DNA of 64,000 bases. Source: Lepidurus packardi (lineage: Eukaryota; Arthropoda; Branchiopoda; Notostraca; Triopsidae). Both the position numbers and the translations under genes were made by a program. Shown piece by piece: positions 1 through 64,000 of this stretch (within the stretch, counting starts at the first letter, position 1; every line of letters starts with the position of its first letter). Under the pieces are notes generated by a model. The model worked only from the letters and a program-made list of their open reading frames with translations, was not told the origin of the DNA and made no database searches. Location of the stretch: positions 7,688,001 to 7,752,000 of the forward strand of contig JAKZAN010000005.1 in the NCBI GenBank assembly GCA_023053545.1. The letters are read 5' to 3'.

Positions 1-221
1 AGACGCGTTGTCAGGGTCAAAGGATTAGGCGCAGACTTCCTGGTTGTACTGGACGAAGTATGTAGGGAAAGGTCCAAGGAGGGTAAATGTGGAGGTCTAA
101 CTTGGGCACACGGTGTGTAATTATGCCCGGTGGAATCTCCATTGCTACTATTGCCATTGGTGGTTTTGTTGCTTGTTCCAGAACTGTCATTGTTGTTCTC
201 AGATCCAGTCAAGCGAGCCAT
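1..221 (-). CDS. 5' end of an unidentified gene, cut by the window edge
   Basis: An open minus-strand frame runs from an ATG at 221 (an in-frame ATG also lies at 236) to the window edge with no stop. The translation starts MARLTGSENNNDSSGTSNK and stays rich in Ser, Thr and Asn for about 40 residues before a Pro/Leu/Ser segment. No domain is visible in the 73 residues available. It is divergent to GNL1, about 700 bp away. Low-complexity N-termini like this are common in arthropod regulatory proteins, but I do not recognise the family. The coding call rests only on an open frame and plausible composition. Confidence 0.4.
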   Translation of the reverse strand, partial: MARLTGSENNNDSSGTSNKTTNGNSSNGDSTGHNYTPCAQVRPPHLPSLDLSLHTSSSTTRKSAPNPLTLTTR

Positions 222-929
222 ATTGCTGAACAGCATAGGTCTTTGGTCATTTCAGTGCTCGGCGATGACAACGGGATCTAAAGTTTTTAAAATATACAGA
301 GAAATAAATAATGATTAAATAATGAACGAACTGGACAACAACAACAAAGCAATACTCCAAACATGGGCAACGTCTATAAATGGGGAAGCAGGTTTGCGAC
401 ACCATCATCGTTCAAACAAAACAAGCACATCATATCAGAGCAGTGAAAAACGTAGTGCACATATTTTGGGTGTATCAAATAACATTACCTGTAGCTTTTT
501 AAGAAAACTAAACAGAACACTACCAAGGTTACATTTACATAAAGAACGCGAGTTTCTTGACAAAACTTGACACCAACCTCCCCTTCGCCAGCCAAGACCC
601 TCAGGGAACCAGTTAATATTGATATCGACCCGATACAAACAAAGGATAAACACAGAATCTTAAACTTCTGGACCAGACAAAGGCGATAAAATTCTTAACT
701 TGCTTTTATGGTGATAAAAATAGAGACACAACTATGTATCAGCGGTTTTCGTGCAACAATTCCTGTAATTTACAGCACAATTTATTACATGATTAAACTT
801 GACGAGCCTGAATTCAAATCGATAGCAAAGTCGACACACGATACAAACAAAAGTCACGTGTTTTTACTCGACGCAAGATCTTTCGTTTTGCGGTATTCGG
901 ACTCGCTAATCCTGTGACAAGTCTTGAAA
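222..929. other. Intergenic region between two divergent genes
   Basis: About 700 bp between the starts of the minus-strand gene at 221 and GNL1 at 930. It should carry both promoters. A TATAAAT-like string occurs near 375, but it is not clearly placed for either gene. No other feature is supported. Confidence 0.5.
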
Positions 930-3125
930 ATGACTCAGAAGAGACGTATTCCGTTCAGCACCAAAGCTAAAAAGCAGCAATTGCAGGCGAAAAGAGCAGA
1001 AAGGCAACAGCATTCTGATGAAGGTATTACAAATTTATTCGACTTAAAGAAAGCGGCTGTCGGCTGATAAAAGCACGGTCATGCTTTTAATAGATGAGAC
1101 CGAGTCCAAAATCGTCCAAAAACCTGGTCAAGCCCGTGACGCTACTACTATAGGGACTCGCAGTCTCAATGCTCAGCCTAAAGGCGTTGGCAGGTCTATT
1201 AGAGACCCTAACAGGTACAAAACTTTATCTTAGCACACCTCGTCGCATATTGGCATGACCACCTGTTGGATTTTATAGGTATAATCTGAAATTTCACTCT
1301 GAAACGACTGAAGAAGTCGCAGTTCTCAAAGAATTAGCTCAGAAGCCCATAATGCCTGAAAATGACGAGAAATTAGAATTAGGCAGCGATGTGTTTTACG
1401 ACTCAGGCCTTTCTTTTCCTGTCAGGCCTATTTGGGACTACAATTTGTCTGCCGGGGAGCTGGACCGGCGTGAAAACAAGTACTTTAGAGTAATAGCCTA
1501 TTAATGTCTTAGAGTTTTCCATATCTAAAACGTTTTTCGCCCTCAAGGAGTATGTGGACGAGATTCAGAGTAGATATCCTAGTAATGAGCTGAGTTACTT
1601 TGAACTGAACCTGGAGACATGGCGCCAGCTGTGGCGTGTTTTGGAAATGTCCGATATCCTCATCGTCGTAGTGGATGCCCGGTTTCCCGTAATTGCTGGA
1701 AATCTTCGTAGCTTCTTAAAAATAATTAGTTTCGCGTTTTCTCTTTGCCTTACTGGTTAGCGCAGTCGCTCTTATTCCCGCCATCACTGTACCGTTATGT
1801 CACCGATAAGTTAAATGTGCCCATGATACTAGTTCTCAACAAAATCGACGCTATTCCATCTTCATTAGCTGTAGCATGGATGCGGTATTTTGAAAGTCAT
1901 TTCCCAGGCTTGCAAGTGATGCCGTTCACGTCAATGCCGAGTTACAATCTTCGTGATCCTCAAGCAGTAGCCAAGGGGAAGATAGCCAAAGGGCAAAGAA
2001 GGCGCGGCCGAATGCGAATGGCCGCCGAAGGAGCAAACCGTCTGTACGAGCTTTGTCAGCAAATCTGCCACAATCAAGGTGAAATCATCCTGCAGCATCT
2101 TGGTGTGTAATTATCGAAGTTTTATGCGTTAGTTGATCTGTCATCCTGGAAAGCCAAAATTGCATCTGAGTTGCGTGCTAAGAACGAAGACAATGATGAC
2201 GATGCAGAAATAGACGTGGGGTTATTACTGGAGGAACCGATCAAGTCTTCGAGGACTGTCGAAGCCGCCCATGAAAGGTACAAAAACGGCATCTTGACAT
2301 TAGGTTGTGTGGGTCAGCCAAATGTGGGTAAATCCTCCGTCATTAACGCGTTAATGGGCAAGAAAGTTGTAAGCGTGTCCCGCACGCCGGGTCACACGAA
2401 ACACTTTCAGACCATTTTTCTAACTCCCACGGTGCGTCTTTGCGATTGCCCGGGCTTGGTGTTCCCCTCCAAAGTACCCAAAGTATTACAAGTCTTAGTT
2501 GGCAGCTTTCCCATTGCACAGTTACGTGTACCGTTGTCATCCGTCGCGTATTTGGCGAAGCATTTGGATCTGCCCAAGTACCTCAGTCTCAAACACCCGT
2601 CTGATGAGAACGAATGGTCTGCACATGACATCTGTGAAGGTGATAACAGATTTATTACCATTTTAGAGTTGCAAAACAAAAGTATAAAAGTGGAGTCCAA
2701 GGATGCCTCGTTGACCTGTACTCTTTTCCTTACGTGTTTATGTAGCTTGGGCCATTAGCCGTGGGTTTATGACAGCCAGAGGAGCTCGTCCTGACGTCCA
2801 TCGTGCGGCCAACCACATATTACGTTTGGCCCTGGATGCTCGATTTCCTCTCTATATCAGACCTCCCGGTTATGAATTAGAACAAACGCGCTGGAAACAG
2901 GATCCGGCCTGTCAAGAAGTTGAGCATATTCAAGCTTTACCGCACGCTTCATCACACGCTGAACTGAACTGGGAAGTCATTAGTGAAAGCGAGGAAGAGG
3001 AGGGCACAGGTGAAGCTGAACCCGTCTCATCCGACTCAGACACGGAAGAAAGGCTTGACCCTGATGACGATCAGCCTAAAGCGTTCTCTAATAAGTTTGC
3101 CGCCTTAATGCAAGATGATGATTGA
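930..3125 (+). CDS. GNL1: Guanine nucleotide-binding protein-like 1 (circularly permuted GTPase)
   Basis: Seven exons join in frame with GT-AG introns: 930-1023, 1094-1214, 1279-1489, 1548-1688, 1766-2078, 2133-2639 and 2746-3125, giving 588 residues, close to vertebrate GNL1 (about 607). The N-terminus is Lys/Arg-rich (MTQKRRIPFSTKAKKQQLQ), as in the family. GTPase motifs are in permuted order: G4 (NKID) in exon 5, then G1 (GQPNVGKSS) and G3 (DCPG) in exon 6. The family signature ETWRQLWRVLEMSDI is in exon 4, and the C-terminus is acidic. YRG/HSR1-type permuted GTPases act mostly in nucleolar ribosome biogenesis; for GNL1 itself this role is inferred. Several introns contain in-frame stops, so the splice model is needed. 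Only the gene name and the overall product are firm. Confidence 0.93.
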
Positions 3126-6100
3126 TCATGAGTATGTGTTTCCACGAGAAATTTTGTTGGCTGCTCCACTTTACAACATGGAATTTTTTGCGTTAATACA
3201 CCAGTTGTCTTCATTCGAAAAAGAAAACGTGCACTTTTCTGGCTTATCATTATCGGCGTTCGTTAGTCTTTGATTCGAAAGTATAGATAACCCACTGCGA
3301 GGCTGTCTCGTTAAATGTTGGGCCATACAAAGCGTGTAATTTACATGAAAATGAGCGCTTAACGAACTTGAAAAAGAGCGAAAGCAGGTGTTGGGTCATT
3401 CACAAGATATCCGTTCCTCATTTTCACGATTAGGGTTTCTAACTATTTTTGGCTAGCATTTCACCATCCCGAATTTACGTAGAGAAAGCTAAAAAAACAA
3501 ACAAACAAACACAAGAAAATTAAATAGAAAGGTGACCATAATTAGGAATTTTCCTAGCGCGAGCGAAAAAATGACTGACGGACCGGAGCCAAGTTAAAGC
3601 AACGTTATACCGCTAATTACAGCTTAGCTTGCAAAGGAACTGCGAGAGTAGAGGGTATAAACCCAGACTTTTTTTTCGTACGCTCTAGAAAGTTTTTTAC
3701 GAGTTAGAGCACCGCGATTTGCAAGCTAGTAATAATACGACATTCCGTTGAAAGCTCTCATGCTTGGTTAAACTCAGAGGAAAAATGCATGGATCTGATC
3801 TACGGAAACGAGCAGTTGATAAGAATGCCCCTAAAGAGAACGGCCGCGTGCCGGTCGGCCGAAGAGGAAAAATGATTTACTGACAAAAATTGCTCCCGAT
3901 ATTTCAGAAACGTAGGGAAATAATTGACTTGTTTTTCAACCCCGTTCTCAATCATGACTCCATTCCGACGATGGCGATTAAAATGATAGCACTTTCTTTC
4001 AGGGCTTGGTCACCAGGAAACCTAGAGGCATCCAAGAATGCTATATAGGAACTTTAGGTTATTTAATCTCCACTCCGGATTTTTTTATGTACGGGTTCAG
4101 ACGCAACTACTCACGTGAAAAGGGAAAGCTTCCCGGGGTTGCGTAAGCTTGTCACCTTCGTTTGTTTTTTTCTCTCGAAAAGCGAAATCTTCTCCTAAAA
4201 ATAACTCACGGGGGAATGCAGAGCTTACTTCCCGTAAGGGAAGTACGCAACGACGCAAGGCAAAGCAGAGCTCTCGTGGGTCTTTTCGTTTTTGATGCAC
4301 TTTCTAGCTAGTGTGATACGTAATATCAAGCTAGAAATGCAGCGTGGCCGTGATTGAAGTGTCTAGACTAACAAAGAACCCTTTGTTCCACAGTTAACAC
4401 GACACCGAGAGAGCCCAGAGTAGACACAAACGTTATTACTGTACAGACAATAAGCAGAGCAGACGGTTACATAAGACCTCTTCTCTGACCAGCGAGTTTC
4501 CTTATAAATTTTTTGTTCGTGATTACAAGCCAGGGTATCCAGCATAGGTACAAGAGTTAGGACATCAGATCTAAACAAAAAGCTTCGACTTTTTTTCAGA
4601 CTGACCAACGAGCCGAAAGGGAAATTAACGCGCAGCAAACAATCACGACCACGACGTTATATAATATGAATAATGGATGTTGCAAGTAAAGTGAAATGAA
4701 AGGAAAGGAAAAACGTGTGTGCTAATGTAAGGTTTATAAGGTAAGTCGTTGCTCTCGTTTTCTGAAGACTTGTCAGAAGGCGAAATCGTGTGAGCATCAG
4801 CAAGGTGCACTCAGGACAGGTTTGCGTAAGTACAAGGGGGGCTGTCTCAAATTTGGATGCCAGCCAATGTGCAAATGAGCTATGAAGCTACTATGGTTAT
4901 GTGACGAAACTACTGCTAAGAAGTGTATGTATATCTGTACCCCTTATTTGTGAGAAGAACAATGTCTTCCGCATATAATAAAAATGGAGCGCTGCTCTCC
5001 TTATGTTAAACACAACAGCGCACGCACCGGATTTTGTGGTTTCCATTTCAGCTCTTCGGTCATAATTATAGACAAAAGAACAAACATAAAAATAAAGTAT
5101 GAGCCAAAAAGACGGAATTTCGCATGTAGGACAGTATCCTGTTCCAGGCTCTTGTTTGCTTATGAGGTGTTTATGCGCCGTTGAAGACAGCAGAACCATA
5201 TACCACCTTATAATAGCCGTGGGATCTGGAGAACAATTTGGAACGAGAGCCGCTCTAGATTATCACAATTCGAAACTTGCAGCAAAAGGAGAGCTTGAAT
5301 GGCCCAAATTGGTCGGTTAGCGCAGGTTTAGAAGCTCTTGGACCCAATCGTCGGAAATGTGAGCCCCTCTACCTTGCGCTTCACATTCGTTACAGCGCCA
5401 TCGCCTTCAGTTGTTGCTGTTGTTGCCGCGTTTTGCCTGCAACCTGGGCAAGGCAGCAGGAAGTCTTACGTTTGTTAATCATCTTGGCCCCCATGCCGAT
5501 CTGACTGGACCGCCTTTGAACAGCATGATTTGACATTGTTTGATCAACTAAAAAGAGAAAAGAAACACCGTTAATTAGCTCTATTAACAGAGATAGAATA
5601 CAATGGAATCCAAACCTAGGTCACGATGGGCGGCAACAGAATGATGGCTCACTTTTCTCTGTACCCTAACGACAAACGGGATATTACGCACTACAGAATC
5701 CAATTACTCAACCTTACTACAGAAACTTTATTCCACCTCCACCTCAAAGAGATTGGACTGATTTCCTACAACATTTTTGTATCCCCTCACGATCCTGTGA
5801 TGCTAGATACAAGATAGCATGGCGTTATCAGCATAGCGACATCAGTAAGCGTTGTTTGCAATGCAAACTCGCAGATTTTTCGGAAAATGAACCAAAGAGA
5901 AAATGGAAAACCATTTGTCAGATTTCACGGATTTCACCATGGTCCACGTCTTATGATGGGAACTCGATCGTGTGGTAAGCATTTACGAAAAGACACACAA
6001 AGAAAGTATGTCGACCAAAACAGATCTTGAGCTTTGAATTCCTCCGCGGAATTAAAACTCGCTTTGATTTTATCGTCAAATTAAACTGAAGTTGATTCGT

Positions 6101-7567
6101 AGCCAGAGAGCCCTATAATGAGTTTTGTAAGAAAATCGCAAGCTTTTTCATGTATTTTTTAGGAAGCTTTTTTTTACCGACCACCGGTTTCAAACGTTTG
6201 AAAGCAATAAACAGTATTTCGATGGGATATAGATTTCCCATGTTACAAAAAAGAACCTTCCGATGGGAAAACGCTTCGTTTCACAGAACCAAACTTTGGC
6301 AGCCTTTTCAAGTCTTTGCTTGACAGCATGCTACTTTATTTTTATACGACGGAGTCGTTATACACTTTGACCTGGTGATTCAATAGCCAGGTAGGCTACA
6401 GCTTTTGGTGTTCGAGCTACGACATTGTCAAATGGGTGGCACTTTCAATAGATTGCCTAACTTGGCCGTTTGGCTTTCACTCTACATTTTGCCTCCCATA
6501 AAAAAGTTATAAAAAAATACAAACTATAGGCTTCAGTGGCAAAGGGCAAAGGCCTTTGCTGAGGTAGAAAACCGGAATCCGGTACTGTATATAGGCCCAA
6601 CGGATTCCAGAAGTCAAGGCAAAGTAAACGCAATGCGTCGGCCTGATTTGGCCCGAGATTTATCCAATGATGGCACTAAGGTTATGACCAAGGATACCGA
6701 GGAAAGACACGCTACGCAATTCGCGTATTACAAATATTTCGCCCTGTCTAAACTTTCTCTTGGAGAAAAGCCCCGACCAATCCGTTATATCTTGGTTTTA
6801 ATGAACCCCTACCATCCCTTTCTTATATGGCGTAAAAAAGAAAGCAAAAGCCCATTTTGTATGTTCTTGACACAAGAGGGAAGAAAATATAATACATAAT
6901 CATGTTTTATACTCTATGACACGCCCCTTTTACAGGAGAGGAATCCGGGTAATGTGTATAAATAAACAAGAACCAGTTCTTTCCCTTTTCCCAACGAACA
7001 ACTCTTCCCTATATCCAACAACGACTCTATAAGGAGAGCACATCAAGTATATACCGACCGAAACCTTCCTAATTAGATATCGAAAGCTGGACGGTCTGAA
7101 AGTCTGTCCCTTCGTACCATATATAAAAGCTCTTATTTAAATATTAGCAATTCAACGTTGCACCGGGTTGTTTTGCTATTACATATCATATGTGTGACTT
7201 TCTCTTGGAAATTCCACATGCGAAAACCTCCCAACGAAACGCGCCGACGATGCGACCGGCCAAGCTGAAAAGATGTTCCTGAACTGCGTAAAGGACGAAT
7301 CTTTCAGTTGTGTGCGGGCCTTAGCAATGCCCAACCTATGGAGGGCAAACCTGTTGACAAGCAGCAGATGACGGAAACCAAGATTCGGAACCAAAACATG
7401 GGGAAATCATTCAAACTGGTTTTGTTCTGGTAGGTTAGGGTAGAATAGTTATTTGAGCCCGCATTACCTGAGCCTACAACCGGTTGCTCTGAAAACCTGC
7501 TTTCTTTCAACCACCTGGGAAACTTTAACAACAGCTTGCTTGCATTACGGAAACGTAGAAGGTAAGA

Positions 7568-8414
7568 AGATTACGTCCTATATGACCCGAAAGTCTGTTG
7601 AACCAGATATTCGTCTATTTCTACGGAGAAAAGAACCCATGGTCTGACATTCGGTATAGGCAGTAACAGAAGCATTACGCAGGCCCAACGAAACCTAAAG
7701 CAAATTCACTTTAATTTAGAATGAAACAATGTAAAAATAGCTTTTAACTTTTGCTTCATACTTTCACGTCAAAGCCGTCCATATCAGGCCGAGATGATCA
7801 GGCCTGCTGGCCCCAAAACAGGTAGAGCTTCTAATATAGATTACGTCCTACATGATCCAAGAAATAGATTAACATACCACACATTCATCTATTCCTACAG
7901 AGGAAAGAAACCATGTTGCCCAGGTAGAGGCATTAATAGGAGCATTAGGCGGGCCCAAAGAAAATTAAAGCCAAATCACTTTAATTTCGAATACAAACAT
8001 GTAAAAATAACTTTTAACTGTTGCTTCCCTTTCTCGTCAAAGCTGTCCTTATCACACCGAGAAGATCAGATCTGTTGGCTCCAAAACTTGTCGAGCTTGT
8101 AAAATAGATTATGCACTACATGACAAGAAGAAAGTTACGAAGACGCCGTCCCACACGGCCGAAGAGTCGAATGAACCATATATTCATCTATTTCTTTGGA
8201 GAAAAGAAACCGTGTTGTCCAGGTTTGACATTCGGTAGGCAATAGAAGCATTAGGCAGGCCGAAGGAAATCTAAAACCAATTCACTTTAATTTAGAATTT
8301 AAACAAATTTAAAAATAAAATTTAACTGTTGCTTCACTTTCAAGTCAAAGCCACCGACATCACACCGAGATAATTAGATCGGCTTGCACCAAAACAGGTG
8401 AAGCTTGTAATCTA
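7568..8414. repeat. Three diverged tandem units of about 270 bp
   Basis: The landmark AGATTACGTCCTA or a variant recurs at 7568, 7838 and 8106. Each unit then carries, in the same order, a CATCTATTTCT-like block, a GAGAAAAGAAACC block, a GAAGCATTAGGCAGGCC-like block, a CACTTTAATTTAGAAT block, a TAACTGTTGCTTC block and a CACACCGAGATGATCAGA-like block. The third unit has about 40 extra bases near its start. Units are diverged (roughly 75-85% by eye), and no reading frame is conserved among them, so this looks like an old noncoding tandem duplication. Confidence 0.8.
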
Positions 8415-8787
8415 GATATAACTTTTTTTCACGAAGGTAAAACTCCCGTCACGAAAGCTGCGATTGGTACTGAGATCAAAGTGTTACTTTAAGCCTTTCG
8501 ATTAAACTTTTTACCAAAGCTCGAAAGCCTCCTTTTATCGGTGGTAAAAGCTCCAATCAGGCATCTAAACAAAAGTGAGTACTATAATAAGTTTGTCCTT
8601 CTAAGACACGTTGAGCTCGCGTTAGGGCGTGATCTTTTTGAACAGTCGGCTCACGCATGTTAATTTCGCTTGTCATCATTTATCTCGTGGGACAATAGAA
8701 GAAGTCATGATAACGAGTTTCATACACTCCGTGTGAAATACTGAGTCTTCTAATAATATAGTCTAAAAAAGATCTCATATGCGAAAA

Positions 8788-8840
8788 AAAGAAAGTGTGT
8801 TTGACCCAAAGAAAGTGTGTTTAACCCGAAGAAAGTCTCG
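8788..8840. repeat. Short 20-bp tandem repeat, 2.6 copies
   Basis: AAAGAAAGTGTGTTTGACCC is followed directly by the same 20 bases with one change (G to A) and then by a partial third unit. It lies in a noncoding stretch. Confidence 0.7.
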
Positions 8841-10510
8841 GTCACTTTCACGTAATAAAAAGAAGTCTCTACGTTTCTTTTCATGACGTTGCCTCTACGC
8901 GTGGAGAAAAACATAAAAAACGCCAGGCCAAAGACGAAGCCAGGTTACTTCCCCAAACTTCCCCAAAGTGACCGTTGTTACAGATCCTAGAGCAGAGTCA
9001 ACTCCGTAACCGTAACAAATTACAGCAACAGGTTCGACCAGCTTTCACCTCTGACACATGACGCTCGGCACGACTTCAAACCTTAGTAGTAGCCTAGTTA
9101 TATCATATACCTGGCCTAGGACACAGTATTTCTTCAAGTACAAAATACCGCCAACTTGCACCTTGAAGTTTCATTTTCCGAATTGCGTCAGGACTTTCCT
9201 AGGCCTAAGGAATGAGAAACGATCTTACCTGTTGGGTCCCTATGTTTGTGGCCTTATGGCCATGGCAATTTTCCTCAACAATTTGTTGAAACCGAAAGGG
9301 TAAGGAAAGCTGATCGTGGTGTGAAGAAGGAATTTTGGGGCAGGTATCATAATTTAAACAAACGCTTCTGAAAACCCTCAGACTGAAGTCGGTGATACAA
9401 AAGATAAGTCCAAACGTCTTTCTGGTTGTCACCTTTTTTTTTAAAGAAAAAAATCTTTGTCGCATGGTAAGAAAAGCTTTTATGAAACCGCACTTCCTAA
9501 GGTTAGTGGAAGTTTCTATTCCACTAATCGACGACTCGTATGCTCAAGGGGGCACGGAAGAAGTGGGTAAGTCGTACAATAACTTCCGTATATAATGACC
9601 ACGAAGTTTACATGGACCAAATACCTATCAGCCATTCCCAACATTTTAGGTAGCAAGGGGAAATTAAAGTCAGCAACACAGGTGTGCATGTTAAAAGCCT
9701 ATATGAAAGAAAGAAGCATGCATGAATCTCAACTAAAAAAGGGAAACGAACGACCCAGGGTGTCCTCCGTTACAGGTTATATACCTCCTGAAAATATCGA
9801 TCGTTAATCAAACATTCACGACGTACTCAAAAGAAAACTCTCATATATAGAGATTCGAAAAGTAACATACTATTCTACAGTGATGCTATGCGATGGCCTT
9901 TCACTTCTACCCATTCGTAGATGCCAAGCCCAGTTGAAATGCATGGATCCCAGCTAGTCAATTTACATAACGCTACATCAGCGTCCTGGTGATAAAAAAA
10001 TATGCCGTAGAATTCTCCGGGTAGTTACCTTCTAGACCTAAATACGCGAACAATGGCCAACGAACTCGGAGAACTAGGCCGAACTATTTGGCGAAAAGCA
10101 AACTTAAAGAAACCTTTTTTAGCTCCATAAAGTAAGTCTGAAAGAAATCTTCATGGTAATTTTCCCTCGCGAAAAGTAGACTGCTATCTTCTACCCGGAA
10201 ACTGGAACACACTACGGAAAGATTACCGTTCAGTCAGTCCTTGCGGTTCGTAAATAATTCCGGAGCGGGGCACTTGACTGCAGGCTCACACCTATAGAAT
10301 TCCGTCTACGGTGAAAGAGAAACTGTTAAGACCGCCCTGTAATACTTTCTTGTAGCAGCTTTAGTGAGGAGAAAATGCCCCCTGTATTAGAAGGAGGACC
10401 TATATCCATCAGCGACCAATGCAATTGTCGGAAAAAGCCACATGCGGGGCTGCTGGAGAAAGAGAAAGAAAGTGAAATAAGTCTCGTTACATCCCTGCCC
10501 TACTTTTCCG

Positions 10511-10518
10511 TATAAATA
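10511..10518 (+). promoter_or_regulatory. TATA box of the secreted glycine-rich protein gene
   Basis: TATAAATA lies about 31 bases before an initiator-like CATCA at 10541 and 156 bases before the ATG at 10667. The spacing is right for a TATA-dependent start site. Strong TATA promoters are typical of highly expressed secreted-protein genes in arthropods. Confidence 0.6.
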
Positions 10519-10666
10519 CGTCAAACTTGTTCGGTATTAGCATCAAACCGTCATTGCAAGCAGTGCGTAGCAACTCCTGAGCTCTTACAGCATCGTAGCA
10601 ACAGTACTTTTTATACACATACAAGCTTGGATTCCTTTTTAAGTTAGAATTCATCGAGTTTTCAAT

Positions 10667-12084
10667 ATGTTGCGAATCAAGTTATCTACATTTGTGATAA
10701 TCGGGTGCATTGCGTGCTTTGTAAACAGCATTGCGATCCCTCTCGGAATCGGGACCGGTGCCGCTGCTGGTACTAGCATAGGCTTCAGCAAGCTTGCAGG
10801 CTTGGGCACCGGTATCGGCGTTAGCAAGATCATCAACGCTGGTTTAGCTGGAGGCGCAGCTAGTGCTGGTACCATCGCTGGTATTGGCTCTTTGGTTGGC
10901 GGAACCGCCGGTGCAAGTACGTCAATTTTCGTGCAACAATCCATTCTGCAAACGTGTCAAATGGCAACAAACAGAAAAGGTTTTGACCTTCCTATTTTTC
11001 ATTTCCAGGTGCTGGTGGTCTTGCAATCGGCTTTGGGTTACCCTCAGTCGCTATTTCAGCGGGTAGTGCGGGTACTGCAGCTGGAATCGGTCTCGGAGTC
11101 CCGTCTCTCACAGGTAAGAGAAGGCAAACTATCCCAAGTTCAACAAATCAGAAGTAATACTGTTTTTTCCCGTTTCAGGTTTGGGTTTAGGGGGTCTTGG
11201 TTTAGGCGGTTTGGGTTTAGGAGGACTGGGAGGGTTAGGTTTGGGAGGGTTAGGTTTGGGAGGTCTGGGTTTAGGAGGTCTCGGTCTAGGGTTAGGCGCA
11301 TTGGGTGCTCTCCCCCTTTTAGTCGTGGGTAAATTGGCTCTGGCTTCCGGAATCGGTCTGGCCATCGCGGCCGGTGTCCTCCTCAAGAAAAAAAAGGAAG
11401 CCGAAGAATATAGCTACGAAGAAGAGGAATACTACCCTCCTCCTAGTTATAACACTTACGATTCATACGCGGCTCCCGCTCCTGCCTACTCAGCTCCTAC
11501 TTATGGCGCTGCCGCTCCTGCCTATAGCCGCAACTCTGTTTACAATAACAATGCTTACAACGACTACGCAAGCCGAGCCTATAGCCGCGGCAGACGGGCG
11601 ATCTCAAACAACCAACAAAAAAATGTCCCTGTCGTCAACGCTTTGACTCCCCAAGCGTTGTTCGTGATGGAATCTTTGGTTGTGGACGCTGCCAACAAAG
11701 ACAAATTCCGCTGTGGAGCTCGTCTTATTTGCGAAATGCACCAAAAAACCCGCCAAGATTTGAAAACTGAAGAAATGGTGCTCGTTGACTTTTTCAAGTG
11801 AGTTTCTTCTTGATTTCCTTTCTTGTACATTGTTTTGCTCCACTTTTGCTCCATCAACCTTTCGTCACTAACTATTTGTTTTTCACGCTTACTTCAGGTT
11901 CTACCTTACGGAGCAGCCCAACGCTGATTTAATCGAAAGTCCTCGTGACGTTTTTGTTTACGCGGCTTCCCTGGGGCGTTTTTACCCTTCGATGAAGCAA
12001 TTATGCAGGACAGCTTTCCCTGAATGCCCCCTACAAGACAAACTCTTGTTTGACGTTTTTCATAACGCTACTTACAGCGTATAA
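10667..12084 (+). CDS. Secreted Gly/Leu-rich protein with a DM4/12-like cysteine domain
   Basis: Four exons (10667-10916, 11009-11113, 11179-11797, 11898-12084) join in frame to 386 residues. Residues 1-21 are a clear signal peptide ending near VNS. Residues 22-118 are Gly/Ala/Ile-rich, and about 119-160 are tandem GLGGLGL repeats. A hydrophobic stretch at about 165-187 runs into KKKK and may be a membrane segment. A Tyr/Pro/Ala-rich region ends at a furin-like RGRR (about 255-258). The C-terminal 125 residues hold spaced cysteines (CGARLICEM ... LCRTAFPECPL), whose layout resembles the arthropod DM4/12 family. I infer an extracellular or cuticle-associated product, possibly cleaved after RGRR. 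The family assignment is tentative; the gene structure is firm. Confidence 0.85.
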
Positions 12085-13027
12085 AACTCCCAATGCTTGA
12101 GAACCCCAAACAAGTTCTTTGCATGTGGAGCATTGGTTATGCCATCAATCCTGGAGAAGCCCCTGATACTTCTCATTCCAAAGAAGTTGTTTTATGTCTT
12201 CGATAAAAAATATCAACAACTCTACTTACCAAAAATGTTAACAAAAAACTCCCAACTTTGTAACACAAGCCTTTTCCCCTTCACAACCATGCTGGACATG
12301 TTCTTCAACCAAGAGACTCAAATACTTAGCACGGTAACGGAATGGAGCTAAATGTGTGATGTAACGTGTATATAGAGAAACCGCTTTGTGTGTCTGTAGG
12401 AAAGTGACTGTCTGATCGTTGTGTATACTTTTATAGAGATGTATGGATATTGTTCCATATACTTTTACTTGCCTGCAACTGTTGTTTGGCCGCAAACTGA
12501 AACTTTGCAAAAGCAAATTCCAAAAGAAATACAATCCAGTACATACTAAATCAACCTTTTGTGAACTTACTTAACCTCCTATTCAAATCCAGCCTTCAAA
12601 GAAAGCCACGACAATAGAAACGAGAATTTCGCTAGCTCAAAGGGAATGTCACTTTCATTGTTTTTCTTTCTCGATTCAACGCAACTCGCAAAACTCTCAA
12701 GCACACACGCATGGCGGAATAACTTAACGGGAACCGAGTTCAGAGGGCGTGAGAGAGGTCAACGAGCGCGCATTTGGTGAAAAAAAATGTACGCTTAGGA
12801 ATAATGGTTAGTAATTTTACAATTACTTCCAAATATTACAAGAGAAGAGCAGTCATATAAGAAAAGAATAAGAATATATATATACACGACTTGATATTGC
12901 AAGCAAGTTTTCCTAAACGCAATCAAAATAGATAGGTCGGGTAGGAAAGAAACCGTAAAAGGGAAAGGGGGACACTCTGGGTACACAGTTTGTCGCCATG
13001 ATGCAAAACTTCCGAAATGACATCAAC
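12085..13027. other. Convergent intergenic region
   Basis: It lies between the stops of the secreted-protein gene (+) and the MAP4K3-like gene (-) and should hold both 3' untranslated regions. A short TA-rich run sits near 12875. No coding or structural feature is supported. Confidence 0.5.
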
Positions 13028-16000
13028 CTAATAGCTTTCTTCGTGTCCAGCCAATATATACAAGCTAGCTCCTTCGTCTTGGGCTGTGGGCGTGCTGGAC
13101 ACAGGTGTTTCTGTCTGACTAGATTTACTAGCCAAGGCAATGACTCGGTCGGATCCCACAACTCGGAATATGCGTGATGTGTCTATGATCTCTTGAGTTA
13201 CTTGGTCATCCCGAAACGATCGGCCTTGCATGCCATGACGATGAAAAGCCAATACACTATCCGCCAGACACACTGCGTGTACAAAAGGACAAGAAAAGAA
13301 AAGGTCCATAATTAGTACACAGCATAGGATTTAACACCGTCATTGTAACATTCCTCGGTACAAATTAAAATTCAAGGTACAAATTATTGTAGCAAAACTC
13401 ACCAATAGACTCTATCTCGAAGTCAAACTGGAGAAATGCGGCTTGCCGTCGACTGGATTTGAGCTGCCCTTGCACGTTAACGATCTTAACCATATCTGAA
13501 ATTGAAATACGTGACCCCCAAAAAAGGGTTAGGTGCAAGTGCCAGGCAATTTACATAATGCACGAGAAAGTTTGGTATGTAAATCACTCAGGCGAATTTT
13601 CTTCTGCCTCGCAGCACCGTAAATGCGTATCAGAAGAACACGGAAGTAACCAGTCAAACCAAAGACGACTTCAGTGTTTTCCCAAACGTGCAAATTCCCA
13701 TTGTAACAGCCCAGTTAAAAAAAAAAAAAAACATAAAAGAGTACTTACTATCATGGCAAACCAGGATGGTGTCTTTCTCCAGTTGCGTAACGTTCACGAC
13801 ATGTAAGTTGTCCCGTCTAGGAATGACAGTAGCTGCTTACCCATAGTAGTTAATACCCAGAGAAGATATTAATATATACATTAGACCATAACAGCGTGAC
13901 TCAGATCGGAGGCTTTTACCTGAACCATCCATTTGCTCATCCAAGGAGGACAAGGCTTGCGTGGCAGTTAGCTGAACCAAATCGAGTCTCAAGTTTTTTC
14001 CGTATCCACTCTGTACTCCAATGCAAAGCAATGGATACTCTAGATCAGGGGTCATTAGCATTTCCAAAACCGGTAGTGGATTAGGTAGCCAGCATTCGTA
14101 ATGCTATAGATATTACCAAAGACAACAAAGAGATAGTTACAAAGATGCTCTGAACCGGAAAAGCAACTCTTTCCAGAAACAAGAAGGACGACTCAACAGC
14201 CGTGAAAAATGATGGCTTACCTTGAGAAGCATAAACTTGTTGAGAGGGTCATACCACTGCATTAAAAAAAGGCCGTTAGACGTTGCGCCACACAGATACT
14301 TGTACCCGTTGTAGGGATTTCGGCCCACGCAACACTTCGTGCAGCCTTTTGTATCGGCCACTCTTGAGGTCAAGACATATTTACGAGGGACTAAGCGCTC
14401 GGGGAGTTTCCCAACTGGCAAATTGATCCCCAAGCTAAACCGATGTGCATGTTTGCCATGCAAACCCAGCAAATCATGGCGGTATAATTGTGGCGTTTTG
14501 CCAGACATACTCATCAATACATCTTTAATCACGTACATCCATGTGGTTCTGCGCGGGTACAGCTGGTCCATTGTAGTTTCGTGCAATTGATTCAAATTGA
14601 GCGTATAGATTCCTTCTTCGGCGCCGAGTAGTAAATGCTGATCTCGGGTCTCCGGATGAACCCAGGAAGCTGCGCAATGAATACGTAAGGGACATCCATT
14701 GAACACCTGTTCGCATAAAAAAATAAGAGAGAGAGAGAAGTTTGATAGAAAAAGCCAAGTAGTTAAACTGATAGCATGAAGTTGTGGAAAGTTATTTCCT
14801 CATTACTTTGGCAAAACAAGCTCCCATATGTACTTTGGGTGTCGGGGGAAGACCGTTGGAAGAAAGTCGGGGCGATGGCGGAGTCGATTTCTTCCTTTCT
14901 CTTCTTCTCGGTGGCACGGGTGGTGTGTACCCCGTGTTAGCGTCCGGTTGGAATGACGGAGGGAATTCATCGGATAACAAAACCGGGTCACTCGCTCTCG
15001 GAGAATCGTAACCACGGGCTGGCGAACTTTCTCTAATGTCTGAACTGCGGTTATGGTGACCATTACGAATTTGGACGCCTAATCCGGTTAGCGAATCCAA
15101 ATAGGAAAACATTCGCTTAGTATTCAAAGCCCATTTCGCCTTTACCACGCCTTTTTTCAAGCTCACCACTTACCGTTCTGTATTAGCCACCTGTCCGCTT
15201 CGTTAAGTGTCAGGGTTTGTGTCCTATCTATCAACTCTGCGTCCTCGACTTCGAAATCCAAGTCAACTTCTGCGTCTGGAATTATTCCGGCTGGTAAAGT
15301 GGACCTGTCAAACGAGAGAGGAGACGGACACGCGAGCTACAAATACATTTACATATCTAGTTCAGGTTAGCTAAGAATATGTTATTACAAACTGGTTTGG
15401 TTTAGGAGAAGAAAAAATCCCCGTTACCCGAACAAAGCGTTGCGTTATTTTCTGGCATACATACCCAAACTTCTCTTGTTCGTGGGAAGCTGTAATTCCA
15501 CCGAGCACAAACATTTGAAAAAATAAGCATAAAAAGGACGTACTGTTGAGAATACTGCAATTGCATGTAGTCAAGGTCCCGTCCGTTCAGGTCAAGATCG
15601 TTATTATCTTGATCTGGTATAACTTCGCTACCACCTTTCAAACGTACACCCCTGTAAGTTAGAAAGGCAGAAAACCCCCGTTTTAGTGGTTGACCTTAAT
15701 TACTTAACCCCAGAAGCCAATGAAATTAATTAAAGTGGTAAGGTCAGCATTTTTTGTGTTTGTTTTTTTTAGTTGTCATACACGTGTAATGAGCTGCGTT
15801 TAAGGGTTTATAAAGTCACGGGAGATAGTCTTAGAAGGGTAATATACGGTAAACGATAAAAGCTAAGCCTGGGACATCACAAAAAAACACCAAGAAATAC
15901 AAACATAAGGTAGCCCTTAACCGTTTAAAAACTCAAAGAGGTATCACCACCACACAGGTAAGAAAAAACTGTAAAATACCAAGCCCACCCATGTGCGTAA

Positions 16001-19000
16001 ACTGACAGTGACAAACGGGGTTTTAAAGTTCATAGCAGACAAATAAGAAGCTGAGGGTTTGCTCAAGGGGACTCATAAGAAAAACGTTATCTAATTATAG
16101 GATGGTCAACATATGTTTATCTGACTAAGCGTGTCAACTTTAGACAGAAAAAACAAGACAAGTTAAGAATTAAAAAAACAGAAAAAAATATATTTATGCA
16201 GTAACAGAAGTCGGTTGCGTCGGGGTCAATTGAAAAAGCGTTGCAAAAATTACCTGGTTTTCAATTCGTCGTCTATATGCTGGAGTAGTGTCCTACAGCA
16301 TAATAAAGTCACACAAGAAGAAAATGAAACGTAACAAACAAAAGTTTAAGTGGGTCGGTCATTGGGTTTGCCAAGTCAACTGGCATAAAAACAACGTGTT
16401 TTTGTTTATGCTAACTCGCTCATAAATAAAAATAATATCGAATTCACTTAATTCATTACTCTCGAAAACTATACATTCAGTTTGTTAACAAAGCTTGCAT
16501 AAACTGGTCAACGTAACTAAGTTTAAAGGGCAATATATAGCCACCAAAACAACTTTTCATATATTGATTGAATCTTTTAGTCTAGATTTGTAAGAATCAC
16601 GAACTCTGCTCCTTGTTGTGTGAATAAGCCGTTCTCGAGTATTAAAATGTGAAGTTTTGTTCCTTTGACGCCACAACTGCCGTGACATAAACAAATGGTA
16701 TGGCTATAACACGCGCCCTGTCGAGACTTTTATATTTTTTTGCTACTGATCTTGATCACGAATGGCGAATAATGAGCAAACGAAAGTTAAAAAAAGATGT
16801 ACAGGTTGCTACTCTGCCGTTTTTGGGTATAGAAAGCAGTCCGGCATATGATTAAGGATTGCTCTCGTTCCCAAAAAAATAAGTGGGATACAGCAGTGCA
16901 AAATACTCGGCTTATTTTTGTGGATGCCACAATTACCAATACGGATGTATGTTATGCCAAAAAGACTAGGTATAACAATAATGCTACTTGTCTGTCCCAT
17001 TGTCGACATTTCATCCACATGGGATGGTTTGGGCTTCTTCAGTGGCAGAAACTGGTAGGACTGACTTCGTCTGTTTGCTTACGTCAACGAACCACGTGAC
17101 AACCCGCGCCCAGTTCAAATGCGAATTTTTATCAATCTTGCGACTTTCACTAACGCTTTCGGAAGGAGGAATGCTAGATGCTTATTCTATCGATTTATTT
17201 ATTTTACTTTTTTTTTAAAGATAAAATGGTTTTTTGTTGTCTACTTCCCTTTAAGAATAAAAAATTAGGTTAGACTTCGAATTAGTTAAACTTCAATTAC
17301 TCTGATTCTTTAATTGCTAAATAAATAAATTGCGTGAAGCCCATATTTGCTATAGACGTTCTTAGACCACGAAATTCCTGACACCAAAAAAAAAAAGAAA
17401 ACGCTGAAATTAGCCCTGTCATTGACGATCGTTTCGTTTAATTTACGTTTCCTTTTCTAGTACGAAATAAGTACCTAAAAAAACACATAGAAATGAACCT
17501 GTGAGTAGATAGTAATAAACTCATCAAGGGTTGTCCAGACAGCAATTTCCTCGAGATAAAAAGAAACCGTAAGTAAGATAGACTAGGTACATAATAACTC
17601 TTAGCCGCCAAAAGAAGTCTTTAAGTGGACGTCAAGCACCCTTTTAGACTCCTTCTACAATGACAAAGCACAAGCTGTGAAGCTAATAAAGTGATAATCA
17701 CTAAATGGTATAATCCGAGGACAACATTAAGAGGACCCTTTTCTATCGCACACATGACTGCGCACCCTTTTGGCGTACTAAATAAAAGTTCTGCGTTAAA
17801 TAGCCCTTTCGATCCTGCTCTTAGGCAAGTGGTCCATAACTCGGGTCCTTCGTGTACGAAGTTATACAATTAAGGTGTTCAGTTATAAAGTTATACAGTT
17901 ATTTGAGGTTATAATTATACAAGTTTAAATTATGTGTTAGGTCTATAGGGTAAACGAATTTACAAACGAGTTGCGAATCTCTTACTTTAAAGACGCTCGC
18001 ATTTTTTCTTAAGGTAGAACGTGTACAAAGAAAGGACCGGATGACATCACTTAGCAAGTTGGTGTAACATTTTCGAATAATCCAGTTCTCAACTTAAAAA
18101 AGCAAGAAGGCGGGATACTGATTACATGGAACAACAACCCTTGATTGTCAAGTTCTCAATACGGAAGCTATCTTTTTTGTTCCCTATCTTTAGGTTTTAC
18201 AACCCAATGAAACCTTTTATAGCACGGTCGTAAAAAACGTGTACTCCAAGACAAGGACAAGGAGAGAAAATCCTTACGGCATCGGATAGTAATGAAAACT
18301 CGACAACCAAACCCCGACAAAACTATGAGAAAAGGAAGCTTAAAAAGAGAAAATCGGTATCACTTACTTGTGCAGCTCCTCAGCCTCGACATCGTTCCGC
18401 ATCCATGCGGCTGCGACGTCGAAAGCACCTTCGCTTTCATCGGGCCTGTCCTCATGCAATCCCCAAGCTTTGGTAACATCCGGTAACTGAGAAGGAGCTG
18501 CGACAGACATGGGAGTAACTAAAGGTGCTTCGAAACTCAGCTTGCCGACTGTTATGTAAAGAAAGCAAGAAGTCAAACAAGCTCAGTCTTGAAATCTATC
18601 CAGTTGAGGCACACAAACTTGCAAATATATGCAAATTTTCTTTCATTTCTTTTCTTTCATTTCTAAGACTAAAGAATGTAATAAAAGGGTACCGGGAATT
18701 TGTGAAGTAGGTCTAGTTTGGGTTCTTGTGGAGCGTTTGGAAGCAATTCTTTGTGGTACACCAGCGATGGCCTGAGTGAAAGGAAAGTAAACACTTGTTA
18801 GTCAGGACAATCGCATTGGCGCCCCAGTTTTACTTCTGATTCTTCTGTAAACCTAAATAATTAACCAATTGGGGCCCCAACTCACCCCTTCTTCGTCAGG
18901 TTCCAGGTCTGAGAAAGTGTGCGCAGGATTGTTGACTTTTTGCAATAAATCTAAGGCTATTCTGGGCGAGAGTTCTCCCAGCAAGAAGGGGTGCTGAAGA

Positions 19001-20023
19001 AGTCTGTCAGCAGTCGGTCGCTTTTTGGGATTCTTGGTTAAGGCAATCTTAACAAAGGCATGGAAACGTTCAGACCACTTATTTTTGTCTTTGAGTGTCG
19101 GTGACTTGAAGCCGGACTTGGACATTAAAAACAGGGCTCGCATGGGATGCAAATCGAACATGGGAGGCTGCAACTCGGCCAATTCAATAGCCGTAATGCC
19201 CACTGCCCAAATATCACACTGCTGATTATAACCGCCTTTGCGTTCAACCGCCGCCACCTCGGGAGCCATCCAGTACGGTGTACCGATGAAAGATCTACGT
19301 TTTCCTAAAGTGGCGCTTAGTTGGGCTGACACTCCAAAATCTGCTAGTTTGACTCCACCAGATTCCGTCAACAAGATGTTTGCTCCCTGGAGAGTTCAGA
19401 CTCATTAAAATTCGTCGTCACACTTGAGAGGAGATAGCAAGAAAAAAAGGTACCTTGACGTCACGGTGCATCCGACCCAAAGAATGCAGGTAGGCTAAAC
19501 CGTATAGAGTTTCCCTGGACATGTATGCGATTTGTGCCTCGGTTAAAGGCCCAGTAACTACAAAGCACATACCATATTCAAAATAATTTTATTTAATAGA
19601 TGAAAAAGCCGAAAGATATTTACTGTGATAAATGTCTTGTAGTGAACCACCTCCACAGTATTCCATGCATATCCATAACTTGTCTCGTCGCAGGTAGCTG
19701 CCGAAATACGCTACGATATTGGGGTGCATGCAATCCTTCATCATTAGAATCTCTTGCTGGATAATATTGAAATCATCCCCCGCCTCCACTTTTATCACCT
19801 TGATGGCGGCCCAGTCATTTGAAGACAGGCGTTTGGCCTGTTTAAATGAGAAAAAATATAGAAATATTGCACAGGTCTATATCAATTGTACCTTATACAC
19901 ATCTCCGTAAGTGCCAGAACCAATGCGTTGAACGAGTTCATATTCATCCTGAGGGTTACGACGACTAATTTCCGAGGAAACGTTGGCTTGGTTTGTATTC
20001 ACATTTACACCACTTTGCGCCAT
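13028..20023 (-). CDS. MAP4K3: MAP4K3/happyhour-like Ste20-family kinase with CNH domain
   Basis: About 14 minus-strand exons. The start is the ATG at 20023 ([12 protein letters not shown]). The kinase domain is in exons 20023-19892, 19837-19624, 19557-19454 and 19386-18887, with [11 protein letters not shown], catalytic HRDV/KGAN (split by an intron), DFGVSAQ and [11 protein letters not shown] Pro/Ser-rich middle follows (18.8-18.37 kb, then 15.65-14.8 kb), including [15 protein letters not shown]. The citron-homology domain occupies 14.7-13.03 kb ([38 protein letters not shown]). Order and motifs match MAP4K3/GLK; MAP4K5 is the alternative. Known roles of the family are nutrient-to-TORC1, JNK and Hippo-pathway input. 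The exon junction near 15.17-15.03 kb is uncertain: two splice choices keep the frame. Confidence 0.92.
15653..18366 (-). other. Large intron of the MAP4K3-like gene
   Basis: About 2.7 kb separates the exon ending VEAEELHK (near 18367) from the exon starting [10 protein letters not shown] (near 15652). It is AT-rich with many poly-A and poly-T runs. I found no additional exon, no nested gene and no clear transposon in it. Confidence 0.6.
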
Positions 20024-20660
20024 GGATATCACATGAAAATGTAGCTACTGGAGTATATTGTAACACATTCTACATGAGCTAATTTGACTTTATTCCCCTT
20101 AAGGAGTTTAATTTCGTGGAATCCAGCCACAGACCACTTGCCAAAGCAAAACACTTCCCATTCGCGTTCGACATAGTCGAACTGCGAACTACAGAAATGG
20201 CAGCATATGCGCCGCTCCAAATTTGAACTAGGCTAACTGGAAACCAATTCAAATATCGCATTTATGCCAACACACTTCCTTTTGTGATAAACAATAAATT
20301 TAGTCACTTCCACCATTGCTTACATTCCATCCCTCAACCACTTCAAAGGGGAAATAAACATGCTACGAATCTCCCGAAATAATAATAATTACGATTCAAG
20401 CTAAATTTACTATAAACACCAATTATAATTCCTCTAAATAAGAATATCCTTTGTCCCAAATCGGGTGAATATGAATCTCCTAAGCTAACAAACACCCTTA
20501 ACAAAACTAGGACAAACAGTCGAGCAAAGCAAAAATAAAAGAATCACACATAAACCACGTAACGTTATGAAGAAGTAGGCTATTCACAAAATCCCCCCTC
20601 CTCTTTTGCTTTCTCGGAACAACACATTGTTTCTCACATCCGTAATGAAATCCATAAAGG
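20024..20660. other. Spacer between MAP4K3 start and SEC16 stop
   Basis: The genes are co-oriented on the minus strand. This 637-bp spacer must hold the SEC16 3' untranslated region and the MAP4K3 promoter. I see no coding potential and no strong TATA element. Confidence 0.5.
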
Positions 20661-23600
20661 TTAGTGAGGGTATCGACGCCTTGGACCTGGTCCAGCAGTG
20701 GGCGACGGTCCAGCGTTTGCGAACTGAGAAGGGTTAAACATGGCAGGCTCTTGATGTTGACCGCCATCCTACAAAAGACATAACGTACATAAACCATCGT
20801 GTAAGCTTTCATAAGGACTAGATTAACAAGTTTACATCATTATTGGGAGAAAGAGATGCAGATGGCCCGGCTGGTGTAATAAAGTCCATGGACGATGGTT
20901 GATCCACAGGAACTATTATAGATAAATTTTATTTCTCCCTAATTATTCTCGTTTTTCCGTTTACCAGGCGGAGGTACGAAGAAACTGGGCACTGGAGGTG
21001 CGCCAAATGGTGTCGTTAATGAACCGTTGGCTGGTTTACTGTTAGTACTGGGTCCGCCTCCAGGATTGAGTACGTCGACGTAACTAGGCCGCAAACCCCG
21101 ACCTTTGGGTAATTTATACAAATTTCCTCCTGGAAGAGGTGGAGCCCCAACTGGATTCCCGTCCATGGGCAGGTTAGCACCACCACTCGCCATTGGAGCT
21201 CGCAAGTGTGCTGGTTTCATCAGCTCGTTATCTTTGGGAGGTGCAGCTGGACCTGCGCTAATCTCATCTTCGTCTTCATCCGTATTTATCCATTTTTTCT
21301 TGACATCGTCATACACGATCTAACAGTAAAAAATAAATAAAACAGATAAGAATTTGGTATTCATTAAAAAAAAATAATAACCTTCAGTTTTTTGTCATCT
21401 GGCAGCTTCATTTGATTCTTAGGCTTCAAGGAGAACTTGTTAAACAGCCCACCAAACCATCCACTTTGGGCATTGTCCACGCCTGCTTGTTTTCTGCTCT
21501 TATTTTCTTTATTTTCCTTGGCAGTCTTTCCTTCTCTATCGGAGTCTTCCTTACGTTCATGCCGCACGTCATTGCCATAATCGTTCCGAGGTAGGTTCGC
21601 GTAATCCTCTCCATCGTAAGGACCCGATGCATTCTAAAAAGACATTAAAACCATAGAATTAGTTAGAACGTGGACTCTCTTGTAGTTGTTAAATTGTGCA
21701 AACGTCGAATGCAAAGTACACAAAACAATAACGACATCTATAACCCAAGCCATCAAACCAAAAACTGTGCAAAAACGGCGAAACATGCGACAAGAGTCTC
21801 ACACCGTCACCTCTTCATCATCCTCTTCTTCATTTTCTTCTTCTTCCTGATCTTCTTCGCAAATGCTTTCTGGGAAATTCCTGGCTGGCTGCAAAAATTC
21901 CAGCAATTCGGGACGATCAATAGGATAAGTTCCGTTATAAATTAAAGGTTTGGTGGTGGGAAAAGGAAGGGAACGTGGTTGAGGTAAACCGTGTCGACGC
22001 ATGGAGGATTCCAAGCGCCCTACATTACTAGATCCACGCAACCGTAAGCCCTTTAAACCCAAGAAGACGAAGAAAATTAAGCATAAAATTAGTTGGCCAA
22101 ATGCACCACGCAACCGTAGACTCCAACCAACATGTTAGTCCAAAAAAGTAGCCGGAAAGGGGTAAAAGGAAGTAAAAGAGGCGTAAAGATCTTCATATCT
22201 TCACAAAACTTACAGTTTGCATGTTGTTTTCTCCCCAGTACGGAGAAGACATGGCCTCTGGACCTGCAGACGACTGATTGTTCCATTGATTAGTTGAATT
22301 CCAATACGCATTCTGATCGTTAGTGACGTTTTGGTTCATTTGTTGTTGTGACTGATCTTGGCCCCATTGCTGCTCAGGCGGTTGTTGGTAACCACTAAGA
22401 GATGGGTATTGTGATTCAACACCCAAAGAAATGGGTGGGTAACTCTGCCAAGCCGGTGGCTATAAATAAATAGAAAATAAATAAAAGAAAGCAAATCGAA
22501 CAGGGCCTTACTACCTGGTCAGGTTGGGGCGTGCTAGTCATTTGTTGATCTTGCGAAAGAGTGGCAAGATTTGGAAATGGTGCTACACCGGGTTGTAATA
22601 TATTCGTAGTAACGAATGCCACGGTTTCCTTGCAAGGCGTGTCTCCAGTCTCAGAGGAGGTTAAGTTGGATGTGGAACCAAAGCTAGGAGCTTCCATACT
22701 TACAAGACCGGCCTAAAATAAAAATTCCTATTTTTAACTGAAATTACTACTGTAAGGATACAGTTTTAAACGCGCCGAAAATGCCGTAAGATTCAGGTAA
22801 AGAGAAAACGAAGTACAGTAGATGCCGCTTACTTATGATCACGTTTGTCAAGTGAATATTGATTCTATTAAGCGGAGATTCCAATAACCGAAAATCGGAA
22901 ATATGCAATAAAATGCTACAATTAATCGGAACGTGAAACAAACTGGCTTGTTTATACCAAAGAAACAAAGCATCGTCTACTTTCTGAAACTTTCCCACAC
23001 GTTTCCGTTTTATACATTCACTACACAGACTATTGTTTATTTCGTAACGATTTTTCAACAATTTTGATAGAGATGATTGAGGAATTCCTAACTTAACGGC
23101 CGCTCATTTTGCGCTGAATCTTTTAAATTTAACTTGTCATAAGTTTCAACGAGCCGCCAACTTCTTTCCAACTTCTCTTTTACATTTAAATCAACTCTTT
23201 TCTTTTTTGTTGTCATTTTTGCATAACCACACGTCTAAAACATAATTGGCACTGCGCCTTTGAAGCCTACTCCTACGCTTAGCTAGGGTTCTCAACACGA
23301 TATCTCTTCTAATTTTCCCAGTCCATTAAAGGAACTGGTCATTGAAGTGAATAACCTGTTCACTTAATTGACTGGGTAGTTTAGAAGAAATTTCTCCATA
23401 AGCGTAGTAGTAGGCTGGATTGGTCAAAACGGAAAGTAGACACACGGACGACTCCACAAAAGGACTCCGTGTACCCGACGTAAGGACGTCGGGCCCCAAC
23501 ACAAGGAAGCCGGGCCCCGATAGAAGGACGCTAGGTCCACAATATTTTAAGGGACCAATAGAATTTTGAGTTCAAAAAGTGTCTACTCATTGGTTAAGCG

Positions 23601-26600
23601 TTAACAAGATTAGGAAGTGCCTAAGCCGTATTAAAAAATACGTTACAAGGACTCGGGAACCCGACAGAAGGACGCCTAAACTAAACCAACGTAACCTAAC
23701 CAAGCCTAACCTAACCGAACTTAACCAAACCTAACCTTCTGACGATTTTTTTATCTCAATAATCGTTTTTTAAATTATTCTTTGAACTTAACCTTGTGAC
23801 CGGGCCCGGCGTCCCTGCGTTTCATTGAGTCGTCCTTATGTCGCATTGCCGTCAAAAGGACGTAAAACCAGTCATTGGTCAAAATGCAAAGTTCATGTAG
23901 CGATCACAGTAGTTTCGTTACTTTACATGTGAAGATTTTTTTAAATTGATTCTAATATGCGAACGTGTAATACTAATAACTGATTAAAATGTTGTAAATC
24001 TGGTAACTTCCTTTCGAAATTATCTGAATCGTTTCTTTAAAATTTGATTCCATTAAGCGGCTGATTTCTAACAACTAGTGATCACAATAAGCGGCATCTA
24101 CAGTATACAAGTTGGTTCAAGACAAAGACGCGTTTACCTGCTGCTGTTCCCTTAAAAGGGTCAAATCCTGAAGCCATTTGGGGTCTTCCAAAGGTCCTTC
24201 TTGTCCTTCTTGCTCCTGGAACAAGGGATCCAAGTGTTTCAGACCGTTGGCCAGCGCGTGAACTTGGTCGGCTAAGCTTGAAGGATGAGCTGACGGAAGA
24301 GCGCAGAGAGCACGGCTCAATACCTCACAGTAATGTAAAGCTTCCGTTGCCATTCCAACATCCAGCAAACGGCAGGCGTAGATATACTTATACCACTACA
24401 AAATAGCTTTCTATAGCAACAGCTTCCTTTACCAACTCAAGTTTACTTGAAAGTGAGGGATATGATAATCCGGCGTAGCTAACTGTCGAGCAAATTCATA
24501 CACTTCTGTGCACTGAATAGCTTCATTGGTAGCGAAAGCCTATTCAAGAAATTTACTCCATTAATCCCATTAAAATTTTTCGACAAATTACTTTGAATGG
24601 CAGTTGAGCATTGCCCGTTAGAAGGACCAATTTCGCCTGCTTTCCATAAGTCGCCCAATCCAACTGTCCCATGAGATAACAGAACTGGGCGGCGTAGATC
24701 AAGTTCTTGGTCAAAAGCGTATCTCCCATCGCCAAAATTGATTTTTTGTCCAGATCAGGTCGGCTGGATGTATTGGATAGCATCATGGCCAAATGAGGAC
24801 GCCAGTCACCCCATTTCTCCTCACCGACACACTAAAGTATCAGTCCTCATGATTAAACCCTTCCCAATAAAGGAATGACTGAAGTTACTGTAACGGCCGC
24901 TGGTTGGCGACCAGACATGAGTTGGTACAGTGTCTGCAAAGGATCTGTGAGGGTCAATCCGTTGGCAAAGCGGCTTAAAACGCCGGAATATGTGCGGTTA
25001 TCCATTTTGGAAGCGAGAAACAAGGCATGGCCCCATAGGCCTTCTCGCATGGCCCATTCTAGCGCTTCTTTCTTGTGACCGTAGAGCAAATGCTGTCGGA
25101 AAGTCTCCGTCACTGATTTCTCGTTATGTTTGGGTACCAAACTGCGATCTTGCGCCAGACATGTTTCCTCTGCAACTTCCTCACCACCTGCGGAGTACTC
25201 AGTCGATTCAAGCACAGTAGCTTGGGTAGGAGACGTGATTTGAGACGTGGTTTCGTTGCCAAGCAGCAATTCCGCGATATCAGCTCCAACCACAGTCTAC
25301 CGAAATTCAAATGTAGTATCAATCAAGAACAAAACGTTCAAAGAATGGAAAGCTTACTCCGTTTTGGCGAATAAGGAGCATTAAGAGTTCCCATATCAAG
25401 ATATACGACTGTCGATCTATTAACCGCTCATCTTGCTGAGCTTGCTTTACTTTATGTTGACAAAACTGGATCACATTGTGTTTGTGGGTTTGTCCACTGA
25501 CTAAAGGCCCAGGGAATGCTTCGAATTCTTGTAATTCAGGCCAGTGTAGCAACAGACTCTTCAAATCGTAGAGTTCTACTTGCGGCTGGCCAGGATCGCG
25601 TGGATCATGGCTTGGTACCAGCATGAATTGTCCTTGTTGGGTAAAACGGCCTAGAAAATTCCATAATTTTATCTTTCTTCTTGTAGCTTACCTACGACTT
25701 ACCGATGACGTGTGGAGATGTAAATTTATGAGGTGTTAGATCCTGCTCTTCTTCTGTGTAAGTGGTCAAATTAGGTTCATAACCAGGCATTAGAAGACTA
25801 GGATCCGGGTAGATGGTACTTTGGTCCAGTTGCATGCCCAAAGGCGCCATACTACGGCTAAAATCACCGCTGTACCTACGAAAAGAGAAGACAAAATGTA
25901 CAAAAACTGAATCCAAATTAACCGTAGACGAAATACCTTTCTTTTCTCATGTCGTCATTGACAGAGGACCGACCGGAGTGTACAGATGCTCGGTCTTGTT
26001 CGGACGCGGGTACAGAGGCTGTATAAGCATGTCCAGGGTACCGTCCAGGCGTTTGGGCGGCCGCAGCCACCGCAGCAGCTCCGTAAGTCCGTTGGTACCA
26101 TTCTGCGTACGCTGCGGGTTTAGTTTTCTTCATTTGCTCCCAGTACGCATAGTTGTATTTATACGCTTCGTAATCGTAAGGCGCCCCGTACGGGTAACGG
26201 TATTGGTCGTATGTACCACGAGCATAGTAATCGTAACCTGGAACACCCACGCATGTACGAATACTGAAGCACTCACTCGTGTAAATTTACCTGGGCGATA
26301 GTAACTACTTCTGGGATCGTGTTTGTCGTAATTCCTTCGGTAGGCATCATAGCGAGGGTCCCGAGCGTCGCGATGATCCCGAGGGTCCCGGGCGTCGCGA
26401 TGATCCCTTGGATCTCGAGGGTCCCTTGCATCACGAGGATCACGGTATTCACGAGGATCCCTTGGGTCACGATCTCGTGGCTCCCGTCCACTACGTTCTA
26501 ATTCGGGGTTTTCAGACGTACTACCTTGCCTTGACCTGCAGATAAAGCATTATAAATATGAAAAAGATTAAACAAATACAGTAGATGCCGCTTCTTTTGA

Positions 26601-29600
26601 CCACTGGTAATTAGAATTAGCAGTTTTACGGAATCAAATTTTAAAGGGCCGATTTAAAATGATAAAATTCATAACATTTTAATCAGTTATTAGGATCATA
26701 CTTTCGGATATTAGAATCGATTTCAACGACTCCTCACACGTACAGTACAGTAACGAAACTGCAGAGTGATTGCTACATGAACTTTACATATTGACCAATG
26801 GCATTGCTTTTTACGTCGTTTTGACCAATTCTGTCCTTTCCAGCCTACTAGTACGCTTAGAGGAAATTCCCTCTATACTCCCCAGTCAATGAAATGAGCA
26901 GGTATTCAATTGAATGACCATTTCCTTTAATTGACTGGGAAAACCAGAAGGGACTTCGCGTTGAAAACCCTACCTAGCGTGGGAGTAGGCTTCAAAGGCG
27001 CAGTGCTAGACGTAGGCTAGACGGGACGCTAAATATCATTAAAATGTAAAGTTACTCAACTAGTCCCGGAAAGGGGAATAGTTACTCAAATAGTCCCAGA
27101 ACGGGGAACACCACACATTTAAACACTTTTCTGTCGCTTTCCTGTCAGAAAGTATTTTGCAACGGCAACGGATGGACGTACGGATGTGTACAAATAGTGC
27201 CAACAATTACAGAAGCTAGATTCCAACAAAACTTTCAAATTTTCAAAGCATTATTTGCGTGCATGTATGACCAGTTATGGCCTATACTAGAAAATAAACG
27301 ACGGTTAAGAGAACACCGATTTGGATTTTATCCGTATTGGTTATTTTCTATATTTATGTGAGAAAAACGTTTTCTGAAGTGACGAAATGCTTATTTGTCA
27401 TCCTAGTCCTAACTTAATGAGCCTTAACTTCTCTAGACGGGACTTTCACAGGCAAAAACCAACGTTGGTCAGCGTTAATGAAGTTGTACCAACTTCATCA
27501 ATTGTAAAACTTCGTCAAGAGTTGATCATCATTAGCCTTAACGTTGTTGTTCCCAGACGACTCACTTAAACGTATTTAACTCAGGTAGAAGGATTAACTC
27601 GGAGTTGATGATTATTAACTTGTCCGTCTAGACTAGGTTTTAGTTTTGTTCCAATGTGGTTACACAAAAAGGCGACTAACAAGAAAACAGTTGATTTAAA
27701 TGTAAAAGAGAACTTGCGGATCATTGAGATTTATGACAAATTAAATTTAAAACATTTGCCACGAAGAAAAGCAGCAGTTAAATTCGGAATGCCTCAATCA
27801 TCTCTACCAAAACTGCTGAAAAACCGTTACGAAATAAACAATAGTGGGTCTAGTGAATCTAGAAAAAGGAAACGTGTGGGCAAGTGTCATAAAGTAGACG
27901 ATGCTTTGTTTTTTTGGTTTAAACATGCCAGTTCGTTTCATGCGCCGTTTAACCGTAATTCTGTCAATATTTCTATCAATCTATCTATTAACTCTATCAC
28001 ATATTTCCGATTTTCGGTTATTAGAATCTCCGCTTAATAGAATCAACATTCACTTGACAAACGTGATCACAATAAGCGACATCTACTGTATCTGAGAAAG
28101 GTTAAACAAATAATTACCTATACGGACGTTCGCGTTCTTCGGGATGATCTGGTCGATAATAGCGATCTCGTTCATCTCTAGCACGCCCATCTCGATCATA
28201 ATCGCGACGTCGACCATCCCTGCTTATTAGAAAGGGGAAAAAAGTGGCAAAAATCAGCATGATTCTCTTACGAGACGTGCTTTGAGCGTTGCAGAAACCG
28301 AGAAATAACCAGATGAAAAGAATTTACTCGAAATCTTACCTTGAGAAAAATTTAGCGGAAATGGAATGCTGTACGCGATGTTAGAAACGAATTACATACA
28401 CAATACGAAGCAAGAAAAGAAAAAGCAGTGGAAAAGCGTATAAATAAAAATCCAACATAAATTCCAGAATGTGCTGGTAACCGTATGCCCACCTGTAATA
28501 ATAATAGTAATCTGACCTGCCGGGACCTCCTGATGAAGGTATGTCCTCTTCGAAAACGGATCGCCTGCCCGAGGATCTCACATCAAATTCGTCATCAGGA
28601 TAATAATCTGTTCGGCTGCGATATTAACAAAAAAACGCATAACAAACACAAAGGTCATAAAAAAAAGAACACAAAATCCGTAACCAGCCAGGCAACCGTG
28701 CTTTAAACGAAACACACATGCAAATAAACATCACCTTAGCCGACACTGCTGTTGCAACGTGAGAATGCGCTTTTCTTTTTCAACTTCCGTCAAAGTCCTA
28801 TTTTTCAAACGTATTTTTCAAAGAAAACAACGATTTTTACCTGCGCAAATCACGCCGTTTATCTCGATGGTCGTCGCGTTCGTAACGTTCTCGGTCTCGT
28901 CTAGCATACTCGTCTTCCTCATAACGGCGCGAACGGTGCCGATCCTCGTCCCGATCCCGGTGCTCGCGCTCACGTCTACCACTTCCGGTATCGCCTGGCC
29001 TGGGATCGGAATCAACGCGTTCCCGTTCATCGCTAAATCTCCGTCCTGTCTCGTCATTGGTACGTGGAACTTGCTCTAAACCAGATTGAGGCCGTTCAGG
29101 TTCGGAAATAAGCCCATTCCCAGGTACGCTTGGCACAGAGCCACCTAAAGTACACTAAAATGACACAGATTCTCAATTATGTTAGTTCCGGTACTTTTGT
29201 CTCTAGGGAGCTGTTCTGAACCGATAGTTTCACTTCGAGGAGGTGGGGGTGGACTCAAAGTCTCTTCTTTCACTGATCCTGGCCGAGAAGGATTGCGGTC
29301 AGCAGACGGAGGCCGCCCAACCGAGGTACTAATCGAAGGGCTCGTCAAGGTCTGAGGAGGAGGCGGGCCCATCACTTGATCGTTGTCTGCGTAACCCGTT
29401 ACGATACGCGGCTCGGGCGGGCTTTCTTCTCGGTAAAATGCTCCAGTTGTTGGCAGAGGAGGTACACCAGCAGACTGGTGATTCGCACGAGACGGTGCAG
29501 TCGTTACGATAGGTTCGCTACTACCACTGCCAGGCACCATACGCTCTGAACTGGGCGGTAAGGGAGGAGTGGGAGTATTTCCACCAATGCTCACATTCGG

Positions 29601-31587
29601 ATACCTAATTAAATAAAAAAATATACATAAATTTCTATAAAATGTCTAAAATAATAGCAAAAATAAGTTTCTGAAAAATAAAAAAAAAATAGAAAAAATA
29701 AAAAAAGTAATAAATTAGAAAAAATAACTCGAAACATAAATAAAACTGTTCAACTAATTAAATAAAAACTATAAAGAAATTTCTGGAATAATGACCAAAC
29801 TAGTAGCAAAAATAAGTTTCTAAAATACAAAATTAGAGAAAAATTAGAAAAAATGAAAAAAATAATCAATTTAAATAAAAAATAGACAGACATTTCTAGA
29901 AAAAATGTCTAAAATAGTAGCAAAAATAGGTTTCTAAAGAATAAAATTAGAAAAAAATAAAATTCTAAATAAAATTAGAAAAATATCATAAATGGAAATA
30001 GAAACATAAATAAAATTGTTCAACTAACCTTTTCGGGGGGCCAAACTCGCTGCCAACGGCCTCGTGTGGCTGACGATTTTGCAAAGGGGTGGCTACAGGT
30101 GACGGACGTTGTGGAATGGGGGCTACGGAAGGCGCGGGTGTGGTTTGAGGGTGATTCAGTGTCTTGGGCCTGGCAAAGGGGGCTGATGGGATGGAGCTTA
30201 AGCCATCAATGCCCTCCGCGTCAGTTCGCTCTTCTCCTTCTAGCGCGGAAGCTAACGGCCGGTTGGGTGGCAGTAATCTTGTTGGTGGTCCGCCTGAGCC
30301 CGGTACATGACTTCTGATAGCCAAAGGAGCGTCCGCAGAAGGTACAAGATCGCTTCCGGCGGCCACAGAAGGCGGTCGGGAGCCGATATAAAAATTAGCG
30401 CGTTCGACTGAACCTGACTTTTCGTTCTTAGCTGAGGAATCTGGTACTGAGACGGGAGGGAGAACGGGCGTTGGAGTCACTGTAGGTCTTGGCAAGTCAG
30501 ACGTAGCTGCAACCCGAGGTTGTTCGACAAAGGAGGAGCCATCTAAGGAGGAACTGCGCTCTCCTAATCCCCGTGGTGCTCCTGGGTTGGGATCACTTGA
30601 CACCTCCACGTCTGCAGAAGGTTCTTCAACCTCCCATGAGCCTACGAATTTAAGTTAAATATGAGACACTTGGGATTTGAATTTTAAATCCAATTACCTG
30701 AACCCCAGGTGGCTACTCTTGACCAGGGTTCTAATACAGGCTGGGTAAAGGCAGAATTAGCACGGTTTCCTGGTTCAGGGATGACCTGAGGGTGGATTGA
30801 AGGATACTTTTCAGAAGCTGCAGCTAAATATGATTCATTAAGCTTGACATTATCTAAAGCTTGCGTGACGTCTTTCACGTCTGTCAGTGCAGCGTCAGGA
30901 AGAGCAGATTGGGAAATATTAGCGTTATAGTCGTCACTTGCGAACTCTTCCATTTGATTTTCTCGTTCCCAATGCTCTCCTGAACCATTTGTGGGACCAG
31001 CATTATGACGTTGGTAGCTGTTGTTGTTGGCTTGTTCTTGGCCAGAATAACCATAATAGGGTTGTTGATTGCCGTAGTATGAGTCTTGGTAGCTGGGTTG
31101 CTGATCATAGCCTGCATACTGAGGATACAATGTTGGATCAGGTTGCATCAAATTGCTCGACAGATTCTGTTGAGATAGACTTTGATCCCAGTCCCATGGA
31201 TCTTTTTCGTGTTTTAAGACAGGTTGTGGTTGTTCGGAAGCATTGTTCCAGGTAAGAGGAGGTGCCGGTGTTGTAAAAGAGGGCTGTGGTAGAGGAGCCA
31301 TCGTGCCCTAGAAAGAGACCTTTTTTGTGATTCCTAATTCTATCAATATGGTAGTTTTACGTTTGACAGATGTGGAGTTGAGGGCTGTTGAGCAGCGGCA
31401 TAATTATTAGGGTCGTATAAAGGTACAGCTCCAAAATTAGGAACAGGAGCAGATCCTGGGGTGTAGTACGGGGTGGATGGCGGAACACTTGGACGGGGGC
31501 CTAAACGAGTTTAGAATTACGATAATCAAGTATAGTTAAGGATGTTGTAGTGTTACTTGCTCCTAGCCTGGCGTTTTGCCGATACAT
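20661..31587 (-). CDS. SEC16: COPII coat scaffold protein Sec16
   Basis: A multi-exon minus-strand gene. Exon 1 (ATG at 31587, [10 protein letters not shown]) splices in frame to a Pro/Tyr-rich exon (near 31500-31375) and to 31308-30703. The long N-terminal part is Pro/Ser-rich and then Arg/Asp-rich (29.1-26.2 kb). The central conserved domain with ACE1-like helices occupies about 25.6-24.1 kb ([61 protein letters not shown]). The C-terminal part has the family motif [12 protein letters not shown] (21.1 kb) and ends [12 protein letters not shown]...RRRYPH with a stop at 20661. Sec16 organises ER exit sites, binding Sec23 and the Sec13-Sec31 cage. Two decayed pogo-type transposons and an AT-rich tandem repeat lie in introns. 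The family call is firm; many middle exon edges are approximate. Confidence 0.9.
22816..23226 (-). pseudogene. Broken CENP-B/pogo-type helix-turn-helix fragment
   Basis: On the minus strand the frame starts near [16 protein letters not shown], shifts, and resumes with [11 protein letters not shown] ... KRKRVGKF before running into the terminal repeat. It is the same protein as the fragment in copy 2 but with frameshifts and a stop. There is no DDE domain. Confidence 0.75.
23264..23416. repeat. Imperfect foldback module inside pogo copy 1
   Basis: The arms start AGCCTACTCCTACGCTTA and end, reverse complemented, AGCCTACTACTACGCTTA. They close on an inner palindrome around CCCAGTC ... GACTGGG. 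The same module lies inverted in copy 2 at 26842-26992. Confidence 0.75.
23674..23737 (+). repeat. Degenerate CCTAA (TTAGG-like) tract
   Basis: About a dozen CCTAA/AACCT-related units occur in a row, such as CCTAACCTAACCGAACTTAA. TTAGG (reverse complement CCTAA) is the ancestral arthropod telomere repeat. The tract is short, degenerate and inside the transposon remnant, so it may be chance or a captured interstitial repeat. Confidence 0.5.
26300..26480 (-). repeat. In-frame Arg-Asp repeat encoded in SEC16
   Basis: The minus strand encodes runs of RDPRD, RDHRD and RDARD from a repeated 12-27 bp unit containing GGGACCCTCG and GATCATCGCGACGC. A second charged Arg/Asp/Glu stretch is at about 28.9-29.0 kb. 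Such stretches are usually disordered. Confidence 0.75.
26842..26992. repeat. Imperfect foldback module inside pogo copy 2
   Basis: The arms AGCCTACTAGTACGCTTAGA and the reverse complement of GCGTGGGAGTAGGCTT pair loosely. The core around CCCAGTCAAT ... ATTGACTGGG pairs well over about 60 bases. It is the counterpart of 23264-23416. Confidence 0.75.
27050..27109 (+). repeat. Two 30-bp direct repeats
   Basis: Two adjacent 30-base units beginning GTTACTCAA and containing TAGTCCC and GGGGAA differ at about four positions. They lie inside pogo copy 2. Confidence 0.7.
27654..28037 (+). pseudogene. Truncated pogo-type transposase (DNA-binding N-terminus only)
   Basis: An open frame of 127 codons. 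Residues about 10-65 form a CENP-B/psq-like helix-turn-helix ([37 protein letters not shown]). They are followed by a basic KRKRVGK stretch and the start of the second HTH. The reading then runs into the terminal repeat, so the catalytic DDE domain is absent. In principle it could make a DNA-binding fragment, but no sign of domestication is visible. Confidence 0.75.
29610..30027. repeat. AT-rich tandem repeat in a SEC16 intron
   Basis: A block like AATTTCTANAAAATGTCTAAAATAGTAGCAAAAATAAGTTTCT recurs near 29630, 29778 and 29891. CATAAATAAAACTGTTCAAC recurs near 29736 and 30005. Units are about 110-150 bp and diverged. The surrounding frame spliced across it (GPPKR to YPNVSIGG) stays open, so it fills one intron. 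Confidence 0.75.
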
Positions 31588-32160
31588 GTCAAGTTAAAAA
31601 CGTAAAAGCAGAGACACCTGTTCCGTAAGTTATAAACAATAAAGTTATCAAATTTCTGTACAGTAGCATGAACTTTTTACCGCTTAAAATCCAAGTAGGA
31701 ATGCAAAAGCAGGGTAGAAACGCATCAGCAGAAAAGTTCTATAAGCAAACCGCGTTTACTTTCTAAATGGTCAGAAATTAATGTTTAGGCAAAGGACAGA
31801 GTAATGTTTGCACTAATTTTTCCTTCAACCTGCTTCACCTGACGTTTTCACTAAGTCGGCGTTGCGCGATCAACTTAATAACAAACGATTCCTACCTGAT
31901 GAAATTTTTTTGCAAATTGTCACGACAATAATTACAAGATTAACTGTTTACATTTATTTCTTAGTACAAAGCAGTTTAAAGAATCATTTGATAGGCAAAG
32001 TGGAATAAATTTCATCAATTACTGTAATTAAAAGTTGACAACGGCGTCCATCAGCCACATCACCGGTATTTGTATGTCAACGTAATTTAAAGCCAGGTAA
32101 ATTTAGCGCCTCAGCTCGAAAGCTGGACTTTCTCCTAGAGATTAAAAATCTTCTTGTAAA
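31588..32160. promoter_or_regulatory. Shared upstream region of SEC16 and SEC22
   Basis: 573 bp lie between the divergent start codons of SEC16 (-) and SEC22 (+). There is no coding potential. I see no clear TATA box for either gene. The head-to-head arrangement makes a bidirectional promoter plausible, but no specific site can be named. Confidence 0.45.
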
Positions 32161-32981
32161 ATGGTTCTAATGACTATGATTGCTCGAGTTGTTGATGGTT
32201 TACCGTTGGCAGCATCGATTCAAGAAGATGAACAAGTAAAACAAGAAATACTAAAACTTATTTCTTGCAAATTTTTAATGCTTTGTTTATCGTAGGGGGG
32301 ACGTAGCGTTTTGGATTACCAGAATCAGGCCAAAATGTTATTTCGCAAATTAACCCAACAAAGTCCGTCAAGATGCACCATAGAAACTGGGCCATATCTT
32401 TTCCAGTAATATGTAATTTTCTTTAACAGAAAACATTTGAATTATCATGTGTTTATTTTCATCTGCAGTTATATGATTGAGAACGATGTGTGTTATCTGG
32501 TCTTGTGTGACAAAAACTACTCCAAAAAACTAGCCTTTTCATACCTAGAAGATTTAGCACAAGAATTCCATGCCCAATACGGCACTAAAGTTCACACTGT
32601 TTCTAGGCCGTATAGCTTCATCGAATTTGGTAAATCTTAAGAAAAGCCCTTTAGAGGACGGTCCTTAAAACACGATTCTTTACAGACACCTACATACAGA
32701 AAGCTAGGAAATCGTACCTGGATTCTCGGACACGACGGAATTTAAATAACTTGAACACAGAGCTCCAAGATGTCCAGCGAATTATGGTTCAGAATATCGA
32801 CGATGTCTTGCAAAGGGGCAGCTTGCTATCAGAACTTGACAACAAAGCCCAGAACCTTTCCGTTCTTTCGCAAAAATACAAGAAAGACGCACGTTATTTA
32901 AACCTACAGTCAACGTACGCCAAGATCGGCGCCGCTATCGTTGTTTTCCTCGTCTTCGTTCTCTATTTCTGGGTCTTCTAA
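32161..32981 (+). CDS. SEC22: Vesicle-trafficking SNARE Sec22
   Basis: Four exons (32161-32235, 32296-32405, 32469-32629, 32686-32981) join to 213 residues; SEC22B is about 215. Residues 1-120 form the longin domain ([49 protein letters not shown]). Residues about 130-190 are the R-SNARE helix ([20 protein letters not shown]). The last about 20 residues are a single C-terminal membrane anchor ending YFWVF. Sec22 acts in ER-Golgi traffic in both directions with syntaxin-5 or syntaxin-18 type partners. Length, start and domain order are all as expected. It lies head to head with SEC16 and tail to tail with POLA2 (208 bp apart). Confidence 0.96.
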
Positions 32982-33188
32982 TTTAACGAATACATTTCTC
33001 CTGCCTGTTTCCTTTCTTCTCTATTTTGCTTTTTAGCACACCAAGTCCCTTCGTTGATAGATTATCAGATTATTCCGGGATTACATTCTCTCAAATTACT
33101 CGTGTAATGCTTTCACTGGGAAAGCTTTTTTGTACAGACACATGGCAAAAATATAATAATTCAAGGGTTTATGACAAAAAAAGGTCCT

Positions 33189-36100
33189 TTATATCCTTAA
33201 GATCTCTCCTCGGATACCGCGTACCGAATCAACTTGCAGTCTGGCGAAAGATCCACCGGAACTGCCTTTACATAACCTTTCCGGATTTACCACAACACAT
33301 TCTTCGATTTCCTACAAAGAAAGAATGGAATTATTGATTGAATTCCGACCGCCTTTTTATACAGTTTAGTTATACCTTGATAAACATTCTGAGATCCGAA
33401 GGCAGAACCATGACATGAGGCTTTTCTGTTATGATAGCTCGTTGTTCCCAATAATGCAAATCAAGACTGACCTCTTCGTTTGCAGGAAAAAGGGGATAAA
33501 ACGTTCGCTGCTTCAACAAGTGGGCAGCTAGACGACCCAATCTATCCGATCCTGCTGGTGCCCTTTTAAACATACATAATAGACTTAATTTAATATTAAG
33601 AGGGCTGTTGAGAACATACAAAGCTATCTCTTCTTTTCCCAAATGGAGAAGGACGTCCATAGCTGTGAACCCCATTTTCAGACCAGCAATATCCACAACG
33701 CAAGGGTCCGGTACGACATGGAAATTAGTTCCCAAAGATTGCGTTAAGAGATAAGGCGGGGTGGGATAAATAACATCGTGATGAGCGTCTCTCGAACTGG
33801 ACACTAGAATTACTTGAGTTTTCAACCTAGAAAACGCGGATTTGATTGAAAATAGTTCGATTATCTCTACCATCGTTAAAATATGTGGTTTACCCATCCA
33901 AAGCCGAAACAACTCGATCCATTAGTTGCACAAAAAGCTCGTGATAGGTAACATCCAAGTCGCCGTTCTCAATGATCTTGTTTTTTATGTCGACAAAGGG
34001 TCCTATCAGCACGCAAACGTGGGGTTTGTTTTGAACTACGTACGACAGGAAATCCGTCAAGGGAGCGTAGGACAATTCATCGGAAAAGGTGTAAGGTCCG
34101 GAAGCTACAACAATTTGTAGCATTTCCCCATCCGGAATTTGCAAATTCAGCGGAGAAAACGGTAAAGATGGTATGGGCAAACATTGAGTCACTTCGAAAC
34201 TATTGCCTTCCGGGTTAATCCCTTCGAACGCTAGAATCTGCCCTGGGAAAAACGCATATCCTGACAAACTTCGAATATTTAATGAGACGAAGGCGCCATT
34301 GCTATCATCCCTGGATCCTTCCAAAAGAATCGAAGCTGCGTTCAACTTGCCATTGGAATCGCAGCAAATCCGCCCTAAAACTCGCACCGTTTCCTATAAT
34401 ACACAGAAAACATACTATAACTTAAAACAGTATAGGACTGCTTAAGGTAATTTACAGCGGTACTGCAGTTAACAGGAAACCAATTGTCGGCCAAGAATTT
34501 GACTTCGTCCTCATAAATAGTTCGCCAACGTTCAGTCGCTTCATCCAAAATCGCAGCACGATCTCGCAGCTTCTCCAGCATATACTTCCAAGGCTTTGAC
34601 GTGTCCCCAGCGTCATATTTGAGGTCCACGACCAAATTAGTACGATCATTTACCCAAGTCACATTTTCGTATTCCGCCTTATGCTTGACTAACACTTCCA
34701 AGGCATTGGTCCGATTCTCAAACTTCTCCCTCACCAACGTAGACGGACTATCGAAGCCACCAAGAGCCGTTCAAATACACAACGCCTAAGCCGTATGCAA
34801 GTTTTGACTTACGTGCTAGCAGTAACTATCGACAAAGAAGCTGGAGAAAATGGCAACGCGGGACTCTGAAACGGGCGTTTCGAGATCCCAACATCAGGCG
34901 TCTTCAATCGCTTGGAACTTCCAGTAGCCTAATGCCAAAGAACACCCGTTTTACAAGCTGAGAACTACCACAATATTAGATTTTTAAAAAATAAACAAGA
35001 ATAACATGGTCAAGGGTTAGCTTGGAATCAACGTTTATTATCCAGTCATGTACATAATACAATTTCAAAAAAATCCACGCAAACTAGGGAACGAACAAGG
35101 TCTCGCTTTAGATGAGTATGGATCTAGTCATGTCCTCCAAAAAAACTCCCATGCACTAGAAACATACCCACCTGAAGAGAAGCGACCTACTTTTCCACGA
35201 CCTGCATCGTACAAATCCGTGCATAGTAGTACCAGCGTAATGGTATGCCCATGGCTGGTGAGTATGGATCTAGTCACGCGTTCAATTCTCCATGACGTCA
35301 GAGCCATGCCCACCGACCATCAGCAAAAATCAACAAGTAAATTCTTCTTCTGGAGACCCCACCCGCCCATTGCTAGGTTCAGGTTTACAATGCACGTTAT
35401 AGAACACAACCTAACAATAACTCTTCTCAACCTTCTAACAACAAAAGATTCGAACCGACTCGCACAGAGAGAACGGAAAAGACGCCGCCTCACTATTTCA
35501 GCTCAACAACTTTGGCTTGGTCTGGCGGTTGTCTGCGCTCGATTGCACAAAATGGCAGCGGCTTGGGGCCTGCAGAATCCCTCGCTCTCCTCTTGCTTTC
35601 TTCCCTCCCCACAAATATCCCAACGGTCAACTCTCGAGCTCCTATAGTATACCTGTACCTTCCCCCTTACCACGCCATCGTCTATCTAAGTTCTCAAGCT
35701 GAAAAGCGTCTCCCGTCAGGCGCCTTGAGTAGGGTAAACCCTCCTCGGTCCCCTTAACCCCCCAGCCAAGCCCATCCAGGTAAAATGGTAACGGCTCTTC
35801 CGACAGCTTTACCACCTCTAGATCCCCCGACCCCCCTTTGCTGGTAGATGACCGTTGTGTCCTAAAGGTAGCCCTCAAGCTTTATCAACAGAAAGGAGGA
35901 GGGGGAAACCTAAACTGGCAAACCGAACAAAGGACATGGCGGGAAAAGGGGCAACCGAACTGGAGACGAGACAAGACACTAAACCCAAGGGTTGGGCTCT
36001 CTCTCTATCGCTCCCTTGCTTCTCTATGAGACAAAAGATGGTCTTAGCGTCTCAGACAACCTCCGCAACGAGCAGCTTCTTGGCGCGCACTAAGAGAAAA

Positions 36101-37963
36101 AAAGCCACTGGTTTAATCAATCTTGGTCACTTAAAAAAAGCAACAAAACTATGATTAGAGTTCACTTCGGAAAAAAAGACACCAAGGTAAAAAGACTGGT
36201 ATGATAAACGCGGTTTTTCCTTTTGCTAAGACGCTCTTCACTCTAACTCCACGAAAAGATGACTTGCCGCCAACAGCGCTGAGAGGACTAACCGCTGACA
36301 TGCAAGAAGTGCTCAAGCCTAACGAAAAAGAAAGATTCCCCTCCATCCCAACCCCACCGATCCTCCTCCTTTTTTTACCTTTTATAAAAGTACAAGCTGG
36401 TGGCTTTCCTACCATTCCACCTCATTTCTCTCCCCTCTGCTTTGGAAATCTCGCCAACCTTCTTATTGTACCTGTCCTAGGTGGATGCCTATAAAACTAC
36501 CCACCTCATAGAGGCGATGGTATAGCGAAGGGATAGAGCCAAGAGGGAAAGAAAAGAGACTGAATACCTCTATGTTTCCCCCACTTTTACCGGTACGATC
36601 GCCTCCCAAATTCACAAAGGTGGTTAGCCAAAGGCAAGCTTAACATCTAATTCTAAAGCTGGAACTAGCATTTTTGGTTCAACTGTACCCAAATTTAGAA
36701 ACTTTTCGTAACAACTAATTGCTTCGAACAAGCTTTAAATGCTCTCTGCAACGGGAGCATTAAATGCACATTTATAAAAGAGCCACGAGTTCTTTCGTTT
36801 CAAACGTTTGAAAAAACTTTTGAAATGTTACGTACTAGACAATAACATCGTCACAACCACTAGACCGTTATCCTCGACTAGAAGAAAGAAAACAGCAAAG
36901 CCATAAAAGAAGCCAACCCTAGAGCCCCAAGGGAGTACCGCGATTTACCCTCTTCGATTCCCTTCCCTCTCTTCTTCCTTTGCTTCCATAGAACGTTAGA
37001 TGAACCCTTACTAATTACTGATGTTGATGGAACAGATATTCTACTTTGAAGAAGACAAATCAAGTTGTTAAAAGTTGTACATGGCAATACCCACATAATG
37101 ACAATAGCACGTCTGGGAATTTAGAACGTGCCAGTAGAAAACACTGCTTTTTCCTTGCTAACCCGTGACCCTACGTTGTTAAAAACAAAGAGAAAAGGCA
37201 CACTTACACGCTTCGGCGTGGAAACATAGGAATCCAACAGGTGGTCTTCATGCGCCTCGGTACTAAAACAGAACAACATTTGCATTTAGTCCGGATAAAC
37301 CTTGAATAATTAGACAAATGCATCAAACATAACGAGACGAAGACAAAGACTTATATAAATATTTACTCATGGAATGAACTGTTGCTGGTAAGGGAAGTAT
37401 CTGCCCGGCTATTTCTGTTGTGCGAAGACGTGTCAACTTTGTTCAAAACTTCTTTTTCCAAGAGATCCAAGCCAACTTGGCTGGGGTTTTCATTTTTCAA
37501 GCGGCTTGTAGAAAAGGCCAACCAATGTTCAACAAAAGCTTCTGCGTTGACGTTGTAACGCTTGCACAAAGTACTACCTATCAAAGCAAATAAACAAGAT
37601 ATAATTCTTAGTATGAGCGGATGTGCGTAATCCAAATACTGGGTACAAACGCGTAGCAAAAAACAACCAAGGATAACCAGATTTTATAGAAAAGGGAACA
37701 AAGAAAAGAGCAAAGAACCAAGACCACGAGGTCACGCTATGCGAACAAAGCCATTAGGTAAGACTAAAAGGGCGGGAAACACGCTCGGCACTCCAGCTAT
37801 TGATAAAAAAGAAAGCAGGCGCATAATTCTAAAATAAAATCTTCCAGTAATTCTTAGTACTATGATGAATTAAAAAAAATCAATGGTGCTTACATTTTGA
37901 AGCTAGATCTTTGTTTAGAACTATACCGAACTCGTCAAACTCTCTCAACACGTCAAGCTCCAT
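33189..37963 (-). CDS. POLA2: DNA polymerase alpha subunit B
   Basis: The minus-strand start at 37963 (MELDVLREFDEFGIVLNKDLASK) splices to 37572-37371 (KRYNVNAEAFVEHWLAF), then to a small exon near 37260-37205 (LLDSYVSTPKR). After a 2.2-kb intron come exons near 34940-34810 and 34740-34457, then 34390-33900 (ICCDSNGKLN, FFPGQILAFEGIN, VLIGPFVD) and 33890-33370. The last exon ends ECVVVNPERLCKGSSGG...LRI at 33189. The OB fold and the calcineurin-like but inactive phosphoesterase domain follow the known order. The protein is the B subunit of the Pol alpha-primase complex that starts each DNA strand. The terminal exon is easily missed, because the preceding exon reads into a stop just after its donor site. 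Confidence 0.92.
34945..37204 (-). other. Large POLA2 intron without recognised content
   Basis: About 2.2 kb. It contains a 199-codon open frame on the plus strand (35048-35647) with no family motifs and biased composition, which I regard as chance. A 20-base direct repeat (GAGTATGGATCTAGTCA) occurs at about 35114 and 35263. No exon, transposon or RNA gene is supported. Confidence 0.5.
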
Positions 37964-38199
37964 GGCTGCCGCAACACAAAAGGACGCCGAACCGCGCTTT
38001 AACCCGGAAATAATCCGCAGGCACTGCTAGTGCTCTATTTTGCCACTAGAGTAGCGCGCGCGCTGTCTGAAAACTTTTAAGATTTATCTATATATTTAAG
38101 CTATTTTTTTAAAAGATGTTTAAGATTTGTTTCAAAATTTAAATAAAAACCTTTACCCTAATAAGACGAAATAATAGGGATTAAACTATAGACGTTTAT

Positions 38200-39604
38200 T
38201 TACAACTTAGTAAGTTTACTAGACAAATCTTTATACACCCGTTCTTTACTTATGCGACCGCGCTGAAAGAATTCATTCCAAAGGTCTTGAGTTTCGCTTG
38301 TGACGTCCGCATTGGTGTTATCCACTTCCGACTCATTAACGTTGCCATCTTTTCTATGTTGCGCATACTGTTTCCTAGCTTCCTGCTTGTCTTTCCAGAC
38401 TTTTAACGTGAATGTATCTGACAATACTCCTGGCTCGTTGCATATCTGTTCAGGATCTACTTCCGACTTGGACTTGGTCACGCTCTTCTCTAACGTCTGC
38501 ATGTATTTAGTCAATGTAAGGCGTCGTCGATTATAAACTGGAGCAATTAAGAAGCTGTCCTTCTCCTGGTTCTGTCCACTGGAAACAGGTTCTTTAAGTT
38601 GTGAAGCCGGGGACGTTGTGGGAGTATCAGGGTCATTATTCTTGGCCTGCCTCGAAGGCTGGTTGTCTTTTACTGAATTGGGATTGGAATTTCTGCATAT
38701 GAGGGAACTAAATTGACCGGAGGCTAGGGCAGGCTGGGCAATCTCGGTAGAGACGACAGGAATCAACGCAATACTTGAAGAACTTGCAGTTCCTGTTCCA
38801 GTAGGTAATCCCAATATCTGCCTTCGCCTTGCAACAGCTGAATCATGTTTGGTAATGCGCTTTTCACCTTCCGGGCTCCAATTGGATCGAATAATTTTCT
38901 AATAACACATAAACAGCTTAGCAAGTCAAATATGGACCTTTGTACGAGAAAAACACCTTGACGGCGTTTGTGGTAATTCCAAAATTCTCGGCTAACACTG
39001 CAACACTCCACGTCTGGGGTTCAGACTTATACAAGTATTTCAGGTATTCCTTTTCGGCCCACGTCACGAGATTAGGCGATACTGGCGTTTTGAAATACTT
39101 TTGCTTGATTATGTTCTTCTTCAAGGCAGATTTGGTAATTTTCATGTTACTTCATAAATACAAAAACAAGCAATCAGCCTTAAAGCTATTTTACTTTTTT
39201 CTTTCAAAGTGTCTACTTTGCTTTATGGTCAACCACCTGCTTCAACGCATTGAGATCCCAGTCTTCTTCTGTTTCTTCAAAAAATCCTTCTTTCTGATCG
39301 CTGACATGATTAATCAGAGAATCAGCCTCAAAATCTGCTGCATCACGCTTGTTTCGTTGACGATAGGCACGCGGTAAACCTAAAATAGTGAAATTTCGAT
39401 CAGTAATAACTTTTCAACCTTGAAACTGAGCTACTGAAAAAAAAAATAATAACCAAGAGGCAAAAAGCAGGTGCGGAAATCCCCGAATGCCAAAATTCAT
39501 GCATGAGACCAATTACCTGCAGTGTTTGACCCAAATTTCTCAAGGGAACATCGTGCAAACTGTAAACTATAGTTCCATCTGTTACTTCGCAATACATGCA
39601 GCAT
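38200..39604 (-). CDS. NGRN: Neugrin-like protein
   Basis: Four exons join in frame: 39604-39527, 39379-39217, 39149-38957 and 38898-38200, with introns of 58-147 bp. The first exon (MLHVLRSNRWNYSLQFARCSL) resembles a mitochondrial targeting peptide; an in-frame ATG at 39694 is an alternative start. Exons 3-4 encode the neugrin core: TWAEKEYLKYLYKSEPQTWS, LAENFGITTNAVKKIIRSNW, then SPEGEKRITKHDSAVARRRQ. The C-terminal half is low complexity. In mammals neugrin is a mitochondrial factor of 16S rRNA maturation and mitoribosome function; that role is inferred here. The split across three frames makes it look like unrelated small ORFs. Family call good, function by homology. Confidence 0.75.
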
Positions 39605-39694
39605 ACTTTCAATGTTACGGCTTATATAACTTTTTGACACTAAAACATGTGCTCTTATTTTGAAAATTAGATCGGTATCATTCCGAGTAATCAA

Positions 39695-41130
39695 CCAAAC
39701 CGATTCCCACTAGGCTATTGAGCGCTTTTAAAGAAGCCCGGCAAAACAAAAATACTGAACATACACAGTGACAATAGACGCACAAAAAGGGGGACAAAAT
39801 AGTCCCTTCGGTCCTTGGTACCGGAAAATACTGGGTGAAACAAAACGAAGAGAGTAATAAGAGTGCCCGACCTTGACGAAGTTTTAATCAACCCTAAAAA
39901 AAGAATCTAGGTTAACTTTTCCAGCTTTGTGGCCCAGAGCACAGCGAAAGGGAAACGAACAAGGCAAACCGTAAATTGGTTTCGTTTTGTAACAAAACAG
40001 CTATCACCAAATGCTTTTATTTCTGTTGTGTAGAAGTTGCCTTATGAGCCCTTAATTCCTGGTAAAGTGAACATGTCAAACAACACTTTGAAACGTCAAA
40101 GCGTAAATCAGGAAATGGGAAATTTTTCATATCCGGAGCTTTTCCTCGGCCACTTTGGAAAACCAGAGATGGCTTCTTTGTAACCCTTCATTGCATAAGA
40201 TGGGTTTTATCCGGGCCTGGATTTTAATTTGCCTTGAGATTCGCATCAGTTATTTCACATCAGACTAGCTGCTCGGCAACTTTCTTCTTGTATTAAGGCG
40301 AGAATTATAAAGAAATTACAGGGAGGTACAGTCCCCCCTTTACGCGACAACAGGCTTAAGGGGCAGACACCATTACGATTGACCTTCAATTTTTGAGCAA
40401 AACGAGAAAGGTACCTTGGTAGTGCTCCGATAAGTCGCTATTGTATTTATCTAATAAAAAAAATACTGAAATGGAAGGACTTGCTGCATACAAATTTGTA
40501 TTTCCAAAAAGAGAGTTTCAAAACTGTAGTTATAAGAATACTCCCCCGGAACACCTTCCTTCTCCTTCGCCCAGCCTCCTTCTCTCTTGCAAAGTTCCTT
40601 CCGCTCTTGGACTCCCAAACCATGCAAACGTGTAAAACCTATGTCTTAACCTTCCCAGGACGGTCCTATAAAATGGCCCGCTGCAGTCATGTTAAGACAG
40701 TTCTCTGCCGATCTTTAGATCAATAAGCTCTACGGACAAGTGTAGGTGATTCACCTCCCTGTCCCTGTTATTCAGCAATCCTCAACGTTAACACAGGTAC
40801 AATTTTACTTTAAATTAAACTTTCTTAAAAAGCAGCTTCATTCTGAAATAGCCTTATAGCAAGCTGAACAAGCGAAAGTAAAAATCGTTCATACCTTTTT
40901 GTTTTGCTCCATTTGATAAGTATGCTACTCTCGCTTTCTGAAGCTACCCTTATTGAATAATTTACTTGATCACTTTCGCTCATTCATGCTCGCTATTGTA
41001 TACAAGCCGTATAGGCGAACACTGTTTGCGAGTCTATATCGCAATAGACACAACGGGGCTGGTAAACGCTCAAAAGTTGGCACTTGGCATAGTCGGAGCT
41101 ATTGCACCTTGTGTTTGAGTCTAATATTAG
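39695..41130. other. Intergenic region
   Basis: About 1.4 kb between the divergent neugrin-like and decarboxylase genes. It has scattered A/T runs and no open frame with family features. Confidence 0.5.
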
Positions 41131-41136
41131 AATTTT

Positions 41137-41160
41137 TATATATACTTCGCAGGTGTCAGT
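41137..41160 (+). promoter_or_regulatory. TATA-like and initiator elements before the decarboxylase gene
   Basis: TATATATA at 41137 is followed by TCAGT at 41156, a perfect arthropod initiator core, about 90 bases before the ATG. The spacing (about 21 bases) is shorter than usual, so only the initiator is moderately convincing. Confidence 0.4.
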
Positions 41161-41249
41161 TCAACCAAACCACCCAGCAACTCACCTTTAAACTCGCTTC
41201 CAACCATTTAAACATAAGCTACAGTTACACGCTTTAAAGTTTCGTCAAG

Positions 41250-43605
41250 ATGCCAGGTAAAGATATCGACGAGTACAGCGAGGTTTGTACGGAAACCTAT
41301 GACGAACAACCCGAAATTGACAACTTTCTGAAAACAATGAAGCAAAAGAATCAAGAAGTAAGCAGCTTGTCTCAAGACTGGTTTGCGTCCCACCCAAATC
41401 GCACAGCTCACGAGGGTTTTTTGCGCCAAGTCTTCGAAATCGTTTTAAACGACGCCGTATTTGACGGAACGGACCGCGAGAAGAGCAAAGTGGTGGAATG
41501 GCGTACTCCGGAACAATTGCAAACTCTCGTTGACTTCCAACTCTCCGAGACTCCCCAAAACGAAAATCAACTGATCGACACGGTCAAGAAAGTTATTCGC
41601 TACAGCGTTAAAACGGGACATCCGCGCTTCATTAACCAGCTTTTCTCCAGGTAAATAAAATTGCTTCACACTGCCAATATATTTACCTAAAATAGATGAA
41701 CTTCATAGCCATGTCTTTCACTTCGGGTGACATGAAATATTAATTCACAAAAGGTTTAAAAAAGTAAGAAGTCCAGTAGCCAGGTTGCATACTAAACCAC
41801 CACCAGAAACGGCAGTCGATAATCCAGCCGAGGATCAATAGATGCTCTTTCTCTCGCTCGAACGTAATATCGAATTCTTACCTTTTCCTACTTCGTGCAA
41901 TGGCTGAAACGTGCTCTGTGACGTCACGTCAACCAAATATTATTTCTTGCTAAGTCATGTTGTCCCTCTGTCCTTGATTTCCAGTCCAGAATTACGAATT
42001 AGATTTTTTTAAGGCGGAATTTCCCAGATGGTTAATTCTGTCTTGCTCTTTTAGCGTGGATCCGTTCGGTTTGGCTGCTCAATGGGTCACAGACGCCCTC
42101 AATCCCAGCGTGTACACATACGAAGTCGCTCCGGTCTTCACTCTTATGGAAATGAACATGCTCCGCGAAATGCGTCGTATTGTTGGTTACCCTAATGGCG
42201 AAGGCGATGGACTTTTCTGCCCTGGAGGTTCCATGGCCAACACTTATGGCGTGCATTGTGCCAGGCACAAACACATGCCCGACATTAAGGTAAAAAAAAC
42301 CCTTCTTTTTCTAATCCCATAGAAACAACCAAAACTGCATAAGAGCTTGTCGGATAGAGAGTTTTAGAAAAAAGTTGACAACGGCATTAACGATTCTACT
42401 ACTGGTTCATTACAGGAAAGAGGTCTGTTCGGTATGCCTCGTTTGGTGCTTTTCACATCCGAGGATGCCCATTATTCTATTAAAAAGTCCGCGTGCCTTC
42501 TGGGGATTGGATCAGATAACCTATACCTCATCAAAGTTGACTCACGTGGACGCATGGATCCCAAACAACTCGAAGAAAAAGTCCAACAAGCTTTGGCTGA
42601 AGGGGCTTTGCCTTTCATGGTCTGCGCAGTCGCAGGTAACACTTCGAGACTCCTTCTCAGTTAACCTAAGCTTTAAGCTTTATTAAGCCCCTACCGAACA
42701 TGTTTAACTTAACGTCTTGCTATGTATAGGAACTACTGTCTTGGGGGCATTTGATCCGCTCCCGGAAATCGCGGATGTCTGCGAAAAGTACAATATGTGG
42801 CTCCATGTGGATGCAGCTTGGGGTGGCGGCGCCTTGATGTCTAGCAAATACCGTCAGCTTTTGCAAGGAATTGAACGCGCTGACTCCGTTACCTGGAATC
42901 CGCACAAGCTCCTGGCCGCTCCCCAACAATGCTCCGTTTTCCTCACCAAGGACGAGAACATTCTACAAGCCGCCAACGGGGCAGCAGCCACTTATCTGTT
43001 CCAACAAGACAAGTTCTACTCGCCTTCTTGGGATACTGGAGACAAGTACATGCAATGTGGACGCAGAGGGGACGTGTTCAAGTTCTGGCTCATGTGGCAA
43101 GCCAAGGTAAGGTTTACGAGCTTCACGAAATCCGAACCTAGAAGATGAACAACTATTTTGATCGTGTTTACAGGGAACTACTGGATTAGAAAAACACATT
43201 GATACTGTGTTTGAAAGTTCGGAATATTTCACGGACATGATTCGACAAAAAGACGGCTTCAAGCTAATCTTGGACACGCCTCAATGTACCAATGTATGCT
43301 TCTGGTATGTGCCTTCCAGTTTGCGAGGCCATGAACTAGATGCCGACTTTGAAGAAAAACTACACCGAGTAAGATATTACTTTTTTAAATCCAGGAATAT
43401 CAGAAAGTTAATAATGATGCCTTTATCTTAGATTGCGCCCCAGATCAAAGAACGTATGATTAAATGCGGTTCGATGATGGTCACGTACCAGCCTTTGCGT
43501 TCCCTGCCCAACTTTTTCCGATTGGTTGTCCAAAGTTCGGGTGTGACAAGAGACGACATGGATTTCTTCATCAATGAGATCGAAAGACTCGGCCATGATT
43601 TATAA
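41250..43605 (+). CDS. Group II PLP decarboxylase, cysteine-sulfinate/glutamate type
   Basis: Six exons (41250-41650, 42055-42289, 42416-42635, 42730-43106, 43174-43368, 43432-43605) give 533 residues. Family motifs are in order: [37 protein letters not shown], the PLP-lysine motif [13 protein letters not shown], and [21 protein letters not shown]. The LLAA after the PLP lysine is nearer to CSAD/GADL1 enzymes than to neuronal GAD. It decarboxylates an acidic amino acid, probably cysteine sulfinate or aspartate, giving hypotaurine or beta-alanine; the substrate is inference. Beta-alanine production would tie it to cuticle tanning in arthropods. The protein is complete. Confidence 0.93.
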
Positions 43606-43852
43606 GTTCCTTTTGCGTGCCTTTTAGGCACCATAATTTCGTGCTGTACATACCCAAGCTTGGAAACAGAAAAAGTTGGCGGGAAGGACTGCAACTGGTA
43701 TCTCAACTATAAGAAAAAGTTATTCGACGAAAGAAGTGCTTTATAATCTTTTTTTGCAATGTATACTTGTTTACTCTCCTCGGTGATACACACCTCCACA
43801 AAATACAATATTTGTTCACACAAAAAACTTAAAACGACTTCTTTCTATCTTA

Positions 43853-46338
43853 TTACAATCCAAAATGTGCATTAATATCTTGAATTAACTCCACCTTCTT
43901 CTTTTTGTTTACAGTAATGTTATTTTCCTTGCAAAAATTCTTCAATACGTCCACCGTTAACTTGTTCAACTAAAGAAAATATGCAAAAATTAAACGTATC
44001 AAGTAACGAAATTAACGTACGTTGCCTGCTCGAGCAGCACTTTCAACATCTGTAGCATTAGCTTCCTTCTTAACTTTCTCCTGCTTGACTCGAGGTACGG
44101 GAGGTTTAACTTCAGGATTATAGTGTTCAGGGTAGACAGCTTCCAAGAATTCGTCGGATAGGGGACCCAAACGCTTTTGCATTTTCTCGTATTGGGGCTC
44201 TAAAAGAAAAGAAAAGACTATATTTTAAAGAAGATTTTATTTTTGGGAAAATACTCGTGGTGTCTTCTACAGCTTCCGGTTGCTCCCGTTCTAAAGCTAA
44301 TGCTTCAATACTGCGGTACAAAGTTTGCAGGACGGGATTTTCGAAATCACTTGGGTGATACGGCTTTGAGGGACACAGTTTCTTGACAACGGCTTTAGCA
44401 ACCTCGATTTGCTCTTGACTTGCTCTCCATACGTCTTTAACAGGCGTCCCATCTTCCTCGGTAAGATTCGTTCCGAGTAGAAGTTTACTGTAGTTCAAAG
44501 TGCGAAAGTCTTCTACGGATCCAAAGAGATTTATTCGGATAGATTATTTCGGAGTTTCATCACACGTTACCCGCGTAAGGCATATAAATGACATGAAAGC
44601 CTGAGGGCAAATCCAATTCGCCTTGCTGATTCCTTAGTTCTTCTTGAGGCAGCAATGCGACAATGTAAGGAGGCTTGTTCGTTCCAGGAACTAAGCGACA
44701 AAGCATGCACACGTTCCTCGCAAGGCATCTGAGAAGCAAGGCTTTAAATAAGGCGCGACTCCCTGCAACAAACGTACAATAAATTCACTTACGTAATGCA
44801 TCGTACGAACAGTATATAGGTTTAAATCTAATATACTCTAGTTGTACCTTTGATAGCATCTTCGTCTGGGTAAATGAAAGTAGAGGGACGAACATGATAG
44901 TGACTCTTTATACGATCTAGAGGCTTGAATCCCAGTAGTTCTAACCCCGGCTGGGCCAACTGACTTAAAGATTTTCTCTCTTCATCTGTTAACGCAATAT
45001 GTTCTCCTCCATAGTATTGTACTTTGTTTATCTCAGTTTTGAGTAGAATTTCCGCTGTTTCCTAATCAATAAATATAATGATATACTAGTAATTTACAGA
45101 CTAATATAAGGAGCTATTACTGCGTTGTATTTCTTATTCATCACTAGTAAAGGCTCATTGCTGCGTTTATCCAAGAAAACTTTCTTCGGCGGAAGTGCTT
45201 CCCTACGAATCGTAAGAAGGTAATGGTAAGATAAGAATCGTAAGAAGGTAAGAAGGTAATGGTAAGAAGGTAATGGTAAGTAAGAATGTAAGAAGAATGA
45301 ATGTAAGAATGTGAATGTAAGAAGGTAAGAATCGTAAGAAGGTAATGGTAAGATCGTAAGGTAAGAAGGCAACTGAATGTAAATCTATATCATTTTTGTT
45401 TACCCGACTAATTTGTAAAGTCCGACTGCTAACTGGATACCTGGACCAATGGAGAACTTAAGTCTAGCCATAGCACGTCTTTTGGTAGCTCGGCGACGTA
45501 CGGATATGAGTAGATCTTCTATTGTTCTAGTAAGGCAGGGTTTCTCTGCATACTCGCCGTAAATTTCTTCCATCAACGGCTGTGAATGACACAAGGATGA
45601 TAGGAAACATGTTTCCTTTTGGGTATAAATAGGCTTACCTGATAAAAGTAGTGAATATTGAAAGTTTGGCCAAGAGGAAAGAGCGATATCTCAACTCCAC
45701 TGTCGTGCAAATCATTGGCCCTCAGTCTCGCTTGTTGTTTGAGGTCCTGTGAGCTTTGATGTGGATTGTCTCCATTAGTGAAGAGAAAAACGCGTTTTTG
45801 GTCCATCTTCTTACACTTTTTATTGAATATATCGCTGCACTGCCATAAGACTTCTGCAAGGGAATAGCACGGGGGATCAGTGGGTTCAATCCCCATGTCT
45901 CCGGAACCTGACACATTTGGATTTAGTGTTTGGAAAGAAAATAATTTGGACCTTACAGAATTCTTCGAGCAGTTTAATACTCTCAATTTCCGGAGGCTGT
46001 AAGTCTATAAGACTGTAGAGGTTATCGAAACTTGTCATATCTTCTGGAGCTTTCTTTTCTGCAGTCCCATACAAGAGAACTCCAATCATATCACGCTCTG
46101 ATTCAATTATTTTCTTTGCCATAAGTCCGTGCGCAGCCTAAACTAAACTAAAAATAAAATAAGACCATTTAGACAGGAAATTAAATTTTACCTCTAAAGC
46201 TAAGCAAAAAGGACTTTTTTGGTCCGTATCATGTTTCACGAACATAGGTGCCGAAGCATCAATGACGAACAAAAGCACATCGCGACTGGCAATAAAGCGG
46301 TCATGATATTCCTGTTGATCACTTTCATTATCACTCAT
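43853..46338 (-). CDS. XRCC6: DNA end-binding protein Ku70
   Basis: The minus-strand start is taken at 46338 (MSDNESDQQEYHDRF), matching the acidic Ku70 N-terminus. A vWA-like domain follows (VLLFVIDASAPMF, ERDMIGVLLYGT, ALAEVLWQCSD-like segment, FLFTNGDNPH), then the Ku core beta-barrel (45.6-44.6 kb), the region DFENPVLQTLYRSIEALAL, and a C-terminal SAP domain (QLNKLTVDVLKNFC ... ELIQDINAHFGL), with a stop at 43853. Ku70 pairs with Ku80 to bind broken DNA ends in non-homologous end joining and at telomeres. All domains are present. An intron next to the exon REALPPKKVFLDKRSNEP is almost wholly a tandem repeat. Confidence 0.94.
45203..45372. repeat. GTAAGAAG-type tandem array in a Ku70 intron
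   Basis: The plus strand shows irregular units of GTAAGAAG, GTAATG and GTAAGAAT for about 170 bp (for example GGTAATGGTAAGAAGGTAAT). The Ku70 (minus) strand is therefore a pyrimidine-rich CTTAC/CATTAC array right up to the 3' splice site of the next exon. It occupies nearly the whole intron. Confidence 0.85.
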
Positions 46339-46468
46339 TATTGGTATTCGAATGGAATGTCCTGGTTTAAAAAAATGGTTATCGGATGCCACAGTGGCTG
46401 AAATGCTCACTTTTGTCGTTGTTTACTCGAGACTTTCTGCGCCCGTTTTTGATTTCAGAGTATTTAGA

Positions 46469-47108
46469 TTAATTATTTAGCGGTTTAAGCTCCGCCCCTT
46501 GCCGCCAAAATTCAGATTTTCCTGTACTTATAACATTGGGGGACAGCTGGCCTAGCACCTTTACCTACGACCGCAGTCAAAATCGATCCCTAGACTCATA
46601 GGGGAAGCACAATTGCCTTTGTTTTGAGTGCTCAAACAAGTCTCTCAGTGCTTTGCTTAATTTTCAAGCTCAATAAAAAAATACTTTCTTCGCGCCGTGA
46701 CTTGCGGGCTCCGCTGAACGCCATACAGCAAGCGTTACCCGCGTTGTCGGAACCGCGTCGTGCGGTCCTATTGCCAGGAGATGGGCTCTCGACAGCGAAG
46801 ATGACCCGAAACTTTCCCAAAGGCTCTCCGGTGCGGGTCTCAGCCCGGCAGGACGCCAAGCCACGGCGATCGCGCGAAGAAAAAGTCACTATTTTATTAT
46901 TGAGTTTTTAAGTTAAACAAAGCAACTACAGACTTGTTTGAGCACTCAAAAGAAAGATAATGCTGCCGCTTCTATGAGGGATCGATTTTGAACGCGCTCT
47001 TAGGTAAAGGCCCTATAGGCTTCCGTCCAGCTGTCCCCTAATGTTATAAGGATAGGAAAATTTGAATTTTGGCGGAAAGGGGCGGAGCTTAAACCGCTAA
47101 ATAATTAA
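46469..47108. repeat. 640-bp foldback (inverted repeat) element
   Basis: The left arm starts TTAATTATTTAGCGGTTTAA and the right arm ends with its reverse complement, TTAAACCGCTAAATAATTAA. The arms then pair for about 240-260 bp at about 85% (blocks GCTCCGCCCCTT, CGCCAAAATTCA, TATAACATT, GGACAGCTGG, TCAAAATCGATCCCT, GAGTGCTCAAACAAGTC, TTCTTCGCGC). They close on a GC-rich loop of about 150 bp. There is no transposase inside. It behaves like a foldback MITE; TTAA at both ends may be the target site, which cannot be proved from one copy. Confidence 0.85.
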
Positions 47109-47405
47109 TTACTCGGTTAAAGTGCATAACTGGCATAGGGGTTCTTGAGCCAGAACACTTCCTTTGGTCTCCAAATGACACGTTATTTTTTTTTTGCACC
47201 TTACTCCTCCTTTAAGTCATACCCAAAGCAGCACCCTTCTTTTGCCCAAAGGCACGCCTCTACTGCGATGATCACGACAAACATAGAAGTCGAACTTGGG
47301 CAGCCGCTTCAAGTCCCAAGTTCGAAATCTGCCAAAAGCTCGAGCCTAGGATACCCGAGTTCGAACTTCGGTTGGTGACGAACGTGGGACGCAAGAGCCA
47401 TTGGC

Positions 47406-47412
47406 TATAAAA
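47406..47412 (+). promoter_or_regulatory. Putative TATA box upstream of glycerol kinase
   Basis: TATAAAA lies about 450 bases before the ATG and 25 bases before a CRE-like TGACGT (47431). The distance to the coding start would need a long or spliced leader, so the assignment is tentative. Confidence 0.4.
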
Positions 47413-47857
47413 TAAAGAAGCATGGCAACGTGACGTGCACGATTGTCTCTTCGCAAACACATTCATTGATTGCTTATCTTCGTGCTCAGTTTCTCTCTCA
47501 CGGTCAAGTAAAATCTTGAAACACAGCGCCAGGTAGCTACATCACTTTGAAACTATTATCTTTAAATCTTGTAAGATTTAAACTATTCTTAATGCGTCTA
47601 ACTCGACTTATTTACTTGTTGTTTTGTTATGTTTATTTATGTCTTATGTGCATGCGTTTTTATCAGTCACAAATATACTTATATCAGTTCTCGCTCAAGG
47701 CCAAGGGTGTGTTCGTCGTCCACATATCGTATGCCACCGCTATGAAAAGATGATGATCTATTTGTAAACAGCAACAGGAATCGCAGTTTCCCATAACTGT
47801 AGAGTCCTAGAGTGTAGGCGCCGTGCTGCCATACGCGTCACACATTATCGCTAAAAG

Positions 47858-49961
<2,104 letters not shown>

Positions 49962-50398
49962 GTGTACCCATGGGGTTGTTATTGTTGGGTTTAGTCTAAA
50001 ACTTGGGACCAGAAATGGATTTAGAAGACTATGCTTGGGAGCTATTTTGGTTACTTTTGTTCAGAGTTTAAAACACAATTTTCCGGGAAAACCACTTATA
50101 TAAATGTAATTCATATTTTGAATAAACAAACTGCCTTGTTGGGCTTCTGCAAAATGGTTTTTGTCATTGTCTTTTTGTGTTTGTAGATGCCCATGAACGA
50201 CGAATAAAGGCATTGCCCGGGATTGGCTTCACCTTCGTCAGCTTCTGCCTATGTGTCTTGGCCGATTACTTGCAATGCGCTACTAGTCATAGCTGACGGT
50301 AGGAAAAGCTTTTGAAAACAAGACACGGCAAGTCATATGGGAATCCAAGATGTGTATTTATCGAAATGGGAGCAGAGCCATCACACATTGCCCAGCTA
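49962..50398. other. Convergent 3' region of glycerol kinase and PSMC1
   Basis: 437 bp between two stop codons. It contains the AATAAA at 50121 and otherwise untranslated sequence; no further feature. Confidence 0.55.
50121..50126 (+). terminator. Polyadenylation signal of glycerol kinase
   Basis: AATAAA lies 160 bases after the stop codon and is followed by a T/G-rich stretch (GGTTTTTGTCATTGTC), the usual downstream element. Confidence 0.6.
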
Positions 50399-51945
<1,547 letters not shown>

Positions 51946-52493
51946 TATAACAAATTTCAACACTAGAAACTTCGTTGTTTCAGTGTTGTTATGTCAGGAT
52001 GACTGGATAAATTGACCACTGCAGCTTAAAGGGAAAGTCCTTTATGAGTTGTGTTCCTTTTTTTTACAAATACATCCTTGTACAAGTAAATTAATATACC
52101 AAAATGCTTCAGGATGTATTTTTATATAATGTATAAAACACTGTGCATAGAAAAGCGTTCGTATCTTAAGCATTCATAGTTTAGTATGAATTTAAGCATA
52201 TTTGGGATAGGGATTTTTCCCTGTAAGAAAAGGTTTCCTCCCTCATCAAAATCGTCTTTGTCACTAGATGTCAGGGGTGTTCTGATTGTCCGCCCTTGTT
52301 ACCATGAAAGATCTTCGCAACATCGCCGAAATACCCGAGCTTTTTCGGAAACATAAAGATTTATTCTCAAAGCCTTGACTTATGGATCCAAGAAATGGCA
52401 AGAAAAGAATATAATCCGGCATTTCTTTATAAGAAAGGAATTGCCGAGAAATAAGAAATTGAATTAGATGTTTCAAACTTCGCACTTGCCATC
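51946..52493. other. Intergenic region
   Basis: About 550 bp upstream of PSMC1. No TATA box or coding potential is clear. Confidence 0.5.
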
Positions 52494-52694
52494 ATGAACG
52501 AAGATCAGCAGAAAGCCTTCAAAAAGTATGCTCATGAATGTGTATACGTAGTAGAAGCCAAGTTTAACCAATATTGTAGCGAACCGACACCAGGCAGTGC
52601 GAGAGGCACAGCAAGGGTGAAGCACAGCGGAGAGGAGAGTCGAGTGGGACTATCGAAGACGACGGGAGCAATTGTGCGAGCGCGCGAGATTTGA
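52494..52694 (+). CDS. Possible first exon of the interrupted PHD-like host gene
   Basis: An ATG opens 66 codons (MNEDQQKAFKKYAHECVYVV...). The first about 30 residues look protein-like (charged, one Cys), while the rest becomes low complexity, so a splice donor may lie inside, for example at the GTATAC near 52542. It is co-oriented with the PHD-like exon at 63052. The link between them is inference only. Confidence 0.25.
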   Translation: MNEDQQKAFKKYAHECVYVVEAKFNQYCSEPTPGSARGTARVKHSGEESRVGLSKTTGAIVRAREI

Positions 52695-53073
52695 TAGTTT
52701 CAAATACGAAAGTTAAAGTCCTTAGCCAAAAGTTACTTTTCCTTTCTTCATACGTGCTTTATATAATTAACTTATGTAATCTCCCCATTCCTAAACAGTG
52801 TAAATCGCAATTTACGCTACAATATATATGTTCTAAAAACGCTTCTCATCTTGTCTGAAGATTGATCGGGCTATCTGGTTGCTTTTTTTCTAAGTGATAA
52901 ACATAATAGAGAAGGTTATCGTTTCTTCTTTAAAAAATTAAACATACAGTTGGTAATTATCAAACTTCAGAATTTATGAGTGACATGACAGATCAATTCT
53001 ATCTTTCTTGGAAGATTTTTGACATTTTGATTATCACCAGGCGCATTTATATTTGGCATGTAGAAAGAGTAAG
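52695..53073 (+). other. Host sequence up to the retrotransposon insertion point
   Basis: AT-rich putative intron sequence, then the left copy of a 255-bp duplicated segment (52819-53073). It contains a splice acceptor (ATTATCACCAG) at about 53040 and the first 33 bases of the PHD-like exon, which is cut after AAGAGTAAG by the LTR. Confidence 0.6.
52819..53073 (+). repeat. 255-bp perfect direct repeat, left copy
   Basis: It runs from ACAATATATATGTTC to GTAGAAAGAGTAAG and is identical by eye to 62830-63084. The left copy is followed exactly by the LTR start TGTGGTGTAC. Confidence 0.95.
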
Positions 53074-53219
53074 TGTGGTGTACTTGCTTGAGGCATTAGT
53101 GACGTACACCATTGCCCCGGGCTGACCTGTCATAGGAACTCAACCCTATGACAGGCCGAGTCCGCCCTTGGCCTTTGAGAATACAAGCTTGTTTTGCTAC
53201 TAGCTTAAAATACATTACA
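53074..53219 (+). repeat. 5' LTR of copy 1
   Basis: It starts TGTGGTGTACTTGC and ends AAAATACATTACA. It is identical by eye to the LTR of copy 2 (57577-57722). It contains a perfect 11-bp hairpin (53126-53155). Confidence 0.9.
53126..53155. repeat. LTR hairpin
   Basis: CCTGTCATAGG and CCTATGACAGG form a perfect 11-bp stem with an 8-base loop. The stem is kept in all three LTR copies, including the diverged one at 57452, where only the loop changed. It may shape RNA 3'-end formation or packaging. Confidence 0.8.
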
Positions 53220-53223
53220 AAAG

Positions 53224-53242
53224 TGGCGACGAGGATGGGATT
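53224..53242 (+). promoter_or_regulatory. Primer binding site, tRNA-Ser type
   Basis: TGGCGACGAGGATGGGATT starts four bases after the LTR. It complements the 3' end of a eukaryotic tRNA-Ser(GCU) (…CCAUCCUCGUCG plus CCA) as I recall that tRNA. Serine-tRNA priming is known for mag-type elements. The same site is in copy 2 at 57727. Confidence 0.75.
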
Positions 53243-53381
53243 TCGTGCTATACAATTGAATAGTTGCTATGCCAATTGGAATTGTTGAATTCCGTGATTA
53301 ATTTTAAGTTGAGCCTTAGACTGTGTGTCTTGAAATAAGAGTGTCTCTTTAACTTATCGCTTGAACAGGCTGCATTATACA

Positions 53382-56300
53382 ATGGCAGTGGCAAGTGGGC
53401 GTGGGCGTGACCGCGTCATTGGACATATTGAACATTATACTGCAGATACGCCATGGGAAATTTACATAGAACGCATGGAACAATATTTCTTTGTGAATGG
53501 CGTAGTTGATGACACTGAAAAAAGGGGAATTTTCCTTACCTTGGCTGGACCTTATGCTTGTAAAGTTTTGTGGCAAGTTTGCACCCCTGTAAAGCCTACA
53601 ACAAAGACTTTTGGCGAGATTTGTGAAGCGCTTAGGAAGCATTTCGTTAAACCTACAATCGAAATTGCGGAGCGTTTTCATTTTTATCGTCGTCGTCAAA
53701 AAATGGAAGAATCGTTGCGGGATTACGTTGCTGAGTTGAAAAGCCTGTCGAAAGATTGCAACTTTGGTACTTTCTTGGACTCTGCCCTACGAGATGCCTT
53801 TGTTCTGGGACTAGCGGATTCACGTATCCAGTCGAAGTTATTAGCAGAAGCTTCCTTGGATTTTTCCAAAGCGCTAGCCATTGCATTTTCGCAAGAAACC
53901 GCTACAGCCGAAGCTAAGGAAATTTCAAGCTCGGAAGTACACAAGCTAGAAGTCAAGTCTGGTAAGAAATGTTTTCGTTGTGGGGAACCTACACATTTGG
54001 CGAACAAGTGTCCGCACGTGGACAAAAGTTGCCGGCATTGTGGGAAGAAAGGTCATCTGGCTGCAGTTTGCCGCGAGGCTGAAAGGGATACAGTAAAGTC
54101 GGGGAAACCTAAAGCAGGCCAAACGTCAGACAAACAGAAGAAGAAGTCGGGTTCGAACTCCAATACCTGCTACATGAACGAAAGCCATGAAGACTCGTGC
54201 GATTCGCTGTATGCAATTAGTGGGAAAGGACCAAATCCTTATGTATTGGTTGTGAATATTAATGGTCAACCTTGTACTATGGAGATCGACACGGGGTCAG
54301 CACATTCCGTAATTTCTAAGAAGACCTGGGAAAGATTGAAAACTCCCAAATTGTCTGAACCGGAGCGTCAATTGAGGACGTATGGTGAAGGGAAGCTGCC
54401 GATGTTGGGTCAAATCGTCGTTGATATGGCTGTTCATGGAACGACTAGGAAAGCGAGATTGTTTGTTGTGGATATCAACGGACCGCCGCTCTTTGGAAGA
54501 GATCTCCTGGAGCAGTTTGAATTGGAGTGGAGCCGAGTCTGCAGAATCGCAACGGTTTTGAAGCAAGAAGATATAGCGACGCATTATCCAAAGTTATTTA
54601 AAATGGAGCAAGATGCACCTCCGATTGCGACGGTACATTTGGACTTAAAGACGGGTGCAAGACCGCGTTTTCTACGTCCTCGATCCTTACCTTACGCAGT
54701 TAAGGCTAAAGTCAAAGAAGAGTTAGATCGATTGGAAGCAGCGGGTATCATCCGAAAGGTCATGCATTCCTCTTGGGCGACACCGTTGGTCGTGGTACCG
54801 AAGCCGGGAGGCAAGGTGAGGATTTGCGGAGACTATAAGATGACCGTTAATCCTGAGCTTCTTATTGATCAACACCCTCTTCCGAAACCCAATGATCTGT
54901 TTGCAACGTTAAATGGCGGGAAGCTGTTTTCAAAACTAGATTTGTCACAAGCTTATCTTCAGTTGGAGCTAGATAAGGAATCGCAAGAGTTGACAACTAT
55001 TACGACACCTTGGGGTTTGTTTCAGTATACGCGAATGCCTTACGGAATAGCATCGGCTCCAGCCAAATTTCAGCTAGTTATGGAGAAGCTGCTATGCGAC
55101 CTGCCTTTTACAAAAAACTATTTGGACGACATTTTACTGGCTGGGAAGAATGAAGATGAGCATTGGGAAAATTTAAATCAGCTTTTGGTTCGTCTGCAAG
55201 AAGCCAACGTTAAGCTTGAAGGAAAGAAATGTTACTTTGGAGTGGAAGAAGTACCATTCCTAGGATATGTGGTATCCAAATCCGGATTAAAAAAGGATCC
55301 TGCGAAGATATTAGCCGTCATGGAGGCACCGAGACCGAAGGATGTACGGGATGTCAAGTCCTTCTTAGGGTTAGTCCAATATTACGGGAAGTTTGTACCT
55401 AATCTATCTTCGTTGGCGGAACCCTTAACGAACTTAACTCGCAATTCTGAAGTCTGGCATTGGTCAAGTGAGCAAGAGTCGTCATGGAAGAAACTTAAAA
55501 GCATTCTATCATCAGATGCGGTGCTTGCTCATTACGATCCCGATTTACCACTGAAGATGGAATGCGATGCCTCACCTGTGGGAGTAGGCGCCGTTTTAAC
55601 TCACGTTTTTCCTGACGGATCGGAGAGACCAATTGCGTACGCTTCGAAAACGTTATCGAAGACGGAGCGCATGTACTCACAAATCGACAAAGAAGCTTTG
55701 GCTCTTGTGTTCGGGGTAAAGCGCTTCCATGACTACGTTTACGGAAGAAAATTCATTTTGGTGACGGATCACCGACCTCTGTTAGCCATATTGGGTCCGA
55801 AAATTGGCATTCCACCATTAGCTGCCGCTCGTATGCAACGTTGGGCGTTGCTATTAGCAGCTTACGACTACGACATGCAGTATCGGAAGTCAAGCAGTCA
55901 TGGAAATGCAGATGCTTTATCCAGGAATTCAATCGATTGCGAATTTGAAGATCTAGACTCCGAGATAGCGAGGTGTTACCACGTTGAAGCCGTCGCGAAC
56001 TGTGAATTGGATTTCAACGCAGTAAAAGCAGGCTATGGAAAAGACCCAATTCTTCAGCAAGTTACAAAGAAGTTGCGAAGTGGCTGGTCGCAAGAGGACG
56101 CAAAAGGAGCGCTGCAGCCTTTCCACAGCAAGCGATTTGAGCTAACGATGGAGAAGGACGTTATCCTCTGGAATGGAAGATTGATTATTCCAGAAGCTTT
56201 GAGACCAGCGGTGCTGGATTTGCTGCATGAAAATCATCCTGGAATTATACGGATGAAAGCACTAGCTCGAAGCAGATTTTGGTGGCCCAAAATGGACTCT

Positions 56301-57344
56301 GACATTGAAACAAAAGTAAGTCAATGTTCGTCTTGCAAGTCTGCTGCGAAGAACCCAGTAGCTGTGAAAGATACGACCTGGCCTACACCGAACTTACCTT
56401 TTTACCGGGTGCATGCTGATTACGCGGGTCCAGTGGATGGAAAGATGCTACTGGTAATGGTAGATGCATATTCCAAATGGCCCGAAGTTTTCGTTCTGAA
56501 TGACAACAGGACTTCAAAGACTATTGAAGCGTTCAGGGGAGTATTTGCAAGATTTGGATTACCGTGCGAGCTAGTCACGGACAACGGACCGCAGTTCACT
56601 TCAAAAGAAATGGAGGAATTCGTGAGTAGGAATAGCATTAAGCATCTAATGGGGGCCCCATATCACCCCCAAACTAATGGCTTGGCGGAAAGATTTGTTC
56701 AGACAGTGAAAAATCACCTCTCAAAGTCAACGGAGAACTCTGCAAATTTACAACTGAAAATCCTGAGATTTCTCATGACATACCGAACGACTCCTCATGC
56801 TGTCACAGGGAAGTCCCCTGCTAATATGCTGTTGAACTATCAGCCACGTACGCGGTTAGACCTACTACAGCCAACGAGGAAAGTGGTAACACCACTATGG
56901 AATAATCCCAAATTTGCTGTAGGAGACCAAGTTCTCGTAAGGGATTTTAGATGTCCTATGAAACGGTGGCAGAAGGGAGTAGTTATGAAGCGTATCGGAA
57001 CCGTATTATATGAAGTCCGAGTGGGTTCCATAGTCATGAAGAGACATGTGGACCAAATGCAATTTGATGTAAGCGTGGAGGATGGTACGGTGCCAGTGGA
57101 GATGAAGATTCCGGCTGTTCAAAGGGAAAACATACCAGTTGCTGCTAAGGAAAATTTACCCATTAAAGAAGTGGAGGCACAAGCAAGAGAAGAACCTCCT
57201 ATTCCTGTTCCAGTAACGGTCCCTGACCAAGTGTCAAGTCCTCAAGAGCCGCAAGAATCATCAGTCAGTAATCCGCAAGAGTTACGCCGCTCAAGCAGAT
57301 TAAGGAAGAGTAATAAAGATCGTGCGTATGTATATGATGACTGA
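53382..57344 (+). CDS. gag-pol: Gag-Pol polyprotein of copy 1
   Basis: A single open frame of 1,320 codons; the first ATG in good context is at 53382. Gag is residues 1-190. Two CCHC knuckles follow at about 197-210 and 217-230 (CFRCGEPTHLANKC, CRHCGKKGHLAAVC), then the aspartic protease (DTGSAHS, about 303), reverse transcriptase with YLDD (about 581-584), RNase H (ECDASPVGVGA, about 730), and integrase with an HHCC finger (HENHPG ... CSSCK) and catalytic segments HADYAGP, VTDNGPQF and NGLAERF. A Pro/Gln-rich tail ends the protein. Gag and Pol are fused without a frameshift, as in mag-type elements. No stop or frameshift is visible, so the element may be recent or active. Confidence 0.93.
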   Translation: MAVASGRGRDRVIGHIEHYTADTPWEIYIERMEQYFFVNGVVDDTEKRGIFLTLAGPYACKVLWQVCTPVKPTTKTFGEICEALRKHFVKPTIEIAERFHFYRRRQKMEESLRDYVAELKSLSKDCNFGTFLDSALRDAFVLGLADSRIQSKLLAEASLDFSKALAIAFSQETATAEAKEISSSEVHKLEVKSGKKCFRCGEPTHLANKCPHVDKSCRHCGKKGHLAAVCREAERDTVKSGKPKAGQTSDKQKKKSGSNSNTCYMNESHEDSCDSLYAISGKGPNPYVLVVNINGQPCTMEIDTGSAHSVISKKTWERLKTPKLSEPERQLRTYGEGKLPMLGQIVVDMAVHGTTRKARLFVVDINGPPLFGRDLLEQFELEWSRVCRIATVLKQEDIATHYPKLFKMEQDAPPIATVHLDLKTGARPRFLRPRSLPYAVKAKVKEELDRLEAAGIIRKVMHSSWATPLVVVPKPGGKVRICGDYKMTVNPELLIDQHPLPKPNDLFATLNGGKLFSKLDLSQAYLQLELDKESQELTTITTPWGLFQYTRMPYGIASAPAKFQLVMEKLLCDLPFTKNYLDDILLAGKNEDEHWENLNQLLVRLQEANVKLEGKKCYFGVEEVPFLGYVVSKSGLKKDPAKILAVMEAPRPKDVRDVKSFLGLVQYYGKFVPNLSSLAEPLTNLTRNSEVWHWSSEQESSWKKLKSILSSDAVLAHYDPDLPLKMECDASPVGVGAVLTHVFPDGSERPIAYASKTLSKTERMYSQIDKEALALVFGVKRFHDYVYGRKFILVTDHRPLLAILGPKIGIPPLAAARMQRWALLLAAYDYDMQYRKSSSHGNADALSRNSIDCEFEDLDSEIARCYHVEAVANCELDFNAVKAGYGKDPILQQVTKKLRSGWSQEDAKGALQPFHSKRFELTMEKDVILWNGRLIIPEALRPAVLDLLHENHPGIIRMKALARSRFWWPKMDSDIETKVSQCSSCKSAAKNPVAVKDTTWPTPNLPFYRVHADYAGPVDGKMLLVMVDAYSKWPEVFVLNDNRTSKTIEAFRGVFARFGLPCELVTDNGPQFTSKEMEEFVSRNSIKHLMGAPYHPQTNGLAERFVQTVKNHLSKSTENSANLQLKILRFLMTYRTTPHAVTGKSPANMLLNYQPRTRLDLLQPTRKVVTPLWNNPKFAVGDQVLVRDFRCPMKRWQKGVVMKRIGTVLYEVRVGSIVMKRHVDQMQFDVSVEDGTVPVEMKIPAVQRENIPVAAKENLPIKEVEAQAREEPPIPVPVTVPDQVSSPQEPQESSVSNPQELRRSSRLRKSNKDRAYVYDD

Positions 57345-57451
57345 CGTAAAAAATGATTGTCCTGTTATTTCATGGAGTTTCGTGGCTTTAGCCTGTGTTA
57401 AATGTTGGTGATGGGTTGGTGATGGGATTTCTAAAGTAAGAGGGAAGGAAT
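57345..57451 (+). promoter_or_regulatory. 3' untranslated region with polypurine tract
   Basis: A short stretch after the gag-pol stop ending in AAGTAAGAGGGAAGGAA (57434-57450), which primes plus-strand synthesis directly before the 3' LTR. Confidence 0.75.
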
Positions 57452-57576
57452 TGTGGTGTACTTGCTTGAGGCATTAGTGACGTACACCATTGCCCCGGGC
57501 TGACCTGTCATAGGAGCTCAACCCTATGACAGGGCCAGTCCGCCCTTGGCCTTAGAGAATACAAAGCTGTGAAACT
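57452..57576 (+). repeat. Partial, diverged 3' LTR of copy 1
   Basis: It matches the first about 110 bases of the 146-bp LTR with several changes (GAGCTC for GAACTC, GGGCCAG for GGCCGAG, CTTAGAG for CTTTGAG). It then diverges as AAAGCTGTGAAACT and stops where the next LTR begins. It lacks the normal LTR 3' end. Confidence 0.85.
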
Positions 57577-60034
57577 TGTGGTGTACTTGCTTGAGGCATT
57601 AGTGACGTACACCATTGCCCCGGGCTGACCTGTCATAGGAACTCAACCCTATGACAGGCCGAGTCCGCCCTTGGCCTTTGAGAATACAAGCTTGTTTTGC
57701 TACTAGCTTAAAATACATTACAAAAGTGGCGACGAGGATGGGATTTCGTGCTATACAATTGAATAGTTGCTATGCCAATTGGAATTGTTGAATTCCGTGA
57801 TTAATTTTAAGTTGAGCCTTAGACTGTGTGTCTTGAAATAAGAGTGTCTCTTTAACTTATCGCTTGAACAGGCTGCATTATACAATGGCAGTGGCAAGTG
57901 GGCGTGGGCGTGACCGCGTCATTGGACATATTGAACATTATACTGCAGATACGCCATGGGAAATTTACATAGAACGCATGGAACAATATTTCTTTGTGAA
58001 TGGCGTAGTTGATGACACTGAAAAAAGGGGAATTTTCCTTACCTTGGCTGGACCTTATGCTTGTAAAGTTTTGTGGCAAGTTTGCACCCCTGTAAAGCCT
58101 ACAACAAAGACTTTTGGCGAGATTTGTGAAGCGCTTAGGAAGCATTTCGTTAAACCTACAATCGAAATTGCGGAGCGTTTTCATTTTTATCGTCGTCGTC
58201 AAAAAATGGAAGAATCGTTGCGGGATTACGTTGCTGAGTTGAAAAGCCTGTCGAAAGATTGCAACTTTGGTACTTTCTTGGACTCTGCCCTACGAGATGC
58301 CTTTGTTCTGGGACTAGCGGATTCACGTATCCAGTCGAAGTTATTAGCAGAAGCTTCCTTGGATTTTTCCAAAGCGCTAGCCATTGCATTTTCGCAAGAA
58401 ACCGCTACAGCCGAAGCTAAGGAAATTTCAAGCTCGGAAGTACACAAGCTAGAAGTCAAGTCTGGTAAGAAATGTTTTCGTTGTGGGGAACCTACACATT
58501 TGGCGAACAAGTGTCCGCACGTGGACAAAAGTTGCCGGCATTGTGGGAAGAAAGGTCATCTGGCTGCAGTTTGCCGCGAGGCTGAAAGGGATACAGTAAA
58601 GTCGGGGAAACCTAAAGCAGGCCAAACGTCAGACAAACAGAAGAAGAAGTCGGGTTCGAACTCCAATACCTGCTACATGAACGAAAGCCATGAAGACTCG
58701 TGCGATTCGCTGTATGCAATTAGTGGGAAAGGACCAAATCCTTATGTATTGGTTGTGAATATTAATGGTCAACCTTGTACTATGGAGATCGACACGGGGT
58801 CAGCACATTCCGTAATTTCTAAGAAGACCTGGGAAAGATTGAAAACTCCCAAATTGTCTGAACCGGAGCGTCAATTGAGGACGTATGGTGAAGGGAAGCT
58901 GCCGATGTTGGGTCAAATCGTCGTTGATATGGCTGTTCATGGAACGACTAGGAAAGCGAGATTGTTTGTTGTGGATATCAACGGACCGCCGCTCTTTGGA
59001 AGAGATCTCCTGGAGCAGTTTGAATTGGAGTGGAGCCGAGTCTGCAGAATCGCAACGGTTTTGAAGCAAGAAGATATAGCGACGCATTATCCAAAGTTAT
59101 TTAAAATGGAGCAAGATGCACCTCCGATTGCGACGGTACATTTGGACTTAAAGACGGGTGCAAGACCGCGTTTTCTACGTCCTCGATCCTTACCTTACGC
59201 AGTTAAGGCTAAAGTCAAAGAAGAGTTAGATCGATTGGAAGCAGCGGGTATCATCCGGAAGGTCATGCATTCCTCTTGGGCGACACCGTTGGTCGTGGTA
59301 CCGAAGCCGGGAGGCAAGGTGAGGATTTGTGGAGACTATAAGATGACCGTTAATCCTGAGCTTCTTATTGATCAACACCCTCTTCCGAAACCCAATGATC
59401 TGTTTGCAACGTTAAATGGCGGGAAGCTGTTTTCAAAACTAGATTTGTCACAAGCTTATCTTCAGTTGGAGCTAGATAAGGAATCGCAAGAGTTGACAAC
59501 TATTACGACACCTTGGGGTTTGTTTCAGTATACGCGAATGCCTTACGGAATAGCATCGGCTCCAGCCAAATTTCAGCTAGTTATGGAGAAGCTGCTATGC
59601 GACCTGCCTTTTACAAAAAACTATTTGGACGACATTTTACTGGCTGGGAAGAATGAAGATGAGCATTGGGAAAATTTAAATCAGCTTTTGGTTCGTCTGC
59701 AAGAAGCCAACGTTAAGCTTGAAGGAAAGAAATGTCACTTTGGAGTGGAAGAAGTACCATTCCTAGGATATGTGGTATCCAAATCCGGATTAAAAAAGGA
59801 TCCTGCGAAGATATTAGCCGTCGTGGAGGCACCGAGACCGAAGGATGTACGGGATGTCAAATCCTTCTTAGGGTTAGTCCAATATTACGGGAAGTTTGTA
59901 CCTAATCTATCTTCGTTGGCGGAACCCTTAACGAAGTTAACTCGCAATTCTGAAGTCTGGCATTGGTCAAGTGAGCAAGAGTCGTCATGGAAGAAACTTA
60001 AAGGCATTCTATCATCAGATGCGGTGCTTGCTCA
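57577..60034 (+). mobile_element. mag-like retrotransposon copy 2, 3'-truncated
   Basis: A complete LTR (57577-57722), primer site and leader are followed by gag-pol up to the start of RNase H. It then breaks off after GTGCTTGCTCA into 33 bases of unrelated sequence. It has no 3' LTR. Confidence 0.92.
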
Positions 60035-60089
60035 ATTTTCTGTAGCTAGTTGCCTCGAGCATTTTCATAGACTGTGTGTCTTGAAATAA
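57885..60089 (+). pseudogene. gag-pol: Truncated gag-pol of copy 2
   Basis: An open frame of 734 codons. The first 714 or so match copy 1 (gag, zinc knuckles, protease, reverse transcriptase with YLDD intact). It then ends in about 20 unrelated residues before a stop. RNase H and integrase are missing, so it cannot move on its own. Compared with copy 1 it is identical up to about 59257 and carries several substitutions after that. Confidence 0.9.
60035..60067 (+). other. 33-bp filler between copies 2 and 3
   Basis: ATTTTCTGTAGCTAGTTGCC and 13 more bases match neither retrotransposon copy at these positions. Filler DNA of this kind is a mark of end-joining repair. Confidence 0.7.
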
Positions 60090-62829
60090 GAGTGTCTCTT
60101 TAACTTATCGCTTGAACAGTCTGCATTATACAATGGCAGTGGCAAGTGGGCGTGGGCGTGACCGCGTCATTGGACATATTGAACATTATACTGCAGATAC
60201 GCCATGGGAAATTTACATAGAACGCATGGAACAATATTTCTTTGTGAATGGCGTAGTTGATGACACTGAAAAAAGGGGAATTTTCCTTACATTGGCTGGA
60301 CCTTATGCTTGTAAAGTTTTGTGGCAAGTTTGCACCCCTGTAAAGCCTACAACAAAGACTTTTGGCGAGATTTGTGAAGCGCTTAGGAAGCATTTCGTTA
60401 AACCTACAATCGAAATTGCGGAGCGTTTTCATTTTTATCGTCGTCGTCAAAAAATGGAAGAATCGTTGCGGGATTACGTTGCTGAGTTGAAAAGCCTGTC
60501 GAAAGATTGCAACTTTGGTACTTTCTTGGACTCTGCCCTACGAGATGCCTTTGTTCTGGGACTAGCGGATTCACGTATCCAGTCGAAGTTATTAGCAGAA
60601 GCTTCCTTGGATTTTTCCAAAGCGCTAGCCATTGCATTTTCGCAAGAAACCGCTACAGCCGAAGCTAAGGAAATTTCAAGCTCGGAAGTACACAAGCTAG
60701 AAGTCAAGTCTGGTAAGAAATGTTTTCGTTGTGGGGAACCTACACATTTGGCGAACAAGTGTCCGCACGTGGACAAAAGTTGCCGGCACTGTGGGAAGAA
60801 AGGTCATCTGGCTGCAGTTTGCCGCGAGGCTGAAAGGGATACAGTAAAGTCGGGGAAACCTAAAGCAGGCCAAACGTCAGACAAACAGAAGAGGAAGTCG
60901 GGTTCGAACTCCCATACCTGCTACATGAACGAAAGCCATGAAGACTCGTGCGATTCGCTGTATGCAATTAGCGGGAAAGGACCAAATCCTTATGTATTGG
61001 TTGTGAATATTAATGGTCAACCTTGTACCATGGAGATTGACACGGGGTCAGCACATTCCGTAATTTCTAAGAAGACCTGGGAAAGATTGAAAACTCCCAA
61101 ATTGTCTGAACCGGAGCGTCAATTGAGGACGTATGGTGAAGGGAAGCTGCCGATGTTGGGTCAAATCGTCGTTGATATGGCTGTTCATGGAACGACTAGG
61201 AAAGCGAGATTGTTTGTTGTGGATATCAACGGACCGCCGCTCTTTGGAAGAGATCTCCTGGAGCAGTTTGAATTGGAGTGGAGCCGAGTCTGCAGAATCG
61301 CAACGGTTTTGAAGCAAGAAGATATAGCGACGCATTATCCAAAGTTATTTAAAATGGAGCAAGATGCACCTCCGATTGCGACGGTACATTTGGACTTAAA
61401 GACGGGTGCAAGACCGCGTTTTCTACGTCCTCGATCCTTACCTTACGCAGTTAAGGCTAAAGTCAAAGAAGAGTTAGATCGATTGGAAGCAGCGGGTATC
61501 ATCCGAAAGGTCATGCATTCCTCTTGGGCGACACCGTTGGTCGTGGTACCGAAGCCGGGAGGCAAGGTGAGGATTTGCGGAGACTATAAGATGACCGTTA
61601 ATCCTGAGCTTCTTATTGATCAACACCCTCTTCCGAAACCCAATGATCTGTTTGCAACGTTAAATGGCGGGAAGCTGTTTCCAAAACTAGATTTGTCACA
61701 AGCTTATCTTCAGTTGGAGCTAGATAAGGAATCGCAAGAGTTGACAACTATTACGACACCTTGGGGTTTGTTTCAGTATACGCGAATGCCTTACGGAATA
61801 GCATCGGCTCCAGCCAAATTTCAGCTAGTTATGGAGAAGCTGCTATGCGACCTGCCTTTTACAAAAAACTATTTGGACGACATTTTACTGGCTGGGAAGA
61901 ATGAAGATGAGCATTGGGAAAATTTAAATCAGCTTTTGGTTCGTCTGCAAGAAGCCAACGTTAAGCTTGAAGGAAAGAAATGTTACTTTGGAGTGGAAGA
62001 AGTACCATTCCTAGGATATGTGGTATCCAAATCCGGATTAAAAAAGGATCCTGCGAAGATATTAGCCGTCATGGAGGCACCGAGACCGAAGGATGTACGG
62101 GATGTCAAGTCCTTCTTAGGGTTAGTCCAATATTACGGGAAGTTTGTACCTAATCTATCTTCGTTGGCGGAACCCTTAACGAACTTAACTCGCAATTCTG
62201 AAGTCTGGCATTGGTCAAGTGAGCAAGAGTCGTCATGGAAGAAACTTAAAAGCATTCTATCATCAGATGCGGTGCTTGCTCATTACGATCCCGATTTACC
62301 ACTGAAGATGGAATGCGATGCCTCACCTGTGGGAGTAGGCGCCGTTTTAACTCACGTTTTTCCTGACGGATCGGAGAGACCAATTGCGTACGCTTCGAAA
62401 ACGTTATCGAAGACGGAGCGCATGTACTCACAAATCGACAAAGAAGCTTTGGCTCTTGTGTTCGGGGTAAAGCGCTTCCATGACTACGTTTACGGAAGAA
62501 AATTCATTTTGGTGACGGATCACCGACCTCTGTTAGCCATATTGGGTCCGAAAATTGGCATTCCACCATTAGCTGCCGCTCGTATGCAACGTTGGGCGTT
62601 GCTATTAGCAGCTTACGACTACGACATGCAGTATCGGAAGTCAAGCAGTCATGGAAATGCAGATGCTTTATCCAGGAATTCAATCGATTGCGAATTTGAA
62701 GATCTAGACTCCGAGATAGCGAGGTGTTACCACGTTGAAGCCGTCGCGAACTGTGAATTGGATTTCAACGCAGTAAAAGCAGGCTATGGAAAAGACCCAA
62801 TTCTTCAGCAAGTTACAAAGAAGTTGCGA
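60068..62829 (+). mobile_element. mag-like retrotransposon copy 3, truncated at both ends
   Basis: It begins inside the leader (TAGACTGTGTGTCTTGAAAT), so it lacks LTR and primer site, and ends after GTTACAAAGAAGTTGCGA, just past RNase H. Host sequence follows immediately. Confidence 0.92.
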
Positions 62830-62847
62830 ACAATATATATGTTCTAA
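60133..62847 (+). pseudogene. gag-pol: Truncated gag-pol of copy 3
   Basis: An open frame of 904 codons covering gag, zinc knuckles, protease, reverse transcriptase and RNase H. It ends with five host-derived residues (TIYMF). Integrase is absent. Differences from copy 1 cluster in the gag/protease half; the later half is identical except one Ser-to-Pro change in LFSKLDLS. Confidence 0.9.
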
Positions 62848-63084
62848 AAACGCTTCTCATCTTGTCTGAAGATTGATCGGGCTATCTGGTTGCTTTTTTT
62901 CTAAGTGATAAACATAATAGAGAAGGTTATCGTTTCTTCTTTAAAAAATTAAACATACAGTTGGTAATTATCAAACTTCAGAATTTATGAGTGACATGAC
63001 AGATCAATTCTATCTTTCTTGGAAGATTTTTGACATTTTGATTATCACCAGGCGCATTTATATTTGGCATGTAGAAAGAGTAAG
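62830..63084 (+). repeat. 255-bp perfect direct repeat, right copy
   Basis: Identical to 52819-53073. Here it continues without interruption into CACAAAAGATTTCG, i.e. it looks like the empty insertion site. Confidence 0.95.
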
Positions 63085-63270
63085 CACAAAAGATTTCGTT
63101 ATAGCAAGCGAAACGATCCTGATGACGACCTTAATGATATTCATTGGGTTTATTGCGCTATGTGCAAATCTTGGTTTCATGTAACTTGCGCTCACAGCAG
63201 TAAACAGCATCCAGGTTTATGCCTACGTAATATACCAATTCACGACTTGCATGATATTCAGTATTTATAA
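63052..63270 (+). CDS. Terminal exon of a PHD-finger-like host gene (empty-site copy)
   Basis: After the acceptor ATTATCACCAG, the frame reads AHLYLACRKSKHKRFRYSKR, an acidic DPDDDLNDI stretch, then WVYCAMCKSWFHVTC, and stops at 63270. The last motif is the second half of a PHD finger (W-x-x-C-x-x-C-x-x-W-F-H-x-x-C). The first zinc-binding Cys pair is not in this exon, so it would come from an upstream exon, or the finger is incomplete. The left, interrupted copy of this exon starts at 53041. No full gene can be built because upstream exons are not identified. PHD fingers usually read histone tails; they also occur in some retroelement proteins. Confidence 0.5.
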   Translation, partial: AHLYLACRKSKHKRFRYSKRNDPDDDLNDIHWVYCAMCKSWFHVTCAHSSKQHPGLCLRNIPIHDLHDIQYL

Positions 63271-63706
63271 TGCCTCGTCTTTGTGTTCATGAAAGGGACA
63301 ATGTAGTATATTTTATTTGCATTTGATTTGACTTTGACTTTGCATTTGATTGCCTTGCTCATATAGGTTTGTAAGTAGCATAGTCGTTAGTTTAGTAAGA
63401 ACTTATAGTCTGACTATAATTCACACATGCCTTTTTGTGATAGTATGCTTTGCATTTTGCGATTTAAACTTTCCAAAGTCTACTAGTTACATCAGCAGTA
63501 TTCAGCAAAGATTCGTACTGTGATTTTCTTGTTTCCGAACAGTCTGCTAGTTCTATTAGTGTTGGGCGGCCCTATGCCCGTGTTTCTGACAGGAATTGCA
63601 GCGGCCACGGAGCGTCTACGACAATACAAGTAATCAGAAGCAATTGCGTAAAAATCTTATTACTGACATGTTAGCACTCATCCTGTCTTACAAAATAACC
63701 CCCAGC
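63271..63706. other. Noncoding sequence after the PHD-like exon
   Basis: AT-rich, with a TTTGACTTTGACTTTG stretch near 63330. No gene is supported. Confidence 0.45.
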
Positions 63707-63907
63707 ATGGCCGATTTCACCATTCTTTCCAACAAACTCCTCCCTTTGCCTAAAAAATTTTCACGACTTGTGGACTTGGGTGGAACTGTTGCCGTGACAG
63801 GCGTCATCCTCGGTACCACCGTTTGTGGTGTTATTTCTGCTGGCGTTTCACGATCCTCCGCTACCACCGCACCGTCGTTATCAATCAATTTGTTTCCATC
63901 TAGGTAG
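63707..63907 (+). CDS. Small single-pass membrane protein candidate
   Basis: A 66-codon frame from the ATG at 63707. It starts MADFTILSNKLLPLPKKF and holds a hydrophobic segment of about 22 residues (VAVTGVILGTTVCGVISAGV). It ends Ser/Thr-rich. A good donor (ATCTAG|GTAGTAAG) overlaps the stop, so it may be a first exon reading beyond the window. The size and one membrane helix suggest a small mitochondrial or ER membrane protein, but no family is recognised. Confidence 0.3.
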   Translation: MADFTILSNKLLPLPKKFSRLVDLGGTVAVTGVILGTTVCGVISAGVSRSSATTAPSLSINLFPSR

Positions 63908-64000
63908 TAAGAGAAGAAACCGAATTTTTTATTCAGCGTTCTTATCTTCAGAAATATACAAGGTTTGTAATAATTCCGTAAAAGTAAAAAATAATTTAAA

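Follow-up and report, generated by a model that had tools for sequence, protein, structure and literature searches.

How does a single segment of 255 bp come to stand, in perfect copy, on both sides of almost 10 kb of retrotransposon DNA? A locus in the genome of Lepidurus packardi raises this question. It lies in a 64,000-bp stretch of DNA (C4:7688001-7752000; hereafter the window, whose positions are used throughout, with all features on the + strand). Genome searches were made against the 108.6-Mb assembly of 344 contigs, and the repeat counts that they gave are lower bounds. We conclude that a recent aberrant integration of the retrotransposon is the best reading of this locus, one that we hold with middling confidence. 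It is slightly favored over a join of two haplotypes made by the assembler.

The preliminary description of this DNA reported a perfect 255-bp duplication around an array of approximately 9.8 kb, and the duplication and its limits stand as described. The left copy (52819-53073) and the right copy (62830-63084) agree at 255 of 255 bases, with 0 bases of further match on either side, and they bracket 9,756 bp of Ty3/gypsy-type sequence (53074-62829). Chance is excluded as the source of this identity (BLAST E 6e-130). The left copy ends in the target GTAAG and stops exactly where an LTR begins (TGTGG at 53074). The right copy directly adjoins a truncated third element and then continues as an unoccupied site. 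Base 62830 (an A) can equally be the third element's own, so that 254 bp certainly derive from the sequence of the left copy. Outside the gypsy pieces, this pair is the only near-exact duplication in the window and the adjoining 8 kb, a sample too small for a rate. A duplication of 255 bp is also, as had been argued, far too long for ordinary integration: all three other loci of the element that we found have target site duplications (TSDs) of 5 bp.

The duplicated DNA had been called host sequence. Duplicated it is, but it is not unique host sequence; the segment is part of a decayed, degenerate copy of a MULE DNA transposon. The 255 bp belong to a dispersed repeat with 22 genome matches: the window's two copies, at 100%, and 20 more at 77-86%, two of which are pieces of a single place. 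Six relatives taken from among these matches were compared with the window. The left part of the MULE copy in the window (52298-52551) matches all six at 76-78%, and in every one of them the order is the same: the match to 52298-52551, then 21-24 bases, then the 255-bp segment, and on to 63095. Collinearity with the right copy begins at 62830 or 62833 and reaches 63095 in 6/6 relatives, and thus the right copy and its continuation represent the unoccupied order, as the preliminary description had proposed. This right-hand continuation (63085-63324) is found to 63095 in all six relatives and from 63103 or 63105 to 63324 or beyond in five, the sixth (L006) having no match to 63105-63324. Just after 63095, five of the six contain approximately 1.08-1.09 kb that is absent from the window copy. 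One of these relatives, L005, carries a frame of 731 codons in which a MULE transposase domain is recognized (PF10551, E 5.4e-11). Since a dispersed family matches nearly the whole 255 bp, we considered that the duplication might be the LTR pair of a bigger element. This idea is ruled out because the relatives continue beyond both ends, one of them with the MULE transposase frame.

The left edge of the duplication coincides with a feature that the preliminary description did not mention. A piece of 247 bp (52575-52821; TGTAGCG...CGCTACA) adjoins the left copy, and its last 3 bp are the first three bases of the duplication. It is flanked by a 4-bp TSD, ATAT, at 52571-52574 and 52822-52825, and we read it, from its sequence, as a solo LTR of a family other than that of the gypsy array. 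The piece is missing in 6/6 MULE relatives. Its genomic matches number 40 with itself counted, and apart from itself the best are 90-91% identical over nearly all of it and 93% identical over 196 bp. The sequence from 62831 (CAATATATATG) is the same with or without the solo LTR. The point at which alleles with and without the solo LTR would converge thus lies, give or take 0-3 bases, at the left edge of the duplication. An 8-bp AT run begins at 52822, the only one in 50000-53073.

The array itself consists of three pieces of one LTR retrotransposon, all in the same orientation. The predicted domains follow the order of the Ty3/gypsy type, with gag, CCHC, protease, RT and RNase H in the frame of element 3 and then integrase in the 3' piece of element 1, between LTRs; we therefore class the element as a Ty3/gypsy-type LTR retrotransposon. 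Element 1 (53074-57568) begins with TGTGG right after GTAAG, as expected of an integrated LTR. It has a 5' LTR (53074-53219), an open gag-pol frame (53334-57344) and a 3' LTR that starts at 57452 and is cut after about 117 of its 146-147 bp. Integrase domains are present, and the integrase frame is open. A filler of 7-8 nt (57569-57576), whose last T may be element 2's own, joins element 1 to element 2 (57577-60034; lineage a). Element 2 has a complete 5' LTR (57577-57722, by homology), is cut at its 3' side inside pol, and differs from element 1 by 7 mismatches and no gaps in 2,458 bp. Between elements 2 and 3 lies a second filler, of 33 bp (60035-60067), which had no other match in the genome in a first-look search. 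Local templating of this filler was considered and rejected: the longest word that it shares with 52000-64000 is 8 bases, and shuffled fillers gave a mean of 9.0. Element 3 (60068-62829; lineage b) is cut on both sides and has no LTR. It is the counterpart of 53317-56078 in element 1, with 9 mismatches in 2,762 bp, and its open frame contains gag, protease, RT and RNase H domains. The last joint, from element 3 to the right copy (62829-62831), has 0-1 bp of microhomology and no filler. With filler at 57569-57576 and 60035-60067, neighboring units do not share LTRs.

Elsewhere in the genome, the same element is found in ordinary form. Queries with its 5' end, its 3' end and an inner 1,244 bp gave at least four loci: the window, one locus on C38 and two on C1. 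The three loci outside the window each have an identical pair of LTRs of 146-147 bp, and their 5-bp TSDs are GTAAG, TATGT and GAATG. The family looks young, and 5-bp TSDs are its norm. An ordinary insertion would have an LTR at both ends and a TSD of 4-6 bp; the right end of the array is instead the interior of an element, followed by the 255-bp copy.

The three pieces of the array do not all come from one source. Of 2,182 sites compared, 16 (0.73%) distinguish element 2 from element 3, a value that falls inside the range of 0.27-0.78% for comparisons involving the other loci, and across these 2,182 sites the two elements share 0 private states, that is, states absent from the three other loci. 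Being as distant from each other as in comparisons with other loci, and with no private states in common, elements 2 and 3 indicate that no fewer than two templates contributed. None of the three loci outside the window shows a state private to a or to b. On the same grounds we rejected in-place duplication of a single insertion, elements 2 and 3 being no closer mutually than to other loci and sharing no private states. Element 1 is a mosaic, of a type at its 5' side and b type at its 3' side. It follows element 2 at the first eight of the 16 differing sites (53369-54287) and element 3 at 7 of the last eight (54755-55500), the odd one out being 54930, a private state of element 3. Permutation seldom gives a pattern with one switch and no more than one exception (p 0.003). 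Element 1 and element 2 agree at 1,681 of 1,681 bases (53074-54754), and element 1 has 1 difference from element 3 in the 1,791 bases of 54288-56078.

One round of reverse transcription yields an identical pair of LTRs. The two LTRs of element 1 differ at 4 of 113 aligned positions, and thus element 1 is not the plain cDNA of one reverse transcription. The repeated parts have diverged almost not at all, at 0/255 between the copies of the duplicated segment and at 0/1,681 and 1/1,791 in the element stretches, which indicates that the event was recent. A false right joint would still leave room for a real two-lineage array. We can also imagine, as an unlikely extension of these observations, that the DNA products of a single retrotransposon particle landed together in one failed integration that duplicated 255 bp of the target, so that the array preserves a germline snapshot of them. 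Co-packaged source RNAs a and b would then be represented as fragments (elements 2 and 3), and their recombinant would be element 1.

How could integration have produced this arrangement? We postulate that a Ty3/gypsy-type integrase joined one LTR end, the 5' end of element 1, to the target at GTAAG. The left joint (53073/53074) looks integrase-made, as judged from the TG start at GTAAG and from the 5-bp TSDs of the family at 3/3 other loci. The other end would have been left unjoined by integrase and would have lost the terminal ~30 bp of its LTR. Host end-joining or template switching could then have appended element DNA of two source lineages (element 2, the 33 bp of filler and element 3), and the ragged end would finally have been attached to host DNA lying 254-255 bp upstream of the first joint, or extended by copying it. 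With the second joint lying beyond the first, the DNA that separates them is duplicated. We infer a single event, this order of steps and the involvement of these enzymes from the anatomy of the locus.

Failures of this kind have been described for HIV-1 vectors with impaired integrase, in which one end is joined normally, while the opposite end has often lost sequence and been connected to further viral DNA or to host DNA (PMC5041404). Among the aberrant proviruses reported there, host duplications were the commonest change; their length was usually far above 5 bp and reached hundreds or thousands, and the aberrant end usually showed short homology (PMC5041404). In the model put forward in that report, the viral 3' end that is left free serves as primer for copying viral or host DNA nearby, possibly from several templates in turn, and recombination resolves the intermediate; a duplication results if the resolution lands on the far side of the first joint (PMC5041404). 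The array in the window has, correspondingly, a normal LTR-host joint (by sequence), a truncated other end with extra element DNA, and a large duplication as assembled. At its aberrant joint, 0-1 bp of homology is seen, short homology being a usual and not a constant trait of aberrant one-ended integration.

Several observations argue against aberrant integration. It does not predict that the duplication should start within 3 bp of the edge of the solo LTR, and it can offer only the 8-bp AT run. The LTRs of element 1 are unequal, while all three other loci have identical pairs, and no local template was found for the 33-bp filler. The integrase frame of element 1 is open, yet the aberrant proviruses described for HIV-1 vectors arose with drugged or mutant integrase, the unperturbed controls giving 0/99 and 0/85 (PMC5041404). 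The homology at the aberrant joint is 0-1 bp, whereas short homology is usual in those proviruses (PMC5041404).

The first of these observations is what an error of assembly would predict. One haplotype would carry both the solo LTR and the array and the other neither, and the assembler would have stopped inside element 3 on the first and resumed on the other at the point where the two converge. A haplotype join was among the three causes offered in the preliminary description and is still a live rival, to which we give substantial weight, somewhat short of an even chance. It is strengthened by a fact that had been missed, namely that the duplication runs from edge to edge. Between the two insertion sites, the only stretch that both haplotypes have in common would be precisely this segment of 254-255 bp, and an assembly join alone predicts a duplication that extends from one insertion edge (CAATATATATG) to another, the gypsy insertion point. 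The ordinary right end of a filled site (LTR-GTAAG-CACAAAAG) was seen at 0 of the 9 LTR matches found, which also speaks for a join, and a consensus that switches between copies could be expected to give both the a/b mosaic and the inequality of element 1's LTRs. However, the overlap at the join would be at most 1 bp, and overlap-based assemblers normally make no joins with such minimal overlap. Neither the window nor any of the other loci analyzed contains an N, and the other joints contain filler. No haplotig, that is, no separate empty or filled allele, was found in genome searches with the 255-bp segment, the left flank and the right flank, each of which gave the window alone at 100% and a next best match of at most 89%. 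A join also needs a haplotype older than the insertion of the solo LTR, yet the two copies of the segment differ at 0/255 bases.

The other two causes that had been offered are possible, but a one-ended integration completed by host joining of the other end, a route that the preliminary description did not list, fits better, because the left LTR end looks integrase-made and because the array holds two lineages with filler. In one of them, a broken chromatid carrying the array is end-joined to an empty homologue or sister that was itself broken 254-255 bp upstream. The same final order would be produced, and end-joining typically leaves microhomology as slight as the 0-1 bp at 62829/62831. This route would, however, require a break on each of two molecules and a separate origin for the two-lineage array with its filler joints, and we consider it improbable. 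More improbable still, and very much so in our estimation, is a break whose long staggered ends captured element cDNA and were filled in around the array. Truncated pieces, several in one place, do resemble the capture events described in mouse zygotes (PMC4516963). Capture does not need the perfect processed LTR end at GTAAG that the array has, though, and a stagger of 255 bases is long. LTRs and TSDs are absent from the captured insertions according to the legend of Figure 2 of that report, though one of its panels gives a 4-bp TSD (PMC4516963).

The wider surroundings contain what looks like an old duplication. A PSMC1-like gene, which we take to encode a PSMC1/Rpt2-like proteasome ATPase, flanks the locus on both sides, at 50243-52019 and at 64128-65911 (the latter running past the window end), with 92.8% identity between the copies; the left copy has proteasomal ATPase and AAA domains (Pfam). 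Divided into 17 blocks of 100 columns, the two copies are 90-100% identical in 14 blocks and 75-85% identical in 3, at the intron or the edges. This pattern looks like that of an old tandem gene duplication, and we therefore rejected a false haplotype duplication of the wider region. A COX1-like nuclear copy was also observed; it reads in the invertebrate mitochondrial code and seems arthropod-like.

If the locus is real, it is not a new kind of system; it is a natural example of a known integration failure. To our knowledge, this route of damage is known mainly from retroviral vectors in cultured cells. A real array would thus be a natural, heritable case in which half of the integration was done by integrase and half by host repair, with a long target duplication and a multi-copy array as the outcome, and it would mean that two source templates can arrive at one site along with their recombinant. 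A literature search, mostly at the level of titles and abstracts and hence no proof of absence, turned up no natural gypsy case with a long target duplication that we recognized. If the locus is an assembly join, it is a warning that a "duplication" ending at the edges of two different insertions is what a haplotype switch is expected to produce.

Three known systems resemble the array in part. The closest likeness that we draw on is to aberrant one-ended retroviral integration, as described for HIV-1 vectors with integrase inhibitors or mutants and for ASLV vectors with one bad end: a normal LTR-host joint with a truncated other end, to which viral (here, element) DNA is appended, and a host duplication of hundreds of bp on the far side (PMC5041404). 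Unlike the proviruses described there, the array belongs to an endogenous gypsy-type element, is known from a genome assembly alone, and combines two lineages with 7-8 and 33 bp of filler and 0-1 bp of homology at the last joint (PMC5041404). The capture of retrotransposon cDNA at double-strand breaks in mouse zygotes likewise gives truncated pieces with little microhomology and, in one case described, several pieces end to end; in contrast to those events, the array has a complete left LTR at a target of the 5-bp type and a flanking duplication of 255 bp (PMC4516963). Lastly, the tandem LTR retrotransposons of rice and other plants also place several gypsy elements in a row and in the same orientation (PMC11899658). 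In the plant arrays, as they are described, internal LTRs are shared and the whole is flanked by a TSD, whereas the elements in the window are truncated, joined by filler and share no LTRs (PMC11899658).

The region occupied by the MULE copy and the gypsy elements is flanked on both sides by a tandemly duplicated proteasome ATPase gene, which we take to be PSMC1/Rpt2-like. The left copy lies at 50243-52019 of the window and the right copy at 64128-65911 in window numbering (128-1911 of L065, the loaded stretch that continues the window to the right), and the two are 92.8% identical.

The MULE copy itself lacks ~1.08-1.09 kb at 63095-63105 that is present in five of the six relatives loaded. 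Moving rightwards from the gypsy target site, one reaches this gap after only 11-21 bp. Of the four gypsy-family loci that the searches found, the window (53069-53073) and L048 on contig C38 share the 5-bp target GTAAG, which reflects either chance or a weak target preference.

Within the 3' LTR of element 1 (57516-57568), three changes private to this element (at 57516, 57534 and 57554) are clustered shortly before the first joint, and could be due to error-prone synthesis or to a poor consensus.

Elsewhere in the source assembly (G000) there are 41 matches to COX1 (e.g., C6:697216-698424). Most have an in-frame TGA and are, it seems, nuclear mitochondrial copies; another three, found on contigs C52, C214 and C43, contain no stops and may be bacterial.
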